This document shows positions 1-64,000 of a stretch of 64,000 nucleotides of DNA, in pieces. Where the stretch lies: the NCBI GenBank assembly GCA_945865175.1, contig CAMBDA010000008.1, positions 1-64,000 on the forward strand, given 5' to 3'. A model generated the notes under the pieces. It was given only the letters and a program-made list of their open reading frames with translations. It was not told the origin of the DNA and ran no database searches. Both the position numbers and the translations under genes were made by a program. Numbering within the stretch: the stretch's first letter is position 1; each line of letters begins with the position of its first letter. The stretch is from an uncultured Prevotellaceae bacterium. Lineage in GTDB: Bacteria > Bacteroidota > Bacteroidia > Bacteroidales > Bacteroidaceae.

Positions 1-981
1 ACGGGCATCACCAAATTCTCCCAGCTCAGCATCTTCAGCGAGCTGAACAACCTGACGAATATCAGCATGTTTCCGGAGTTTGCGGGAATCTGCGGTATCA
101 CGAAAGAAGAAGTGCTGACACAGATGCAGGACTATATCGAGAGATTGGCCCGAGCCAACGAATGGACCATCGAGGAGGCGATAAACCAACTGAAGCAGCA
201 GTACGACGGCTATCACTTCGCCTGGCCATCGCCCGACCTGTTCAATCCCTTCAGCCTGCTCAACGCCTTCAATGCGAATCGCATCGAGAACTACTGGTTC
301 GCCTCCGGCACGCCCACCTATCTCATCGAGATGATGCGCAGGTTCGGCACCCAGCCTGCCGACATCCACCTGATGGAAGGCGATGCCAGCGACTTTGACG
401 CGCCTACAGAAGGGATGACCACCATCCTGCCCCTGCTCTACCAGAGCGGCTATGTCACCATCAAGGGATATGACCGCGACTTCAACTACTACAGGCTCGA
501 CATCCCCAACCGTGAGGTACGCATCGGGCTCACACGCTCGCTCATTCCCGCCTATATCACACCTAACACGCTCGTGGTGAACAACACCGCCCGACGGATG
601 GCACAGTTCATTGCCCAGGGAGATGTGGACGGAGCGCTGAAACTCCTTCAGCAGTTCCTCCTCACTGTCCCCTATTGCGACAATGCCAATAGTGAGGGAC
701 ACTACCAGCAGGTGCTCTATATCATCTTCACCCTTGTCACAGGCTATTTTGCTGACGTGGAGGTCCGCACCCCCACAGGCCGTGTGGACATGGTACTGCG
801 CACAAAACAGGCTCTCTATCTCTTCGAGTTGAAGCTCAAAAAGTCCGCCCAGGCCGCCATGGACCAGATCAACCTGAAGGACTACGCCTCCAGGTTTGCC
901 TTCTCAGGACTGCCCATAGTGAAGGTGGGCATCAATTTCGATTCCGAGCGCCACACCATCGGGGACTGGAAGACAGAATAA
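1..981 (+). CDS. AAA-ATPase-like / PD-(D/E)XK (PDDEXK_9) protein, copy A, 5' end outside window
   Basis: Only the last 326 residues are in the window, and the frame is open from base 1. Residues match the central and C-terminal parts of the three full copies at 11110, 20658 and 28161. The nuclease-like C-terminus is visible as GRVDMV followed by LYLFELKL, the D...ExK pattern of PD-(D/E)XK folds. The family (AAA-ATPase_like plus PDDEXK_9 in Pfam terms) is widely expanded in Bacteroidetes, and its cellular role is not established. The copy is a mosaic: bases 1-104 are identical to copy B (11692-11795) and 289-690 are identical to copy C (21522-21923). A hairpin at 1142-1173 ends it, facing the convergent oxidoreductase. 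Confidence 0.85.
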   Translation, partial: TGITKFSQLSIFSELNNLTNISMFPEFAGICGITKEEVLTQMQDYIERLARANEWTIEEAINQLKQQYDGYHFAWPSPDLFNPFSLLNAFNANRIENYWFASGTPTYLIEMMRRFGTQPADIHLMEGDASDFDAPTEGMTTILPLLYQSGYVTIKGYDRDFNYYRLDIPNREVRIGLTRSLIPAYITPNTLVVNNTARRMAQFIAQGDVDGALKLLQQFLLTVPYCDNANSEGHYQQVLYIIFTLVTGYFADVEVRTPTGRVDMVLRTKQALYLFELKLKKSAQAAMDQINLKDYASRFAFSGLPIVKVGINFDSERHTIGDWKTE

Positions 982-1141
982 CCCAGGACAGAAATCGCGC
1001 CCTATCAATATCAGTGTGTCACGCCCAAAGCCCTGAAAAGAAGGAATATTTTCATATAGAGACTTTTATACCCTCGGAGCGTATTCTACGCTACATGAAT
1101 TAATATGAAAGGGAAGTTCCTAAAAAAAATAAAATATCATC

Positions 1142-1173
1142 CCTTATCGTTCAGTATAGGCTGAACGATAAGG
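1142..1173. terminator. Bidirectional hairpin terminator between convergent genes
   Basis: A perfect 13-bp stem (CCTTATCGTTCAG and its complement) surrounds a 6-nt loop. It lies between the plus-strand AAA-ATPase-like gene and the minus-strand oxidoreductase. Read on the minus strand, the hairpin is followed by a T-rich stretch containing eight consecutive T, so it fits an intrinsic terminator for the oxidoreductase best. Confidence 0.7.
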
Positions 1174-1182
1174 ATAAATATA

Positions 1183-2223
1183 CTACATGTTTTCGGGAAT
1201 CACCACTGTACGTCCCTCTTCACTGCTCTTGATGGCGGCAAAGACAGCACGCATGGCAGGCAACACACTGTGACCGGATATCTGGTTTTCCACGCGGCCT
1301 TCCAAGGTGTCGATAAAGAGGTCGATGATGCCCGACTTTGTCTGGTTGTCATTGGTCTGGATTTGCTCCACATCCATCATGGTGCGCTCGCCACCGATGA
1401 TGTTCATTTCGATGGAATGACCCGTGTCATAGATGCGCATATTGCCACGAGTGCCATAGATGACCGTAGAATTGTCCTCCTGTCCGTAATAAGTCCAGCT
1501 GGCAGTCATGGTGCCCACCACCCCATTGGCCATTGTATAGATACACAAGGCATTGTCATCCACACTGATGGGATTGCCCTCGGGGTCGGTCTTGTCGAGC
1601 GTAGTAATCTGGGCACACACAGACGTGACACGCGTGTCCAGCATATGCTGTATGAGGTCGGTCTTGTGGATGCCCAAGTCGGCCATTACACCCATGGCAG
1701 CCAGATTCTTGTTGAAGAACCATGAATTCTTGCCAGGATCCACACTCCACGTCTCAGGACCGCTGTGACCGAAGCAGGTGCGGAAGGTGAGCGGACGCCC
1801 TATCCATCCATCCTGGATGAGTTTTCTGGCCACCACATGTGCCTTGGCCAGGCGCTGGTTTTGTCCGATCATCAGGATGCGACCACATTCATCGGCCACA
1901 CGCACCATCTCTTCACATTCCTCCATGCTGATGGCCATGGGTTTCTCGCACAGCACATCCTTGCCTGCACGCAAGGCAGCCAGTGTGACAGAGGCATGGG
2001 CATGATTGGCCACACATACGCTCACGGCTTCTATCTCGCTATCGGCCAGCAGTTCTTCCAATGTGCTGTAGCTCCTGGCATCATACTGCCTTGCCAACTG
2101 GGCTGCACGTTCCAGGTTCATATCAAAGAAGCCCACTATGCGTGCTTCAGGGTTGGCTGCATACTCGGGGATATGACGCACTTGGGAAATCTTTCCACAT
2201 CCTATGATTCCTATTCCTTTCAT
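1183..2223 (-). CDS. Gfo/Idh/MocA-family NAD(P)-dependent oxidoreductase
   Basis: This 346-residue protein begins with a Rossmann fold (GIIGCGKISQVRHIP, the GxGxxx dinucleotide loop, then FFDMN). It has the family EKP motif (CEKPMAISMEECEEM) at about residues 92-106 and a DLGIHKTDL segment in the substrate domain. Length is normal for the family. Members oxidise or reduce sugars, inositols or related polyols in the cytoplasm; the substrate cannot be read from the sequence. The gene is monocistronic. A promoter lies about 70 nt upstream and a hairpin lies just after the stop. Confidence 0.88.
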   Translation of the reverse strand: MKGIGIIGCGKISQVRHIPEYAANPEARIVGFFDMNLERAAQLARQYDARSYSTLEELLADSEIEAVSVCVANHAHASVTLAALRAGKDVLCEKPMAISMEECEEMVRVADECGRILMIGQNQRLAKAHVVARKLIQDGWIGRPLTFRTCFGHSGPETWSVDPGKNSWFFNKNLAAMGVMADLGIHKTDLIQHMLDTRVTSVCAQITTLDKTDPEGNPISVDDNALCIYTMANGVVGTMTASWTYYGQEDNSTVIYGTRGNMRIYDTGHSIEMNIIGGERTMMDVEQIQTNDNQTKSGIIDLFIDTLEGRVENQISGHSVLPAMRAVFAAIKSSEEGRTVVIPENM

Positions 2224-2292
2224 AAGTAGATAATTAGTGTTAATGATGGGTTATTTATGGTAAATAGTTATTGTATTCTTATATTTCAACGG

Positions 2293-2300
2293 CAAAGATA
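2293..2300 (-). promoter_or_regulatory. Bacteroidetes -7 box for the oxidoreductase gene
   Basis: On the minus strand this reads TATCTTTG, an exact TAnnTTTG match, about 70 nt upstream of the ATG at 2223. Confidence 0.55.
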
Positions 2301-2370
2301 CGCATTTTTTTTCTCCGGCACAAGAGGAATGACCATATTTATATAATAGCCTGCAAAAAGAAATGGAAAT

Positions 2371-5300
2371 TCAGAAACTGCCCTTGCAATACTGTTCGGC
2401 ATTCATTTCCAGATAGCTGTCCTTGCCACGAAGGTATGAGATGAGACGGTCGAAGACCGGTATCTCGCTCAGCAGGGAAGGATTGCCCATGAGAATGAGG
2501 TGGAGGCGTGCCCGCGTCATAGCCACATTCAGCTTGCGGTCGATGGGGGAGCCATCTTCCTCAAAGATGTTGTTGGCCAGAAAATTGAGCTGGTAGCGAT
2601 GGTGCACGGTGAAGCCATAGATGATATAGTCGCGCTGACTGCCCTGATAGCGTTCCACCGTGTCGATGGTGATATGATGCAGCACGTCCGTCCCATACCG
2701 GTCGATGGCATGGCGGACAGTGGAAATCTGGTTGCGGTAGGGCACTATCACGCCCACCGTTCCCTCGGCAACAAAGTCATCCCTGTGGAGCAGATATATG
2801 TGATACACCGTAGCAGCTATCATGCGAGCCTCCACATCGTTGGTCTTGGCAGAGGGGGACACCCGTACAGGAGGAGAGGCCACAAATACGATACGGTGGG
2901 AAGTGAGCATGCGCAACAGTCCGTTGGAAGACTGTACTCCCACGGAAGGCTGCAGCTGATGGGGGAGAGGTACCGGCCTGAGCATGTGCTGGTAGAAAGC
3001 ATGATTGGGAAAATCGGCTATGTCGGTGTGCATGCGCCCCTGACGGGTGAGCATGTACACGAAACGTTCGTCATAGCCCCTGTCCGTACGGAACTGTGCC
3101 AGCAACCTTTCAAACAACGAAAGCCTGCAGTCGGTGAGATGAATGGCATTGAGCAGGGGATTGTCCACGCGCGATTCCTCGGGCGGCTGCTGCACCACGG
3201 CCGGCAACTGTTTGTGGTCACCGATGAAGACAAACCTGTCGATGGCGCTGGTGCCTTCCCTTTGTGCCGACAGCAGTCCGATGAGGTGGTGTTCCAGAAT
3301 TTGTGACGACTCGTCTACAATGGCCAGCGAGAAGTGCTTTATCTGTAGCAGGGAAATGTGGGACTGGAGGGATGCCGTGGTACCACAGAACACCCGTGTG
3401 CGGCTGATGAGACTGCGCACCCCGTTTCCGCCCTCCACCTCCCTCGACTGCATACTGAGCAGGAAGGGACGATAGGGGGCGGCACACGACAATTCCGACC
3501 CTATGCGGACAAAGGAGAACTGAGGATCAACGGCCTGCATCTCCACCAGCTTGCTGCATATCTCATCCACCGCCCTGTTGGTGTAGGACAAGAGCAGCAC
3601 ACTGGCCGATGGGCAAAGCAGTTCCTCCTTTAGCAGATTCACCAATCCGAAGGATGTCTTCCCCGTGCCCGGAGGCCCGATGATGAGAAAAAGGTCGCGC
3701 GCCTGCATAGCCCTGGTAACCAAGGTATTGAACGTACCATATTCACCCCTTGGACGGATGCTTTCATCCACCCTGGGCGTACGCTGGAACAGGAGCAGTT
3801 GCCTGCGAGGAAGCGGAGCGGAAAGGAAACTGTGCAACGATGCATAGAGAGAGCCGGAAAGCGAGTCCATGAGATCGTGCTCAATGGCCCAATACACCCC
3901 ATCGGGAGTGGAGAATATCCTTCTGTCGGTCTGCACATTGCGCAAGCGAAGCAATATCTCCTCCTTTCCCATTTCCTCTATGCCAGCCCTTATCACCATC
4001 TGGGCACAGGCATTGGGGACAGCCTTTTCCATGTAGGGATAAAGGATGACGATGTCGCCCACACGGAAATTGGACGACTCCACCTCCTGCCCCTGCCCGA
4101 AACGCAGTTTCACGGACTCCACCGATGACTGGTTCATCCCCACGTGACACACCGTAAGCCCGTCATAGATGTTGCCCGCTGCTTTCTTGTCGGCCAGCGT
4201 ATCGTGCCATACAGAGGCAAAACCCGAATTTTCCTTCATCCGGGTGCCCAGCTTGGCATACAATTGCTCGCGTGCCACAAAACGCATGAAATGCAGATAA
4301 TACTGCACCTCCAGCTCGGAAGCATTGTGCAGGGGAGCCAGCAGGGCGGCCAGCTGCGGACGCACATACTGCTCCCACAGCCTGCCCGAAAGGTGCTTCC
4401 TGTTGAGACTGTCGGGCGTGAGTTTGGCCAGTATGCCAAAACCATCCCTGGCATATCCCATCTCGCACCATGCCAACAGATTGCGCATCCTGATGGCCCT
4501 CAGGAAAAGGCCGGGCATGGGAGGAATGGAAAGCAGTCCTCTGGCATACTTGGAATAGAGGAGCATCATGTGGATGCCAGCGGCATAGCGGCTGAACTGG
4601 TACTGGTAGAGTGCGCGATAAAGGATGGCCTGTACGGCATGCATCTCCTTTGCCACAGGCTCGTCTGTACCGGCCGCATACGGCACATATTCCCCCTTGC
4701 CCGACTTCTGCTCGATAATCAGGCACCTGCCTTCCTTCTCATAAAGAAAGTCGAATCGCCCCTGTATGCCCAGCACTTCGCTGAAAAACGAAGGCTCCAG
4801 CATCACGGCCTTCTTGCTGAAGCCGCCCACCGAGGCCGGTAACGTTTGATTGATACACTGTTCGATGTGCTCCTTCTGGATGGCGGCTTCCTTCACAAAC
4901 TGGGCATATCCCTGGCCAGTGATGAGGTCGGGACACGTGATCATGCTGAGCGCATTCTCCTGCACATATTCCTGCATGCGCATCTCGAAGGGGATGTGGC
5001 GATCGTGCACGGTGTCATCGAGCAACTGGCCTGCCAGATTACCCAGATGGATGGCCTTGGTATTGGGTAGGGGCTTTATCTTGTTGACCAGCTGCACGTA
5101 AGGCGATTCGGCATAAGATTCGAAACAACCTGCAATGGTGGTGACATTTATCAGAAAATCGGGCTCATAGATGATGAGTTCGGGATGCCATATATCCGTT
5201 CCTTCCTGTTTGCGCACACGCACCAGATTGAGCTGGGCACCCTCCCTAAGGATGTCCTGCAGATAATCCCAGCTGCCTGTGCCTCCTCGCGTCAGTGTGG

Positions 5301-5826
5301 TGTTTTCCGCTCCATAGCATAGCTGCATGACAGTGCCGTTCTCCTCCTCGGTGGCCCATATATAACGGTGGTCCCAGCGCTCCACCACCACACGCAGCAC
5401 CTTCCTTTCAAACCCGCCCCACGTGTGCTTTCTGTCCGCCCTGGGGAACTTTTCCTTCAGGGTAAGGGGAATCTCCTCCTTGCCACACACATAATACACC
5501 AGAAAGCACACAGCCTTCAGATGATGGGGAAAGGCGGTGGCCATGCGGCCCTCCTCCTCGTCTGCCTTGCAGTTATACTCCGGAAAAAGCTCCTTGCGCG
5601 ACTGCTGCACAAGCAAAGCCACCGCATGGGGAATGCCATACGCCTTGATACAATAGTCTACCTTGGAGAAAAAGCCCACAAAGGAAAGGCGGCACTCCTG
5701 CACCGCCTGATCCACTACCCGCGCGAATACATGCCGCAGGAGGTCATAGCTTTGATTCAGAGCCACATCGCCCCCGGCAGCTGCAGAGAGCAGCCGATAG
5801 AACGATGCGGCCGTTTCCTTCAGCAT
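2371..5826 (-). CDS. Dna2-like superfamily 1 helicase with PD-(D/E)XK nuclease module
   Basis: With the start at 5826 the protein has 1151 residues. An N-terminal part of unknown function is followed by a nuclease-like module at about residues 350-375 (GRFDFLYEKEG then LIIEQKSGKG, the D...ExK pattern). The C-terminal half is an SF1 (UPF1/Dna2 type) helicase: Walker A GPPGTGKTS near 718, Walker B DESSQ near 840, GDHKQLPAV near 870, VERYQGSQRD, and the arginine-finger motif NVAMTRARLHLIL near 1103. I prefer the ATG at 5826 to a longer reading from 5922, because it starts two bases after the nadA stop (TGA-AC-ATG) and the longer form would only read into nadA. Probable role is ATP-dependent DNA or RNA unwinding with end processing. 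Whether it serves repair or defence is unknown. Confidence 0.85.
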   Translation of the reverse strand: MLKETAASFYRLLSAAAGGDVALNQSYDLLRHVFARVVDQAVQECRLSFVGFFSKVDYCIKAYGIPHAVALLVQQSRKELFPEYNCKADEEEGRMATAFPHHLKAVCFLVYYVCGKEEIPLTLKEKFPRADRKHTWGGFERKVLRVVVERWDHRYIWATEEENGTVMQLCYGAENTTLTRGGTGSWDYLQDILREGAQLNLVRVRKQEGTDIWHPELIIYEPDFLINVTTIAGCFESYAESPYVQLVNKIKPLPNTKAIHLGNLAGQLLDDTVHDRHIPFEMRMQEYVQENALSMITCPDLITGQGYAQFVKEAAIQKEHIEQCINQTLPASVGGFSKKAVMLEPSFFSEVLGIQGRFDFLYEKEGRCLIIEQKSGKGEYVPYAAGTDEPVAKEMHAVQAILYRALYQYQFSRYAAGIHMMLLYSKYARGLLSIPPMPGLFLRAIRMRNLLAWCEMGYARDGFGILAKLTPDSLNRKHLSGRLWEQYVRPQLAALLAPLHNASELEVQYYLHFMRFVAREQLYAKLGTRMKENSGFASVWHDTLADKKAAGNIYDGLTVCHVGMNQSSVESVKLRFGQGQEVESSNFRVGDIVILYPYMEKAVPNACAQMVIRAGIEEMGKEEILLRLRNVQTDRRIFSTPDGVYWAIEHDLMDSLSGSLYASLHSFLSAPLPRRQLLLFQRTPRVDESIRPRGEYGTFNTLVTRAMQARDLFLIIGPPGTGKTSFGLVNLLKEELLCPSASVLLLSYTNRAVDEICSKLVEMQAVDPQFSFVRIGSELSCAAPYRPFLLSMQSREVEGGNGVRSLISRTRVFCGTTASLQSHISLLQIKHFSLAIVDESSQILEHHLIGLLSAQREGTSAIDRFVFIGDHKQLPAVVQQPPEESRVDNPLLNAIHLTDCRLSLFERLLAQFRTDRGYDERFVYMLTRQGRMHTDIADFPNHAFYQHMLRPVPLPHQLQPSVGVQSSNGLLRMLTSHRIVFVASPPVRVSPSAKTNDVEARMIAATVYHIYLLHRDDFVAEGTVGVIVPYRNQISTVRHAIDRYGTDVLHHITIDTVERYQGSQRDYIIYGFTVHHRYQLNFLANNIFEEDGSPIDRKLNVAMTRARLHLILMGNPSLLSEIPVFDRLISYLRGKDSYLEMNAEQYCKGSF

Positions 5827-5828
5827 GT

Positions 5829-6833
5829 TCAAAGGCCCAGCTTGCTGCTTATCTCCAGCATCCTGTGAATGGGACGGATGGCCTTCCGGGCCACTTCCTC
5901 GTCCACTTCGATGGTGGGCCATTCAAACCTGAGACAGTTGTAGAGCTTCTCCAGCGTGACCAGTTTCATGTAGTTACATTCGTTGCAGGCACACGTGCTG
6001 TCGTTGGGAGGAGCAGGGATGAAAGTCTTCTGCGGACATGCCTTCTGCATCTCGTGCAGGATGCCGCTCTCCGTGGCCACAATGAAAGTGGTGGCCTCCG
6101 AGGCTATGCTGTACTTGAGCAGGGCAGCGGTGGACCCCACCTTGTCGGCCACCTTCACCACCGGCCCCTTGCACTCGGGATGCACCAGTATCTTGGCATC
6201 CGGATGTTCCTGCTTGAGCTGCAGAATCTTCTCCAGCGAGAATTTCTCATGCACATGGCATGCCCCGTGCCACAGCACCATGTTCCTGCCCGTGATGCTG
6301 TTGATATAGCCGCCCAAGTTCTGGTCGGGACCAAAGATGATGGGAGTATCCTGCGGGAAGCTCTCCACTATCTGACGGGCATTGCTGCTGGTCACCACCA
6401 CATCGGTCACGGCCTTGGTGGCAGCTGTGGTGTTGACATAGCTTATCACCGTGTGGCCGGGATGCTCCTTGATGAAGGCGGCAAACTGGTCGGCCGGACA
6501 GCTGTCGGCCAGCGAACAGCCCGCGTTCAGGTCGGGCACCAGCACCATCTTGTCGGGACAGAGAATCTTTGCCGTCTCGCCCATGAAGTGGACGCCACAA
6601 AGCACGATGATGTCGGCATCCGTCTGGGCGGCCTTCTGTGCCAATGCCAGCGAGTCGCCCACAAAGTCGGCCACGTCCTGCACCACGCCTTCCGTGTAGT
6701 AGTGTGCCATGATGATGGCGTTCTTCTCGGCACACAGTCTGCGTATTCCCTTCTTCAGGTCGGTTCCCTCAGGGACACCGGCCGCTGCATATCCTTTTTC
6801 TTTCCAATCGTTTTCTACCATAGTTGTCGTCAT
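5829..6833 (-). CDS. nadA: Quinolinate synthase A
   Basis: NadA condenses iminoaspartate with dihydroxyacetone phosphate to quinolinate in de novo NAD synthesis, using one [4Fe-4S] cluster. The 334-residue protein shows the family signatures MAHYYTEGVVQDVADFVGDS, HPECKGPV and GPDQNLGGYI. The three expected cluster cysteines lie in CGVHFMGETAK (near residue 79), GACHVHEKF (near 190) and NECNYMKL (near 285). It is the first gene of a two-gene unit with the helicase-nuclease downstream. No nadB or nadC is next to it. A second in-frame ATG (MVENDWKE) is a possible alternative start. Confidence 0.95.
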   Translation of the reverse strand: MTTTMVENDWKEKGYAAAGVPEGTDLKKGIRRLCAEKNAIIMAHYYTEGVVQDVADFVGDSLALAQKAAQTDADIIVLCGVHFMGETAKILCPDKMVLVPDLNAGCSLADSCPADQFAAFIKEHPGHTVISYVNTTAATKAVTDVVVTSSNARQIVESFPQDTPIIFGPDQNLGGYINSITGRNMVLWHGACHVHEKFSLEKILQLKQEHPDAKILVHPECKGPVVKVADKVGSTAALLKYSIASEATTFIVATESGILHEMQKACPQKTFIPAPPNDSTCACNECNYMKLVTLEKLYNCLRFEWPTIEVDEEVARKAIRPIHRMLEISSKLGL

Positions 6834-6896
6834 TTCTTTTTATTATTATATATATTCCTTTTTTCTATTTAAAATCCAATGATGATATTGATGGCA

Positions 6897-7205
6897 TGTT
6901 GATAGTGTTGATAAAAAAGGGCCTCAGGCGAGCCTGTTGATAGGTTGTAGGTTATCGTCATGCTTATCCACATCTGGCATGCATTGCTTCATCCTTGATT
7001 CATAATGTTTCTGTCTGTGCCTGTCTGCAGGTTTTCAACAGCTGTTTATAATTGCAAATTTAATAACTTTCCTTCATATATGGTGTAAATAACCTTCAAA
7101 ATTTGCTTGTAAAAGTGCTTTTCTTGTTGTTGATAATTATTTTGCCGTCCTTGCTTGCCCCGGTTTTCAACAGAAATGGTTATCTTTGTGCACAACTTTC
7201 AACCC
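6897..7205. other. Candidate chromosomal replication origin (DnaA-box cluster)
   Basis: The 393-bp gap 6834-7226 has no gene. It holds one exact TTATCCACA (6964-6972) and six one- or two-mismatch relatives: TTATCAACA on the minus strand at 6906-6914 and 7128-7136, CTATCAACA on the minus strand at 6897-6905 and 6935-6943, and TTTTCAACA at 7032-7040 and 7164-7172. AT-rich stretches separate them. Genes from 1183 to 6833 to the left are all on the minus strand, while most genes to the right are on the plus strand, which fits divergent forks starting here. No dnaA is nearby, but Bacteroidetes origins are often not next to dnaA. Inference only. Confidence 0.5.
7181..7188 (+). promoter_or_regulatory. 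Bacteroidetes -7 box for the RNA methyltransferase gene
   Basis: TATCTTTG, an exact TAnnTTTG match, 38 nt upstream of the ATG at 7227 and inside the candidate origin region. Confidence 0.5.
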
Positions 7206-7226
7206 TTTTGTTAATAATTTGTGAAT

Positions 7227-7781
7227 ATGAGAAAACTGACGGTACTGGAGATGAACCGTATGAGCGTGGAGGATTTCCACAGGGCCGACAAACTGCCGCT
7301 GGTGGTGGTGCTCGACAATGTGAGAAGCATGTATAATGTGGGGTCCGTTTTCCGCACGGGTGATGCTTTCCGCATAGCAGGGGTGGTGCTGTGTGGCATC
7401 ACCTGCCAGCCGCCTCATGTGGAGATACACAAGACGGCATTGGGAGCGGAGGATAGTGTGGAATGGGAATATTATGCCCACACGGCCGATGCTGTATCGC
7501 ACTTGCGACAGCGCGGTTTCACCATATTGGCCGTGGAGCAATGTGAGGGAAGCACGATGCTGCACCGTTTCTGTCCCGAAAAGGGGAAAAAGTATGCCGT
7601 GGTACTGGGCAACGAGGTGAAGGGTGTGCAGCAACAGGTGGTGGACAGCAGTGACGGCTGCCTGGAAATACCGCAGTTCGGCACCAAGCACAGCATGAAC
7701 GTGTCGGTGACGGCCGGCATCGTCATCTGGCACTTTGCCAGCGAAAGGCTGATGGAAGATGGCTATAGGGTGGGCTTGTAG
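7227..7781 (+). CDS. TrmH/SpoU-family RNA 2'-O-methyltransferase
   Basis: The 184-residue protein carries the three SPOUT motifs: NVGSVFRTGDAF near the start (catalytic Asn/Arg), GNEVKGV in the middle, and IPQFGTKHSMNVSVTAG near the end. These form the S-adenosylmethionine-binding trefoil knot. It lacks the extra RNA-binding N-terminal domain seen in RlmB-type proteins, so the target (tRNA or rRNA) cannot be named. I chose ATG 7227; a GTG two codons earlier (7221) is in frame. Its 3' end overlaps the convergent pflA by 19 bp. Confidence 0.88.
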   Translation: MRKLTVLEMNRMSVEDFHRADKLPLVVVLDNVRSMYNVGSVFRTGDAFRIAGVVLCGITCQPPHVEIHKTALGAEDSVEWEYYAHTADAVSHLRQRGFTILAVEQCEGSTMLHRFCPEKGKKYAVVLGNEVKGVQQQVVDSSDGCLEIPQFGTKHSMNVSVTAGIVIWHFASERLMEDGYRVGL

Positions 7782-8485
7782 GCCGACAGCATCTGCCTTA
7801 TCTCCTGGGTGCGTGCTGCAGAGAGCGGTTCCACTCCCTGCAGGGGATAGGCCATGTGCATCTGCTCGTATTTGTAGGCACCCAGTGTGTGGTAGGGCAG
7901 AATTTCTATCTTCTTCACCACACTGTATCGGGCCACATGCCTGCCCAGCTCGTGGAGCCAGTGGTCGTCATCGGTAAGCCCCGGCACCACCACATGCCTC
8001 ACCCACACGTCTGTGCCTCTCTCCTGCAGTTCGTCCAGGAAGCGCAGGTTGTTTTCTATCCTTGCTCCGGTGAGCACGGGATAGAGTGCGGGATTCATTG
8101 TCTTGATGTCGAGCAGTACCAGATTGGTGTGGTCAAGCACAGCCAGGGCATTGGGTGTGCAGTAGGCACCACTGGTGTCGATGGCCGTGTGCAGTCCTTC
8201 GGATTGACAGCGTGCCAGGAATTCGCGGGCAAAAAGGGGCTGCATGAGGGGTTCACCGCCCGAGAGGGTGACACCTCCCTTGGCGATGAAACTCTTGTAT
8301 CGCATCACCTCTTCCAGCAGTTGCTGTGGGGTGAGTTCGTACTGGCAGTCTCCCTGTGGATTCCATGTGTCGGGATTGTGGCAAAACTGGCACCTGAGCG
8401 GGCACCCTTGCATGAAGGCTACAAAGCGGATTCCCGGTCCGTCCACCGTACCGAAGGATTCCATGGAATGGATGCGTCCTTTCAT
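7763..8485 (-). CDS. pflA: Pyruvate formate-lyase activating enzyme
   Basis: This is a radical SAM enzyme that installs the glycyl radical on pyruvate formate-lyase. The 240-residue protein has the cluster motif C28-x3-C32-x2-C35 (CPLRCQFC), then GGVTLSGGEPL, the glycine-rich SAM-binding stretch. Length is normal for PflA. It lies 119 bp downstream of pflB on the same strand, the usual arrangement, though a hairpin with a T-run in the gap may lower its transcription relative to pflB. Confidence 0.93.
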   Translation of the reverse strand: MKGRIHSMESFGTVDGPGIRFVAFMQGCPLRCQFCHNPDTWNPQGDCQYELTPQQLLEEVMRYKSFIAKGGVTLSGGEPLMQPLFAREFLARCQSEGLHTAIDTSGAYCTPNALAVLDHTNLVLLDIKTMNPALYPVLTGARIENNLRFLDELQERGTDVWVRHVVVPGLTDDDHWLHELGRHVARYSVVKKIEILPYHTLGAYKYEQMHMAYPLQGVEPLSAARTQEIRQMLSAYKPTL

Positions 8486-8537
8486 CTTTTCCTTATATAT
8501 ATGTATATGGTATTATATGCAGTGGGGGGAAAAAAAG

Positions 8538-8579
8538 ATGTTCGGGTGTGAAGGTTTGCTCCTATTCACTCCCGAACAT
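8538..8579 (-). terminator. Intrinsic terminator after pflB
   Basis: A 15-bp stem with one mismatch (8538-8552 with 8565-8579) and a 12-nt loop is followed on the minus strand by seven T. It sits between pflB and pflA, so pflA is probably expressed by partial read-through. Confidence 0.75.
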
Positions 8580-8604
8580 GCTTTATCCATAAATTCTCTT
8601 TTGC

Positions 8605-10845
8605 TTACATGCAGTGGTTGATGGTTCTGGAGAGCACGTCAAGCTGCTGTTCACGCGTCAGCTTCACAAAGTTTACGGCATAGCCGCTCACACGGATGGT
8701 GAGCTGGGGATATTTCTCGGGATGCTCCATGGCGTCCATCAGCAGTTCGCGGTCAAAAACATTCACGTTCAGGTGCTGTCCGCCATGAGGCGTGAAGTAG
8801 CCGTCCATCAGGTTCACCAGGTTGTCGGCCTGCATCTCACGTTCCTTGCCCAGGGCGGAGGGAGATACGGCAAAGGTGTAGGAGATACCATCGCGGGAAT
8901 GCTGGAAGGGCAGTTTGGCCACAGAAGAGAGGGCAGCTACGGCACCCTTGATGTCACGGGCGTTCATGGGGTTGGCACCGGGAGCAAAGGGCACACCCTT
9001 GGCTCTGCCATCGGGAGTGGCACCTGTGTTGCGGCCATACACCACATTGCTGGTGATAGTGAGCAGGCTCTGGGTGGGAATGGCATCGCGATAGGTGCGG
9101 TGCTGGCGCAGATATTCCATGAATTTCTCGGTCAGTTCTACGGCAATGGCATCCGTCTCGTCATTGTTGTTGCCGAAGGGGACATAGGTTCCTTCCTCTA
9201 TCTTGTAGTCGATGGCCAGACCAGTCTCATCGCGTATGATGCGGATTTTGCAGTTCTTCATGGCAGCGATAGAGTCCGTCACGATGGAGATGCCTGCAAT
9301 GCCTGTAGCGCGCGTGCGCTCCACATCTCCGTCATGGAGGGCCATTTCGAAGGCTTCGTAGTCATACTTGTCGTGCATGTAGTGGATAATCTTCAGCGCA
9401 TTCACATAGGTCTTGGCCAGCCAGCGCATCATCTGTTCGAAGCGGGGCATGAACTCCTCATAGGTGAGGTAGTCGCTTGTGATGGGGGAGAACATGGGGG
9501 CCACCTGATGGCCGCTCATTTCATCGCGCCCACCGTTGATGGCATAGAGCATGCACTTGGCCAGGTTGGCGCGGGCACCGAAGAACTGCATCTGTTTGCC
9601 TATCTTCATAGGGCTCACACAGCAGGCAATGCCATAGTCATCGCCCAGTTCGGCACGCATGAGGTCATCGTTTTCATACTGTACGGCACTGGTGTCGATG
9701 CTCACCTTGGCACAGTAGCGCTTCCAGTTTTCGGGCAGTCGGGTGCTCCACAGTACGGTCAGATTGGGTTCGGGCGAAGGACCCATGTTGTAGAGTGTGT
9801 GGAGGAAACGGTAGTCGGTCTTGGTGACCATGTGACGGCCGTCTATGCCCATGCCACCGATGGAGGCAGTGGCCCAGATGGGGTCTCCGCTGAAGAGGTC
9901 GTTGTATTCGGGTGTGCGCAGGAACCTCACGATACGCAGTTTCATAATCATCTGGTCGATCATCTCCTGTGCCTCCTCTTCGGTGATGAGGCCCTTCTTC
10001 AGGTCGCGCTGGATGTAGATGTCGAGGAAGGCACACACACGTCCCAGCGACATGGCTGCACCGTCCTGGTCCTTCACGGCACCCAGGTAACCGAAGTAGG
10101 TCCACTGGATGGCTTCGCGGGCATTGGTGGCCGGACGGGTGACATCGAAGCCGTAGGAGGCACACATGCGTTCAAACTGCTTCAGGGCCTGAATCTGCTC
10201 GGTGATTTCCTCGCGGCAGCGCACGATTTCCTCGGTGAATTCCTGTATGTCGATACGCTTGTGGTAGCGCTTCTTCTCTTCAATCAGGTTGGTGGTGCCA
10301 TAGAGGGCGATGCGCCTGTAGTCACCGATGATGCGGCCGCGGCCGTATGCATCAGGAAGTCCGGTGATGATATGTGCATGGCGTGCAGCCTTGATGTCAT
10401 CGTTATAGGCGCTGAATACGCCTTCGTTGTGCGTCTTGCGGTATTTGGTGAAGATGGTCTTGGTGTCCTTGTCCAGTTCGTATCCGTATGCCTTCAGTGC
10501 GCTTTCCACCATGCGGATGCCGCCCTTGGGGAAGATGCCTCGTTTCAGGGGTGCATCGGTTTGCAGACCCACAATCACCTCGTTGTCCTTGTCAATGTAT
10601 CCGGCACCGTATGTGTCGATGCTCTGAGGGAGTTTGGTTTCGGCATCGTACACGCCCTTTTCGCGTTCGGTCTTGAACATTTCTGTCAGTTTGTCCCACA
10701 GTCTGGTGGTACGTTCTGAGGGGCCTACCAGGAATTGTTCGTCACCGTCATAAGGTTCGTAGTTGGACTGGATGAAATCTCTAACATCAATTTCGTGTTT
10801 CCATACGGAACCTTTAAAATCATTCTGCAAGTTCTGTAGAATCAT
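8605..10845 (-). CDS. pflB: Formate C-acetyltransferase (pyruvate formate-lyase)
   Basis: PflB converts pyruvate and CoA to acetyl-CoA and formate during anaerobic growth. The 746-residue protein has the adjacent catalytic cysteines in GIACCVSPM (near residue 408) and the C-terminal glycyl-radical motif RVSGYAVNF (Gly near 721). Length matches the family. It is the first gene of a pflB-pflA unit with a clear -7 box at 10898-10905. The substrate-pocket context and the neighbouring PflA-type activase favour true PFL over a diol dehydratase. Confidence 0.96.
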
Positions 10846-10897
10846 AATTATTTAATTAAAAATCAATAGTTTAATAAAAAACTCTCTCAATTCTTTG

Positions 10898-10905
10898 CAA
10901 AGGTA
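10898..10905 (-). promoter_or_regulatory. Bacteroidetes -7 box for pflB
   Basis: Minus-strand TACCTTTG (TAnnTTTG), 53 nt upstream of the pflB ATG, in an AT-rich intergenic region. Confidence 0.6.
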
Positions 10906-11043
10906 TTACTTTTTTTTCAATTTTCCATTCCTTGTTTTTCTTTTTTTGCATTTATAACCTGAACTATTTGTTATTTTATGAATTATTTACAGTATCAGGT
11001 GGTAAGGTCTCAGGGTTGGATTTTATTTTTTCCTTTGCTTCCC

Positions 11044-11074
11044 TTGCCCGTTTCGGAATAAAAGCGTAGCTTTG
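11044..11074 (+). promoter_or_regulatory. Promoter of AAA-ATPase-like copy B
   Basis: TTG at 11044-11046 and TAGCTTTG at 11067-11074 are separated by 20 bp, the Bacteroidetes spacing. The same promoter with the same spacing stands before copies C (20587-20617) and D (28095-28125). The -7 box ends 35 nt before the start codon. Confidence 0.7.
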
Positions 11075-11109
11075 CAGGTGAATAGGCACGAAACGCAGCA
11101 AAAACCAGC

Positions 11110-12675
11110 ATGGATATGAACAAACTGAAGCGGTTGCCCGTGGGCATACAGACATTTTCCGAGGTGATAAACCTTGACTGTCTGTACATTGACAAGACTG
11201 AGTATATCTGGAATATGGTACATCTCAGCAAGTATATCTTCCTGAGCCGTCCCCGGCGGTTCGGCAAGTCGTTGCTTGTGTCCACGCTCCAGGCCTATTT
11301 CGAGGGAAAGAGGGAACTGTTCAAGGGGCTGGCCATGGAACGGCTGGAGAAGGAATGGGTGGAATATCCTGTGCTGCGTTTCGACATGAGCCTGGGCAAG
11401 CACATGGAGAAGGACCAGTTGGAGCGGTATCTGGGAAACCGCCTTGCCGAATACGAGGGGCGGTATGGCATCACCCATCCGGCAACGGACAACAACGACC
11501 GTTTCACTGCATTGATTCAGGCAGCATACCATAAGACGGGCAAGAAGGTGGTCATCCTCATCGATGAGTATGACGCTCCGCTGCTGGATGTGGTGCACGA
11601 GGAAACGGCCCTGCCCATCCTGCGCAATGTGATGCGCAACTTCTACTCCCCGTTGAAGGCCTCGGACCCCTATCTGCAGTTTGTCTTCCTCACGGGCATC
11701 ACCAAATTCTCCCAGCTCAGCATCTTCAGCGAGCTGAACAACCTGACGAATATCAGCATGTTTCCGGAGTTTGCGGGAATCTGCGGTATCACGAAGGAAG
11801 AAGTGCTGACACAGATGCAGGATTATATCGAGAGACTGGCCCGGGCCAGCGAATGGACGTACGATGAGACGGTAGAACGGCTGGCACAGCAGTATGACGG
11901 CTATCACTTCACCTGGCCTTCGCCTCACATATTCAATCCCTTTAGCCTGCTCAGCGCCTTTGCAAGGAACCGCATCAATAACTACTGGTTCGCGTCGGGC
12001 ACTCCTACCTATCTCATCGAGATGCTGAGGAAGTTCAATGTAGTGCCTGCCGGCATCAGTAATATGCAGGCCCTTGCTTCAGACTTCGATGCTCCGACCG
12101 AAAACATGATTTCCATCACTCCTCTGCTTTATCAGAGTGGTTATGTGACCATCAAGGACTACGACAGCACTTCGCATCTATACACCCTCGACATTCCCAA
12201 TGGCGAGATACGTGTAGGGCTGATGGACAGCCTCCTGCCCAACTATGTAAATATGCGTAAGGAAGCGGGAAATACGACTATTGCCAAGATGTATCTTGCC
12301 CTGCTCAATGAAGACCTCAACGAAATGTTCCGTCTCCTGCAGGCCTATCTGCTGACAGTCCCCTATTGCGACAACGCCAACTCTGAAGGACATTACCAGC
12401 AGCTGCTCTATGTCATCTTCTCGCTCTTCGGCAGATATGTGGACGTGGAGGTCCACACACCGACAGGCCGTGTGGATATAGTGATGAAGACGGCCAAGGC
12501 CCTTTATCTCTTCGAACTGAAGCTCAACATGTCCGCCCAGGCAGCCATGGACCAGATCAACCTGAAGGACTACGCCTCCAAGTTTGCCCTCTCGGGACTG
12601 CCCATAGTGAAGGTGGGCATCAACTTCGATCCCGAGCGCCGCACCATCGGGGACTGGAAGACAGAGAACGCCTGA
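11110..12675 (+). CDS. AAA-ATPase-like / PD-(D/E)XK (PDDEXK_9) protein, copy B
   Basis: This is a complete 521-residue member. The N-terminal AAA-ATPase-like domain has a Walker A-like RPRRFGKSLL (G52-K53-S54) and Walker B VVILIDEYDAP near 148-158. The C-terminal PDDEXK_9 domain has GRVDIV and ELKL near 454-472. No signal peptide or membrane segment is seen. Members are numerous in Bacteroidetes and some clostridia; function is unknown. An ATG two codons in (11116) aligns better with the start of copy C. The gene shares identical blocks with copies A, C and D. It converges with a TPR lipoprotein gene. Confidence 0.88.
   Translation: MDMNKLKRLPVGIQTFSEVINLDCLYIDKTEYIWNMVHLSKYIFLSRPRRFGKSLLVSTLQAYFEGKRELFKGLAMERLEKEWVEYPVLRFDMSLGKHMEKDQLERYLGNRLAEYEGRYGITHPATDNNDRFTALIQAAYHKTGKKVVILIDEYDAPLLDVVHEETALPILRNVMRNFYSPLKASDPYLQFVFLTGITKFSQLSIFSELNNLTNISMFPEFAGICGITKEEVLTQMQDYIERLARASEWTYDETVERLAQQYDGYHFTWPSPHIFNPFSLLSAFARNRINNYWFASGTPTYLIEMLRKFNVVPAGISNMQALASDFDAPTENMISITPLLYQSGYVTIKDYDSTSHLYTLDIPNGEIRVGLMDSLLPNYVNMRKEAGNTTIAKMYLALLNEDLNEMFRLLQAYLLTVPYCDNANSEGHYQQLLYVIFSLFGRYVDVEVHTPTGRVDIVMKTAKALYLFELKLNMSAQAAMDQINLKDYASKFALSGLPIVKVGINFDPERRTIGDWKTENA
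11475..11746 (+). repeat. 272-bp block identical in copies B, C and D
   Basis: Bases 11475-11746, 21017-21288 and 28526-28797 are identical by direct reading. The block covers the Walker B region. Its last part also opens the window as bases 1-55 of copy A. Confidence 0.9.
12334..12558 (+). repeat. 225-bp block identical in copies B and D
   Basis: Bases 12334-12558 and 29385-29609 are identical. They encode most of the PDDEXK_9 nuclease-like domain. The sequence just upstream differs clearly between the two copies, so the block has sharp edges. Confidence 0.9.
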
Positions 12676-12700
12676 GAGATCTATCCATTCTCCTTTGTTC

Positions 12701-14536
12701 CTAAAGGAGTTGCCGTAGATAACTGTCAAAATCCCTGGTTTTCCCGTCCATATTGCAGATTTTTGCTAGCATCCTCATTCGTAGCATGGCTAGTTTGGCA
12801 TGATCGGTATTCATGAGATATACAATGTCGCTAAGGCCTATTTCTGCCTTCAACAAGAGACATGTACGATATTCAACCGGACCTATATTCTTTATTTCTT
12901 TAATCATACCCATGCAGGGAAATCGCTGTTCAATGGCTTTTGTCGCATCTTCCCACTCCTTGCTGGTTGGATGCTCCTCACGTTTTTTTGCAATCTCACA
13001 TATCCGTGCTACTGGCGTAGATTCCCGTAGCTCTATTGCCCACAGTCTTGATTGAAGCATTCTTATCCTCTGCTCATACTCATTTTTCTCCTCCTGTAAC
13101 TGCTCCACGACCTTCCTGTTGCTCTCCTTTATCTGTTGGACGTTCTGCCGATTCTTGCTCAACCTGGAGAGCAGTACATTCATTTCCTTTGTAAGTTCTT
13201 CTCCCTCCCTCCGCAATCTCTCTATGGCATCTTCTTTTTCTCTAACACACTGCTCCATCAGTTTTTTGTGTTTTCTCAACAAGATGTCTGTTTCCTTACC
13301 CCTTTTCCTGAACAGTCTTATCATCTGAATACTTTTCCTGTATTTCCATAACAGCAACACAATTATAAACAGGAGTACTACTACTAGGTATCCCTTGTGG
13401 AGCATCCTGATTTCCATTTCTTTTGCCTCGCATTCCTTCCTTTGTGCCATGCGCTCATATCTGCTGTAGTCATACATCGCCTGACTATGAAGCATTGTCT
13501 GGGCCACCTTTTCGTCGTAGAGTGTATCACCTAGTACATCCCCCATATAAGCATATTTCGCCACGGAGTCACTCACTCCCCGCTCCTTGTACAGCTGGCT
13601 CAGTCCCCATGCCGCCAGATACTTGTCGTTCATCAGTTTCCCCGTTCTCATCAGTTTTCGGAAGAAGTATTCGGCTGAATCGAGACTCTCGGAGAGCAGG
13701 TAATAGGTGCCTTCGCTGTAATAATAATCCTCACGTCCTTCTTCTATGTCCCCGTTTGGCAGGAAATAGCCGGAATTCTTCCTGTAATCATCCAAATAAC
13801 GCCTCGCTTTTACCCGGTTTCCGCTTCTTGACAATCTCTCCACGGACTGTAGCCTTATGGCCAGTGCCAATTGTCCATATCCGATGGAATCCAGCCCTTC
13901 CGCAGCTTTTTCATACAAATCCAATGCCAACTGGTATTTTCCTTGATACATATAGACCTGCCCTATTTGTTTAAAACCACAATAGAGGCATAAGTCGTTT
14001 CCGGAAAGCCTGGCATACCCAATGGCTTTCGTCAGAGCCTCCAACGCATCCTCCATGACGTATCGCCCTAGGTAAATATCACCTATCTGCCCGTAAATGA
14101 TACTTAATTGGTACAGGTTGCACTCCGAATCGCTGGTATCTGCAACCTCTACCGCATTATTATAGCATCGTAGAGCGGATGGGAGGTCATTTGTGTCACG
14201 GTATATGCTACCTAATATATAATATGCCAACATACGTTGGTTGGCGGTGCCATTGTGGTCATAATATTCCACCAGTTCCAACCCGATTGAATCATTTTGT
14301 GGAAGTTGGCCCACCTTGTTCAGTGCGTTACACTTCAGCAAGAGATACTCCATACCCAATTCCTCGGGCACTTCTTTTGCTACTGGTTCCATTTCATACA
14401 ATAGATGAAGGGCTGAATCTGCATCAGTCTTCATCAGGGAATCGGCCGTGGATAACTGCAGACAAAAAGTATCATGTTGCTGGTTGCACGCCCATGCCAA
14501 CACACAGGCCGCAACAAAATAATGGAGTCTCTTCAT
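12701..14536 (-). CDS. TPR lipoprotein with membrane segment and coiled coil, putative membrane-bound regulator
   Basis: The 611-residue protein begins with a lipoprotein-type signal (VAACVLAWACNQQ) and TPR-like helices to about residue 370 (for example ANQRMLAYYILGSIYRDTND). A hydrophobic membrane segment follows (YLVVVLLFIIVLLLWKY, near 385-400), then a basic stretch, a long charged coiled coil (about 415-500), and a C-terminal part (SDIVYLMNTDHAKLAMLRMR) that resembles a helix-turn-helix. This layout, periplasmic TPR and cytoplasmic coiled coil, occurs in many Bacteroidales proteins; a signalling role is inference. A shorter paralogue sits at 22234. The promoter is the minus-strand TAACTTTG at 14563-14570. 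Confidence 0.75.
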   Translation of the reverse strand: MKRLHYFVAACVLAWACNQQHDTFCLQLSTADSLMKTDADSALHLLYEMEPVAKEVPEELGMEYLLLKCNALNKVGQLPQNDSIGLELVEYYDHNGTANQRMLAYYILGSIYRDTNDLPSALRCYNNAVEVADTSDSECNLYQLSIIYGQIGDIYLGRYVMEDALEALTKAIGYARLSGNDLCLYCGFKQIGQVYMYQGKYQLALDLYEKAAEGLDSIGYGQLALAIRLQSVERLSRSGNRVKARRYLDDYRKNSGYFLPNGDIEEGREDYYYSEGTYYLLSESLDSAEYFFRKLMRTGKLMNDKYLAAWGLSQLYKERGVSDSVAKYAYMGDVLGDTLYDEKVAQTMLHSQAMYDYSRYERMAQRKECEAKEMEIRMLHKGYLVVVLLFIIVLLLWKYRKSIQMIRLFRKRGKETDILLRKHKKLMEQCVREKEDAIERLRREGEELTKEMNVLLSRLSKNRQNVQQIKESNRKVVEQLQEEKNEYEQRIRMLQSRLWAIELRESTPVARICEIAKKREEHPTSKEWEDATKAIEQRFPCMGMIKEIKNIGPVEYRTCLLLKAEIGLSDIVYLMNTDHAKLAMLRMRMLAKICNMDGKTRDFDSYLRQLL

Positions 14537-14562
14537 TCGATGATATATGTTGTTTCCTTTTG

Positions 14563-14570
14563 CAAAGTTA
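14563..14570 (-). promoter_or_regulatory. Bacteroidetes -7 box for the TPR lipoprotein gene
   Basis: Minus-strand TAACTTTG, 27 nt upstream of the ATG at 14536. The rest of the 386-bp gap 14537-14922 is AT-rich and shows only this box and the divergent promoter at 14853-14884. Confidence 0.6.
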
Positions 14571-14852
14571 GGCTAAAATCCTGTCCTGGCCAAGTAAAAC
14601 ACGTTCAAAATGGCTGTTACAACTGAATAAGTGGCACAAAAAAGTTAACAAAGTGCCCCGGTATCTCACATACTCAAAAAAGCCCATTTAATCGGATATT
14701 CTTATTGAAAAAAGGCCGTATTCTGCATCTTCTGTTGCATATCAGGAACTTGCTCTTTTCTATTGAAATTCGATTGTTATGTGCTGTAAATAATGCAGTT
14801 AACCTTATGTTAGATTTATGTGTGACGTGTGAGTAATTATCTCATTCATTTC

Positions 14853-14884
14853 TTTGGCCATTGACATCATTTTCTCTACCTTTG
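14853..14884 (+). promoter_or_regulatory. Promoter of the DUF3244/DUF6734 cassette
   Basis: TTTG (14853-14856) and TACCTTTG (14877-14884) are exactly 20 bp apart, an excellent Bacteroidetes promoter. It probably serves the following three genes, since no terminator is visible until 17482-17514. Confidence 0.7.
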
Positions 14885-14922
14885 CCGCCAAACATATAAC
14901 ATTAACTAAAAACTGATATGAT

Positions 14923-15327
14923 ATGAAACGAAGTTTGTTTATAACCATGTTGTGCCTTATGGGCAACACGTTTGCCTGTGTTTCCAACAGTTGCCCGGCG
15001 AGAGCCCATAATGCAGAAGTGTGCGGCATGACTGCCGAAGGTGAGGACCTGGCGTTTGATGTGAAAAAGAAACCAAGGCCATCCAATAATGATGTGAATA
15101 TGCCCCATGCGCCGATTGTCATTCCCAGAGCCTCATTGGAGAATCATACCCTCCATTTCATCACCCCCTGCACGGGCCTCACCCTTCAGTTGGTACAGGA
15201 CGATGAAGTATGCTATGAGACGGTCATCACATCCGACTATCTGGAGATACCCTCCAGCTTCACGGGCGTGTATGAACTACAGATTCTGCGCGGGGACTAT
15301 GTGTTCTTTGCAGAAGTGGATTTGTAA
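14923..15327 (+). CDS. DUF3244-type small secreted protein
   Basis: The 134-residue protein has an N-terminal signal sequence (MKRSLFITMLCLMGNTFAC) with cysteines near the cleavage region. Its C-terminal half resembles the DUF3244 pattern: HTLHFITPCTGLTLQLV, then SGVYEL-like FTGVYELQILRGDYVFFAEV. This is a short beta-sandwich domain common in Bacteroides secreted proteins. Function is unknown. It is the first gene of the cassette, 26 bp before the glycosyltransferase-like gene, and its composition is like the core genome. Confidence 0.7.
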   Translation: MKRSLFITMLCLMGNTFACVSNSCPARAHNAEVCGMTAEGEDLAFDVKKKPRPSNNDVNMPHAPIVIPRASLENHTLHFITPCTGLTLQLVQDDEVCYETVITSDYLEIPSSFTGVYELQILRGDYVFFAEVDL

Positions 15328-15353
15328 TGTATTATTATTAGTTGTAACCATCT

Positions 15354-16757
15354 ATGAGAATTGTTCAAACCTTCTGGACAGCGGGACAGGACCCTCTGAA
15401 GCACAGTTTCGGGTGGTCTCACCCACAATATAACCTTATGTCCTGGGCACTGAGTTGTCTCAGCCTGCGGGAGCATTATGACGATGTGGAGCTGTATACC
15501 GATTCGGCAGGCTACCACATTCTCATAGAGGTGCTGGGCCTTCCCTACACCAAGACGCATGTAGTGTTCGACGATTTCAAGTGTCTGCCCCATCATTGGG
15601 CATTGGCTAAGATTAAGACCTATTCCATGCAGACGGAGCCGTTCATTCATGTGGATGGGGACGTATATCTGCCGCAGCCGCTACCAAAGAAAGTGGAGGA
15701 TGCACCACTTGTTGCACAAAACGAAGAGGAGTGTACGGATTATTATCGAAGGATGGTAGAACAAATTGTTGTTTCGCATGAGATTCTTTTGTATGATTGG
15801 TTAGACGAACAAATAAACGCTACTAACATGCCATCGTATAATATGGGCATTTTTGGAGGAAGTGATTTAGAATTCATCCATACATATTGTAAAAAGGTAT
15901 TTAATTTTATGGAGATCAATCATATAAATGACCAGGCAAATCTACAATCCTCTGCTAATTGTAATGTATTTATTGAACAAATTTTTTTTGCGTCCCTTGT
16001 AAAGAAGAACCAAAAGGAGGTTAATTGCCTCTTTCAACATCTCATAAAGGATAATGGATACTCATATGTGGAGTTTTGTGACCTATTGGATTTCTTTTGC
16101 AGGCCCTATTTCCATATTTTAGGTGGGCACAAACTTTCAGCTGACGTGAGTAAGACTCTTGAAAATCTTCTTGTTTATAAATTTCCAGATTTTTATTGGA
16201 AGGTCTGTTTGATGTTTTCTGACGTTCATCCACGATTAATTTCATGCCAAGTACAAACCTCTGGCCTCTCTATTGAAAAAAGTATCGCAATGTATGAGGA
16301 CTTCAAAAAAAAGTTATTGCTGAAATGGGTTCATTTGAATGTCAAGGAACTAAAGAAATTAGAGAGTTTACATTCCTCTTATGTTTTTGAAAGAAACAAA
16401 CGAATTTCTGATTATAAAATCATGAAACATCCTTTTGTGGAGTGTTTTCAAATTCCTCGGATATGGAATGAAGGGGCTAATAGGATTTTGGGGAAGACTC
16501 TTAATTTTGAAGACTCGTTTCCATTAGTAGCTATAGCTATCATTCCATCCTTCAATTGCGATGGGTTATCTGCATGTGCACTTTCGTTCACAGATATGAT
16601 AATTATGGAAATCGCTGAGTTTGGAGTCATTGAGCGTAGTGATATGATGAAGGCTCTTTGCAAAAAATATCCCTTAGCAGAAAAGGATGACGTAATGTCC
16701 ATGTTCTCCTCGGAGATTAACTTTTTATTTATGAATAAGATGCTCTTTAGAATATAA
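15354..16757 (+). CDS. DUF6734-type glycosyltransferase-like protein
   Basis: The 467-residue protein starts MRIVQTFWTAGQDPL. It has a GT-A-like N-terminal half with a candidate metal-binding DGD (FIHVDGDVYLPQPLP, near residue 103) and NMGIFGGSDLEF further on. It resembles the Bacteroidetes family DUF6734; a transferase role is inference. No signal peptide is seen, so it is likely cytoplasmic. Base composition changes inside the gene: the first about 360 bp are GC-rich like the surrounding genes, and from about 15720 onward it is clearly AT-rich. That suggests a recombination join. The Gly/Ser-linker gene follows after 43 bp. Confidence 0.65.
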   Translation: MRIVQTFWTAGQDPLKHSFGWSHPQYNLMSWALSCLSLREHYDDVELYTDSAGYHILIEVLGLPYTKTHVVFDDFKCLPHHWALAKIKTYSMQTEPFIHVDGDVYLPQPLPKKVEDAPLVAQNEEECTDYYRRMVEQIVVSHEILLYDWLDEQINATNMPSYNMGIFGGSDLEFIHTYCKKVFNFMEINHINDQANLQSSANCNVFIEQIFFASLVKKNQKEVNCLFQHLIKDNGYSYVEFCDLLDFFCRPYFHILGGHKLSADVSKTLENLLVYKFPDFYWKVCLMFSDVHPRLISCQVQTSGLSIEKSIAMYEDFKKKLLLKWVHLNVKELKKLESLHSSYVFERNKRISDYKIMKHPFVECFQIPRIWNEGANRILGKTLNFEDSFPLVAIAIIPSFNCDGLSACALSFTDMIIMEIAEFGVIERSDMMKALCKKYPLAEKDDVMSMFSSEINFLFMNKMLFRI

Positions 16758-16800
16758 GAGGCATATATTAAATTTTGTTTAATTTAAAAGAAAAAAAATT

Positions 16801-17433
16801 ATGAGTAATCCAATTGGAAAAGGTAGCCCAAGTAATCCTTATTCATTGCAGGAGGCAGTACAAATGTTTGATGCGCTCTTATGGAGAGGTGGGTATGTAC
16901 TTGTTCAGCCAGGAGCTGTTGTTTATTTTAGAAGAGACGAACGTCCAAACTCTAGCGCAGCCATTATCAAAGAAGAAGGGTGTGTTGAATGGATAGAAGC
17001 GGGGTGCGCAGGCTCTGTAAATGGTTCAGATGTGAGTGCATCAGGAAGTGGTTCTGGAAGCGGTTCCGGGAGTGGTTCAGAGATTGCAGATGCAATGTTT
17101 AGACCCTGTACATGCGAAACAGGATCCTATGTTCACATAGGAAATGGGGGTATAGGACTCGATGTTGTTGATGTCATGGTGTTAAGTGTCCTTGTTTCAT
17201 GGAGTTGTAGCTGTGTTATCGATGGTGTGTATAACCCAACTACAACGATTACATTAAAGGGTGTTGATTATCATCCAGACTATGAATATATAGAAGGCTC
17301 GTTTATAGGAACTGCTCACATGTACCCAAACGGGAAACAAATAGATTACAATTTCTTCTATAAATACAAAAATACACATATAGGTAATATGATAAGTGCA
17401 AGAAGAGTGCAGGGAACAATATATCTGCATTAA
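16801..17433 (+). CDS. Gly/Ser-linker protein with conserved header and Cys-rich tail, unknown function
   Basis: The 210-residue protein has three parts. The first is a header (about 1-70) with GSPSNPYSLQEAVQMFDA and RGGYVLVQPGAVVYF, resembling short NPY...GGYV modules seen in Bacteroidetes polymorphic or secreted proteins. The second is a (GS)n linker at 81-93. The third is a C-terminal part with cysteines at 103, 105, 136 and 138 (CTC and CSC) and an aromatic-rich end. There is no signal peptide. I do not recognise the C-terminal domain. It is AT-rich like the end of the preceding gene, with which it is probably co-transcribed, so it may be that protein's substrate or partner. This is inference. 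Confidence 0.6.
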   Translation: MSNPIGKGSPSNPYSLQEAVQMFDALLWRGGYVLVQPGAVVYFRRDERPNSSAAIIKEEGCVEWIEAGCAGSVNGSDVSASGSGSGSGSGSGSEIADAMFRPCTCETGSYVHIGNGGIGLDVVDVMVLSVLVSWSCSCVIDGVYNPTTTITLKGVDYHPDYEYIEGSFIGTAHMYPNGKQIDYNFFYKYKNTHIGNMISARRVQGTIYLH

Positions 17434-17481
17434 AAACGTGGACTCAAATTTCAGTTGAACAACAATGATTGTTGTATACAT

Positions 17482-17514
17482 AGTAGGGTTGTGAATTGCT
17501 TTCATAACCCTACT
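17482..17514 (+). terminator. Hairpin after the Gly/Ser-linker gene
   Basis: A 14-bp stem containing one G.U pair surrounds a 5-nt loop, 48 nt after the stop. No T-run follows, so it may be an RNA-stability or factor-dependent end rather than a classical terminator. Confidence 0.5.
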
Positions 17515-17627
17515 GCGGAGATGATAGTATAAATGCATGGTGGTATTATTGCACGAACCAAATTGTTGAAGTTATTTGTTGTATGAACTATACCGTATTA
17601 TGTCCTTTATATTAAGCGTTTAAAATT

Positions 17628-20570
17628 ATGAAGCATGTTATATTCTTGATAGGGCTATTATCCCATACGATGTATGTTTGTAGCCAAGACAGCCTGTCCC
17701 CCTTTCCACTTACCATCCAGCGGCTTCGCGCCTTTGGCGAACGCATACCGCAGGAAAAGGTATACGTCCACATGGACAACCGCTGCTATTTCCTGGGCGA
17801 CACCATCTGGTTCAAGGCATACACACAGCAGACAAACGACGGGAAACCATCGGAAATGAGCGGCACGCTCTATGTGGAACTGTTCGACCAGGAGGGGTAT
17901 CTGAAGGAACGCAAGCTGGTGGAGATGAAGCAAGGGCAGGGCTGCGGTTTCTTCGCCACCGACACCACGATGTACGGCGGTTTCTATGAACTGAGGGCCT
18001 ACACACGATGGCAGCTCAACTGGGGAGAGTATGAACACAAACACAAGGCCACTACAGAAAAATGGTTCTTCAACAAAGCCATGAGCCACGAATACTTCCG
18101 TGACTATGAAAAGCTCTACAGCCGCACGTTCCCCATCTTTGACCAGCAGCAGACCCCGGGAGCCTACTATCTGGACATGACACCCCGGCCGCTGGAAAGG
18201 GCATCCTATGGCAAGGAGGAAAAGGCCACTGCCTCGGTGCACTTCTATCCCGAGGGCGGCAGTATGGTGGAAGGCCTTCCGTGCAGGGTGGCCTATGAGG
18301 CGGTGATGACAAACGGACAGGTGATGGACGGAGTTCTGCTGGTGGGCGGGGACAGCGTACCTGTGGTGAACCGTGGAAGGGGGATGTTCACCCTCACGCC
18401 CACAGGGGGAAACATGCCGCAGACGGTGTTTGTAGATACGGCTGGCACACGCGTGAAGTGCAGCCTGCCCAAGGCGGAAAGGGACGGAGTGAACCTCAAA
18501 GTGACCAGGGAAGGGAACATGTGGGTGATGGAAACAAGGACGGCGGGCAGCGTACCGCAGGACAGCCTCTATCTGACCGTGATGCAGCAGGGGAGGCTCA
18601 GGCATGCCTGGAAGATAGGAGGGCAGGTATTCAGCCTGTCGGTATCCGCTGACTCGCTGCCAGTGGGCGTGAACCAGGCCACGGTGTCGGATGCCTCGGG
18701 AAGGGTGTGGGCCGACCGCCTGTTCTTCGTGGGAAGGGAAGGGATGGACCGGCCTACAGTGACAATGGACGGGGAAATGCAGGGTCTGCAGCCCTACCAG
18801 AAGGTGCAGCTGGGTGTGCAATCACCGAAGGGGGGCTGCACCCTTTCGCTTGCCGTCAGGGACGCCGTCCGCCAGCACGGCAATTTCGACAACGGTTCCA
18901 TCCTGACGGAACTGCTCCTGTGCAGCGAGGTGAAAGGCTTCATCCCCCGGCCGGGCTACTTCTTCGAGAAGGATGATGACGCACACCGCAACGCACTCGA
19001 CCTGCTGATGATGACGCAGGGATGGCGGAGGTTCGACTGGAGGGAGATGGCTGTGAGGGGAGAATTCGAAATGCTCCATCCCGCCGAACGCACACCTGTG
19101 CTGACGGGAGTGGCGCACAAGTATGAGGCACTGAAAAAACTCGACCCCACGATGTACGGTGCCAATTATGACAGACACCTGCGGGAAACGGGGCTTGCCG
19201 ACACCACTGGAACGGAAGAATCGGAGATGAAGGGGGTCAGCTACTCTATTTACGACGACAGGGGATTGCGTATTTTCCAGCATAAACTTCCTTCGGATAA
19301 AGGATGGGGAGAGGCTATCGGAGCCAGCGAGGGACTGAACAGGAGGCTTGTGCGCGACGGCGAGAAGCTGAAGCGCGAACTGAGGGTGCATAGTGAATTC
19401 CTGATGGAAGGAAGTTCGAATGCCGTGCTGGGAGATGTGAGGACACAGATGGGACGTTTCAGGATACGGATGCCCCATTTCTATGGCGCATGTCATTTCC
19501 ATCTGGCGGCCAGCGACACCACGCGATGGAGCAGCAGGGACCTGAAGAAGGACAACCATCAGTGGATTTGTGCCGACGAGACCAAATATCCGGAGTATTA
19601 CATAAGGCTATCCTTCCCCTATCCGCTTTTCGTAAAGCCCTATAGCCTATACCAGCAGTCTCTCGTAGAGAGGCCGGATGGGGACGGCCAGGAGGTGGCA
19701 GAACAGGGGGTGGAAACACTCAGGACACTGCTTGTGACCTCACATGCCAGAAAGGGGCTGTCAAAGAGGATGTATCAGAAACATGCCGTGGCGCTGGATG
19801 GCTACGAAGCCTTCAATCTGGCTTCGGACGCAGGCCTGATGGACGGATGGTACAATTCTTCCACGGCACTTGCCACGGGGGTGGCGCGCTATTTCAGCTC
19901 CGACATGGGGATAAACGACGACTACAGCATCATTGCCCAACTGGGTGAACAGCTGGATTTCCATCCCCTTCTGGCGCAGAGTGACCTGACGAATGAGAGC
20001 CGCACCAACCCTGGCCAGGTACGCGAGGCAGGCCTTGCCAGTTACAGGCGTACAAGCAGTGGCGTGGACAACAAAAGCGGCATGGTGGGACAATCCGGCG
20101 ACCCTGTTGTCATGCAGGACGGGCTGATGCAGATAGACGGAGAAAACCCCGATAAGGCACGGATGGAATACAACTACCTGCATAATATTGATTCCATATT
20201 TGTCTTCTCGTCCTATTCGCCGCGATTGGAGGGAAACAGCCAGTATAAGGGTGCAGATGTCCCCAGCGTGAGGGTACAGTTCAAGCGTTTTGCCGATCAT
20301 GGCAAGCGCGCCACCTACCGCGACCGCTACATGATGCTTCCCGGCTATGCCCATCTGGCCGAGTTCTACCATCCCGACTATTCCACCCACCGCCCCTCCC
20401 CCGAGCAGGCCGACTACCGCCGCACACTCTACTGGAACCCCAACCTGAAGCTTGATGCCGAGGGGAAGGCACAGGTACAGTTCTACAACAATGCCCGCAC
20501 CACCCGCCTCAGCATCGAGGCCGCAGGCCTGTCGCCCGACGGAACCATTCTGTGGAACAAGACGGAATAA
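17628..20570 (+). CDS. MG2-type surface/periplasmic protein
   Basis: The 980-residue protein has an N-terminal signal sequence (ending near VCSQDS) and then a macroglobulin-2-like opening (QEKVYVHMDNRCYFLGDTIW) typical of large Bacteroidales envelope proteins related to alpha-2-macroglobulin domains and TonB-linked plug proteins. The middle has several beta-sandwich-like repeats. The C-terminus (RRTLYWNPNLKLDAEGKAQV then FYNNARTTRLSIEAAG) is a common end domain of this family. No clear TonB plug or barrel is visible. Role is probably surface binding or assembly; ligand unknown. A frameshifted copy of its 3' end lies at 27829-28078, before copy D. Confidence 0.7.
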   Translation: MKHVIFLIGLLSHTMYVCSQDSLSPFPLTIQRLRAFGERIPQEKVYVHMDNRCYFLGDTIWFKAYTQQTNDGKPSEMSGTLYVELFDQEGYLKERKLVEMKQGQGCGFFATDTTMYGGFYELRAYTRWQLNWGEYEHKHKATTEKWFFNKAMSHEYFRDYEKLYSRTFPIFDQQQTPGAYYLDMTPRPLERASYGKEEKATASVHFYPEGGSMVEGLPCRVAYEAVMTNGQVMDGVLLVGGDSVPVVNRGRGMFTLTPTGGNMPQTVFVDTAGTRVKCSLPKAERDGVNLKVTREGNMWVMETRTAGSVPQDSLYLTVMQQGRLRHAWKIGGQVFSLSVSADSLPVGVNQATVSDASGRVWADRLFFVGREGMDRPTVTMDGEMQGLQPYQKVQLGVQSPKGGCTLSLAVRDAVRQHGNFDNGSILTELLLCSEVKGFIPRPGYFFEKDDDAHRNALDLLMMTQGWRRFDWREMAVRGEFEMLHPAERTPVLTGVAHKYEALKKLDPTMYGANYDRHLRETGLADTTGTEESEMKGVSYSIYDDRGLRIFQHKLPSDKGWGEAIGASEGLNRRLVRDGEKLKRELRVHSEFLMEGSSNAVLGDVRTQMGRFRIRMPHFYGACHFHLAASDTTRWSSRDLKKDNHQWICADETKYPEYYIRLSFPYPLFVKPYSLYQQSLVERPDGDGQEVAEQGVETLRTLLVTSHARKGLSKRMYQKHAVALDGYEAFNLASDAGLMDGWYNSSTALATGVARYFSSDMGINDDYSIIAQLGEQLDFHPLLAQSDLTNESRTNPGQVREAGLASYRRTSSGVDNKSGMVGQSGDPVVMQDGLMQIDGENPDKARMEYNYLHNIDSIFVFSSYSPRLEGNSQYKGADVPSVRVQFKRFADHGKRATYRDRYMMLPGYAHLAEFYHPDYSTHRPSPEQADYRRTLYWNPNLKLDAEGKAQVQFYNNARTTRLSIEAAGLSPDGTILWNKTE

Positions 20571-20586
20571 ATTTTCCACCCATTCC

Positions 20587-20617
20587 TTGCCCATTTCGGA
20601 ATAAAAGCGTAGCTTTG
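20587..20617 (+). promoter_or_regulatory. Promoter of AAA-ATPase-like copy C
   Basis: TTG (20587-20589) and TAGCTTTG (20610-20617), 20 bp apart, starting 17 bp after the MG2 stop codon. The sequence from the MG2 3' end to here is shared with the region before copy D. Confidence 0.7.
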
Positions 20618-20657
20618 CAAAGGAATATGCGCGAAACGCATCAAAAAGGAGAAAGAT

Positions 20658-22220
20658 ATGAAGGAACTGAAGCGACTGCCCGTAGGCATACAGACATTTG
20701 AAAAACTCATCAAGGAGAATTGCCTCTATGTGGACAAGACTGCGTACATCTGGAACATGATTCACCTCAGCAGCTACATTTTCCTGAGCCGCCCCCGGCG
20801 GTTCGGCAAGTCGTTGCTCGTGTCCACGCTTCAGGCCTATTTCGAGGGGAAGAAGGAACTGTTCAAAGGGCTGGCCATTGAGCAGCTGGAAAAGGAATGG
20901 GTGGAATATCCCGTGTTGCGGTTCGACATGAGTCTGGGCAAGCACATGGAGAAGGAGCAGCTGGAGCGGTATCTGGGAAACCGTCTTGCCGAATACGAGG
21001 GGCGGTTTGGCATCATCCATCCGGCAACGGACAACAACGACCGTTTCACTGCATTGATTCAGGCAGCATACCATAAGACGGGCAAGAAGGTGGTCATCCT
21101 CATCGATGAGTATGACGCTCCGCTGCTGGATGTGGTGCACGAGGAAACGGCCCTGCCCATCCTGCGCAATGTGATGCGCAACTTCTACTCCCCGTTGAAG
21201 GCCTCGGACCCCTATCTGCAGTTTGTCTTCCTCACGGGCATCACCAAATTCTCCCAGCTCAGCATCTTCAGCGAGCTGAACAACCTGAAGAACATCTCCA
21301 TGCGCCCCGACTATGCAGGAGTGTGCGGTATCACCGAGGAGGAGATGCTCACCCAGATGACCGACTATATCGATGATTTCGCCCAGGCTCAGCAGATTAC
21401 CCGCGAAGAAGCAATAGAGGGTATGAAACGGCAGTATGACGGCTATCACTTCACGTGGCCCTCGCCCGGCATATTCAATCCCTACAGCCTGCTCAACGCC
21501 TTCCAGGACCATGAGCTGACAAACTACTGGTTCGCCTCCGGCACGCCCACCTATCTCATCGAGATGATGCGCAGGTTCGGCACCCAGCCTGCCGACATCC
21601 ACCTGATGGAAGGCGATGCCAGCGACTTTGACGCGCCTACAGAAGGGATGACCACCATCCTGCCCCTGCTCTACCAGAGCGGCTATGTCACCATCAAGGG
21701 ATATGACCGCGACTTCAACTACTACAGGCTCGACATCCCCAACCGTGAGGTACGCATCGGGCTCACACGCTCGCTCATTCCCGCCTATATCACACCTAAC
21801 ACGCTCGTGGTGAACAACACCGCCCGACGGATGGCACAGTTCATTGCCCAGGGAGATGTGGACGGAGCGCTGAAACTCCTTCAGCAGTTCCTCCTCACTG
21901 TCCCCTATTGCGACAATGCCAATTCAGAAGGACACTACCAGCAGGTACTCTACATCATCTTCACCCTTGTCACGGGCTATTTTGCGGACGTGGAAGTCCA
22001 CACTCCCACAGGCCGCGTGGACATGGTGATGCGCACGCAGAATACCCTCTATCTTTTCGAACTGAAGCTCAACAAGAATGCCCAGACGGCCATGAACCAG
22101 ATAGACCTGAAGGACTATGCCTCCAAGTTTTCTCTTACAGGCCTCCCCGTCGTTAAGGTTGGCATCAATTTCGACTCCGAGCGCCGCACCATCAGCGACT
22201 GGCAGATAGAGAACGCCTGA
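20658..22220 (+). CDS. AAA-ATPase-like / PD-(D/E)XK (PDDEXK_9) protein, copy C
   Basis: This complete 520-residue member begins MKELKRLPVGIQTFE with an AGGAG-like site about 8 nt upstream. Domains match copy B: RRFGKSLL Walker A, LIDEYDAP Walker B, and a GRVDMV...ELKL nuclease-like C-terminus. Its central 402 bp (21522-21923) equal copy A, and 21017-21409 equal copy D, so it joins segments found in different copies. The TPR gene follows 13 bp later and may be co-transcribed. Confidence 0.88.
   Translation: MKELKRLPVGIQTFEKLIKENCLYVDKTAYIWNMIHLSSYIFLSRPRRFGKSLLVSTLQAYFEGKKELFKGLAIEQLEKEWVEYPVLRFDMSLGKHMEKEQLERYLGNRLAEYEGRFGIIHPATDNNDRFTALIQAAYHKTGKKVVILIDEYDAPLLDVVHEETALPILRNVMRNFYSPLKASDPYLQFVFLTGITKFSQLSIFSELNNLKNISMRPDYAGVCGITEEEMLTQMTDYIDDFAQAQQITREEAIEGMKRQYDGYHFTWPSPGIFNPYSLLNAFQDHELTNYWFASGTPTYLIEMMRRFGTQPADIHLMEGDASDFDAPTEGMTTILPLLYQSGYVTIKGYDRDFNYYRLDIPNREVRIGLTRSLIPAYITPNTLVVNNTARRMAQFIAQGDVDGALKLLQQFLLTVPYCDNANSEGHYQQVLYIIFTLVTGYFADVEVHTPTGRVDMVMRTQNTLYLFELKLNKNAQTAMNQIDLKDYASKFSLTGLPVVKVGINFDSERRTISDWQIENA
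21017..21409 (+). repeat. 393-bp block identical in copies C and D
   Basis: Bases 21017-21409 equal 28526-28918 without mismatch. The block includes the 272 bp also shared with copy B and then continues with a segment in which B differs strongly. Confidence 0.9.
21522..21923 (+). repeat. 402-bp block identical in copies A and C
   Basis: Bases 21522-21923 equal 289-690 without mismatch, including third codon positions, while the flanks on both sides differ in sequence. Confidence 0.9.
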
Positions 22221-22233
22221 AGGAAGAAACGTT

Positions 22234-23211
22234 ATGCGGAAAGGAAGAAAACCGATAACCCTGCCAGCAGGAATCCTCATTCTCCTGTTCACTCTGATGC
22301 CCCTGGGCGGCTGTCAGCAGGAGAACGGGGATTTTCAAAGGCAGCTCTCAGCAGCCGACTCGCTCATGCAGACGGATGCCGACTCGGCTTTCCGCATGCT
22401 CTGTGCCATGGATTCCCAGGTCTCCCTCATGCCCAAGGCCCTGCAGATGGAGCACCTGCTGCTCCGCTGCAATGCGCAGAACAAGGCCGACTCCCTCTTC
22501 TCCTCCGACAGTCTGGGTCTCCTGCTCACCCGCTACTTCGACCGCAAGGGAACACCCAACCAGCGTATGCTGGCCCACTATGTACTGGGGTGTGCCTATC
22601 GCGACATGGGCGACAGCCCCTCCGCCCTCCGTTGCTTCAATGAGGCAGTTGCTGCTGCAGATACCAGCGATACCAATTGCAACATCCGTCAACTCAGCAT
22701 CATCTATGGGCAGATGGGAGGCATATATAGCAGGCAATGTTTGCCTAACGAAGCATTGAATGCATACGATCAGGCAGAATTCTATGCAGCACGCAGTGGC
22801 GACTCGTTGCGGATATACAATATATGGAGTAATAAGAGCAATGCTTATTTCTATCAGGGGAATTTTGAAAAAGGAATAAGCTTAAAGGAAAAGGCCGCAG
22901 AAGGATTACAGAACATGGGGTATATCAGGTACGCAGCACAAACCAGAGGATTATGTGTGGAGTGGCTGGCCAATAATCATCAGTGGGACAAGGCAGGAAG
23001 ATTCATGAGGGATTATGTACAAAACTCTGGATACTTTGAACCCGACGGAAAAGCTGTTCCCGGCCACGAAGGATGTTATGAAATTCCGCTCTCCTACTAT
23101 CTGGAGAAAGAGAATATGGATTCTGCCCGGCTATGTCTTCTTAGATGGATTCCTTATGCGAAAACCACCAATGAAAGATATGCATTGGCATTGAAAATGT
23201 GTGATTACTAA
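22234..23211 (+). CDS. Truncated TPR lipoprotein, paralogue of 12701-14536
   Basis: The 325-residue protein has a lipobox (LMPLGGCQQENG) and aligns with the N-terminal half of the 611-residue protein: LSAADSLMQTDADSAF, then GTPNQRMLAHYVLGCAYRDM and NCNIRQLSIIYGQMG. It stops (KMCDY) before the membrane segment, coiled coil and C-terminal part. It is therefore either a 3'-deleted gene or a periplasm-only version. It lies 13 bp after copy C and 12 bp before the outer membrane protein gene. The second half is more AT-rich than the first. Confidence 0.7.
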   Translation: MRKGRKPITLPAGILILLFTLMPLGGCQQENGDFQRQLSAADSLMQTDADSAFRMLCAMDSQVSLMPKALQMEHLLLRCNAQNKADSLFSSDSLGLLLTRYFDRKGTPNQRMLAHYVLGCAYRDMGDSPSALRCFNEAVAAADTSDTNCNIRQLSIIYGQMGGIYSRQCLPNEALNAYDQAEFYAARSGDSLRIYNIWSNKSNAYFYQGNFEKGISLKEKAAEGLQNMGYIRYAAQTRGLCVEWLANNHQWDKAGRFMRDYVQNSGYFEPDGKAVPGHEGCYEIPLSYYLEKENMDSARLCLLRWIPYAKTTNERYALALKMCDY

Positions 23212-23223
23212 AAGAGAGGAAAA

Positions 23224-26124
23224 ATGAATAGGCTTTCATTATGTGTATGTATATTCCTTTATTGTATGGAAGGCGGAGTTCAAGCCAGCAATGCGACAAA
23301 GACCATAGATATTTGGGGGCATATCCGAGATTCTTTTACCAATGCCAGTATCAAGGATGTGGATGTCACGCTGATGGATACAGACAGCACGGTTATAGAC
23401 ACGGCACGGGTTTTTGATGTGAACGAAGGCCGTGGCATTTACGATGCAACCTACAAGTTTACAGTACCTGCCATGGCACGGCATTATATCATCAAGGCAT
23501 CCCATCCTAACTATGAAGATGCCTATGTAAATCTGAATATAAGATACGTGAAGCGCAACACCTTTTTCGATGCAAAGTGGCACAAAATGAAAAGGCGTAA
23601 CACCCCCATCCTTTCGATGGAGCATCAGCTGGATGAAGTGGTTGTTAAGGCGTCCAAGGTGAGGTTTGCCTATCATGGCGATACGCTTGTCTACAATGCG
23701 TCCGCATTCAATGTGCCTGAAGGGAGTATGCTTGACGGACTGCTGAAAAAGATGGATGGTGTGGAAGTGGATGACAATGGTAATATCACTGTGAATGGCC
23801 GGCATGTAGATTACCTGACACTCAATGGACGTGACTTCTTTAAAGGTAAGAACCAGGTGATGCTGAACAATCTGCCTTATTACACCGTTCAGAAGGTGGA
23901 GTTCTACAGTAAATCCAGTGAACGCAGTGATGTATTGGGATTCGACATTGACCAACGCGAATATATTGGTAATGTACAACTGAAACGTGAATACAGCATT
24001 GGTTATATGGGCAATGTTGAAGTGGGTGGTGGTGTGGCGTCACAGAACAATCTGGACGGCACAACCGATATCACAGCCGACCGGTATCTGACACGTGGTT
24101 TTGGTCTGAGATATACGGGAAACACACGTCTGACGATGATGGGTGGAATCAACAATGTGGGTAAGGGTTCCAGTGCCGATGGAAGCGGGAACTGGAATGA
24201 TTATGAAGATACGAGAAGGACAACAAACAAGGCCATCATCGCCAATCTGATGCTGAACAGCAAGGGCGGCAGTATAACAAACGAAACGCATTGTTACGTG
24301 AACAATAATCTTTGGAATACCCAGCAGAGGACATTTCGGGAAGACTATCTCATTGAAAACCAAACATTTCAGCAAAATCTCAACACGGAAGATGTTAATA
24401 ACAAAGGCTTCTCGTTCGACAATACACTCAAAATAAACAAATCGCTATCCTCTGTTCCATTTTATTTCAGATCTAACATATTTGCATATAAAGAAAACGG
24501 GCATACGACAACATATGATAACGCCATGATGATGGATGCAAATCCATGGGAAGCAGATGTCATAGATGCCGACACCATCCATCAGCAAATCTCGTTCAAT
24601 TGCCTGCATGCAGATGGACTACAATTATCCACAATAAACGATGTCACGTTGAAACTACCCTGGGGCGACCATGCCGACCTAAAACTCTTTGGCAATTATA
24701 TCAGGGATAACAATGAAGCAAATCTGCTCAAGCAATACAGAATCCGCAAACAAGCCGATACAGGTATGGACGAAAACCGATACGATGACATTCCCAGTAA
24801 GAATGCATGGGGAGGATTGAATCTGGACTATTCGTTAAATTGGTTGAGCGGGTGGAGGCTGGAATTAGCCGTATCATACCGGAAGGATTACAAATCAAAT
24901 GATTATGATTATTATCGACTGGATCGTCTGGGTGGAATGTATGCTCACTTTAACCCTCAAATCCCCAGTCCTATTCTTCCTTCAAACCGCGATTCTTTGT
25001 TGATGTGCAAGGACACCGATTTGTCAGGTCAATTCACATACAACCAGGATTGGATGCAGAACTATCTGAAATGGGTCTATACTCGCAACAAAGACGGCAA
25101 CTACGTATATTTCGATTTCAGACTGGCTAACGACTATTATCACCGACATGTTGACTATCGTAGTGACATTCAGAATGATTATGTTTTTAGGAATTATGTG
25201 TGTTTCTATCCGTCAGTCCTGTATGAAATTGGGCGTGACAACATGCACCGGCACTTTTTCATTAAGGCAAATATGGAGGAATCTATGCCCAATGAGACAT
25301 ACATCCTCAACATCATAGACAGAACTGACCCATTGGTCATTAGAAGGGGCAACCCTGGCTTGAAGAAAACAACTACATACAAAATTACTTCCTACTATCA
25401 GACTAACGGGAAGAACGACTTCTTCTCATACCTTTCCATCGACGGATCCATTATTAGGAATGCTGTTGCTCAAGGCTATGTTCAGGATGCTGTTACAGGT
25501 GTAAGAACCTATAAGCCCGAAAACGTAAACGGCAACTGGAATGTCAGGACCGCATATAAACTGGGAGGAGCTATGGGTCACGAGAAACACTTCCATTGGA
25601 CGTTAAGCACCTCTTACCTATTCAACCACAGTGTGGATCTAGCAGGAACAGTGAATGAGCAAAAGAGCCTGCTCAGTACCGTTCTAAGCCATTCTGTTTC
25701 ATTGATGCCAATCGTAAAATATAATCTCAACAAATTGACAGTCAGTGTGAAGGGGAATATTGATTGGATCAATTACAACCGGTGCCATGACCCTCTACAG
25801 GGCACTCAGAACATCTTCAATATCCAGTACGGAGGGGACTGTATTTACACCTTTCCCTTCAGACTACAGGCCTCTACGGACATTACTATGTTGTCTAACC
25901 GGGGATTCGAAGATGAATATATGAATATGTGCAAACTACTCTGGAATGCCCAATTGGCCTATCCATTTTTCAAGGGTAAAATGCTTGCTAAACTAAACTG
26001 CAATGACATCTTAGGTCAACGCAACAATATCAAGTATGAAGTGAACGCCCAAGGCCGTACAGAAAAATGGACGAACAGCATCGGACGCTATATAGTTCTT
26101 TCATTACAATGGAAAATAAAATAA
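23224..26124 (+). CDS. Outer membrane beta-barrel protein with carboxypeptidase-like N-domain
   Basis: The 966-residue protein has a signal sequence (ending near GVQASNA). A CarboxypepD_reg-like beta-sandwich follows (about 25-110), then a plug-like segment with LDEVVVKASKVRFAYHGDTL and DGLLKKMDGVEVDDNG, and from about residue 230 a long barrel of the OMP_b-brl_3 type ending in SLQWKIK. It resembles TonB-dependent receptors but shows no clear TonB box. The substrate is unknown. It is AT-rich relative to the core genes and probably forms an operon with the truncated TPR gene. Confidence 0.8.
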   Translation: MNRLSLCVCIFLYCMEGGVQASNATKTIDIWGHIRDSFTNASIKDVDVTLMDTDSTVIDTARVFDVNEGRGIYDATYKFTVPAMARHYIIKASHPNYEDAYVNLNIRYVKRNTFFDAKWHKMKRRNTPILSMEHQLDEVVVKASKVRFAYHGDTLVYNASAFNVPEGSMLDGLLKKMDGVEVDDNGNITVNGRHVDYLTLNGRDFFKGKNQVMLNNLPYYTVQKVEFYSKSSERSDVLGFDIDQREYIGNVQLKREYSIGYMGNVEVGGGVASQNNLDGTTDITADRYLTRGFGLRYTGNTRLTMMGGINNVGKGSSADGSGNWNDYEDTRRTTNKAIIANLMLNSKGGSITNETHCYVNNNLWNTQQRTFREDYLIENQTFQQNLNTEDVNNKGFSFDNTLKINKSLSSVPFYFRSNIFAYKENGHTTTYDNAMMMDANPWEADVIDADTIHQQISFNCLHADGLQLSTINDVTLKLPWGDHADLKLFGNYIRDNNEANLLKQYRIRKQADTGMDENRYDDIPSKNAWGGLNLDYSLNWLSGWRLELAVSYRKDYKSNDYDYYRLDRLGGMYAHFNPQIPSPILPSNRDSLLMCKDTDLSGQFTYNQDWMQNYLKWVYTRNKDGNYVYFDFRLANDYYHRHVDYRSDIQNDYVFRNYVCFYPSVLYEIGRDNMHRHFFIKANMEESMPNETYILNIIDRTDPLVIRRGNPGLKKTTTYKITSYYQTNGKNDFFSYLSIDGSIIRNAVAQGYVQDAVTGVRTYKPENVNGNWNVRTAYKLGGAMGHEKHFHWTLSTSYLFNHSVDLAGTVNEQKSLLSTVLSHSVSLMPIVKYNLNKLTVSVKGNIDWINYNRCHDPLQGTQNIFNIQYGGDCIYTFPFRLQASTDITMLSNRGFEDEYMNMCKLLWNAQLAYPFFKGKMLAKLNCNDILGQRNNIKYEVNAQGRTEKWTNSIGRYIVLSLQWKIK

Positions 26125-26342
26125 TCTCTGATACGGAATACAGTAGAATAAATATGGTTGAAGGCCAGCCTAAATTATTAAAAAGAACTTTAAACATGAT
26201 GTGGCAAATTCATAGAATAGAAAGCGGATTGGGCTCAAAACTTGTTCATCATATAGAGTCCCCTGCACATTGGCTAGCCATGGTTGATAAACGAATTCAA
26301 CCCTTGCTTTTGCGCATCGTGGGATTGATGAATGATGAATGA
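26109..26342 (+). CDS. Small hypothetical protein overlapping the barrel gene
   Basis: A 77-residue reading begins inside the last codons of the barrel gene (16-bp overlap, +1 frame): MENKIISDTEYSRINMVEGQ. It ends LLLRIVGLMNDE. No motif, signal peptide or membrane segment is recognised. Coding status is doubtful; it may be a decayed remnant. Confidence 0.3.
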   Translation: MENKIISDTEYSRINMVEGQPKLLKRTLNMMWQIHRIESGLGSKLVHHIESPAHWLAMVDKRIQPLLLRIVGLMNDE

Positions 26343-26400
26343 GGTTGCCTTCGAGGAGTATCATATAATACTGCCTGATGGCAGTTAACATCATTGCCGA

Positions 26401-26469
26401 TAAGATTAATAACCTTGCGGGGGTAAGATTATTAATCTTGCGGCAGTAAGGTTATTAATCTTGTCGGCG
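26401..26469. repeat. Three imperfect 22-23-bp tandem repeats with internal dyads
   Basis: Units at 26401-26423, 26424-26446 and 26447-26469 follow the pattern TAAG(A/G)TTA(A/T)TAA(C/T)CTTG plus a short GC-rich spacer. Unit 1 is the reverse complement of the core of unit 3, so they can also pair as hairpins. They lie just after the last gene before a 1.8-kb gene-free region. Confidence 0.6.
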
Positions 26470-26757
26470 GGGAGGTTATATCTGTTTTTCCCTTCAGATA
26501 GTTTCAGTCCGCGGGACTTATGGCAAATGTTCGCCGATTTAGTCCTCATAGGTAGGGTGTGCAGGGAAATACGTTTCATGCCTCGATATGAGATTATGCC
26601 GCTCCTTCTTGGTGGGGTGTGGACGTGAATCCCAGACCCCTCGGTTCCCCTGTTTAGGGGGATGAGAACGCCATGGAAGGTAGGGTGCTCAAAATCGTTG
26701 TTAGGTGATGGAGAAAGGGGATGTTTATTCTGTTCCCCTGTTTAGAGAGAGGAAACT

Positions 26758-27017
26758 ACGCCCTGAAGGGGCAACCTGATACCAGCCCAGGGCAGAATGG
26801 AGCGAAGCGGAATGGCGCCCTGGGTTAAAAAGCCCGACAAAACAAGTCGCCCTGCAGGGGCAAAAGAACCACCCACACGTTGCCGCGATGACACTTATCC
26901 CCTTACTGGTAGTCCTGCCTTTGCCCCTGTGGGGCGACGGATTGTATGCGCGTCGCGATAACCCAGGGTGCCGCTTTGCTCTGCCCTGGGCTGGTGGCTT
27001 GCTGCCCCTCCAGGGCG
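26758..27017. repeat. REP-like 260-bp near-palindrome
   Basis: Two arms of about 60 bp, 26758-26825 and 26959-27017, are inverted copies with few mismatches. Both contain CAGCCCAGGGCAGA and GCCCTGGGTT-like stretches and an ACGCCCT...GGGGCA box. A second inner inverted pair (TCGCCCTGCAGGGGCAAA with its counterpart near 26921-26938) makes the structure nested. Related GC-rich boxes recur at 40378-40436 and 40510-40530. It looks like a REP/BIME element of the kind moved by RAYT transposases; no transposase is in the window. Confidence 0.6.
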
Positions 27018-27070
27018 TTTTGAACTTATTCCGCCCCTTCATGGCTTAGTGCGTATGCGGACACTGGCCA

Positions 27071-27321
27071 GAGCGTCCACAGTGTCCCGCGTCCACTGGA
27101 ACCGATTTGCACCTGCACACCCCACACACTGCTGCCCTGTTTTGAGGCCTGGAGAGAAAAAAATAGAGAAAAAAAGATTGTTTTTTGAGTTAATAAATAC
27201 TAATATATATCGCGCGCGATGTAGACTTAGAGTTAGTATAAATGAACAGTTGATTGATAGATAGAATATGGGGTTTATGTCCCAATTCGGTTACTGTGGA
27301 CGCGGGACACTGTGGACGCTC
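27071..27321. repeat. 251-bp element with 26-bp perfect inverted ends
   Basis: 27071-27096 and 27296-27321 are perfect reverse complements over 26 bp, and similarity continues inward to about 38 bp. The interior is AT-rich and includes the palindrome ATCGCGCGCGAT (27209-27220). No gene, and no clear -7 box, lies inside. It could be a MITE-like element or an invertible segment. No target-site duplication is evident. Confidence 0.55.
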
Positions 27322-27464
27322 AGGGCATCGGGCGGTGCCGCGTTGCTGCCTAACTGGGAAAAATTTGCTGCCCAACTGGGTAACAAAATTTCTCCAGTTA
27401 GGGAAAAAAGAGACCCCATTTTCTCCCTCTAAAGGCCCTTGACAAGCGGGTGTCCCGCGTCCAC
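27296..27464. repeat. Composite repeat R1: inverted arms around CCAACTGG units
   Basis: A 15-bp arm (GTGGACGCGGGACAC, 27296-27310) and its exact complement (27450-27464) flank three CCTAACTGGG/CCCAACTGGG/CCAGTTAGGG units at 27349-27403, each next to an A- or T-rich run. The left arm is shared with the 251-bp element. The same architecture occurs at 40544-40725. Confidence 0.6.
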
Positions 27465-27552
27465 TGCGATACGCCTGTGAGCGCGCACACACGAGGGGAC
27501 GGCCAGATTGCACGGCAGGTCGGAAACGAGGCGGCGCCAGGTCGGAAACCTC

Positions 27553-27583
27553 TTGCAGGAACGGAAACCTTGTCGTAACTTTG
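27553..27583 (+). promoter_or_regulatory. Orphan promoter before gene debris
   Basis: TTG (27553-27555), a 20-bp spacer and TAACTTTG (27576-27583) form a good Bacteroidetes promoter. Downstream is an ATG at 27645 beginning MASLKNFSLMNILA, which looks like a signal-sequence start but then loses coding character. Confidence 0.5.
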
Positions 27584-27644
27584 CACCGTCGGAATGCCGG
27601 TAAGGATGCAAGTCACCATCGGCAGAAGACACATAAACAGACAA

Positions 27645-28078
27645 ATGGCATCACTAAAAAACTTTTCACTCATGAACATCCTTGCACATCACCGTTTCCA
27701 CACCGCGATACACCACAATGACCTTGTGGAGCACTGTATGGCCAATGTTTCCGCCCACAGGCCTTGCCGTTGTAGGGGTTGGCATCCAATCGGCTCTGCC
27801 GCTTGGCTTGTCCAAGAACTCCGATTCCGAGCACCGCATACGGATGAAGGGCTTCTCCTACGCCGCCGAGTTCTACCATACCGACTACTCCACCCACCGT
27901 CCTTCCCCCGAACAGGCCGACTACCACCGCACACTCTACTGGAACCCCAACCTGAAACTGGATGGCGAGGGGAAGGCACAGATGACGTTCCTACAACAAT
28001 GGCCGCACCACCCGCCTCAGCATCGAGGCCACAGGCCTGTCGCCCGACGGAACCATTCTGTGGAACAATACGGAGTAA
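27645..28078 (+). pseudogene. Decayed gene ending in a frameshifted MG2 3' fragment
   Basis: The first 40 bp may be the start of a lost envelope-protein gene. From about 27829 the sequence matches the C-terminus of the MG2 protein at 17628-20570 (AEFYHTDYSTHRPSPEQADY, RTLYWNPNLKLDGEGKAQ). One extra C near 27990 shifts the frame. After the shift the reading FYNNGRTTRLSIEATG continues to LWNNTE and a TAA at 28076-28078, matching LWNKTE of the intact gene. The rest of 26343-28160 holds only the repeats and the promoter listed separately. Confidence 0.7.
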
Positions 28079-28094
28079 ATTTTCCACCCATTCC

Positions 28095-28125
28095 TTGTCC
28101 ATCTCGGAATAAAAGCGTAGCTTTG
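28095..28125 (+). promoter_or_regulatory. Promoter of AAA-ATPase-like copy D
   Basis: TTG (28095-28097), 20 bp, TAGCTTTG (28118-28125). From the -7 region through the first 48 coding bases the sequence is identical to copy B. Confidence 0.7.
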
Positions 28126-28160
28126 CAGGTGAATAGGCACGAAACGCAGCAAAAACCAGC

Positions 28161-29726
28161 ATGGATATGAACAAACTGAAGCGGTTGCCCGTGGGCATAC
28201 AGACATTTGAGAAGGTCATCAATGGGGATTACCTCTATGTGGACAAGACGGAATACATCTGGAACATGGTCCACCTGAGCAACTATATCTTCCTGAGCCG
28301 CCCCCGGCGGTTCGGCAAGTCATTGCTTGTGTCCACGCTCCAGGCCTATTTCGAGGGAAAGAGGGAACTGTTCAAGGGGCTGGCCATGGAACGGCTGGAG
28401 AAGGAATGGGTGGAATATCCTGTGCTGCGTTTCGACATGAGCCTGGGCAAGCACATGGAGAAGGACCAGCTGGAGCGGTATCTGGGAAACCGCCTTGCCG
28501 AATACGAGGGGCGGTATGGCATCACCCATCCGGCAACGGACAACAACGACCGTTTCACTGCATTGATTCAGGCAGCATACCATAAGACGGGCAAGAAGGT
28601 GGTCATCCTCATCGATGAGTATGACGCTCCGCTGCTGGATGTGGTGCACGAGGAAACGGCCCTGCCCATCCTGCGCAATGTGATGCGCAACTTCTACTCC
28701 CCGTTGAAGGCCTCGGACCCCTATCTGCAGTTTGTCTTCCTCACGGGCATCACCAAATTCTCCCAGCTCAGCATCTTCAGCGAGCTGAACAACCTGAAGA
28801 ACATCTCCATGCGCCCCGACTATGCAGGAGTGTGCGGTATCACCGAGGAGGAGATGCTCACCCAGATGACCGACTATATCGATGATTTCGCCCAGGCTCA
28901 GCAGATTACCCGCGAAGAGACCATCACCGGGCTGAAACGGCAGTATGACGGCTATCACTTCACGTGGCCCTCGCCCGATATTTTCAATCCTTTCAGCCTG
29001 CTCAACGCCTTCCAGGACCATGACTACACCAACTACTGGTTCTCGTCGGGCACTCCCACCTATCTCATCGAGATGCTGCGGAAGTTCAACGTTGTACCGT
29101 CGAAAATCGGCGGCGGAAGGGTGCTGGCATCAGCCTTCGATGCGCCAACCGAGAACATGAAGAGCATCACCCCGCTACTCTATCAGAGCGGCTACGTCAC
29201 CATCAAGGACTACAACCGTGCGACAAGACTGTACACCCTCGACATCCCGAACAACGAATTGCGGGTAGGGCTGATGGACAGCCTCTTGCCCAATTATGTG
29301 GCCGAGTATGCCGATGAAGGGGGCACCACGATAGGCTACATGTACGAAGCCCTGCTCAATGAAGACCTCGACAGGATGTTCCGCCTCCTGCAGGCCTATC
29401 TGCTGACAGTCCCCTATTGCGACAACGCCAACTCTGAAGGACATTACCAGCAGCTGCTCTATGTCATCTTCTCGCTCTTCGGCAGATATGTGGACGTGGA
29501 GGTCCACACACCGACAGGCCGTGTGGATATAGTGATGAAGACGGCCAAGGCCCTTTATCTCTTCGAACTGAAGCTCAACATGTCCGCCCAGGCAGCCATG
29601 GACCAGATCGACCTGAAGGACTACGCCTCCAAGTTTTCCCTCTCAGGACTGCCCATAGTGAAGGTGGGCATCAATTTCGATCCCGAGCGCCGCACCATCG
29701 GGGACTGGAGGATAGAGCAAGTCTGA
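28161..29726 (+). CDS. AAA-ATPase-like / PD-(D/E)XK (PDDEXK_9) protein, copy D
   Basis: This complete 521-residue member starts MDMNKLKRLPVGIQTFEKV. Walker A RRFGKSLL, Walker B LIDEYDAP and the GRVDIV...ELKL nuclease-like pattern are intact. Block structure: the 5' end is like B, 28526-28918 is identical to C, the middle (about 29100-29380) is its own, and 29385-29609 is identical to B. The gene is preceded by a broken copy of the MG2 3' end, so gene plus upstream flank appear to have been duplicated together from a copy C-like locus. It stands 205 bp before leuS. Confidence 0.88.
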   Translation: MDMNKLKRLPVGIQTFEKVINGDYLYVDKTEYIWNMVHLSNYIFLSRPRRFGKSLLVSTLQAYFEGKRELFKGLAMERLEKEWVEYPVLRFDMSLGKHMEKDQLERYLGNRLAEYEGRYGITHPATDNNDRFTALIQAAYHKTGKKVVILIDEYDAPLLDVVHEETALPILRNVMRNFYSPLKASDPYLQFVFLTGITKFSQLSIFSELNNLKNISMRPDYAGVCGITEEEMLTQMTDYIDDFAQAQQITREETITGLKRQYDGYHFTWPSPDIFNPFSLLNAFQDHDYTNYWFSSGTPTYLIEMLRKFNVVPSKIGGGRVLASAFDAPTENMKSITPLLYQSGYVTIKDYNRATRLYTLDIPNNELRVGLMDSLLPNYVAEYADEGGTTIGYMYEALLNEDLDRMFRLLQAYLLTVPYCDNANSEGHYQQLLYVIFSLFGRYVDVEVHTPTGRVDIVMKTAKALYLFELKLNMSAQAAMDQIDLKDYASKFSLSGLPIVKVGINFDPERRTIGDWRIEQV

Positions 29727-29890
29727 ACAGATACAGCCAGCTTCTGTTACAGCTCCGCCATCCTTTGGTCAAAGCCCTTGGCTCCTCCTTTTTCTCCAAA
29801 CATCCTTTGGTGGAGCCGTGACCGCATCATGCTGATTACCCCCTATGTATGAAAGTGTTTCTTTTCTTCGTTTATTCCAAAGAAATTGAG

Positions 29891-29898
29891 TACCTTTG
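29891..29898 (+). promoter_or_regulatory. Bacteroidetes -7 box for leuS
   Basis: TACCTTTG, 33 nt before the ATG at 29932, with TTCG 20 bp upstream as a weak -33 element. Confidence 0.55.
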
Positions 29899-29931
29899 TG
29901 GCCGAAAACAAACAAATAATATATTCTGAAA

Positions 29932-32847
29932 ATGGCAAGAGATTATAATTTTCAAGAAATTGAAAGAAAATGGCACCAGAAATGGAATGAACTCCATACA
30001 TATAAGGTGACTGAGGACGAGGAAAAAAAGAAGTTTTATGTGCTCAACATGTTCCCCTATCCCAGTGGGGCGGGGCTCCATGTGGGGCATCCCCTTGGCT
30101 ATATAGCCAGCGACATTTACGCACGCTATAAGCGCCTGCAGGGATTCAATGTGCTCAATCCCATGGGCTATGATGCCTATGGCCTGCCTGCCGAACAGCA
30201 CGCCATCAAGACGGGACAACACCCCGAGATAAGCACTTTCCAGAATATCGACCACTATCGCGAGCAGCTGGACAAGATAGGATTCTCGTTCGACTGGGAC
30301 CGCGAGGTGCGCACCTGTACGCCCGACTATTACCACTGGACACAATGGGCCTTCCAGAAGATGTTCGGCAGTTTTTTCTGCAACAAGGAGCAGAAGGCCA
30401 AGCCCATTGAGGCACTTGTCGCCCATTTCGAGAAGGAGGGAACGGCCGGCTGGGATGTGGCCTGCACCGAGGAGATGCAGTTTACCGCGGAGGAGTGGAA
30501 CAGCTGGGACGAGAAGAAGCAGAGCGATGTGCTGATGAACTACCGTCTGGCCTTCATGGGAGAGACCATGGTGAACTGGTGTCCCCAGCTGGGCACCGTG
30601 CTGGCCAACGATGAGGTGGTGAACGGAGTGAGCGAGCGTGGAGGCTATCCCGTGGAGCAGAAGAAGATGCGCCAGTGGTGCCTGCGTGTGAGCGCCTACA
30701 GCCAGCGTCTGCTGGACGGGCTGGACACCATCCAGTGGAGCGACAGCATCAAGGAGACCCAGAAAAACTGGATTGGACGCAGCGAGGGTACCGAGGTGGA
30801 GATAAGCGTGGCCGACAGTGACATCCGCTTTACCATCTTCACCACCCGTGCCGACACGATGTTTGGCGTCACCTTCTTCGTGCTGGCTCCCGAGAGCGAG
30901 CTGGTGGACCAGGTGACCACAGCCGGGCAGCGTGCCCAGGTGGACGAATACATAAAGTATGTGAAGAGCCGCACCGAGCGCGAGCGCATGATTGACCACA
31001 CGGTGACGGGCGTGTTCTCCGGTGCCTATGGCATCAATCCCATTACGGGCGACCGTTGCCCCATCTACATAGCCGAATATGTGCTGGCAGGCTATGGCAC
31101 GGGCGCCATTATGGCGGTGCCTGCCCATGACAGCCGCGACTATGCCTTTGCCAGGCATTTCGGCCTGCCCGTCATCCCGTTGGTGGAGGGAGCCGATGTG
31201 AGCGAGGAGAGCTATGATGCCAAGGAGGGCATTGTCACCAACTCGCCCGTGAGCAAGGACAAGAGTGTGGAATATGACGGTGAAACCCTTTGCCTGAACG
31301 GTCTCAGCATCAAGGAGGCCATCCGGGAAACCAAGCGATTCGTGAGCGCTCACAATCTGGGACGCGTGAAGGTGAACTACCGCCTGCGCGATGCCATCTT
31401 CAGCCGCCAGCGCTACTGGGGCGAACCCTTCCCCGTATATTACAGGCACGGCATTCCTACGATGATTCCCGAGGACTGTCTGCCCGTGAAACTGCCCGAG
31501 GTGGAGAAGTTCCTCCCCACCGCCACCGGCGAACCCCCATTGGGCAATGCCCAGATGTGGGCATGGGACGAGGTGAACAGAAAGGTGGTGGACAAGGCGC
31601 TCATCGATGACAGTACCGTCTTCCCCATCGAGCTGTACACCATGCCGGGATTTGCCGGTTCCAGCGCCTACTACCTGCGCTATATGGATCCCAAGAACGA
31701 TAAGGCACTCGTGAGCGAAAAGGCTGCCTCCTACTGGCAGAATGTGGACCTGTATGTGGGCGGCAGCGAACATGCCACAGGCCACCTCATCTATTCGCGC
31801 TTCTGGAACAAGTTCCTTTTCGACCTGGGAATCAGCAAGAAGGAAGAGCCCTTCCAGAAACTCATCAACCAGGGTATGATTCAGGGATGGTCCAGCTTTG
31901 TGTTCCGTGTGAAGGGTACACAGACGTATGTGAGCTATGACCTGCTGGATGTGCAGTATGACGATGCCGCCAAGAAGAACCGCTTTTTCTACCAGGGCAC
32001 CGAGGCCGACCCCATCTATACAGACATAAGCACCGTGAAGAACGGCAACCAGCTGGACGTGGACAAGTTCCGTGCATGGATGCCCGAGTTCAAGGAGGCC
32101 CGGATTGTCACCAACGAGGCCGGACACTATATCATCAGCCAGGCCATTGAGAAGATGTCCAAGTCGAAGTACAATGTGGTGAACCCCGATGATATCTGCG
32201 AGCGCTATGGAGCCGACACACTCCGGTTGTATGAGATGTTCCTGGGCCCCATAGAGCAGAGCAAGCCCTGGGACGTGGCCGGCATAGACGGATGCTTCCG
32301 TTTCCTGAAGAAGTTCTGGACGCTCTATTTCGACAAGGAGGGAAACGTGAGCTGTGACGACAGCGAGCCCACAGCCGACAATATGAAGAGCCTTCACAAG
32401 CTCATCAGGAAGGTGACGGCCGACATAGAGGCCTTCTCCTACAACACCAGCGTGCCTGCCTTCATGGTGGCCACCACCGAGCTGTCGCAGCAGAAGTGCC
32501 GCAGCCGCAAGGTGCTGGAACCGCTGGCCGTACTGATAGCCCCCTTCTGCCCGCATGTGGCCGAGGAACTGTGGGAGGCCATGGGCCACACCACCACCGT
32601 GTGCGATGCCACATGGCCTGTGTTTGAGGAAAAATACATGGTGGAGAGCATGGTGAAAATGCCTGTTCAGTTCAATGGAAAGGTACGCTTCACGATGACC
32701 TTTGAGGCCAGTGCCACTCCTGATGCCATTCTGGAGGCCGTTATCGGTGCCCCCGAGGCAGCCAGGTATCTCGAGGGCATGGAAGTGGTGAAGAAGATTG
32801 TGGTGCCCGGACGTATTGTGAATCTCGTAATCAAACCCAAAAACTGA
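29932..32847 (+). CDS. leuS: Leucyl-tRNA synthetase
   Basis: LeuRS is a cytoplasmic class I synthetase that charges tRNA-Leu. The 971-residue protein has the HIGH motif as H50-V-G-H53 ([11 protein letters not shown]). A CP1 editing domain follows with [15 protein letters not shown] and the [15 protein letters not shown] stretch. KMSKS lies in [16 protein letters not shown] near residue 742, followed by an anticodon-binding domain and C-terminal extension. It is longer than the E. coli enzyme (860), as is common in Bacteroidetes, because of an insertion before KMSKS. It starts a plus-strand run with yitT genes and rdgB. Confidence 0.97.
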
Positions 32848-32859
32848 TTTTTCCCTCTT

Positions 32860-33756
32860 ATGTCACCGTTACTCAACAAACGCAGAATATGGGAGTTCGT
32901 GAAGGACTTCCTGGCCATCAACCTTGGGTTGGCCGTCTATTCGCTGGGATGGGCGGCTTTCCTGCTGCCCTACCATATTGCCACGGGCGCACTGGTGGGT
33001 GTGTGTGCCATCATCTATTACCTCACCAACTTCCCGATGAGCTATTCCATCCTCATCGCCAACGGTGCCCTGCTGCTCACCGCCCTGAAGCAGCTGGGAT
33101 GGAAATTCACCCTGAAGACAGCCTATGCGGTGGTGGCCCTCTCCACCTATCTGGAGGTGGGACAGAAGATGGTCACCGATGCCAATGGCCAGCTCATGCA
33201 GCTGTTGGGTGAGGGACAGGACTCCATGGCCTGTGTGCTGGGAGCCATACTCAACGGTGTGGGTATAGCCATCGTGTTCCTGGCCGGTGGAAGCACGGGC
33301 GGATGGGACATCGTGGCCGCTGTGGTCAACAAGTACAAGAACATCAGCCTGGGCCGTGTGCTCCTGTTTCTCGACCTCTTTGTCATAGGCTCCTGCTGGC
33401 CCATCTTCCACGACTGGCGCATGGTGGTTTTCGGATACGTCACGCTGGCCATCTACACCTATGTGCTGGACATGGTCATCAACAGTGCCCGTCAGGATGT
33501 GCAGTTCATCATCTTCACCCGCTGCCACACGGCCATAAGCGACCGCATCATCAACGAAACGGCCCACTCGGTGACCGTGCTCAACGGTGAGGGCTACTAC
33601 AGTCACCAGGATGTGAAAATCCTCATCACCATCGTCCACAAGCGGGAGGCCATCAACATCCTGCGCATGATTCACGAAACGGACCCCTCGGCCTTCGTGT
33701 CGCAGAGCAGAGTGGAGGGTGTGTATGGCAATGGCTTCAATCCCATCAAGACGTGA
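32860..33756 (+). CDS. YitT-family membrane protein (DUF161/DUF2179), first copy
   Basis: The 298-residue protein has about five to six hydrophobic segments in the first 200 residues (for example NLGLAVYSLGWAAFLL and FLAGGSTGGWDIVAAVV, the latter a conserved YitT loop). A C-terminal cytoplasmic DUF2179 domain follows (ITIVHKREAINILRMI... VEGVYGNGF). The role is not established; transport is suspected. It lies 12 bp after leuS and is followed by a strong terminator, then a second YitT gene. Confidence 0.85.
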   Translation: MSPLLNKRRIWEFVKDFLAINLGLAVYSLGWAAFLLPYHIATGALVGVCAIIYYLTNFPMSYSILIANGALLLTALKQLGWKFTLKTAYAVVALSTYLEVGQKMVTDANGQLMQLLGEGQDSMACVLGAILNGVGIAIVFLAGGSTGGWDIVAAVVNKYKNISLGRVLLFLDLFVIGSCWPIFHDWRMVVFGYVTLAIYTYVLDMVINSARQDVQFIIFTRCHTAISDRIINETAHSVTVLNGEGYYSHQDVKILITIVHKREAINILRMIHETDPSAFVSQSRVEGVYGNGFNPIKT

Positions 33757-33760
33757 ATCA

Positions 33761-33796
33761 GCCCCTCCCCGGCAACGGGGAGGAGGGCATTTTTTC
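33761..33796 (+). terminator. Intrinsic terminator between the two YitT genes
   Basis: A GC-rich stem (GCCCCTCCCC paired with GGGGAGGAGGGC with a small bulge, loop GGCAAC) is followed by six T. It separates leuS-yitT from the second yitT-rdgB unit. Confidence 0.85.
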
Positions 33797-33812
33797 TGTA
33801 AGAATGAATTAG

Positions 33813-34703
33813 ATGTTCCAAGCGATGAAGAAAGGAGAACTGTCCCTTTTGCAGGACTATGGCAAAATGTTGCTGGGCCTGGCTATCTATAGCATCGGCT
33901 ATACGCTCTTTCTGCTGCCCTACCAGATTACCAGTGGTGGTGTGAGCGGTATAGCCGCTCTGATATACTATTCCACGGGCTTTCAGGCACAGTACAGCTA
34001 TTTCCTCATCAACTGTGCGTTGCTGGTGTTTGCCTTGCGCATCATGGGCCGAAGCTATTTTGTTCGTACTATTGTGGCCACATCGTTGGTGAGCTTGGGC
34101 ATAGGTTTCCTGCAGGACATTATCACGCAGCCCGATGGCACACTGCTCCGCTGCATAGGCGACCAGAAATTCATGGCCTGTGTAATCGGGGGCTGCATGG
34201 AGGGTCTGGGTCTGGCATTTGTGTTCCTTTCGGGCGGCAGCACGGGCGGCACCGACATCATCGCCTCGTGTGTCAACAAGTACAGGGACATCAGTCTGGG
34301 CCGCGTGATGCTCTATGCCGACATCTTCATCATCAGCTGCAGCTACCTTATCTTCCACGACATAGAGACGCTGGTGATTGGCTACCTCACGATGATGATT
34401 TCCATGAACGTGCTCGACTTTGTCATCAACGGTGCCCGCCAGAGTGTGCAGTTCATCATCATTTCCGGCAAGCATGAGGAGATTGCCGACAGTGTGGGCC
34501 GGAAGATGGAACGCGGTGTCACCATCCTGTATGGAGCAGGATGGTACAGCAAGGAACAGCGGCAGGTGCTCCTCATTCTGGCCAAGAAGCATGAGAGCCA
34601 CCAGCTGTTTGCACTCATTCAGGAGATTGACCCTTATGCATTTGTGTCGATGAGCAATGTGGAGGGTGTGTTTGGAGAAGGATTCGACAAGATAAAAAGA
34701 TAA
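33813..34703 (+). CDS. YitT-family membrane protein (DUF161/DUF2179), second copy
   Basis: The 296-residue protein is a diverged paralogue of its neighbour with the same layout: about five membrane segments, FLSGGSTGGTDIIASCV, and a DUF2179 domain ending SNVEGVFGEGFDKIKR. Start options are ATG 33813 and ATG 33825 (MKKGEL). The rdgB gene starts four bases after its stop, so the two are probably co-translated. Confidence 0.85.
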   Translation: MFQAMKKGELSLLQDYGKMLLGLAIYSIGYTLFLLPYQITSGGVSGIAALIYYSTGFQAQYSYFLINCALLVFALRIMGRSYFVRTIVATSLVSLGIGFLQDIITQPDGTLLRCIGDQKFMACVIGGCMEGLGLAFVFLSGGSTGGTDIIASCVNKYRDISLGRVMLYADIFIISCSYLIFHDIETLVIGYLTMMISMNVLDFVINGARQSVQFIIISGKHEEIADSVGRKMERGVTILYGAGWYSKEQRQVLLILAKKHESHQLFALIQEIDPYAFVSMSNVEGVFGEGFDKIKR

Positions 34704-34707
34704 GTGT

Positions 34708-35322
34708 ATGATGGAAAAGAACGTATTGATAATGGCCACCAACAATGCACACAAGCTGGAGGAGGTGCGCCAGATATTGCAGGGACGCTATCAGGTGAAG
34801 GGACTGGCCGACATCGGCTGCCATGAGGAAGTGCCCGAGGATGCCGACACGCTCCAGGGCAATGCCCTACAGAAGGCACGCTATGTGCACGACCGCTATG
34901 GTGTGGACTGTTTTGCCGATGACACGGGGCTCGAGGTGGATGCGCTTCAGGGAGCACCAGGTGTCTATACGGCCCGCTTCGGACAGATGGGCGGATATGG
35001 GGCCAGCCACGATTCGGATGCCAATATCCGTTGCCTGCTCGACCGGTTGCAGGGAAACGAATGCCGCACGGCCCGCTTCCGCACCATCATCGCACTGGTG
35101 AAGGATGGTGAGGAGCACCTCTTCGAGGGCGTGGTGGAAGGCCACATCCTCACTTCCAGACAGGGAGAGGGCGGCTTCGGCTACGACCCTGTGTTTGCCC
35201 CCGTGGAGAGCGGAAAGGCTTTTGCCCTGATGACGGCCGAGGAGAAAAACCGAATCAGCCACCGGGGACGGGCCACACGCAAGCTGGCCGACTTCTTGCT
35301 TGGACTGACTTCTGAGATGTAA
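34708..35322 (+). CDS. rdgB: Non-canonical purine NTP pyrophosphatase (RdgB/HAM1)
   Basis: This enzyme hydrolyses dITP, ITP and XTP to monophosphates to keep deaminated purines out of DNA and RNA. The 204-residue protein has the N-terminal ATNNAHKLEEV motif, FADDTGLEVDALQGAPGVYT with the metal-binding acidic pair, and GEGGFGYDPVF. Length is normal. It follows the second YitT gene by 4 bp. Confidence 0.94.
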   Translation: MMEKNVLIMATNNAHKLEEVRQILQGRYQVKGLADIGCHEEVPEDADTLQGNALQKARYVHDRYGVDCFADDTGLEVDALQGAPGVYTARFGQMGGYGASHDSDANIRCLLDRLQGNECRTARFRTIIALVKDGEEHLFEGVVEGHILTSRQGEGGFGYDPVFAPVESGKAFALMTAEEKNRISHRGRATRKLADFLLGLTSEM

Positions 35323-35359
35323 TCTCTCCTGCTCACCTTTATAATTAATTAATGTATAT

Positions 35360-37663
35360 ATGAAACGGATTCTGTTGGTGCTGACTCTCCTGTTCCTGTC
35401 GCTCTCGGCCTTGCCACAAGCCATTGGACAGTGGCAGGTGTACCCCTCTTACTGGAAGGCCACCCGCAATATTTTGGTGGACGACCGTGTGTATTCGCTC
35501 TGCGATGGCAATCTGCTTGTGTATTACCCTTCCGATGGCGAGGTGCAGACACTGGATTGCCTGAACGGTCTTGGAGGGGTCCACATCAGCTATATGGCCT
35601 ATAGCGATGAGGCCCACCGACTGATGCTGGTATATGCCGATGGCGGCATAGACCTGATGGATGACCAGGGTGCCCTCCAATACCTGCCCGACCTCAAGAA
35701 CAAGGTGCTGGCCGGCAAGGAGGTGAAGGGGGTGAGCGTACATGGCAGTATGGCTTATCTGTGCACGGGCTTCGGCATCGTAGAGCTGGACATGAAGGAG
35801 GGTGTGTTTCGCAACACTTACCGGCTGGGACTCAGCGTGAACGGAATGACCACCGATGGCAGCCACATCTTCCTCACCACCACCAAGGGGGTGTATGTAG
35901 CCGACTGTAGCGACAATCTTTTTCAGGTGGACAGCTGGAAATGTGTCAACACCTCACAGTTCTATGAGGTGTACTGGTTCGACAATCTCCTGGTCACACG
36001 CCACAAGCAGGGAATCTATGCCCTCAATGCAGCCACGGGCAAGATAGCCCGACTGGTGAAGGGGGGAAGTTTCGGATTTCTGCGCCTCACCGATGGGATG
36101 CTCTACTGGGCAGGCAGCGATGAGGTGGGGTGGTGCAGTACTACCGACAAGGCCCAGACCGTGGAGATGGACAACGAATGGCTGGATGTGTCGGCTAAGG
36201 CCGGTACCCTGTGGGTGAGCGAGGGAATGCAGGGATTGCGCTGCTATGGGGTGGAGGGCAACAGCCTGCAGCCCACGGCTGGACCTGTGCAGCCGAATAG
36301 TCCTGCCCACGACCTCTTCTACCGCATGCAGTGGGCAGGCGACCGCTTGCTGGTGGCTGGTGGCATCAACACAGTGGAATCCATCTACAATCCGCCTACA
36401 GCCATGTACATGCAGCATGGCGAATGGGTGAATCTGCCTCCGCTCACTGCGGAGGACTGTCCCGATTCGTATGAAGGCATGGTCATCTCCAATACTACCT
36501 CACTGGTGCAGGACCCGGCCGATGAGAACCATCATTTTGCCAGTCTCCACCGCAATGGCTTGTGCGAGTATCGTGACGGACAGTTGGTCCACTTCTATCA
36601 CAGCGACAACAGCCCGCTCCGCAGCATCCTGCCCTCAGTGTCCAAGTACTACAACTATGTGTCCTGTGCCGGACTCCAGTATGATGTGGACGGAAACCTG
36701 TGGATGCTGTGTAGCGAAACGGACACCATCGTGCGTGTGATGAAGCCGGAAGGCCGGTGGGTGGCACTGTATTACAGCGAAATAGCGGGCGTGTCGATGT
36801 GTGACGACTATCTCCTGCATTCCAGCGGTCTGGTGTTTCTCAATAGCCGCCGCACCACCCACAAGGGATTCTTCTGCTTCGACACCAGGGGCACGCTTGA
36901 GAACACCATCGATGACCTGCACGTGCTCCGTTCCACCATTGTCAACCAGGACGGAACCAGCTATGCACCCAACGAGTTTTATTGCCTGACGGAGGACCTC
37001 GATGGCCGGATATGGTGTGGCACCGACCTGGGACTGTTTGTCATCAACGATGCACGCGCTTTCCTGGATTCCGATTTCCGCTATGAGCAGGTGAAGATAG
37101 CACGCAATGATGGCAGCGGGCTGGCCGACTATTTGCTCAATGGCGTGTCGGTGTCGTGTGTCACCGTGGATGGAGCCAACCGCAAATGGGTGGGCACCCA
37201 TTCCAATGGTGTCTATCTGATAAGTGCCGATGGCACAGAGCTGATCCACCATTTCACAGCTTCCGATTCGCCCCTGCTGAGCGATGCTGTGCAATGTGTG
37301 GCCGTGAATCCTGTCAGTGGCATGGTGATGATTGGCACGGATGCGGGCCTGTGCAGCTATGCGGACACGGCCACACGTCCGGAAGAGGAACTCGACAAGG
37401 ACAATGTCACCGTGTTCCCCAACCCTGTCCGCCCCGACTATAACGGCACCGTGGTGGTGCGCGGGCTCACGATGGACAGCGAGGTGAAGATTCTCACTTC
37501 CTCGGGAAGGCTGGTCTACAGCGGCACCTCGGAGGGCGGCACGTTTGCATGGAACGGACGGGATGCCCAGGGAAGAAGGCTGGCCAGCGGTGTCTATCAT
37601 GTGGTGGCCAGCAATGCGGAGGGAAAGAAGGCCATTGTCACACGAATCATATTTATCCGCTGA
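35360..37663 (+). CDS. porZ: PorZ-like type IX secretion beta-propeller protein
   Basis: The 767-residue protein has a signal peptide (cleavage near PQAIGQ), then repeated propeller-type blades (for example GNLLVYYPSDGEVQTLD, RIWCGTDLGLFVINDA, RKWVGTHSNGVYLISADG). Its C-terminal domain resembles type IX secretion sorting domains (VTVFPNPVRP, then WNGRDAQGRRLASGVYHVV). In Porphyromonas PorZ is part of the outer-surface attachment complex that links cargo to A-LPS. Assignment rests on domain order and the N-terminal propeller; a two-component-type propeller protein is the alternative. The regulator downstream starts on the last base of its stop codon. Confidence 0.72.
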   Translation: MKRILLVLTLLFLSLSALPQAIGQWQVYPSYWKATRNILVDDRVYSLCDGNLLVYYPSDGEVQTLDCLNGLGGVHISYMAYSDEAHRLMLVYADGGIDLMDDQGALQYLPDLKNKVLAGKEVKGVSVHGSMAYLCTGFGIVELDMKEGVFRNTYRLGLSVNGMTTDGSHIFLTTTKGVYVADCSDNLFQVDSWKCVNTSQFYEVYWFDNLLVTRHKQGIYALNAATGKIARLVKGGSFGFLRLTDGMLYWAGSDEVGWCSTTDKAQTVEMDNEWLDVSAKAGTLWVSEGMQGLRCYGVEGNSLQPTAGPVQPNSPAHDLFYRMQWAGDRLLVAGGINTVESIYNPPTAMYMQHGEWVNLPPLTAEDCPDSYEGMVISNTTSLVQDPADENHHFASLHRNGLCEYRDGQLVHFYHSDNSPLRSILPSVSKYYNYVSCAGLQYDVDGNLWMLCSETDTIVRVMKPEGRWVALYYSEIAGVSMCDDYLLHSSGLVFLNSRRTTHKGFFCFDTRGTLENTIDDLHVLRSTIVNQDGTSYAPNEFYCLTEDLDGRIWCGTDLGLFVINDARAFLDSDFRYEQVKIARNDGSGLADYLLNGVSVSCVTVDGANRKWVGTHSNGVYLISADGTELIHHFTASDSPLLSDAVQCVAVNPVSGMVMIGTDAGLCSYADTATRPEEELDKDNVTVFPNPVRPDYNGTVVVRGLTMDSEVKILTSSGRLVYSGTSEGGTFAWNGRDAQGRRLASGVYHVVASNAEGKKAIVTRIIFIR

Positions 37664-38325
37664 TGCACAATGTCTTCATCATAGCCGATCCGCAGGACAT
37701 CACAAACTGGGCCGTGAGCCGACTGCTGGTGCACCACGGCCTTGCCGTAGCTGCTTCGGTGCATGCGGCCGGCAATGCGGAAGGCCTGAAGCAGCTGCTC
37801 CAGCAGTACGCCCAGGGCGACAGGAACCCTGTGGTGGTGCTCGACTACACCCTGCTCGACCTCTCGGAGGAGGAACTGCTCATCCTGAGCCAGCGTTTCA
37901 CCAGGGCGCGCTTCATCCTCTTCAGCGACCAGCTCAGTACCGAGTTCCTCCGCCGCATGCTATATGGGAGCCAGTCGTTCAGCGTGATGCTCAAGGATGA
38001 CAGCATGAACGAACTTGTCGACTGCCTGCATCGTACGGCATCGGGGTTCCAATATGTGTGCCCGCGCATACTTTCGCTGGTGGAGAACGGGGATGTTGCA
38101 CAGGAGGAAAAATATCCTCTCACAGCCACCGAGCGTGAGATTCTCCGTTCGCTGGCCCTGGGACACACCACCAAGGAGATTGCGGCCGAGCGTTTCCTCA
38201 GTGTCTACACCGTGACTACCCATCGCAAGAACATCTTCCGCAAACTGCATGTCAACAACGTGCAGGAGGCCGTACGCATGGCTTATCGGTTGGGCATTGC
38301 CAATCCGATGGAGTACTATATCTAG
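37663..38325 (+). CDS. LuxR/NarL-type response regulator coupled to porZ
   Basis: The 220-residue protein starts MHNVFIIADPQDITN. The ATG shares its A with the porZ TGA stop (TGATG), implying translational coupling. The N-terminal half is receiver-like, with VVVLDYTLLDL supplying a candidate phospho-aspartate and LKDDSM the lysine region, although the usual acidic pair near the start is reduced (ADPQD). The C-terminal GerE/LuxR helix-turn-helix is clear (LTATEREILRSLALGHTTKE, then STVYTVTTHRKNI-like SVYTVTTHRKNIFRKL). No kinase is adjacent. Confidence 0.85.
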   Translation: MHNVFIIADPQDITNWAVSRLLVHHGLAVAASVHAAGNAEGLKQLLQQYAQGDRNPVVVLDYTLLDLSEEELLILSQRFTRARFILFSDQLSTEFLRRMLYGSQSFSVMLKDDSMNELVDCLHRTASGFQYVCPRILSLVENGDVAQEEKYPLTATEREILRSLALGHTTKEIAAERFLSVYTVTTHRKNIFRKLHVNNVQEAVRMAYRLGIANPMEYYI

Positions 38326-38352
38326 ATTGTTTCACATTATCCAATAGGAATC

Positions 38353-40278
38353 ATGAAAAGAACCTCTCTCTTCCTTCTGATGTCCGCTTGTCTGTTTTCG
38401 GCAGTAGCTGCCACACACAAGGTACATTTCGACAGCAGCCGGCGTAAGTCGGGTGCCAAGATAGCCATTCGCGACATCAATCCTTCGCTTCCCACCGACT
38501 GGACGCCCTATCGCTATGTGGGTGTGGAACTGCGGGTCACCACCACACAGCGTTTCCTTCTGGGATTCACCACAGGCCATGGCTATGACGAGCTCATGGT
38601 CCACTCGTACGTGCCGGGTCAGTGGAACCGGCTGGTCATCCCGCTCATCTATTTTTCACAGCCTCCTGCCAGTTCGGTGGATATGGCAAGCATGTACAAC
38701 AAGCCCAGGCAGACGGGATGGGTGAACATAGGAGGCAATGTGGGTCCCATGACGGGAGTGGACAGCATTGGCCTGCGCCAGTACATGCCCTTCAGCGATG
38801 CCACGGTGGAGGTGCGCGACATACAGCTGTATACCCAGGACCCGGGCGATGCCTATCTGGGCAGGAAGCCGGCTCTCGACAAGCTGGGACAGAGCAATCT
38901 GGTGAAATGGGATGGCAAGGTGCGATCGCTCAAGGCACTGGAGCGCAAATGGCGTGAGGAGGAGAACGAGGTGGTGAAGGCGGACAGCCTCTATGGCTAT
39001 GACACATGGGGAGGCTACAAGGCCCATAGCACCACAGGCACGGGCTTCTTCACCAAGAAGAAGGTGGACGGACGATGGTGGCTGGTGGACCCTGAAGGCA
39101 GTCTTTTCCTCAGTGTGGGTGCATGCTGCATCTACATGGGCACAGGAGGAAGTGTGAAGGACCTGGACCAGCGCATGGACATGCTGGAGCAGTTGCCTCC
39201 CGAACGCTTCATCCACACCGACCGCCGCAGTGGCAGGCGCTCGGCCAACTATTCCCTGTGGAACCTGGAACGGCGCTTTGGAGCCGACTATGAGAAGGCT
39301 GCCCTCGACCTCACCATCAAGCGCATGGACAAGTGGGGCATCAACACCATCGGAAACTGGAGCGACAGCAAGGTGGAGCGCACGGGAAGGAAGGCTTTCA
39401 CTTGCACCATGCATCCTGCTGGCATCGATGGCGGGCTGTTCGGACTGGGAGACCCCTATGAGGAGGGTATCGGTGAACGGCTCCGCCAGTCGCTTTCGGC
39501 ACTTATGACGGGCTATCGCGACAATCCCTGGCTCATCGGTTACTATGTGGGCAACGAGCCTACATGGCTGGAATCGGAACAGCGCGTGTGCGAAAAGCTG
39601 CTGGGCGGAGCCGACCGTGCCATGAAGCGGGCCTTGAAGGACTGGCTGGCCAGGTATGGCGATACACCGCAGACGAGACGTGAGTTCGTGTGGGACACCT
39701 TCGACCGCTATCTCACCCTTGTGGACAGCGTGCAGCACATCCTCGACCCCAACCACATGAACCTGGGCTACCGCTTTTCAAATCCCCATGCGGTGAACGA
39801 GAAGGTGGCAGCCATCTGTGCCCGTCATTTCGACATCATGAGCTTCAACTGCTATGCCATCCAGCCCGACCATAAGATGATGGACCGGCTGGCTGCATGG
39901 ACCGGCCTGCCCATGATTATCGGTGAGTTCCATTTCGGGGCTGTGGACCGCGGCTTGGGCCAGTCGCTTTTCCAGGTGGCCAGCCAGCATGAACGTGGAC
40001 AGGCCTATCGCTTCTATGTGGAGCAGGGATTCTCTCATCCCGCCCTTGTGGGTGTCACCTATTTCACCTGGATGGACGAGGACATCCTGGGCCGTTTCGA
40101 TGGGGAGAACTACAACTGCGGACTCATCGATGTCACCAATCTCCCTTACACCGAGCAGACCCAGGCCATGATGCAGACCGCCAGTCGCCTCTACGAGGTG
40201 CATGCCGGCATCCTTCCTCCCTTTGCCGACCGTCCCCAGCGCATCGTGGGTATGGAGCGCGGAGGAGACGAATGGTAA
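38353..40278 (+). CDS. GH50-like (beta-agarase-type) glycoside hydrolase
   Basis: The 641-residue protein has an N-terminal signal peptide (FLLMSACLFSAVAAT). A beta-sandwich domain of about 150 residues follows, then a TIM-barrel with WWLVDPEGSLFLSVGA, the candidate acid/base Glu in YVGNEPTWLE (near 401) and the candidate nucleophile in MIIGEFHFGAVDRG (near 525). These resemble GH50 agarases and relatives. The substrate is not certain: no SusC/D pair, sulfatase or other agarolytic gene is nearby, so it may act on a host or self glycan. Confidence 0.65.
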   Translation: MKRTSLFLLMSACLFSAVAATHKVHFDSSRRKSGAKIAIRDINPSLPTDWTPYRYVGVELRVTTTQRFLLGFTTGHGYDELMVHSYVPGQWNRLVIPLIYFSQPPASSVDMASMYNKPRQTGWVNIGGNVGPMTGVDSIGLRQYMPFSDATVEVRDIQLYTQDPGDAYLGRKPALDKLGQSNLVKWDGKVRSLKALERKWREEENEVVKADSLYGYDTWGGYKAHSTTGTGFFTKKKVDGRWWLVDPEGSLFLSVGACCIYMGTGGSVKDLDQRMDMLEQLPPERFIHTDRRSGRRSANYSLWNLERRFGADYEKAALDLTIKRMDKWGINTIGNWSDSKVERTGRKAFTCTMHPAGIDGGLFGLGDPYEEGIGERLRQSLSALMTGYRDNPWLIGYYVGNEPTWLESEQRVCEKLLGGADRAMKRALKDWLARYGDTPQTRREFVWDTFDRYLTLVDSVQHILDPNHMNLGYRFSNPHAVNEKVAAICARHFDIMSFNCYAIQPDHKMMDRLAAWTGLPMIIGEFHFGAVDRGLGQSLFQVASQHERGQAYRFYVEQGFSHPALVGVTYFTWMDEDILGRFDGENYNCGLIDVTNLPYTEQTQAMMQTASRLYEVHAGILPPFADRPQRIVGMERGGDEW

Positions 40279-40377
40279 TTGCCGGCATATAACGCCCATG
40301 AAAGACCGTTCTGATGGGGTTACGCACATAGTAGTGACTCTTCTCAGTCCTCTTGTTTTTGGGGGAGGAGGGCCGGA

Positions 40378-40530
40378 GTAAATGCCCTGGGTATCAACCC
40401 AGTTTTACGAACCATCGCCCTACAGGGCAGGGCGTTCAAAATATTCGTTCCATTCAAGACCATATTGGCAATAAATGTTCTCCTGTATTCTACACTCCGA
40501 TATGAAACTATTCCGCCCCTATGGGGCTGG
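40378..40530. repeat. REP-like GC-rich boxes
   Basis: The hairpins CTGGGT-ATCA-ACCCAG (40387-40402) and GCCC-TACA-GGGC (40417-40428), then GGCGTTCAAAATATTCGTTCC and CCGCCCCTATGGGGC (40513-40527), resemble boxes in 26758-27030 (GCCCTGGGTT, GGGCGTTTTGAACTTATTCC). The two gene-free regions therefore carry related elements. Confidence 0.5.
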
Positions 40531-40543
40531 ATAGCGTACCGCA

Positions 40544-40725
40544 GGGAACGCGGAACACTTCCCTTTATTTTGAGTGTTAAACGTAGCCAACTGGGGAGAT
40601 TTTGCTAGCCAACTGGAGAAAAATTGCTACCCAGTTGGGAAAAAATTGTTGCCCAGTTGGGTAGCAAAAATGGTCTGGTTGGACACCCTTTTACGCCTTT
40701 CTTCTTCTGGGCGTTCCGCGTTCCC
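40544..40725. repeat. Composite repeat R2: inverted arms around CCAACTGG units
   Basis: A 13-bp arm GGGAACGCGGAAC (40544-40556) and its exact complement (40713-40725) flank four CCAACTGG/CCAGTTGG units (40587-40670) in both orientations, each next to an A-rich run (GGGAAAAAATTGTTG-like). It matches R1 at 27296-27464 in arm sequence (nnGGACGCGGGACAC versus GGGAACGCGGAACAC), in unit and in total length (169 versus 182 bp). The rest of the 615-bp gap 40279-40893 holds the REP-like boxes and the operon control region. Confidence 0.6.
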
Positions 40726-40747
40726 CCCGATACGTTATGACCGTTTC

Positions 40748-40785
40748 TTGTCCGATGAAAGCGGACAAGTGTCCGAATACGGACA
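40748..40785 (+). promoter_or_regulatory. Two CGGACA dyads, putative enhancer sites for the sigma-54 regulator
   Basis: Dyad 1 is TTGTCCG-N7-CGGACAA (40748-40768). Dyad 2 is TGTCCG-AATA-CGGACA (40770-40785). They lie about 45-80 bp upstream of the -24 element, a normal distance for enhancer-binding proteins. The likely binder is the NtrC-type regulator encoded at 49738-51081. Inference from position and symmetry. Confidence 0.6.
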
Positions 40786-40830
40786 TACTGGAAAATACTG
40801 TTTTCGATGATTATCAGTATGTTGCATCTT

Positions 40831-40845
40831 TGGCACGCCCTTTGT
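40831..40845 (+). promoter_or_regulatory. Sigma-54 (-24/-12) promoter of the efflux operon
   Basis: TGGCACG-CCCT-TTGT matches the consensus TGGCACG-N4-TTGC with exact spacing and one mismatch (T for C at the last base). The first gene starts 48 nt downstream, so a transcript would have a leader of roughly 35 nt. Confidence 0.72.
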
Positions 40846-40893
40846 GACATAATAGAGAAAAGGCTAACAGAAGAATAATACAGACAGAAAAGT

Positions 40894-42147
40894 ATGGACA
40901 GACAATTACCTCGAGAGGTCATCCGACGCAGATGGATCCGACGCATTACACAGATAACAGCGGCTATTGTGGCCGTAATTGTGGTGGGATGGATGGTGAA
41001 CAGACTGCTGGGAGCGAGCGTGGACGCCGATACCCTGCAGTGGAGCTGTGTGGACCGGGGCACAGTGGAAACGAGCATCACCACCTCGGGACAGGTGGTG
41101 GCTGCCAGGGAGGAAATCATCCTGTCGCCCATCACCTCGCGCATACTGGAGGTGTGCCACCAGAGTGGTGATGTGGTGGAGGAGGGCACGCCCCTGTTGC
41201 GCCTCAACCTTTCCGAGGCACGGACAGAGGTGGAGAAGATGCGCGACGAGGGGCAGAAGATGCGCCTCCAGTTGGAGCAGTTGCGTGTGCAGCATACCAC
41301 TGCGCTCTCCGACCTGAAGATGCATATCCGTGTGGACAGCATGAAGGTGGGCCGCCTGCAGGCAGAACTGGAGGGCGAACACTATCTCGACAGCCTGGGC
41401 AGCGGTACGGCCGACAAGGTGAGGCAGGCCCGGCTGGCCCTGCGCACGGCGGAGCTGGAGCTGGAACAGTCGCGCCTGCAGCTGGAGGGGATGCGCCAGC
41501 TGCAGCAGGCCGACCTCCGCATCAAGACGCTGGAACTGCAAATCTTTGAGAAGAACCTGCGTGCAGCAGAGAACACCTTGCGCGATGCCGAGGTGAGGTC
41601 GCCCCGGCGGGCTACGGTCACACGCATTGTCACACAGGTGGGTGCCCATGTGTCGCAGGGCAGCGAACTGGCAGCCGTGGCCGACCTTTCGCATTTTGTG
41701 GTGAAGTCACAGCTGGCCGAGAACATGGCCACCTGGGCAGGCACAGGCACCCGTGTGAGGGTGAAGGTGGCCGGGGTGACGCTTGAAGGCAAGGTGGGCC
41801 AGGTGGATGCAGCCAGCCAGGACGGGCTCATCACCTTTCAAGTGCAGCTGGACGAGGACAACGATCCCCATCTGCGCCCCGGCCTGCGCGCCGAGGTGTA
41901 TCTGCTGAACGAGGCCAGGGAGGATGTGCTACGCATTGCCTACGGGCAGTTCGGCTACAAGTCGCCGGGCGAATACCGGCTGTTCGTGCGCACGGCAGCC
42001 GACTGCATTGAGCAGCGCACCGTGATGCTGGGCAATGCCAGCTACGACCACATAGAAGTGCTTTCCGGCCTGCAGGAGGGCGACGAGGTGGTGGTGAGCG
42101 ACATGAAGGACTACATCCGCGAGCGCACGGTGGAACTGAAACAATGA
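40894..42147 (+). CDS. HlyD/MacA-type periplasmic adaptor of an efflux system
   Basis: The 417-residue protein has a basic N-terminus, one membrane anchor (about residues 20-40, ITAAIVAVIVVGWMV), and a lipoyl-type hairpin opening (SGQVVAAREEIILSPITSRI). A coiled-coil hairpin (about 105-215) and beta-barrel domains follow, with VRSPRRATVTRIVTQVGAHV-like closing lipoyl strands. MacA-type adaptors bridge an inner membrane ABC transporter and a TolC-type channel, both encoded here. First gene of the sigma-54-controlled operon. Confidence 0.9.
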   Translation: MDRQLPREVIRRRWIRRITQITAAIVAVIVVGWMVNRLLGASVDADTLQWSCVDRGTVETSITTSGQVVAAREEIILSPITSRILEVCHQSGDVVEEGTPLLRLNLSEARTEVEKMRDEGQKMRLQLEQLRVQHTTALSDLKMHIRVDSMKVGRLQAELEGEHYLDSLGSGTADKVRQARLALRTAELELEQSRLQLEGMRQLQQADLRIKTLELQIFEKNLRAAENTLRDAEVRSPRRATVTRIVTQVGAHVSQGSELAAVADLSHFVVKSQLAENMATWAGTGTRVRVKVAGVTLEGKVGQVDAASQDGLITFQVQLDEDNDPHLRPGLRAEVYLLNEAREDVLRIAYGQFGYKSPGEYRLFVRTAADCIEQRTVMLGNASYDHIEVLSGLQEGDEVVVSDMKDYIRERTVELKQ

Positions 42148-42176
42148 ACAAGTCAAATTAAAACAACATTATAATT

Positions 42177-42842
42177 ATGATTACACTCAACGGAATCGGA
42201 AAGGTATACCGCACCGACATGATAGAGACGGTGGCCTTGGAGAATGTGAACCTCCACATTGGTGAGGGAGAATTTGTAAGTATCATGGGGCCTTCGGGAT
42301 GCGGCAAGAGCACCCTGCTCAACCTGATGGGACTGCTCGACACCCCCACGCAGGGCACGCTGGAGATAGCGGGACAGAATGCACTCGGACTGTCGGACCG
42401 CGAGGCGGCACGCCTGCGCAACCAGACGCTGGGCTTTGTGTTCCAGAGTTTCCACCTCATTCCTTCGCTCAGTGTGGAGGACAATGTGATGGTGCCGCTC
42501 GTTTATCGCGGCATCCCCTATGCCAAGCGCAGGCAGATGGCACGCGAGGCATTGGAACAGGTGGGCCTGAGCCACCGCCTGCACCATCTGCCCAGCCAGC
42601 TCAGCGGCGGACAGTGCCAGCGTGTGGCCATTGCACGTGCGGTGGTGGGCAGTCCGCGCATCATCCTTGCCGATGAGCCCACGGGTAACCTGGATTCGCG
42701 CATGGGTGCCGAGGTGATGGACATCCTCCACAGCCAGTCGCGCGATGCAGGCCGCACGGTGGTGATGGTGACCCACAACGAGGAGCAGGCCCGCAGCACC
42801 GACCGCATCGTGAGATTCTTCGACGGACGTCAGGTAGAATAA
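42177..42842 (+). CDS. LolD/MacB-type ABC transporter ATPase
   Basis: The 221-residue protein has Walker A GPSGCGKST (near 39-47), signature LSGGQCQRVAIARA (near 142), Walker B IILADEPTGNLDS, and the switch histidine in MVTHNEEQA. It belongs to the MacB/LolD/FtsE subfamily that powers mechanotransmission-type permeases. It sits between the adaptor and the permeases. Confidence 0.93.
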   Translation: MITLNGIGKVYRTDMIETVALENVNLHIGEGEFVSIMGPSGCGKSTLLNLMGLLDTPTQGTLEIAGQNALGLSDREAARLRNQTLGFVFQSFHLIPSLSVEDNVMVPLVYRGIPYAKRRQMAREALEQVGLSHRLHHLPSQLSGGQCQRVAIARAVVGSPRIILADEPTGNLDSRMGAEVMDILHSQSRDAGRTVVMVTHNEEQARSTDRIVRFFDGRQVE

Positions 42843-42854
42843 AACCATCGGGCT

Positions 42855-44129
42855 ATGAATATCAAGCAATTCCTGGTGCTGCTGAGGCAGCAACGCCTTT
42901 TCAGCGGCATCTACATCCTGTGCACAGCCCTTTCGGTGGCCTTCACCATGACGCTCTTTCTGGTCATCTACATCAAGTTCGGCCCCATCTATCCCGAGGA
43001 GAACCGTCCCCGGATGGCCATTCTGGGCAGGACCAACTACGTGAGGAACCAGCCGGGCAGTGGTGAAAGCTGGGGAAGCTGTGTGTCGCGGGCCTTGGGC
43101 GACTCCATCCGCCGTATGCCCGAGGTGGAAAGCCTCACCTGTGTGAAGGCAAGTGGTGACCATGTCCTGCTTCCCGACGGGACGTACGCCGCTGTCAAAT
43201 GTGTCGATACGGATACGGACTACTGGCGGGTGTTCCGTTTCCGCTTCCTGGGCGGACGGCCTTTCAACGAGACGGAGTGTGAGGCCAAGAGCCATGTGTG
43301 TGTGGTGAGTGCATCGCTGGCACGCAAGGTGTTCGGCCACACCGATGTGGTGGGGCGCGAACTGACCACCGACAACCAGACGTTGCAGATACTGGGCGTG
43401 GTGGAGGAGGCCAGCTGTGCCATGTCAAGCAGCTACGCCCACCTGTGGAAACCCGTAAGCATCGAGGAATACACAGACAGCAGGGCACCCTATATGGGTC
43501 CCTTCAGGCTGTTCATGCTGTTGCGACGGGCTTCCGACATGGATGCGCTCAGGCAGCGTGTGGCCCGCATGGAGGATCGCATCAATGCGGCCAGCGTGCA
43601 CGGTCCCGACGACATGGTTTTCCATCTCTGGGGCCAGCCCGACCCCTTCTGGCAGGCCCCTTTCCGCTCGAACCAGAACATCAACATGCAGGATTTCCTG
43701 CGCAAGGTGGTGTCGATGCTGCTGGCCTTCCTGCTCATTCCGGCCATGAACATGTGCAGCATGGTGTCGAGCCGTGTGAACGGGCGCATCAGCGAGATGG
43801 GCATACGGCGTGCCTATGGTGCCACACGCAGGCGGCTGCTCTGGCAGGTGCTGCAGGAGAATTTCCTGCTCACGCTCATTGCCAGCATGGGCGGCCTGCT
43901 GATAAGCTATGTGATGATGATTGCGTGTGCCGACTGGCTCCCCTTCCTCTTCGAGACCTATTTCTGCGAGGGTGAAAAGGTGAGCATCCATCCCGACATG
44001 CTCTTCTCGGGCTGGGTGATGGCTGCGGTGCTGGTGGTGTGTATGGTGCTGAGCCTGGTGTCGGCAGCCGTGCCCACAATGTGGGCCCTGCGCAAGCCGG
44101 TGACCGAGGAAATCAACCACAAGCGATAG
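42855..44129 (+). CDS. FtsX/MacB-type ABC permease, pair 1 first subunit
   Basis: The 424-residue protein has one N-terminal membrane segment (about 18-40), a large periplasmic MacB_PCD-like domain (about 45-275) and three C-terminal membrane segments with an FtsX core (VNGRISEMGIRRAYGATRRR). It is a close paralogue of the 421-residue protein at 45570 (same first 20 residues and C-terminal core). The periplasmic domain is the most diverged part. Confidence 0.9.
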   Translation: MNIKQFLVLLRQQRLFSGIYILCTALSVAFTMTLFLVIYIKFGPIYPEENRPRMAILGRTNYVRNQPGSGESWGSCVSRALGDSIRRMPEVESLTCVKASGDHVLLPDGTYAAVKCVDTDTDYWRVFRFRFLGGRPFNETECEAKSHVCVVSASLARKVFGHTDVVGRELTTDNQTLQILGVVEEASCAMSSSYAHLWKPVSIEEYTDSRAPYMGPFRLFMLLRRASDMDALRQRVARMEDRINAASVHGPDDMVFHLWGQPDPFWQAPFRSNQNINMQDFLRKVVSMLLAFLLIPAMNMCSMVSSRVNGRISEMGIRRAYGATRRRLLWQVLQENFLLTLIASMGGLLISYVMMIACADWLPFLFETYFCEGEKVSIHPDMLFSGWVMAAVLVVCMVLSLVSAAVPTMWALRKPVTEEINHKR

Positions 44130-44175
44130 CACTTCTGTATTTAACTGAACTCACAACAACAAAAAGAAAGAAACT

Positions 44176-45522
44176 ATGATTCGACTGATATTTCACCAGA
44201 TATGGAACCAGCGCAGGCAGAACCTCTGGATATGGCTGGAACTGATGGTGCTGAGTGTATTCATCTGGATGGTCATGGACCCGCTTTTTGCCACCATCTG
44301 CATCAAGCGCCTGCCTGCAAACTTTGACAGGGACCATCTCTATATCGTGGACCCTGCCTATGCCCAGTCGGGACCCGCCTACAAGCCAGAGGCCGACAAC
44401 GACTCCTGCTACAAGCTGCAGCTCGACCTCCTGCTCACCCAGCTCAATGCCCATCCCATGACCGAGGCGGTGTGCATCATCCAGGACCGATGGAACTTCC
44501 CGGGCGGGGAAAGCTGGAACGGGGCCTATTTCTACCCCGATACAACAGCAGAAAGAAAAGCAATAGAGGCTTGCGACGGGGATTACAGCAAGATGGTGGC
44601 CCCCCATGCCCAGTGGTATGTGGGCCAGTATTGCGAGGGGCTGGAGCAATGGACCGACATGCCCTACACACTGGGGCTGCGCGATGCCGCCACGGGCGAA
44701 CCGCTCCATGCCCGCCCCGACGATGCCAAGCAGGGCATCTGCTACATCTCTGCCAAGACCGCACGCATGCTCTATGGCACCGAGCAGGCCAAGGGCAACA
44801 ACCTCTATGCCGCGGGCAATGGCGGCAACATGCGTGTGGGCGGCGTGTATGGCGACATCAAGCACAAGGACTACGACACGCCCTATCCCTCTGTGATATT
44901 GTCGCGGTACTACTCCTGGCGAAAGCCCAAGGACTATACGGTGCTTGTGCGCCTGAAGCCCGATGTGGATGGCGCAGCCTTCGAGAAGGCCGTTCAGGAA
45001 GACGTGTTACGGCAATGCCGCATAGGCAACACCCTTCGCTTTGAGCTGTCCTCGGTGCGGCAGATGACCGAACTGCTTTCCGAGGGGGCAGGTGCCAACA
45101 ATCTGGTGCGGCTCCACATGGCCCTGGGAGGCTTTGGGCTGCTGTGTGCGTTTCTGGGCGTGACGGGTCTCTTCTGGGTGCGCTGCATCGGCCGCAGGCA
45201 GGACATGGGTGTGATGCGCTCCATGGGGGCCACCCGTCTGGGTGTGGTGCGCCAGATGCTTTGCGAGAGTGTGCTGCTGTTCGTGATGGCCTTTGTGCCT
45301 GCCATGATTCTGGTGGGCATCAAGGTATATCTGAAGGGCTACGACTGTGGCATCGACGGCAGGCTCAACCTGGACTATTGGTTCCTCAGGCTTGTGCCCC
45401 ATGTATCCGTGGTTACGCTGATTTCCTTTGTGCTGATGCTGCTTGCCGTCCTGCTGGCCACCTGGATTCCCGTGTACCGTGCCAGCCGTACCATCCCAAG
45501 CGATGCGCTGCGCGATGAATAG
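44176..45522 (+). CDS. FtsX/MacB-type ABC permease, pair 1 second subunit
   Basis: The 448-residue protein has the same overall layout: an N-terminal membrane segment (LELMVLSVFIWMVMDPLF), a periplasmic domain and three C-terminal membrane segments with RRQDMGVMRSMGATRLGVVR. Paralogue of the gene at 46892. It is diverged from the first-subunit type, so each pair may form a heterodimer; this is inference. Confidence 0.88.
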   Translation: MIRLIFHQIWNQRRQNLWIWLELMVLSVFIWMVMDPLFATICIKRLPANFDRDHLYIVDPAYAQSGPAYKPEADNDSCYKLQLDLLLTQLNAHPMTEAVCIIQDRWNFPGGESWNGAYFYPDTTAERKAIEACDGDYSKMVAPHAQWYVGQYCEGLEQWTDMPYTLGLRDAATGEPLHARPDDAKQGICYISAKTARMLYGTEQAKGNNLYAAGNGGNMRVGGVYGDIKHKDYDTPYPSVILSRYYSWRKPKDYTVLVRLKPDVDGAAFEKAVQEDVLRQCRIGNTLRFELSSVRQMTELLSEGAGANNLVRLHMALGGFGLLCAFLGVTGLFWVRCIGRRQDMGVMRSMGATRLGVVRQMLCESVLLFVMAFVPAMILVGIKVYLKGYDCGIDGRLNLDYWFLRLVPHVSVVTLISFVLMLLAVLLATWIPVYRASRTIPSDALRDE

Positions 45523-45569
45523 AAGACGGGGAATCCGATGGATGTCAAACGAATAAATGTCATTAGAAT

Positions 45570-46835
45570 ATGAATATCAAGCAATTCCTGGTGCTGATGA
45601 GGCAACAACATCTGTTCAACATCATCTACATCCTGTGCACAGCCCTGTCCGTGGCCTTCACCATGACGCTCTTCCTGGTCATCTACATCAAGTTCGGCCC
45701 CATCTATCCCGAGGAGAACCGTCCCCGGCTGGCCGTATTGAGCTGGATAAACTACACAAACGAGACTACCCAGAGCAACAGCAAAGTGTCGCGGGCCTTG
45801 GGCGACTCCATCCGCCGTATGCCCGAGGTGGAGAGCCTCACCTGCGTGAGTTCGGGAGATGCCAATGTACGCCTTCCCGACGGGTCTTTTGCCTTCGTCA
45901 AGCATGTCTCCACCGATGCCGACTACTGGCGGGTGTTCGGTTTCCGCTTCCTTGGAGGACGGGCCTTCAGCGAGGCCGAGTGTGAGGCCAGGAGCCAGGT
46001 TTGCGTGGTGAGTGCTTCGCTGGCACGCAAGGTGTTCGGCCATACCGATGTGGTGGGGCGTGAACTGTCTACCGAAAGTCAGACGTGGCAGATTCTGGGT
46101 GTGGTGGAGGAGGGCAGCAGTGCCATGTCCGGCAGCTACGCCCACATGTGGACACCTGTTTGCACTAAGGAGCAGATAATGAGCCAGACTCCCCTTTTGG
46201 GCAGTTTCACGCTCTTTATCCTCTTGCGGAAGGCTTCCGCCTTGGATGCGCTCAGGCAGCGTGTGGCCCGTATGGAGGAGCGCATCAATGCGGCCAGTGT
46301 GCATGGTGCCGACGACATGACCCTCCATGTCAGTGGCCAGCCCGACTATTTCTGGCAGTCTCCGTTCCGCATAAACGAAAACATCAACATGATGGAATTT
46401 GTGCGCGAGGTGGTGTCCATGCTGCTGGCTTTCCTGCTGATTCCTGCCATGAACATGTGCAGCATGGTGGCAAGCCGTGTGAACGGGCGCATCAGTGAAT
46501 TTGGCATACGGCGTGCCTACGGTGCCACACGCCGCCAGTTGCTCTGGCAGGTGCTGCAGGAGAATTTCCTGCTCACGCTCATTGCCGGCATCGGCGGCTT
46601 GCTGCTCAGCTATGTGATGATGATTACCTGTGCCGACTGGCTCCCCTTCATCTTCGAGACATTCCATTTTTCGTATGACGAGAAGGTGAGCATCCACCCC
46701 GATATGCTCTTCTCGGGCTGGGTGATGGGCGCGGTGCTGGTGGTGTGTCTGGTGCTGAATCTGGTGTCGGCAGCCGTGCCCACGCTGTGGGCTTTGCGCA
46801 AGCCTGTGACCGAGGAGATAAACCATAGGAGGTAG
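45570..46835 (+). CDS. FtsX/MacB-type ABC permease, pair 2 first subunit
   Basis: The 421-residue protein opens MNIKQFLVLMRQQHLFNIIY, nearly the same as the 42855 gene, with VNGRISEFGIRRAYGATRRQ in the C-terminal FtsX core. Differences concentrate in the periplasmic part (for example SGDANVRLPDGSFAFVK). It is part of a tandem duplication of about 2.7 kb. Confidence 0.9.
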   Translation: MNIKQFLVLMRQQHLFNIIYILCTALSVAFTMTLFLVIYIKFGPIYPEENRPRLAVLSWINYTNETTQSNSKVSRALGDSIRRMPEVESLTCVSSGDANVRLPDGSFAFVKHVSTDADYWRVFGFRFLGGRAFSEAECEARSQVCVVSASLARKVFGHTDVVGRELSTESQTWQILGVVEEGSSAMSGSYAHMWTPVCTKEQIMSQTPLLGSFTLFILLRKASALDALRQRVARMEERINAASVHGADDMTLHVSGQPDYFWQSPFRINENINMMEFVREVVSMLLAFLLIPAMNMCSMVASRVNGRISEFGIRRAYGATRRQLLWQVLQENFLLTLIAGIGGLLLSYVMMITCADWLPFIFETFHFSYDEKVSIHPDMLFSGWVMGAVLVVCLVLNLVSAAVPTLWALRKPVTEEINHRR

Positions 46836-46891
46836 CTTAGAGAACTGAGCTTAGAGCTTAAAGACAAAACGATAGCAATAACAGAAACGAT

Positions 46892-48241
46892 ATGATTCGA
46901 CTGATATTTCACCAGATTTGGAACCAGCGCAGGCAGAACCTCTGGATTTGGCTGGAACTGATGGTGCTGAGTGTGTTCATCTGGATGGTCATGGACCCGC
47001 TCTTCACCATGGTATGCATCAGGCGCCTGCCTGCAAACTTCGACAGGGAGCATGCCTACGTCGTGTCCCCCGTCTACGCCCAGTCGGGACCCGCCTACAA
47101 GGCAGAGGCCGACAACGACTCCTGCTACAAACAGCAGCTCGACCTTCTGCTCACCCAGCTCAATGCCCATCCCATGACCGAGGCGGTGTGCATCATCCCG
47201 GACCGATGGAATTTTCCGGGCGGAGGATCCTGGAACGGGGGCTATTTCTATCCCAGCAGGGCAGCATCAGAGAAGGCAAAGGATGAAGGCCATGGAGCTT
47301 CCGGAAAGAGCGTCAGCCTCTCTTCCCAGTTTTTTGTAGGTTTATATTGCGAGGGACTGGAACAGTGGAGCGACATGCCCTACACACTGGGGTTGCGCGA
47401 TGCCGCCACGGGCGAACTGCTCCATGCCCGACCCGACGATTCCAAGCAGGGAGTCTGCTACATCTCTGCAAAGGCGGCACGCATACTTTATGGCACCGAG
47501 CTGGCCAAGGACAGCAGCTTCTATGAACCGGCTGGTGGCGTTGACATGCGTGTGGGTGGCGTGTATAAGGATGTAAAGCAGCAAAACTACCTGATTCCTG
47601 CTCCCTCTGTGATATTGTCAAAATACGATTGTTGGCAAACTCCCAAGGATTTTTCCGTGATGGTGCGCCTGAAGCCCGATGTGGATGCCGTTGCTTTCGA
47701 GAAAGCCATTCTGAAGGATGTGCTCCTGCAATGCCGCATAGGCAACACCCTTCGTTTTGAACTCTTCTCAGTCCGGAAAAGAGCGGAACAAATGGCAGAG
47801 AATATGGGTGCCAACAATCTGGTGCGGATTCATCTGGCTCTGGGAGGCTTTGGGCTGCTGTGTGTGTTCCTGGGCGTGACGGGCCTCTTCTGGGTGCGCT
47901 GCATCGGCCGCAGGCAGGACATGGGTGTGATGCGTTCCATGGGGGCTACCCGTCTGGGTGTGGTGCGTCAGATGCTTTGCGAGAGTGTGCTGCTGTTCGT
48001 GCTGGCCTTTGTGCCTGCCATGATTCTGGTGGGCATCAAGGTTTATCTGAAAGGCTATAACCTTGATTTCTGGCTCAATCAGTCCGACACGGACTTCTGG
48101 TTCCTCCGCACCGTGCCCCACGTGTCGGCGGTTACGCTGCTATCCTTCTTATTTATGTTGATTATAATCCTGCTGGCCACATGGATACCCGTGTACCATG
48201 CCAGCAAAACCATGCCAAGCGATGCGTTACATGATGAATAG
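46892..48241 (+). CDS. FtsX/MacB-type ABC permease, pair 2 second subunit
   Basis: The 449-residue protein is a paralogue of the 44176 gene with an identical opening (MIRLIFHQIWNQRRQNLWIW) and core (RRQDMGVMRSMGATRLG). The periplasmic domain and the loop before the last membrane segment differ. Its 3' end overlaps the start of the TolC-like gene by 8-11 bases, a sign of coupling. Confidence 0.88.
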   Translation: MIRLIFHQIWNQRRQNLWIWLELMVLSVFIWMVMDPLFTMVCIRRLPANFDREHAYVVSPVYAQSGPAYKAEADNDSCYKQQLDLLLTQLNAHPMTEAVCIIPDRWNFPGGGSWNGGYFYPSRAASEKAKDEGHGASGKSVSLSSQFFVGLYCEGLEQWSDMPYTLGLRDAATGELLHARPDDSKQGVCYISAKAARILYGTELAKDSSFYEPAGGVDMRVGGVYKDVKQQNYLIPAPSVILSKYDCWQTPKDFSVMVRLKPDVDAVAFEKAILKDVLLQCRIGNTLRFELFSVRKRAEQMAENMGANNLVRIHLALGGFGLLCVFLGVTGLFWVRCIGRRQDMGVMRSMGATRLGVVRQMLCESVLLFVLAFVPAMILVGIKVYLKGYNLDFWLNQSDTDFWFLRTVPHVSAVTLLSFLFMLIIILLATWIPVYHASKTMPSDALHDE

Positions 48242-49724
48242 TAGAAATAGAATATGGTGGTGTGCATGGCTGCTCCTGCATGCCGTGGTGATGGATGCAC
48301 AGGTGCGACGGATTACGCTACAGGATGCGGTCCTGCTGGCACGCACGGGCAGTGTGGAAGCACAATCGGCCCTGTCGCAGCTTCGCAGCAGCTATTGGAG
48401 TTATCGTTCTTTTCGTGCCGACCAGCTTCCCGAGGTGTCGCTCTCTGCCACGCTGCCTTCCTACAGCCGCAGCTATTCGGCCTATCAGGAAAGCACGGGT
48501 GCCTACACCTATGTGATGAGTGACTATCTGCAGTCGACTGCCTCCATCAATGTGAGGCAGAACCTGTGGCATACGGGCGGAACCGTCACGCTCACATCCT
48601 CGCTCGACTATCTCAACCAGCTGTCGGGACAGAGCGGGCACCGCTTTATGTCGCTGCCTCTGGCGTTGCGCCTGAGCCAGCCCCTGTGGGGTGTGAACAG
48701 CATGAAGTGGAACCACCGCATAGAGCCTGTGCGCTATGCCGAGGCCAAGGCCCAGTTCCTCACGGCCACCGAAGAGGTGACTATGCGCACCATCCAGCTT
48801 TTCTTCTCGCTGCTTCTGGCCCGGGAGAATGTGGAGGTGGCCCGCCAGAACCTGCAAGGCATGGAGCGGCTGTATGAGGTGGGGCAGGCAAAGCGGCGCA
48901 TGGGGCAGATGAGCGAAAGCGAACTGATGCAGCTGGAGCTGGAACTGCTGAACGCACGCAGCGCGCTCACCACCAACGAGAGTACGTGGCGCAGCAGCAT
49001 GTTTGCCCTGCGCACCCATCTTGCCATCGGGGAGGAAGTGGAGCTGGAGGCTGTGCTCCCCGACACGCTGGCTGCCTGCACGCTCGACTACGGGCAGGTG
49101 CTCGACAAGGCTCTGCTCCATCATGCCCATGCACTCACCCTCAGGCGCCGGCAGCTGGAGGCCGACTATTCGGTGGCCCAGGCCAAGGGCAACATGCGGC
49201 AGATAAGCCTCTATGCACAGGTGGGCTACAACGGCACTGACAGGCGCATCTCTGATGCCTACCAGCATATCAGGGGCAGCCAGCAGGTGGAGGTGGGATT
49301 CTCCGTCCCCATCCTAGACTGGGGCAAGCGCAAGGGGCAGCTGCGTGTGGCACAGGCCAGCCGCGAGGTGGTCAGGAGCCAGATAAGGCAGGAGGACCAG
49401 CAGTTCAGGCAGGACCTGTATGTGCTGGTGGAGCAGTGCAACAACCAACGCCGCCAGCTCTCCATCGCCATGGCTGCCGACACGCTGGCCCAGCGCCGCT
49501 ACGATACGGGGATGAAAACATTTGTGATTGGCCGCATCTCGATGCTCGACCTCAATGATGCCCGTCAGAGCAAGGACTATGCCCGACAGGCCCGCATCTC
49601 GGAACTCTACAGGCTGTGGTATTATTACTACCAGCTGCGGAGCCTCACCTTGTGGGATTGGGAAAGGAATGAGCCTCTGGAGGCAGATTTTGATGCCATC
49701 ATTCACCGAAAAGAGAATTTTTAG
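48231..49724 (+). CDS. TolC-family outer membrane efflux protein
   Basis: The 497-residue protein has an N-terminal signal region (NRIWWCAWLLLHAVVMDAQ) and then two long helical OEP repeats rich in Ala/Gln/Glu/Leu, with the repeat-boundary segment (VEVGFSVPILDWGKRKGQLR) characteristic of TolC-like channels. ATG 48231 and ATG 48234 are both possible starts, within the end of the preceding permease gene. It completes the adaptor-ATPase-permease-channel set. Confidence 0.9.
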   Translation: MMNSRNRIWWCAWLLLHAVVMDAQVRRITLQDAVLLARTGSVEAQSALSQLRSSYWSYRSFRADQLPEVSLSATLPSYSRSYSAYQESTGAYTYVMSDYLQSTASINVRQNLWHTGGTVTLTSSLDYLNQLSGQSGHRFMSLPLALRLSQPLWGVNSMKWNHRIEPVRYAEAKAQFLTATEEVTMRTIQLFFSLLLARENVEVARQNLQGMERLYEVGQAKRRMGQMSESELMQLELELLNARSALTTNESTWRSSMFALRTHLAIGEEVELEAVLPDTLAACTLDYGQVLDKALLHHAHALTLRRRQLEADYSVAQAKGNMRQISLYAQVGYNGTDRRISDAYQHIRGSQQVEVGFSVPILDWGKRKGQLRVAQASREVVRSQIRQEDQQFRQDLYVLVEQCNNQRRQLSIAMAADTLAQRRYDTGMKTFVIGRISMLDLNDARQSKDYARQARISELYRLWYYYYQLRSLTLWDWERNEPLEADFDAIIHRKENF

Positions 49725-49725
49725 C

Positions 49726-49733
49726 TATCTTTG
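49726..49733 (+). promoter_or_regulatory. -7 box placed almost on the start codon of the regulator gene
   Basis: TATCTTTG ends four bases before the ATG at 49738. Transcripts starting about seven bases after a -7 box would begin at or next to the ATG, so this mRNA may be leaderless. It would express the regulator independently of the sigma-54 promoter. No good -33 element is seen. Confidence 0.45.
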
Positions 49734-49737
49734 CAGC

Positions 49738-51081
49738 ATGATACTAATAATTGATGATGACTTGGCCGTGAGGAAATCGCTGGTTTACCTGCTGGAGAAG
49801 GCCGGCTACACGGCGAAAGCTGTGGAAGGCCCCCCTCAGGCGGTAGCTTCCTTGCGTACAGAGGTGCCCCAACTGATACTCATGGACATGAATTTTTCAT
49901 TGTCCACATCAGGTGAGGAGGGACTGCGTCTGTTGTCGCAGGTGAAGCGCATGGTGCCCGGTGTCCCGGTAATACTGATGACAGCATGGGGCAGCATCGA
50001 CCTTGCCGTGAAGGGGATGCATGCAGGTGCCTTCGATTTCCTCACCAAGCCGTGGGACAACCTTACACTGGTGCATCGTGTGTCCATGGCCCTGGAGCTG
50101 ACTGCCTCGCCGGCCGAGCGTGTCGCACCTGACGAGTCCGTGCAGGCCCGGCATCGTATCATTGGCTGTAGCCAAGCCTTGCGTGAGGTGATGCAGACGA
50201 TACAGCGCGTGGCTCCCACACAGGCTTCGGTGCTCATCACTGGCGAGAGCGGTACGGGTAAGGAACTGGTGGCCGAGGCCCTTCATGCCATGAGCCGTCG
50301 CCGGGGCAGGCCTTTTGTCAAGGTGAATCTGGGCGGCATGTCGGCCTCGCTGTTCGAGAGCGAGATGTTCGGCTATCGCAAGGGCGCCTTCACGGGAGCC
50401 GACTGCGATAGGCAGGGCCGGTTTGATGCGGCCGACGGCGGCACCATTTTTCTCGACGAGATAGGCGAGCTGCCCCTGTCCCTACAGGTGAAGATGCTGC
50501 GTGTGCTGCAGGAACAGACCTTTGAGCCGCTTGGCGACACGCGTCCCCACAGGGTGGATGTGCGGGTGGTGTGTGCCACCAATGCCAACCTTCCGCTGAT
50601 GGTGCAGCAACACACCTTTCGCGAGGACCTTCTTTATCGCATCAATCTGATAGAGGTGCATCTGCCCCCTCTTCGCGAGCGGCGTGAGGACATCCCTTTG
50701 CTGGTACGCCATTTTGCCTCCTCCCAGGGAATGCCCGATGTGTCCATCACCGATGATGCCATGCAGTGGCTCTCCTCGCTTCCTTATCCCGGCAATATCC
50801 GTCAGCTGAAGAATCTAGTGCAGCGTACCTTGCTCCTCAGGGAGGGCGACAGGCCCATTACGGCTGCCGACTTCCGTCTTCACTACGAGTCCATGCCTCA
50901 GGTCAGTGCCCTGGAGCCGTCCTCTGCAGACAGCCTTCAGCTGGATGCACTGGAGCGGCAGGCCATCCAGCGCGCCCTGGCCAGGTATTCGGGCAATCTC
51001 ACGCAGGCCGCTCTGGCGCTGGGCATATCGCGCCAGTCGCTCTACCGGCGTATGGAGAAACACCAGATACCGCTGCCATGA
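49738..51081 (+). CDS. Sigma-54-dependent response regulator (NtrC family)
   Basis: The 447-residue protein has a receiver with the acidic cluster IIDDD, phospho-acceptor D50 (LILMDMNFS) and lysine in KPWDN. The AAA+ core has Walker A GESGTGKE (near 169), the sigma-54 contact loop GAFTGAD (near 217), Walker B GGTIFLDEIGEL and the R-finger region. A Fis-type helix-turn-helix ends the protein (NLTQAALALGISRQSLYRRM). The intact GAFTGA motif supports true sigma-54 activation, fitting the -24/-12 promoter at 40831. The kinase gene overlaps its stop by four bases. Confidence 0.95.
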   Translation: MILIIDDDLAVRKSLVYLLEKAGYTAKAVEGPPQAVASLRTEVPQLILMDMNFSLSTSGEEGLRLLSQVKRMVPGVPVILMTAWGSIDLAVKGMHAGAFDFLTKPWDNLTLVHRVSMALELTASPAERVAPDESVQARHRIIGCSQALREVMQTIQRVAPTQASVLITGESGTGKELVAEALHAMSRRRGRPFVKVNLGGMSASLFESEMFGYRKGAFTGADCDRQGRFDAADGGTIFLDEIGELPLSLQVKMLRVLQEQTFEPLGDTRPHRVDVRVVCATNANLPLMVQQHTFREDLLYRINLIEVHLPPLRERREDIPLLVRHFASSQGMPDVSITDDAMQWLSSLPYPGNIRQLKNLVQRTLLLREGDRPITAADFRLHYESMPQVSALEPSSADSLQLDALERQAIQRALARYSGNLTQAALALGISRQSLYRRMEKHQIPLP

Positions 51082-52244
51082 TGACGATTTCTGCATACAC
51101 GGGATGGCTGCTGGTGGCGGCATTGGTGGCTGTGGTGGTCGTACTGCTGTGGTGGTATGCCGTGCGTCCCATGCGTACCATTGCCCGGGGCGTGGACCTG
51201 CTGCAAGAGCAGGAGTTTGCCAGTAGGCTGGCCCCTGTGTCCAATCCGTGGGCCAACCGTATCGTGACACTCTTCAACCGGATGATGGACCAGCTGCGCG
51301 AGGAACGCCTGCAGCTGAGGGAGAAGAACCACTTTTTCGACCTCCTGTTCCAGGCTTCTCCCATGGGGGTGGTGCTCATGGACTTCGACGGGCACATCAC
51401 CGGCACCAATCCTGCAGCCGATGCCTTGCTGGCCGACCCCTTGCTGCGCCCGCGCATCCTGGCCGTGCCTCGGGGGGAGACCCAGGTGCTGCGGCAGGGC
51501 AGTCGTCGCATCCTGCGCCTGAGCCACCTCACCTTCATGGACCGCGGCTTTCACCATCCTTTTCTGTTGATAGAGAACCTTTCGGACGAGGTGCGCAAGG
51601 TGGAGCGCGACGCATATGGGCGTGTGATACGCATGATTAGCCATGAGGTGAACAATACGCTGGCCGGTGCGGGCAGTCTGCTGGACATGGCCTGTCAGGA
51701 CGCTACATCGCCCGAGCTGCGCGACATGCTGATGACCTGTGGCAACCGTTATCGCCAGATGGCCGACTTTGTCACCCGTCTGGCCGATGTGGTACGTGTT
51801 CCCGCCCCTGTGAGGGAACAGGTGGTGGTGCAGGACTTCGTCTTGCTCCAGAGCCGTTTTCTGGAGAACCTGTGCAGGCAGACCGGGGGCATGCAGCTTC
51901 GCCTGTCCCTCGATTCCGAGCCCCTTCGTGTGAGCATGGACATTGCGCTCATGGAGCAGGTGCTCATCAATGTGGTGAAGAATGCCTGCGAGAGCAGTGC
52001 GGCGGGCAGCGAGGTGGAGGTGGCCGTGACCGCTAGGCCGGCCTCACTGATGGTCACGGACCATGGCAAGGGCATCAGTGCCCAGGAGGAGGAGCAGCTC
52101 TTCACTCCCTTCCATTCCACTAAGCCCACGGGGCAGGGCATTGGGCTGATGCTTGTGCAGGAGGTGCTTTCCCGCCACGGATTCCTGTACTCGCTTCATA
52201 CGGAAGACGACGGGGACACGGTCTTCCGCATCGATTTCCGGTGA
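51078..52244 (+). CDS. Histidine kinase partner of the sigma-54 regulator
   Basis: The 388-residue protein starts in an ATGA overlap with the regulator gene. It has a single N-terminal membrane segment (WLLVAALVAVVVVLLWWYA), a HAMP-like stretch (RPMRTIARGVDLL), a PAS-like domain (about 90-170, NHFFDLLFQASPMGVVLMDF), a phospho-acceptor His in MISHEVNNTLAG (near 190), and an HATPase with NVVKNACES, DHGKGI and GQGIGLMLV. There is almost no periplasmic sensor region, so the signal is probably sensed at the membrane or in the cytoplasm. Confidence 0.92.
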   Translation: MMTISAYTGWLLVAALVAVVVVLLWWYAVRPMRTIARGVDLLQEQEFASRLAPVSNPWANRIVTLFNRMMDQLREERLQLREKNHFFDLLFQASPMGVVLMDFDGHITGTNPAADALLADPLLRPRILAVPRGETQVLRQGSRRILRLSHLTFMDRGFHHPFLLIENLSDEVRKVERDAYGRVIRMISHEVNNTLAGAGSLLDMACQDATSPELRDMLMTCGNRYRQMADFVTRLADVVRVPAPVREQVVVQDFVLLQSRFLENLCRQTGGMQLRLSLDSEPLRVSMDIALMEQVLINVVKNACESSAAGSEVEVAVTARPASLMVTDHGKGISAQEEEQLFTPFHSTKPTGQGIGLMLVQEVLSRHGFLYSLHTEDDGDTVFRIDFR

Positions 52245-52374
52245 AGGCCCATCAAGGCATGCTTTTGAACCCCCTCATCCCATCCGCTGTCCGATGACTG
52301 TTGCGGCATGGCCGCCGCCATCCGGAGTGAGTCGCGAAGTCCCCACTGACACTGCCCAAGCACCGACACCGATA

Positions 52375-53348
52375 TTAGAATTTTACGTTGACATCCTGAA
52401 TGCGCGATACCAGGGGAAACATGCCCACCGAGTCGTTCATGTGCAGCTCCTTGGGCGTGGGCGGCACGAATCTGGCCTTCCTTCCCTTGAGCGTGGCTCC
52501 TTTGGAGCTGAGCGTGACGATGGCATAGAGGGGCTTGGTATAGGTTATCGAATACTTCAGGATACCGCCGAAGCGGTCGTTCACCTCCTTGGGATAGCGT
52601 TTTTCGGTCTGGGTGGGTTCGCCAATCCATACGTACGAGGCACTGTTGATTTGCACGTAGGTGATGCCGTTGATTTCTTTGCTGTAGTTGCTATGGTTGT
52701 GTCCACCGAAGGCCATGACTACTTTCTTGTAACCAGCCCGTTTGTTTTCTGCTTCTAATATTTTGCGTACTTCAGTACCGTTGTTCAGCGCCTGTTCAAT
52801 GCTCTGGTGTGAGAAGAGGATACATCGTTTGTCGGTGGCTGCCAGGTCGTTTCTCAGCCATTCCATCTGTTCAGGGTCGATATGGGCTCTTTTCTTGGCA
52901 TCTACATAATAGTTGGCTTTCGCATAATGGGTGTATTCCTTTCCGTCGAAGAGATTGTTGCCGTCCAAGACAATGAAGTGGAAGTCGCCCTGGTCGAACG
53001 AATAATATCGTCCGGGCATGTTCATGCCTTGGGTATATTCCTGATAGGTGTAACGGTCCATATCGTGATTGCCGATGACGTGATGTTTGCCGCCCGGGAA
53101 ACTGTTCCACAGGTTGCGGTACACCAGGCTGGCGCTATCCAGCCGACAGAAGTCGCCCAGATCGATGATGAAATCCACATTTTTGTCCTTGGCGGTCTGG
53201 ATAAAGGCTGCCACACGTTGTTCGCCATCGGGGATATCGGGTGCATGGAAGTCGGAAGCAATGGCAAATCTGACGGGTCGTTCCGGGACCCTCTGGTAGG
53301 TGCTACATGCGGCCAGGAGTGCCAGGCAAAGTGGGTCTTTCGTCCCAT
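52375..53348 (-). pseudogene. Metallophosphoesterase lipoprotein with probable 5' frameshift
   Basis: The catalytic domain is intact from about 53280: RFAIASDFHAPDIP (metal-binding DxH), DLGDF, VIGNHDMDRY (GNHD), LFSHQS and AFGGHNHSNY (GHxH). Upstream in the same frame is a lipobox-type signal (LCLALLAACSTYQ) but no start codon. An ATG at 53348 is in the neighbouring frame and reads MGRKT. One extra C in the minus-strand run at 53332-53334 would join MGRKT to PLCLALLAAC, so a single-base deletion in a homopolymer is the likely cause, either a real mutation or a sequence error. The only other start is a GTG at 53214, which would drop the DxH motif. Confidence 0.7.
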
Positions 53349-53426
53349 CCCCTTTTCCGGAACCAGCAACACTTTCTTGCCCTGCAGCAAGGCTTCTTTC
53401 ACGTGCTTGTCGTAGGTTGTGGAGGG
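53346..53426 (-). pseudogene. Possible remnant of a GH2-type C-terminal segment
   Basis: On the minus strand, in frame with the ATG at 53348, the upstream bases read STTYDKHVKEALLQGKKVLL and VPEKG. This resembles the linker-like segments of some GH2 beta-galactosidase relatives. Only about 27 residues are involved, so the resemblance may be chance. Confidence 0.2.
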
Positions 53427-53453
53427 TGTGTCAGTTACTTTTGACACACCCTC
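53422..53453. terminator. Perfect 12-bp hairpin after yfhO-type gene
   Basis: GAGGGTGTGTCA (53422-53433), an 8-nt loop, and its complement (53442-53453). It lies between the minus-strand YfhO gene and the metallophosphoesterase. The T-run on the minus strand precedes rather than follows it, so efficiency is uncertain. Confidence 0.5.
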
Positions 53454-53485
53454 TATGGAGGCCCTATGCAAAAAAAAGTGGAGGG

Positions 53486-56029
53486 TTACCTGTCGGACAT
53501 TCTTCTGGCCCTGAAGGCCGGATAGAGGAGGCTGAACAGGAAAAGGACGGACAGGATGCCGAAAGAGAGGTAGGCAATACGCTCGGTGACATGGATGCTC
53601 TGGGGGTCGAAACGGAAAACGACCGTGTGCTTTCCGGGTTCCAGGCGAATGGCACGCAGTACATAGTCCACACGGCCAATCCCAACCTCCTTTCCGTCGA
53701 CCGTGCAGGTCCATTCGGGATAGTAGATGTCGCTGAACACAGCAACGCCGCCCTTTTGGCTGCTGGCCTCATAGGTGAGTTCGTTGGGCTGGTAACTGGT
53801 GAGGCGGATGGTGGCTGAAGGGTCGGCTGCTGCCTCGCCCAGCACCTCCTGGAAACGCTTGTCGGCTACAGCCGTGTGGCGTGTGTCCAGCCCGTGCAGA
53901 CCCATGATTTCAGCATCTGCATCTGCCACATAATCCACTCGGTCCACCATCCATGCATTGCCCAGTGCCCAGGGATTGGCCACGGCCACTTTCTGATGTC
54001 CGTCTTCTCCGCCGCCCAGAATGGCATACTTCATGTTGAGCATGCACAGCACAGGACACAGACTGTCCACCCGCACGCTGTCGAGCCGGCCGCCGCTGGT
54101 GACTGCCTCCCTCCGCAACCGCATCATCTCGGGCTGGATATGCTCCTCGATGAGCTCCTGGTAGCGGCGGAGCTTGGCTGCATGATAGCCGCCGATGCTC
54201 TTGTGGAAATAGGAGGTGGTGTTGTCGTTGAAGGTGCTGACCGTGAGGTTGAGCACACGGTAATAGGGATCGGTGTCCTGCAGGATGGACGTGTCGGCCT
54301 GGGAGGGCTGGAAGCTCTGGGCTTCGCTGCGGGGTGCCACAAACATGTCATCGTTGAGATAACGCTTGTTGATGCCCCACATGTCGCACAGGCACAGCAC
54401 AATGAGACAGGCCACCATCGGCACGGCCTTGATCTTGCCATAGCGCCATGCCAGCACTACCAGGGTGCCCACAGCCACTACGATGAAGCTGCGCATGGCA
54501 TCGGCGGTGAATATGGCCCTGCGCATCTCGCTCATGTTTGACAGTATCTGTCCCATCATCTCCTGTGGGATGTAGCCGGCCTGTACGTATTGGCTCATGT
54601 AATGGAGGTCGGCCTGCGACATATACTCGCCGAAGAACACGTCCGGCATGAGCCAGAACAGCAACGATATGCCGCCCGTGAGGCAGAAACTGATGGTAAG
54701 ATAATGGATGCGGGGCATATAGCGACCCTTGCCCTGGAGGCACTCGGGATGCTCTACCATCTGTCTGAGACCGAGCATGGCCAGCAGGGGAATGGTGAAT
54801 TCCGCAATGACCAGGATGGAGGCCACGGTGCGGAACTTGTCGTACATGGGCACGTAGTCAAGGAAGAAATCGGTGAAGCCCATGAAGTTCTTTCCCCAGG
54901 AAAGCAGGATGCTGAGGATGGTGGCAGCCAGAAGCGCCCATTTGAGGGGCCCCTTCACAATGAAGAGACTGAGCAGAAAGAGCGTGAGTACAAAGGCACC
55001 CACATATACCGGCCCGCTGGTGCCGGGCTGCTCGCCCCAGTATTGGGTGAAAGCACCATAGATGGGCGCAAACATGCTGTTGGCCTTCTCCATGGCTTTC
55101 GGACTGGCCGAGAGGGGCATGCTGGCCCCTCCCTTTGTGTTGGGCACAAGCAGTGTCCACGTCTCGCCTATTCCATAGCTCCAGGCGGTGATGTAGCTAC
55201 GCTCCAGGCCGCTACTGGTCTGGTCGGACGCATCCTTGGTCTTTTGGGTGAGTTCGCTCTTTCCGCGCATGCTCTCCTTGCTGTACTGCCAGGTGTGGTA
55301 GAGGTTGCTCAGATTGATGCACACACCCAGCAAACCTCCTAGCGCAAAGCAAAGGCTTCCGCGCCACCAGCCCTTAACGGTACGGGTGCGGACGGCATCC
55401 ACCAGAAAAGCCACCACCATGAAGGCCATCACAAAAAGGAAATAATAGCTCATCTGCACATGGTTGCTCAGGATTTGCAGGGCGGTGAAGAGGCCCGTGA
55501 GCACGATGCCCCACAGATAGCGCCCGCGATAGCAGAGGGCCATGCCCGCTATGGTGGGAGGGATGAAACAGAGCGTGAGCAGCTTCCAGATATGGCCGGC
55601 TGCTATGATGATGAAATAATAGCTGCTGAAGGCCCACAGGACAGCCCCTAGGGCCGACATCCATACACGGAAGTCGAAAGCGCGCAGCATGATATAGAAG
55701 CCCAGGAGCATCATGAACACATAGGCCGCTACGGTTGGAAGTCCCAGCTGGTAGACCGTCTCAATCAGGCTGAGGGTGCCTGTGCTAGGGTAGGAGGGGC
55801 TCATCTGGTAAGTGGGCATTCCACAGAAGATGGTATTGGTCCAGCGGGTGCGCTCCCCGTTGTGGGTCTGCCGGTATTGCTCCATCTCCTGGCTGGAGCC
55901 TACGGCGGCACTGTGGTCCATTCCGGTGAGCACCAGCCCATCGTTGATGGGATTGATGAAATAGAGCAGGCTGATGGCCACGAAGAACACCACAGCCAGA
56001 AGGTCGGGAATGATTTTCTTGTAGTTCAT
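53486..56029 (-). CDS. YfhO-family polytopic membrane protein
   Basis: The 847-residue protein has a short N-terminal cytoplasmic stretch, about 12 hydrophobic segments over residues 8-560 (for example LLAVVFFVAISLLYFI, MVVAFLVDAV), a soluble C-terminal domain (about 570-810, with LRAIRLEPGKHTVVFRFDP) and a final membrane segment (IAYLSFGILSVLFLFSLLY). The family includes proteins tied to glycosylation of lipoteichoic acid in Gram-positives and is common in Bacteroidetes; here the role is probably envelope-glycan related (inference). Confidence 0.88.
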   Translation of the reverse strand: MNYKKIIPDLLAVVFFVAISLLYFINPINDGLVLTGMDHSAAVGSSQEMEQYRQTHNGERTRWTNTIFCGMPTYQMSPSYPSTGTLSLIETVYQLGLPTVAAYVFMMLLGFYIMLRAFDFRVWMSALGAVLWAFSSYYFIIIAAGHIWKLLTLCFIPPTIAGMALCYRGRYLWGIVLTGLFTALQILSNHVQMSYYFLFVMAFMVVAFLVDAVRTRTVKGWWRGSLCFALGGLLGVCINLSNLYHTWQYSKESMRGKSELTQKTKDASDQTSSGLERSYITAWSYGIGETWTLLVPNTKGGASMPLSASPKAMEKANSMFAPIYGAFTQYWGEQPGTSGPVYVGAFVLTLFLLSLFIVKGPLKWALLAATILSILLSWGKNFMGFTDFFLDYVPMYDKFRTVASILVIAEFTIPLLAMLGLRQMVEHPECLQGKGRYMPRIHYLTISFCLTGGISLLFWLMPDVFFGEYMSQADLHYMSQYVQAGYIPQEMMGQILSNMSEMRRAIFTADAMRSFIVVAVGTLVVLAWRYGKIKAVPMVACLIVLCLCDMWGINKRYLNDDMFVAPRSEAQSFQPSQADTSILQDTDPYYRVLNLTVSTFNDNTTSYFHKSIGGYHAAKLRRYQELIEEHIQPEMMRLRREAVTSGGRLDSVRVDSLCPVLCMLNMKYAILGGGEDGHQKVAVANPWALGNAWMVDRVDYVADADAEIMGLHGLDTRHTAVADKRFQEVLGEAAADPSATIRLTSYQPNELTYEASSQKGGVAVFSDIYYPEWTCTVDGKEVGIGRVDYVLRAIRLEPGKHTVVFRFDPQSIHVTERIAYLSFGILSVLFLFSLLYPAFRARRMSDR

Positions 56030-56128
56030 ATATCGAAAGAATGAATGTTTGCAAAAAAACGGAAAAAAGCCGCAGCCCCCTGATGGGAATGCAGCTTTGT
56101 CCTTCTCTCAGTGGGCGTACGCAAGAGA

Positions 56129-56398
56129 TTATTTGCGCAGACCCAAAGCCTTGACGATGGCGCGGTAGCGCTCAATGTCACGCGACTTCAGATAGTTGAG
56201 CAGGCTACGACGCTTACCTACGAGGCCTGTGAGCGCACGCTCGGTGCTGTGGTCCTTGCGGTTCTGCTTCATGTGCTCGGTGAGGTGAGTGATGCGGCAG
56301 GTGAACAAGGCAATCTGGCTCTCTGCGCTACCGGTGTCGGTGGCACCCTGGCCATACTTCTCGAAAATCTCAACTTTCTTAGCTGAATCCAAATACAT
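56129..56398 (-). CDS. rpsO: 30S ribosomal protein S15
   Basis: The 89-residue protein has the S15 signature (GSAESQIALFTCRITHLTEH, then RRSLLNYLKSRDIERY). It binds 16S rRNA in the platform of the small subunit. Start is ATG 56398. It is divergent from typA. The promoter is the minus-strand TAACTTTG at 56487-56494. Confidence 0.98.
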   Translation of the reverse strand: MYLDSAKKVEIFEKYGQGATDTGSAESQIALFTCRITHLTEHMKQNRKDHSTERALTGLVGKRRSLLNYLKSRDIERYRAIVKALGLRK

Positions 56399-56486
56399 AA
56401 ATTTGATAATTTTTGGGGTTAAACTTGTTAGTCCGGGCAGCCTGCTTCCACACGCTGGTAGCCACTGCTCTCGGAAATGCGGGTGC

Positions 56487-56494
56487 AAAGTTAT
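56487..56494 (-). promoter_or_regulatory. Bacteroidetes -7 box for rpsO
   Basis: Minus-strand TAACTTTG, 89 nt upstream of the rpsO start, leaving a leader long enough for autoregulation by S15. No leader structure was modelled. Confidence 0.55.
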
Positions 56495-56533
56495 AAATTT
56501 TTTGTGAGCCGGTGTTGCTTTATGCCGCTTTTT

Positions 56534-56564
56534 TTTGAGGTTCGGCCATTTTTTTGTAATTTTG
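56534..56564 (+). promoter_or_regulatory. Promoter of typA
   Basis: TTTG (56534-56537), a 19-bp spacer and TAATTTTG (56557-56564), 23 nt before the typA ATG. Confidence 0.6.
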
Positions 56565-56587
56565 CACCCGACTTTTAAGGTTAATTT

Positions 56588-58396
56588 ATGCAGAATATAA
56601 GAAATATTGCCATTATCGCCCATGTTGACCATGGCAAAACCACACTCGTGGACAAAATGTTGCTGGCGGGCAACCTGTTCCGCAGCAATCAGCAGACAGG
56701 GGAGCTGATGCTCGACAACAATGAACTGGAAAGGGAACGCGGAATCACCATTCTTTCCAAAAACGTATCCATCAACTATAAGGACACAAAAATCAACATT
56801 ATCGACACCCCGGGACACAGCGATTTCGGCGGCGAGGTGGAGCGCGTGCTCAACATGGCCGACGGATGTCTCCTGCTGGTGGATGCCTTTGAAGGTCCCA
56901 TGCCCCAGACACGCTTCGTGCTGCAAAAGGCGTTGCAGATAGGCCTGAAGCCCGTCGTGGTCATCAACAAGGTGGACAAACCCAACTGCAGGCCCGAGGA
57001 GGTGTACGAGATGGTGTTCGACCTCATGTGCGACCTGGATGCCACCGAGGAGCAGCTCGACTTTCCTGTCATCTATGGCTCGGCCAAGACGGGCTGGATG
57101 GGCGCTGACTGGAGTACACCCACGGAAGACATCACCTACCTGCTGGATGCCATCCTCACCCATATCCCTGCGCCACAGCAGCTGGAGGGCACGCCGCAGA
57201 TGCTCATCACGTCGCTCGACTACAGCAACTACACCGGGCGCATTGCCGTGGGGCGCGTGCATCGTGGCACCCTGAGGGAAGGCATGAACGTGACCATCGT
57301 GCACCGCAACGGCGAGAAGGAAAAAACCAAGATAAAGGAGCTGCACACCTTCACCGGCATGGGCAGGCAGAAGATCCAGGAAGTGTCGAGTGGAGACATC
57401 TGTGCCATCATCGGACTGGAAAACTTTGAGATTGGCGACACCATCTGCGACTTTGAGAATCCCGAGGCCCTTCCGCCCATCAGCATCGACGAGCCCACCA
57501 TGAGCATGCTCTTCACCATCAACGACTCGCCCTTCTTCGGGAAGGAAGGCAAGTTCTGCACCAGCCGCCACATCAATGACCGCCTGCAGAAGGAACTGGA
57601 GAAGAACCTGGCCCTGCGCGTGGAGCTGGCCGAAGGCTACACCGACCGCTGGATTGTGAGCGGGCGCGGTGTGCTCCACCTGAGTGTGCTCATTGAAACC
57701 ATGCGACGCGAAGGCTACGAGCTGCAGGTGGGACAGCCGCAGGTCATCTACAAGGAAATCGATGGCGTGAAGTGCGAGCCCATAGAGGAGCTTACCATCA
57801 ATGTGCCCGAGGAATTCTCGAGCAAGATGATAGACATGGTTACCCGCCGGAAGGGCGAGATGGTGAGCATGGAAAACCAGGGGGAACGCGTGAACATCGA
57901 GTTCAATATCCCCAGCCGCGGCATCATCGGCCTTCGCACCAATATGCTCACCGCATCCCAGGGAGAGGCCATCATCGCCCACAGGTTCAAGGAATACCAG
58001 CCCTTCAAGGGCGAAATCAGCCGTCGCACCAACGGTTCCATGATTAGCATGGAAACAGGTACGGCCTTTGCCTACAGCATCAACAACCTGCAGGACCGCG
58101 GCAAGTTCTTCATCGAGCCGCAGGAGCAGGTGTATGCTGGCCAGGTGGTGGGAGAGCATGTCCACGACAACGACCTGGTGGTGAATGTCACCAAGGCCAA
58201 GCAACTCACCAACATGCGAGCCAGCGGCTCGGATGAGAAGGCCCGCATCATCCCCGCCACGGTGTTCAGCCTGGAAGAAGCGCTTGAATACATCAAGGAG
58301 GACGAATACGTGGAGGTGACGCCCAAGAGCATGCGCATGCGCAAGATTATCCTCGACCATCTGGAACGCAAGCGTGCCAACCGCTCCGAGTCATAA
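56588..58396 (+). CDS. typA: Ribosome-associated GTPase TypA/BipA
   Basis: The 602-residue protein has the translational GTPase motifs AHVDHGKTT (G1), RGITILSK (G2), [16 protein letters not shown] (G3) and NKVDKPN (G4), then EF-G-like domains and the BipA-specific C-terminus ([20 protein letters not shown]). BipA aids ribosome assembly and stress growth. Length is normal. Confidence 0.97.
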
Positions 58397-58459
58397 GCAA
58401 ACGGAATATCCATACCCCCCCAAAAAAAACAAGGCGTTATACATTAATACAATATAATA

Positions 58460-60367
58460 ATGAAAAAGACCATCCTCTCGTTTGGAATGGCAACTCTCCT
58501 TGCCTGCCAGACACAAGCCCAGCATACAAACACGGGCTACTATCAGGACCTGATGGCCGACACGTGGGTGGCAACCGACGCTGTGGGGCGCACCATGCCC
58601 TCCGGTTCGGAATGCCCGCTGAAGACGGACAAGGCACGCACCGTGGGAATCTTCTACATCACCTGGCATACACCGGGGCTGCACAACGGACAACCCTATC
58701 TGGCCGATGTGACCAAAGTACTGACAAAGGACCCCAATGCCAGCCGCTCCGATGAGGGGTGGCCCACATGTTCCGGCATGGGCTCCTACCATTGGGGAGA
58801 ACCCGAAGCCGGCTACTTCCTGAGTCAGGACGAATGGGTGATAAGGCGCGACATGTCGATGCTGGTGGATGCCGGTGTGGACATGATTATCCTGGATGTC
58901 ACCAATGCCGTCCTGTACTGGGACGAATGGGAAGTGCTCATGCGCACGATGGAAGCCATGAAGAAGGAGGGCAACAAGGTGCCGCAGTTCTGCTTCTGGG
59001 CCTTCAACGGCAACGTCATCACTGTGGTGCAACAGCTCTATGACAAGTTCTACCGCACGCCCCGCTACCAGGACCTCTGGTTCTACTGGCAAGGCAAACC
59101 CCTGCTGCTCTACAATGCAACCCCCAGCGTGGATGCCAATGTGGGAGGCGGGGAAAAGAACTTTTCGGACTATCCTCAGGAGATAAAGGATTTCTTCACA
59201 CTGCGCAACATGTGGTGGGGCTATTACAAGTGGGCAGGCCACCGCTATGTGGGCACCGAGGGCAACTGGAGTTTCGGTCTGGACCTGGGCGACGAGAACG
59301 TGGCGGCCATGACACCCCAGGAACTGGCTTCCAAGTGGAAAGGACGCTGCGAGGAAATGCCCGTAACACCTGCACAGCATCCCATGTCGAACGTGGGCAA
59401 GTGCTGGACACGACAGGGGAAGGAACCGGAACTGGACATGATGGACATGCCCAAGCGTGCCTTCGTGCCTGCCCTTGGCGAGGAAAGGGACAATCCCGTG
59501 GAATACGGCATCTATTTCCAGGACAGATGGAACGAAGCCCTAGAGGTGGACCCCGATTTTGTGTATCTCAACGACTGGAACGAATGGACGGCGGGCAAGT
59601 ATGTCAGCGGTAAGGACCCCGGTGGCCATGTTCCTGGTCCCGACGGATTCCTGGAGCGCAAGAACCCCTTCTATTTTGTGGACCAGTACAATGCCGAGTT
59701 CAACCGCACCATCTCACCGATGAAGGGCGGCTATACCGACAACTACTACATGCAGATGGTACAGAACATCCGCAGATATAAGGGTGTGCGACCCATTCCC
59801 GTGAACCAAGGCATCCACAAGATGGCAGTGGATGGCAGAATGGATGACTGGGAGCCTGTGGAGGTCACCTATTATGACACACGTGGCGACATCGCCCATC
59901 GCGACCACGACGGTTACGGCAACCTGCATTATGTGAACACCAGCGGGCGCAACGACATTGTCAAGAGCAAGGTGGCCTATGACGGCAAGACATTCTATTT
60001 CTATGCAGAGACTGCTAACAAGCTCTCCCCGGAAACCGACCCCCGATGGATGATGCTCTTCATCGACACCGACCGCAATAGCCAGACAGGGTGGAACGGC
60101 TACGACTACATGGTGAGCCAGCGGATGCTGCGCCGCTACAATGCAGCCGACCGCAGATGGGAGGACGTGTGTCCCGTGGAAATGGCCGTAGCCGACCATG
60201 CGCTGGAGTTGTCCGTATCTCGCAGGCAAATGCGTGCACAGGCAAGCGGATTCGACTTCAAATGGGCTGACAATCCTGCCAATATCGATGATATCATGTC
60301 GTTCTGCACCGATGGTGACACTGCACCCAACCGGCGCTTCAACTACCGCTATCTGTGGAGCAAGTGA
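58460..60367 (+). CDS. GH71/99-like secreted protein with C-terminal carbohydrate-binding-like domain
   Basis: The 635-residue protein has a signal peptide (GMATLLACQTQAQ). A TIM-barrel-like region of about 400 residues resembles GH71/GH99 relatives (KARTVGIFYITWHTPG, VDMIILDVTNAVLYW, FVYLNDWNEWTAGKY with candidate acidic residues). The C-terminal domain (about 465-630, GRMDDWEPVEVTYYD, WMMLFIDTDRNSQTGW) is of the CBM9/DOMON-like type. The substrate is unknown; alpha-mannan or host glycans are possible for relatives. No SusC/D pair is nearby. Confidence 0.65.
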   Translation: MKKTILSFGMATLLACQTQAQHTNTGYYQDLMADTWVATDAVGRTMPSGSECPLKTDKARTVGIFYITWHTPGLHNGQPYLADVTKVLTKDPNASRSDEGWPTCSGMGSYHWGEPEAGYFLSQDEWVIRRDMSMLVDAGVDMIILDVTNAVLYWDEWEVLMRTMEAMKKEGNKVPQFCFWAFNGNVITVVQQLYDKFYRTPRYQDLWFYWQGKPLLLYNATPSVDANVGGGEKNFSDYPQEIKDFFTLRNMWWGYYKWAGHRYVGTEGNWSFGLDLGDENVAAMTPQELASKWKGRCEEMPVTPAQHPMSNVGKCWTRQGKEPELDMMDMPKRAFVPALGEERDNPVEYGIYFQDRWNEALEVDPDFVYLNDWNEWTAGKYVSGKDPGGHVPGPDGFLERKNPFYFVDQYNAEFNRTISPMKGGYTDNYYMQMVQNIRRYKGVRPIPVNQGIHKMAVDGRMDDWEPVEVTYYDTRGDIAHRDHDGYGNLHYVNTSGRNDIVKSKVAYDGKTFYFYAETANKLSPETDPRWMMLFIDTDRNSQTGWNGYDYMVSQRMLRRYNAADRRWEDVCPVEMAVADHALELSVSRRQMRAQASGFDFKWADNPANIDDIMSFCTDGDTAPNRRFNYRYLWSK

Positions 60368-61067
60368 GCATGCCTATCACCTGACTGTCCTTCAGCATCA
60401 CGCGCGACATGGGGTCGAGCATCATGCTGAAGGCAGAACGAGTGGGCTCGTACACCAGAAACCCTACATCCAGCCCTTTCAGCTGACCGTGGAAATAGGG
60501 GTACCAGGCACGGCCGACAATGAGTGTGTTCACCTGTCCGCTGCTGGCAATACGGTGGATGCGGGTGACCACGCTGTCCTTCTGCTGCTCCGAGAGGGTG
60601 GAAGGTAGCGGTGCCTCCCATGCGTAGGCCGTGTGTACACTCAGAAGGGTGAGCTTGCGCATAAGGTCCCATCGGTCGGTCTCCACCACGATGCGCACCG
60701 GCTCCACCTCATGACGAGTGGCGCTTCCTATCACGCTGTACAGGAAACTGTCGAAGTTGCGTGCGTCCAGACTGTCTGCCACTATCCACACACGGCACCA
60801 GGGATGGCTTTGCAGGAAGGCGAAGCAGGAGTCTATATGGGCAAATCCCTGTGAAGACCCGCTCACCATCCACAGACTGTCTGCCTTGGGACACATGTGC
60901 ATGCGGAAACCTCCGAACGCTCCCTCTTCCCTTTTTCCCGTCCGGATACCCTCATAGTTTTCACACCAGAGCCACTTGGCATTGTGGGTAGACAGATGCC
61001 ACGACCATGCCACATATGCGCCCCCCAGCAAAAAGAGGGCAAAAACGAGTATTTTCAGTGTTTTCAT
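60339..61067 (-). CDS. Membrane-anchored protein of unknown function
   Basis: The 242-residue protein has an N-terminal membrane anchor or signal (ILVFALFLLGGAYVAWSW) and a soluble domain with FAHIDSCFAFLQSHPWCRVW and VNTLIVGRAWYPYFHGQ. ATG 61067 is preferred to one five codons earlier, because only it places the hydrophobic stretch directly behind a short basic start (MKTLK). I do not recognise the family. Its end overlaps the convergent GH71/99-like gene by 29 bp. Confidence 0.65.
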   Translation of the reverse strand: MKTLKILVFALFLLGGAYVAWSWHLSTHNAKWLWCENYEGIRTGKREEGAFGGFRMHMCPKADSLWMVSGSSQGFAHIDSCFAFLQSHPWCRVWIVADSLDARNFDSFLYSVIGSATRHEVEPVRIVVETDRWDLMRKLTLLSVHTAYAWEAPLPSTLSEQQKDSVVTRIHRIASSGQVNTLIVGRAWYPYFHGQLKGLDVGFLVYEPTRSAFSMMLDPMSRVMLKDSQVIGMLTCSTDSGS

Positions 61068-61164
61068 ACTGCAAAGAAACACATTTTGGCGGACATTCCC
61101 AAATCACACCCTTCCTTCGTGCATTTTTTACGCGCAAAAATGCATATAAATCGAAAGAAATCCC

Positions 61165-61172
61165 TACTTTTG
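61165..61172 (+). promoter_or_regulatory. -7 box of the glycan cluster
   Basis: TACTTTTG, 21 nt before the ATG at 61194. No convincing -33 element. Confidence 0.45.
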
Positions 61173-61193
61173 TGGGCGAATTACATCAAAACG

Positions 61194-61910
61194 ATGAAAA
61201 AACTGCATATTATCACCCCTGTAAAGGACTCTATCCACACCACTCTGGACACCATCAAGGCTGTCATGCTGTCCAGGGTGAACATTCCTTATTTATATAC
61301 GGTATACAACGATAATTCCACACCAGAGAACACGGCACAGCTGGAGGAAGCCAGAAAGAAGTACGGCTTCCGGCTCATCCATGTGAACAGTCTCACCCCG
61401 CATCCGTCGCCCAACTACCTGTTCGTGCTGCAACATGCCCAGAAGGAAGCCATCGACAACCAGGCCGCCCTCTGCATTGTAGAGAGCGATGTGACGGTGA
61501 TGCCCGACACGCTGCAGCAGCTCTATGAGGGTGCCTGCAGCAGTGCTGAATGCGGCATTGCCTCGGCTGTCACCGTAGACGAAAAGGGAGTCATCAATTA
61601 TCCCTACCTCTATGCCAAGGGGTGGGAGGGGCGTGTGGTGGACAATTCCAGGCACCAGAGCTTCTGCTGCTCGTTGCTCACCCTGGACCTACTGCGAAAA
61701 TTCGATTTCAGACAGCTCAATCCCGAGAAGAACTGGTTCGACGTGACCATCTCACACCAGTCGCTGGCCCTGGGCTTTCACAACTATCTCTTCACCACAC
61801 TCCCCGTGGTGCACCGTCCCCACCAAAGTCGTCCGTGGAAACAGCTCAAGTATAAAAACCCCCTGCTCTATTATTGGAAAAAGTTCACCAAAGGCCTCGA
61901 CAGGATATGA
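61194..61910 (+). CDS. GT-A family (GT2-like) glycosyltransferase
   Basis: The 238-residue protein starts MKKLHIITPVKDSIHTTLDT. It has the GT2 opening with VYNDNSTPENTAQLEE and a candidate metal-binding ESD in LCIVESDVTVMPDT. The acceptor is unknown. I chose ATG 61194, which follows the promoter directly, although the frame is open further upstream. The kinase gene overlaps its stop by four bases, and a second GT2 gene follows, suggesting a lipid A/core or surface-glycan operon. Confidence 0.8.
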   Translation: MKKLHIITPVKDSIHTTLDTIKAVMLSRVNIPYLYTVYNDNSTPENTAQLEEARKKYGFRLIHVNSLTPHPSPNYLFVLQHAQKEAIDNQAALCIVESDVTVMPDTLQQLYEGACSSAECGIASAVTVDEKGVINYPYLYAKGWEGRVVDNSRHQSFCCSLLTLDLLRKFDFRQLNPEKNWFDVTISHQSLALGFHNYLFTTLPVVHRPHQSRPWKQLKYKNPLLYYWKKFTKGLDRI

Positions 61911-62665
61911 TAAAGAAGCAATTCTCACTGTGCCATCCCTCGGTGATGCAGCTTGCCGAAGGTTATGATGACCTTCAGGACTTTGTGGCCTCGTTGCCTG
62001 CACGCTTCAAGCAGAAAGAGGGAACACTCATACACGACGGACGTAACAAGTTGCGCGAAATCCTGTACAAAGACCATAGTTATGTGGTGAAGGCCTACAG
62101 GAAGCCCAACCCCTTGAATCGGCTCGTATACGGCCTGTTGCGCCCCTCCAAGGCCAAACGGAGCTATGACAACGCATTGTTGCTGAAACAGATATATGTG
62201 GGTACTCCCGACCCTGTTGCCTATCTCAACGTGCGCAACGGCCTGCTCTTCACACACAGTTTCCTGGTAACGCGCAAGTCGGCCTGCAGGTATCGCTATG
62301 ACCAGCTCTTCACCTCCCACAAGGAGATGCAGGAGGCCGTAGTACGCGAGGTGGGACGCGTCACAGCGATGCTCCACGAGAACCGGCTCTCTCATCTCGA
62401 CTACGGCCGGGGCAACATCCTTTTCGACTTTGATGGCAAGGGCAATGTAATCCTGGAGCTGGTGGACCTTAACCGCATGCGGCATGGAAAGGTGGACATA
62501 AAGGCTGGCTGCAAAAACCTGGAACGGTTGCCTGCTACCGCGCAGATGCACCGCTGGATGGCCCATGAATATGCAATGTCCAGAGACTTTGACGAGGAGG
62601 AATGCTACCGCCTCATGAGGGCTTATCGTAAGGTGCAGCCGGGGCAAGTGGAGGGGGAATTCTGA
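61907..62665 (+). CDS. Lipopolysaccharide kinase (Kdo/WaaP family)
   Basis: The 252-residue protein starts in an ATGA overlap (MIKKQFSLCHPSVMQL). It has a protein-kinase-like fold with catalytic loop SHLDYGRGNILFDF (near residue 163) and metal-binding Asp in LVDLNRM. Family members phosphorylate Kdo or heptose of the LPS inner core in the cytoplasm. The context between two glycosyltransferases supports this. Confidence 0.85.
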   Translation: MIKKQFSLCHPSVMQLAEGYDDLQDFVASLPARFKQKEGTLIHDGRNKLREILYKDHSYVVKAYRKPNPLNRLVYGLLRPSKAKRSYDNALLLKQIYVGTPDPVAYLNVRNGLLFTHSFLVTRKSACRYRYDQLFTSHKEMQEAVVREVGRVTAMLHENRLSHLDYGRGNILFDFDGKGNVILELVDLNRMRHGKVDIKAGCKNLERLPATAQMHRWMAHEYAMSRDFDEEECYRLMRAYRKVQPGQVEGEF

Positions 62666-62693
62666 ACCAACCATTATCCAAAAGGTAAAAAAA

Positions 62694-63584
62694 ATGACCG
62701 TCATTACAGTAATCGTTACATACAACCGGCGCCAGCTGCTCATCCAATGTGTGGAGGCAGTACGCCGCAACCGGCCGGAGAAAATCATCGTGGTGAACAA
62801 CGGTAGTACCGACGGCACCCGCGAATGGCTCGACCAGCAAACCGACCTCCACGTCATCCATCAGGAGAACGTAGGTGGCTCGGGTGGCTTCTGCAGGGGT
62901 ATGCAGGAGGCGCTCTGTATGGGAGGAGACGCCATATGGTGCATGGATGACGATGTGCGTCCCCATGATGACTGTCTCGACCACATGCGTCCCTATATGG
63001 ACAGCTTCAATGCCGGCATCATTGCCCCCAGGCGCATCATGGACGGCAAGGTGTTCACCAATGATTTCTGCCGGTACAATCTCTATAACCCCGTTGCCTC
63101 GCTCTATGCCGACCGCATCAGACACAAGACGGTGGACCATCCCATCGACATAGCCGGCACGGCCTTTGAGGGGCTCTTTGTACGCCGCGACGTAGTGGAA
63201 CAGATAGGACTGCCCAACAAGGACCTCTTCATTTTCTGTGATGATACCGATTTCTGCCTCCGCGCTTATCTGTGTGGCTACCGCATTCTGTATGTGCCCC
63301 ATGCGCTCATGGACAAGGAGAATCTCTCCGGCAAGGACACATGGGCGGAAAGACAGCAAAAGAAAAAGTGGAAACGATTCTACCAGATTCGCAATTCCAC
63401 TTATCTCAACCATCATTACGGACAAAACTGGACGGTACGCTACCTGCGAGGTCTGATTACGCTCTCCGGCTATGTGCTCACCGTCCTTGCTACAGCGCCT
63501 TTCAGCAAGGGCTACAGCCTGTGCGACATACCCCGTTTCTGGAAGGCCTACACAGATGGAATAAACGAGCGACTGGGGCGATAG
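62694..63584 (+). CDS. GT2 glycosyltransferase (rhamnosyl/galactofuranosyl-type)
   Basis: The 296-residue protein opens VITVIVTYNRRQLL and has VNNGSTDGTREW, IWCMDDDVRPHDD (near residue 84, the DxD site) and FIFCDDTDFCLRAY with the likely catalytic Asp. A C-terminal tail is amphipathic. The arrangement resembles GlfT2-like and rhamnosyl transferases. Third gene of the glycan cluster, 28 bp after the kinase gene. Confidence 0.88.
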   Translation: MTVITVIVTYNRRQLLIQCVEAVRRNRPEKIIVVNNGSTDGTREWLDQQTDLHVIHQENVGGSGGFCRGMQEALCMGGDAIWCMDDDVRPHDDCLDHMRPYMDSFNAGIIAPRRIMDGKVFTNDFCRYNLYNPVASLYADRIRHKTVDHPIDIAGTAFEGLFVRRDVVEQIGLPNKDLFIFCDDTDFCLRAYLCGYRILYVPHALMDKENLSGKDTWAERQQKKKWKRFYQIRNSTYLNHHYGQNWTVRYLRGLITLSGYVLTVLATAPFSKGYSLCDIPRFWKAYTDGINERLGR

Positions 63585-63592
63585 TTCATTCC

Positions 63593-64000
63593 ATGCTTAG
63601 GTTTATCTGTTGCCTGATCCTCCTGCTGCCGGCAATAGGTGCCTACGGGCAGGATTCGCTGTCGGTCTACACCTGGGAGGACTTCCTGGAAGCATACACC
63701 GATGACGAGGAGCACACCGAGGACGAAGCCTGGGAAGCCAGGCTGGAAGAACTGAAACAGCTCCACGACCAGCCCCTCAACATCAATACGGCCACCGTGG
63801 ACGAGCTGCTTCAACTGCCTTTCCTCACCGAGGAACAGATTGAGCAAATCCATGCCGACATCTATCTCAACGGTGCCATCCGCCATCTGGGTATGTTGCG
63901 TCTGCTGCGTTCTATCGATGATGACACGTGGCGCAAGCTCCTGCTCTTTGTATATGCCGGAGAGCCTGCTCCCGGCAACCTTCCGTTCAAGGAAAGGCTC
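63593..64000 (+). CDS. Helix-hairpin-helix protein, 3' end outside window
   Basis: The first 136 residues are present. There is a signal peptide (MLRFICCLILLLPAIGAYGQ), an acidic stretch (AYTDDEEHTEDEAWE), then a helix-hairpin-helix repeat (LNINTATVDELLQLPFLTEE) like ComEA-type DNA-binding modules. Bacteroidales have long secreted or outer membrane proteins that start this way; function is unknown. It starts 8 bp after the GT2 stop. Confidence 0.75.
   Translation, partial: MLRFICCLILLLPAIGAYGQDSLSVYTWEDFLEAYTDDEEHTEDEAWEARLEELKQLHDQPLNINTATVDELLQLPFLTEEQIEQIHADIYLNGAIRHLGMLRLLRSIDDDTWRKLLLFVYAGEPAPGNLPFKERL

Follow-up and report, generated by a model that had tools for sequence, protein, structure and literature searches.

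The intergenic regions R1 and R2 of an uncultured Prevotellaceae bacterium combine two separate things: a dispersed array of 22-bp boxes and a set of inverted arms of the kind found upstream of genes coding HU-HIG proteins. The arms might belong to a DNA-structure element of HU-HIG promoters that is recognised by its shape, probably by an HU-like protein, a reading that is put forward tentatively and at somewhat less than even probability. Both regions lie in the window, the whole 64,000-nucleotide stretch analysed (contig CAMBDA010000008.1, positions 1 to 64,000, assembly GCA_945865175.1). The element is undescribed in the open-licence papers searched.

Organisation of R1 and R2

The common architecture reported for R1 and R2 by the first-pass annotation is real. 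The R1 arms 27296-27310 and 27450-27464 are complementary at 15/15 positions and the R2 inner arms 40544-40556 and 40713-40725 at 13/13, around three and four CCAACTGG-type boxes, respectively. The R1 and R2 left arms (GTGGACGCGGGACAC and GGGAACGCGGAACAC) differ by three letters, each of them matched on the right arm. In R2 the pairing reaches outward to 40531-40556 and 40713-40738 (22/26). A scan of the window in 141 tiles of 900 bp gave R1, R2 and one unrelated pair (26781-26995) as the only inverted repeats scoring >14. The arm pairing of R1 and R2 is not chance. The features are the following:

27062-27675, + strand: R1 full unit with three arms, box array, promoter and leader; identity to L113 5318-5940 is 82.5% across 624 bp
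27068-27109, - strand: R1 distal arm, 38/42 complementary to 27283-27324, DNA fold z -9.0
27283-27324, + strand: R1 left arm, contains 27296-27310, partner of the distal arm and, for 15 nt, of the right arm
27350-27401, unstranded: R1 box array with CTAACTGG at 27350, CCAACTGG at 27372 and CCAGTTAG at 27394, 22 bp step
27450-27464, - strand: R1 right arm, 15/15 complementary to 27296-27310
27516-27548, + strand: R1 direct repeats CAGGTCGGAAA, two copies 22 bp apart, in the interval between right arm and promoter
27553-27583, + strand: R1 putative Bacteroidetes-type promoter TTGC ... TAACTTTG, a motif match kept in intact cassettes L002/L003
40531-40556, + strand: R2 left arm, 22/26 complementary to 40713-40738, inner 13/13
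40587-40660, unstranded: R2 box array, four boxes (starts 40587, 40609, 40631 and 40653), 22 bp step
40713-40738, - strand: R2 right arm; DNA fold of 40531-40738 z -5.4

R1 thus has three arms in all, and GTGGACGCGGGACAC occurs three times in R1. The distal arm is a stronger partner of the left arm than the right arm is; the left arm can pair with either of them, never with both simultaneously. Single-strand folding with DNA parameters yields a z of -5.3 for R1, compared to -9.0 for its distal-left arm pair. The gene found 3' of R1, at 28161, codes a predicted AAA-ATPase/PD-(D/E)XK protein and an HU gene is absent. R2 consists of arms and array alone, with a 641-aa gene on one side and an HlyD-type gene on the other. 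An intrinsic terminator (no GC stem with a T run after it) and a known structured RNA (no Rfam match) were rejected as identities of these regions.

Other repeats are found in the vicinity. A second dispersed palindromic repeat with CCCTGGG / AGGGCG words adjoins R1 (26781-26995, 26908-27017), and similar words adjoin R2 at 40385-40440. Palindromic word repeats of the AAGATTAATAACCTT type also adjoin R1 (26395-26468) and are present elsewhere in the genome (L024, L028, L197). The interval between the distal and left arms of R1 (27110-27282) features a CGCGCGCG core within a TACTAAT...TTAGTA palindrome, which is largely retained in other copies and is a possible Z-DNA or hairpin centre.

R1 as an orphan control region

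By sequence, R1 is an orphan copy of an HU-HIG control region. Its homologue L113 5318-5940 begins just past a 196-aa ORF and reaches the start codon of the HU-HIG gene. R1 retains the three arms, the array, the two CAGGTCGGAAA repeats and the TTGC...TAACTTTG promoter motif; the HU gene is missing. The complete arrangement is found in two paralogous 6.7-kb cassettes, one at C1 (L112 559-7255) and one at C17 (L113 552-7237), which are 87.5% identical. Their order is amidase (PF01510), DnaG-like primase (PF01807, PF13155), DUF3987, 196-aa ORF, element and HU-HIG (PF18291), with small ORFs also present in both. The cassette is a possible mobile or satellite-like unit.

HU-HIG proteins have an HU domain with extra segments (PF18291, E 8e-12). 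The structural model of the protein, of moderate confidence (pLDDT 72.6), matches HU (1huu, target TM 0.79) and also 4fmr, a putative DNA-binding protein from Bacteroides.

No HU gene lies downstream of R2 or of about ten other copies. Orphan copies besides R1 and R2 include L005, L007, L008, L115-L118, L120 and L121. The fuller ones resemble R1 in that the match begins near the distal arm and ends near the HU start codon, and their flanking genes are unrelated. Orphans may result either from decay of the coding parts or from a mobile control region. The exact arm word GGAACGCGGAAC is almost confined to array sites and is found at three positions in each of C5, C16 and C18; at loci with three arms, all three carry identical letters.

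The box array is a dispersed repeat

Query searches covered the genome (2.99 Mb, 71 contigs), of which 398 kb was also scanned by script. Nucleotide search found ~31 box arrays in addition to those of R1 and R2, which places the array at >30 genome sites. Among the 33 analysed there are three boxes in 29 and four boxes in 4, and the box-to-box spacing is exactly 22 bp in 70/70 intervals, at a mean identity of only 71% between 76-nt arrays. The unit is CCAACTGG flanked by A/T tracts (GCTACCCAACTGGGTAGCAAAATTT). All array copies tested (31/31) are intergenic as judged with a codon-usage gene-calling script, in tandem, convergent and divergent gene settings; the array also occurs alone at ~20 other intergenic places.

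The compensatory change proposed in the first-pass annotation holds for the arms, whose changes are matched on both sides, and fails for the boxes. Nested pairing between boxes across the arrays of this genome is 0.727 observed versus 0.736 permuted, and double changes number 16 versus 15.9; nested, crossing and single-box pairings inside the array were all at permutation level. The fixed two-turn spacing devoid of indels, together with this lack of covariation, is consistent with protein-binding DNA sites and not with an RNA stem. The boxes look like helically phased DNA sites spread as a repeat in this species, and the array is probably a site for a dimeric or multimeric DNA-binding protein.

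A search of 139 species of the genus found the array in this species only, plus two diverged three-box copies (CTAACTGG...CCAGTTAG) in genome G124 (L077, L079). One of the latter is near GGTCAAA-type tandem units, so that array and arms are possibly linked there too. The exact box pattern had no match in the genome contig collection (genome_contigs). At a single site, that of valS, which has one box array, gene order is shared with genome G083, where the intergenic region is of comparable length and no array was recognised.

Arms upstream of HU-HIG genes

Upstream regions of HU-HIG genes were compared in 66 cases from HU-bearing species of the genus and Prevotella sp. tc2-28. The genomes are draft assemblies with several HU loci at contig ends, and promoters are motif matches. 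An inverted repeat scoring >14 is present in 32/66 regions versus 0/528 shuffled sequences; about half of the 66 have no such arms by this test. Thirty clear arm pairs were chosen by score, a few non-arm repeats being excluded by eye. Arms measure 16-40 bp and are separated by 75-176 bp. They are significantly tandem (p<0.05) in 25/30 loci, with a period of 7-9 bp in most and mainly 8 bp, and a central palindrome, usually AT-rich, is better than all shuffles in 22/30. The TAnnTTTG promoter motif is localized mostly between the right arm and the start codon, i.e. downstream of the arms.

This layout recurs with different letters. The three HU-HIG relatives of tc2-28, 59-63% identical, are preceded by arm units GTGCACTG, GTGACGCC and TGGACGTT around AT-rich palindromes, while other armed HU genes of the genome under study carry GTTAACAA (C13) and GTGCTACA (C25). 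The overall background, assessed in 780 kb, is low. In 398 kb of this genome there are two such repeats with a gap of at least 70 bp, and the cassette accounts for one of them. Genome G067 has six in 382 kb, three of them preceding HU-HIG genes, and tandem-unit arms are confined to these three.

Outside the genus, HU_rel genes were sampled from seven genomes and no arms of this kind were found. Since about half of the HU-HIG regions are armless as well, the element is not required by the protein family. One of these HU_rel loci, L274, has a different 49-nt inverted repeat. No HU relatives were confirmed in viral contigs.

Pairing persists while arm letters turn over

The variation of arm letters with preserved pairing, first noticed between R1 and R2, extends far beyond them. 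L173 and L177, from two species, are 98% identical from the right arm to the start codon and 88% in the middle, while their arms are only 81-84% identical, with the changes matched on both sides. At the other HU loci the arms are unrelated in sequence: the 30 loci have 22 arm families and cross-locus arm identity is 0.50 versus 0.49 for shuffled arms. Arms are unrelated even where the HU proteins are 94% (L154/L134) or 91% (L153/L126) identical, which makes it unlikely that the protein reads the letters. The arms were detected through their complementarity and the identity within a locus is thus not independent evidence; the argument rests on how far the arms exceed shuffles and background, and on their shared position.

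A site read by shape predicts free letters, kept pairing and a position at HU-like genes, as observed. According to this explanation, R1 and R2 would be orphans of a DNA element that acts in cis and is normally found just upstream of the HU-HIG promoter. Its working feature would be the capacity to form a long hairpin or cruciform from two inverted arms (three in R1) built of 7-9 bp tandem units, with the central AT-rich palindrome aiding extrusion. Arm letters would be free and pairing constrained. Structure rather than sequence would be recognised, the HU-like protein itself being the most likely reader, and the outcome would be shape-specific autoregulation of the HU-HIG gene. In this species the interval between left and right arms also houses the phased box array. 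Several points count against shape reading: extrusion across an arm gap of 75-176 bp is slow unless the centre opens first, R2 and about ten copies have no adjoining HU gene, and arms are missing by the test used from about half of the HU-HIG upstream regions and from the HU_rel genes sampled outside the genus.

A broader proposition, which is doubtful at present, is that these loci form a class of shape-only cis-elements with locus-specific mirror arms, fast-changing letters and selected pairing, which HU-like proteins would recognise as a four-way junction. If true, each HU-HIG gene has a different sequence for the same structural address. Cruciform-based regulation in bacteria is known from few examples, and ~30 loci where pairing but not sequence is kept would provide a natural test of DNA shape alone as a regulatory signal. 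The set could also separate selection from mutational arm copying and offers a way into the HU-HIG proteins, which are expanded but unexplained in Bacteroidales.

Alternative explanations

The main rival to a shape-read site is mutational copying, in which one arm is rewritten from the other by template switching or through a hairpin, tandem units drift fast and pairing is a by-product. Tandem units and palindromes are typical substrates for slippage and switching. All three arms change together (GGAACGCGGAAC three times in each of C5, C16 and C18, GTGGACGCGGGACAC three times in R1), a concerted behaviour that fits copying well and that pairing of two arms alone would not require. In R2, mirror symmetry with the right-hand flank extends to the outer arm (22/26). 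Copying leaves unexplained, however, why in many species the arms are placed before HU-HIG genes, on the upstream side of the promoter, and why arms are so rare elsewhere, and is considered rather unlikely. The initial statement that R1 and R2 argue against simple copying was too strong: the copying of one arm from the other is a live option, and so is a spread of the box array.

A second alternative is a MITE-like mobile element with inverted ends and an internal minisatellite, moved by an enzyme in trans, as has been proposed for BrickBuilt of P. gingivalis. It accounts for the spread of the box arrays and for the orphans R1 and R2, and agrees with 33 arrays, intergenic in 31/31 cases tested and restricted to 1/139 species of the genus apart from the two diverged G124 copies. 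Arms that differ between copy groups are not ordinary transposase ends, though, and both Y1 transposase genes of the genome carry other repeats. No target duplications were recognised by eye at the copies. This origin appears unlikely.

Of the two possibilities initially envisaged, a structured RNA or a structured DNA, the DNA element is favoured and the RNA disfavoured. A transcribed long stem acting as leader or small RNA would be consistent with the strong single-strand folding of R1 and R2 (z -5.3 and -5.4, computed with DNA parameters). It is very unlikely given that the arms are upstream of the promoter in most loci, the promoter being mostly downstream of the right arm, that there is neither an Rfam match at gathering score nor a terminator-like site, and that the boxes lack covariation.

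Still less probable is an iteron-type replication origin of the cassette. Tandem short units, an AT-rich centre and the primase (CHC2, Toprim) and DUF3987 genes of the same cassette would suit such a function, but no replication gene could be recognised within ~4 kb of the three armed HU genes in tc2-28. That the arms delimit an inverton, a promoter flipped by a recombinase, is hardly credible: the host belongs to Bacteroidales and the 16-40 bp inverted repeats with 75-176 bp gaps are near a promoter, but the latter is outside the arms, the enclosed segment has a single orientation across the related loci compared (consensus genomes) and arm letters varying by locus leave no common recombinase site.

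Comparison with known systems

The favoured shape-read element has its closest counterparts at HU genes. HU prefers distorted DNA and four-way junctions, and at the E. coli hupA promoter there is an overlapping inverted repeat for which a cruciform role has been proposed (PMC3969353; PMC5683647, PMC3176155). The P. gingivalis HU protein PG0121 binds a 77-bp inverted repeat (PMC3969353). The common traits are a promoter-associated inverted repeat that could form a cruciform and an HU protein favouring distorted DNA. An inverted repeat near an HU-family promoter, as in hupA, is found in 32/66 regions and R1 is homologous to two of these, while R2 is not adjacent to an HU gene. Unlike hupA and PG0121, the candidate HU site described here has arms built of 7-9 bp units in tandem whose letters change from locus to locus in nearly all cases, encloses 75-176 bp, and lies upstream of the promoter of HU-HIG genes.

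The BrickBuilt MITE of Porphyromonas gingivalis (PMC4596501) is likewise intergenic and species-limited, with tandem units (23-nt in BrickBuilt) inside flanking segments and some copies reduced to repeats. The boxes differ from it in being palindromic, fixed at 22 bp, only 3-4 in number and of unrelated unit sequence, within arms that vary by copy. Membership in BrickBuilt was rejected, its 23-nt unit AGAYCATARTATCCTCTCRTRTG having 0 matches in the window with up to 3 mismatches.

REP/BIME sequences with RAYT transposases are also dispersed palindromic intergenic repeats. At L081 (C1:182678-182962) and L204, a Y1 (RAYT-like) transposase gene is accompanied by large palindromes of its own, CCGCTGTAGGGTCTTAC, which number three within 20 kb. 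The Y1 transposase genes have these other palindromes nearby and are not flanked by the present repeat, and a REP/RAYT origin was rejected. Invertible promoters of Bacteroidales share the presence of inverted repeats near promoters; here, in contrast, no inversion is seen in the consensus genomes, the promoter is outside the arms and the arms are not common to the loci.
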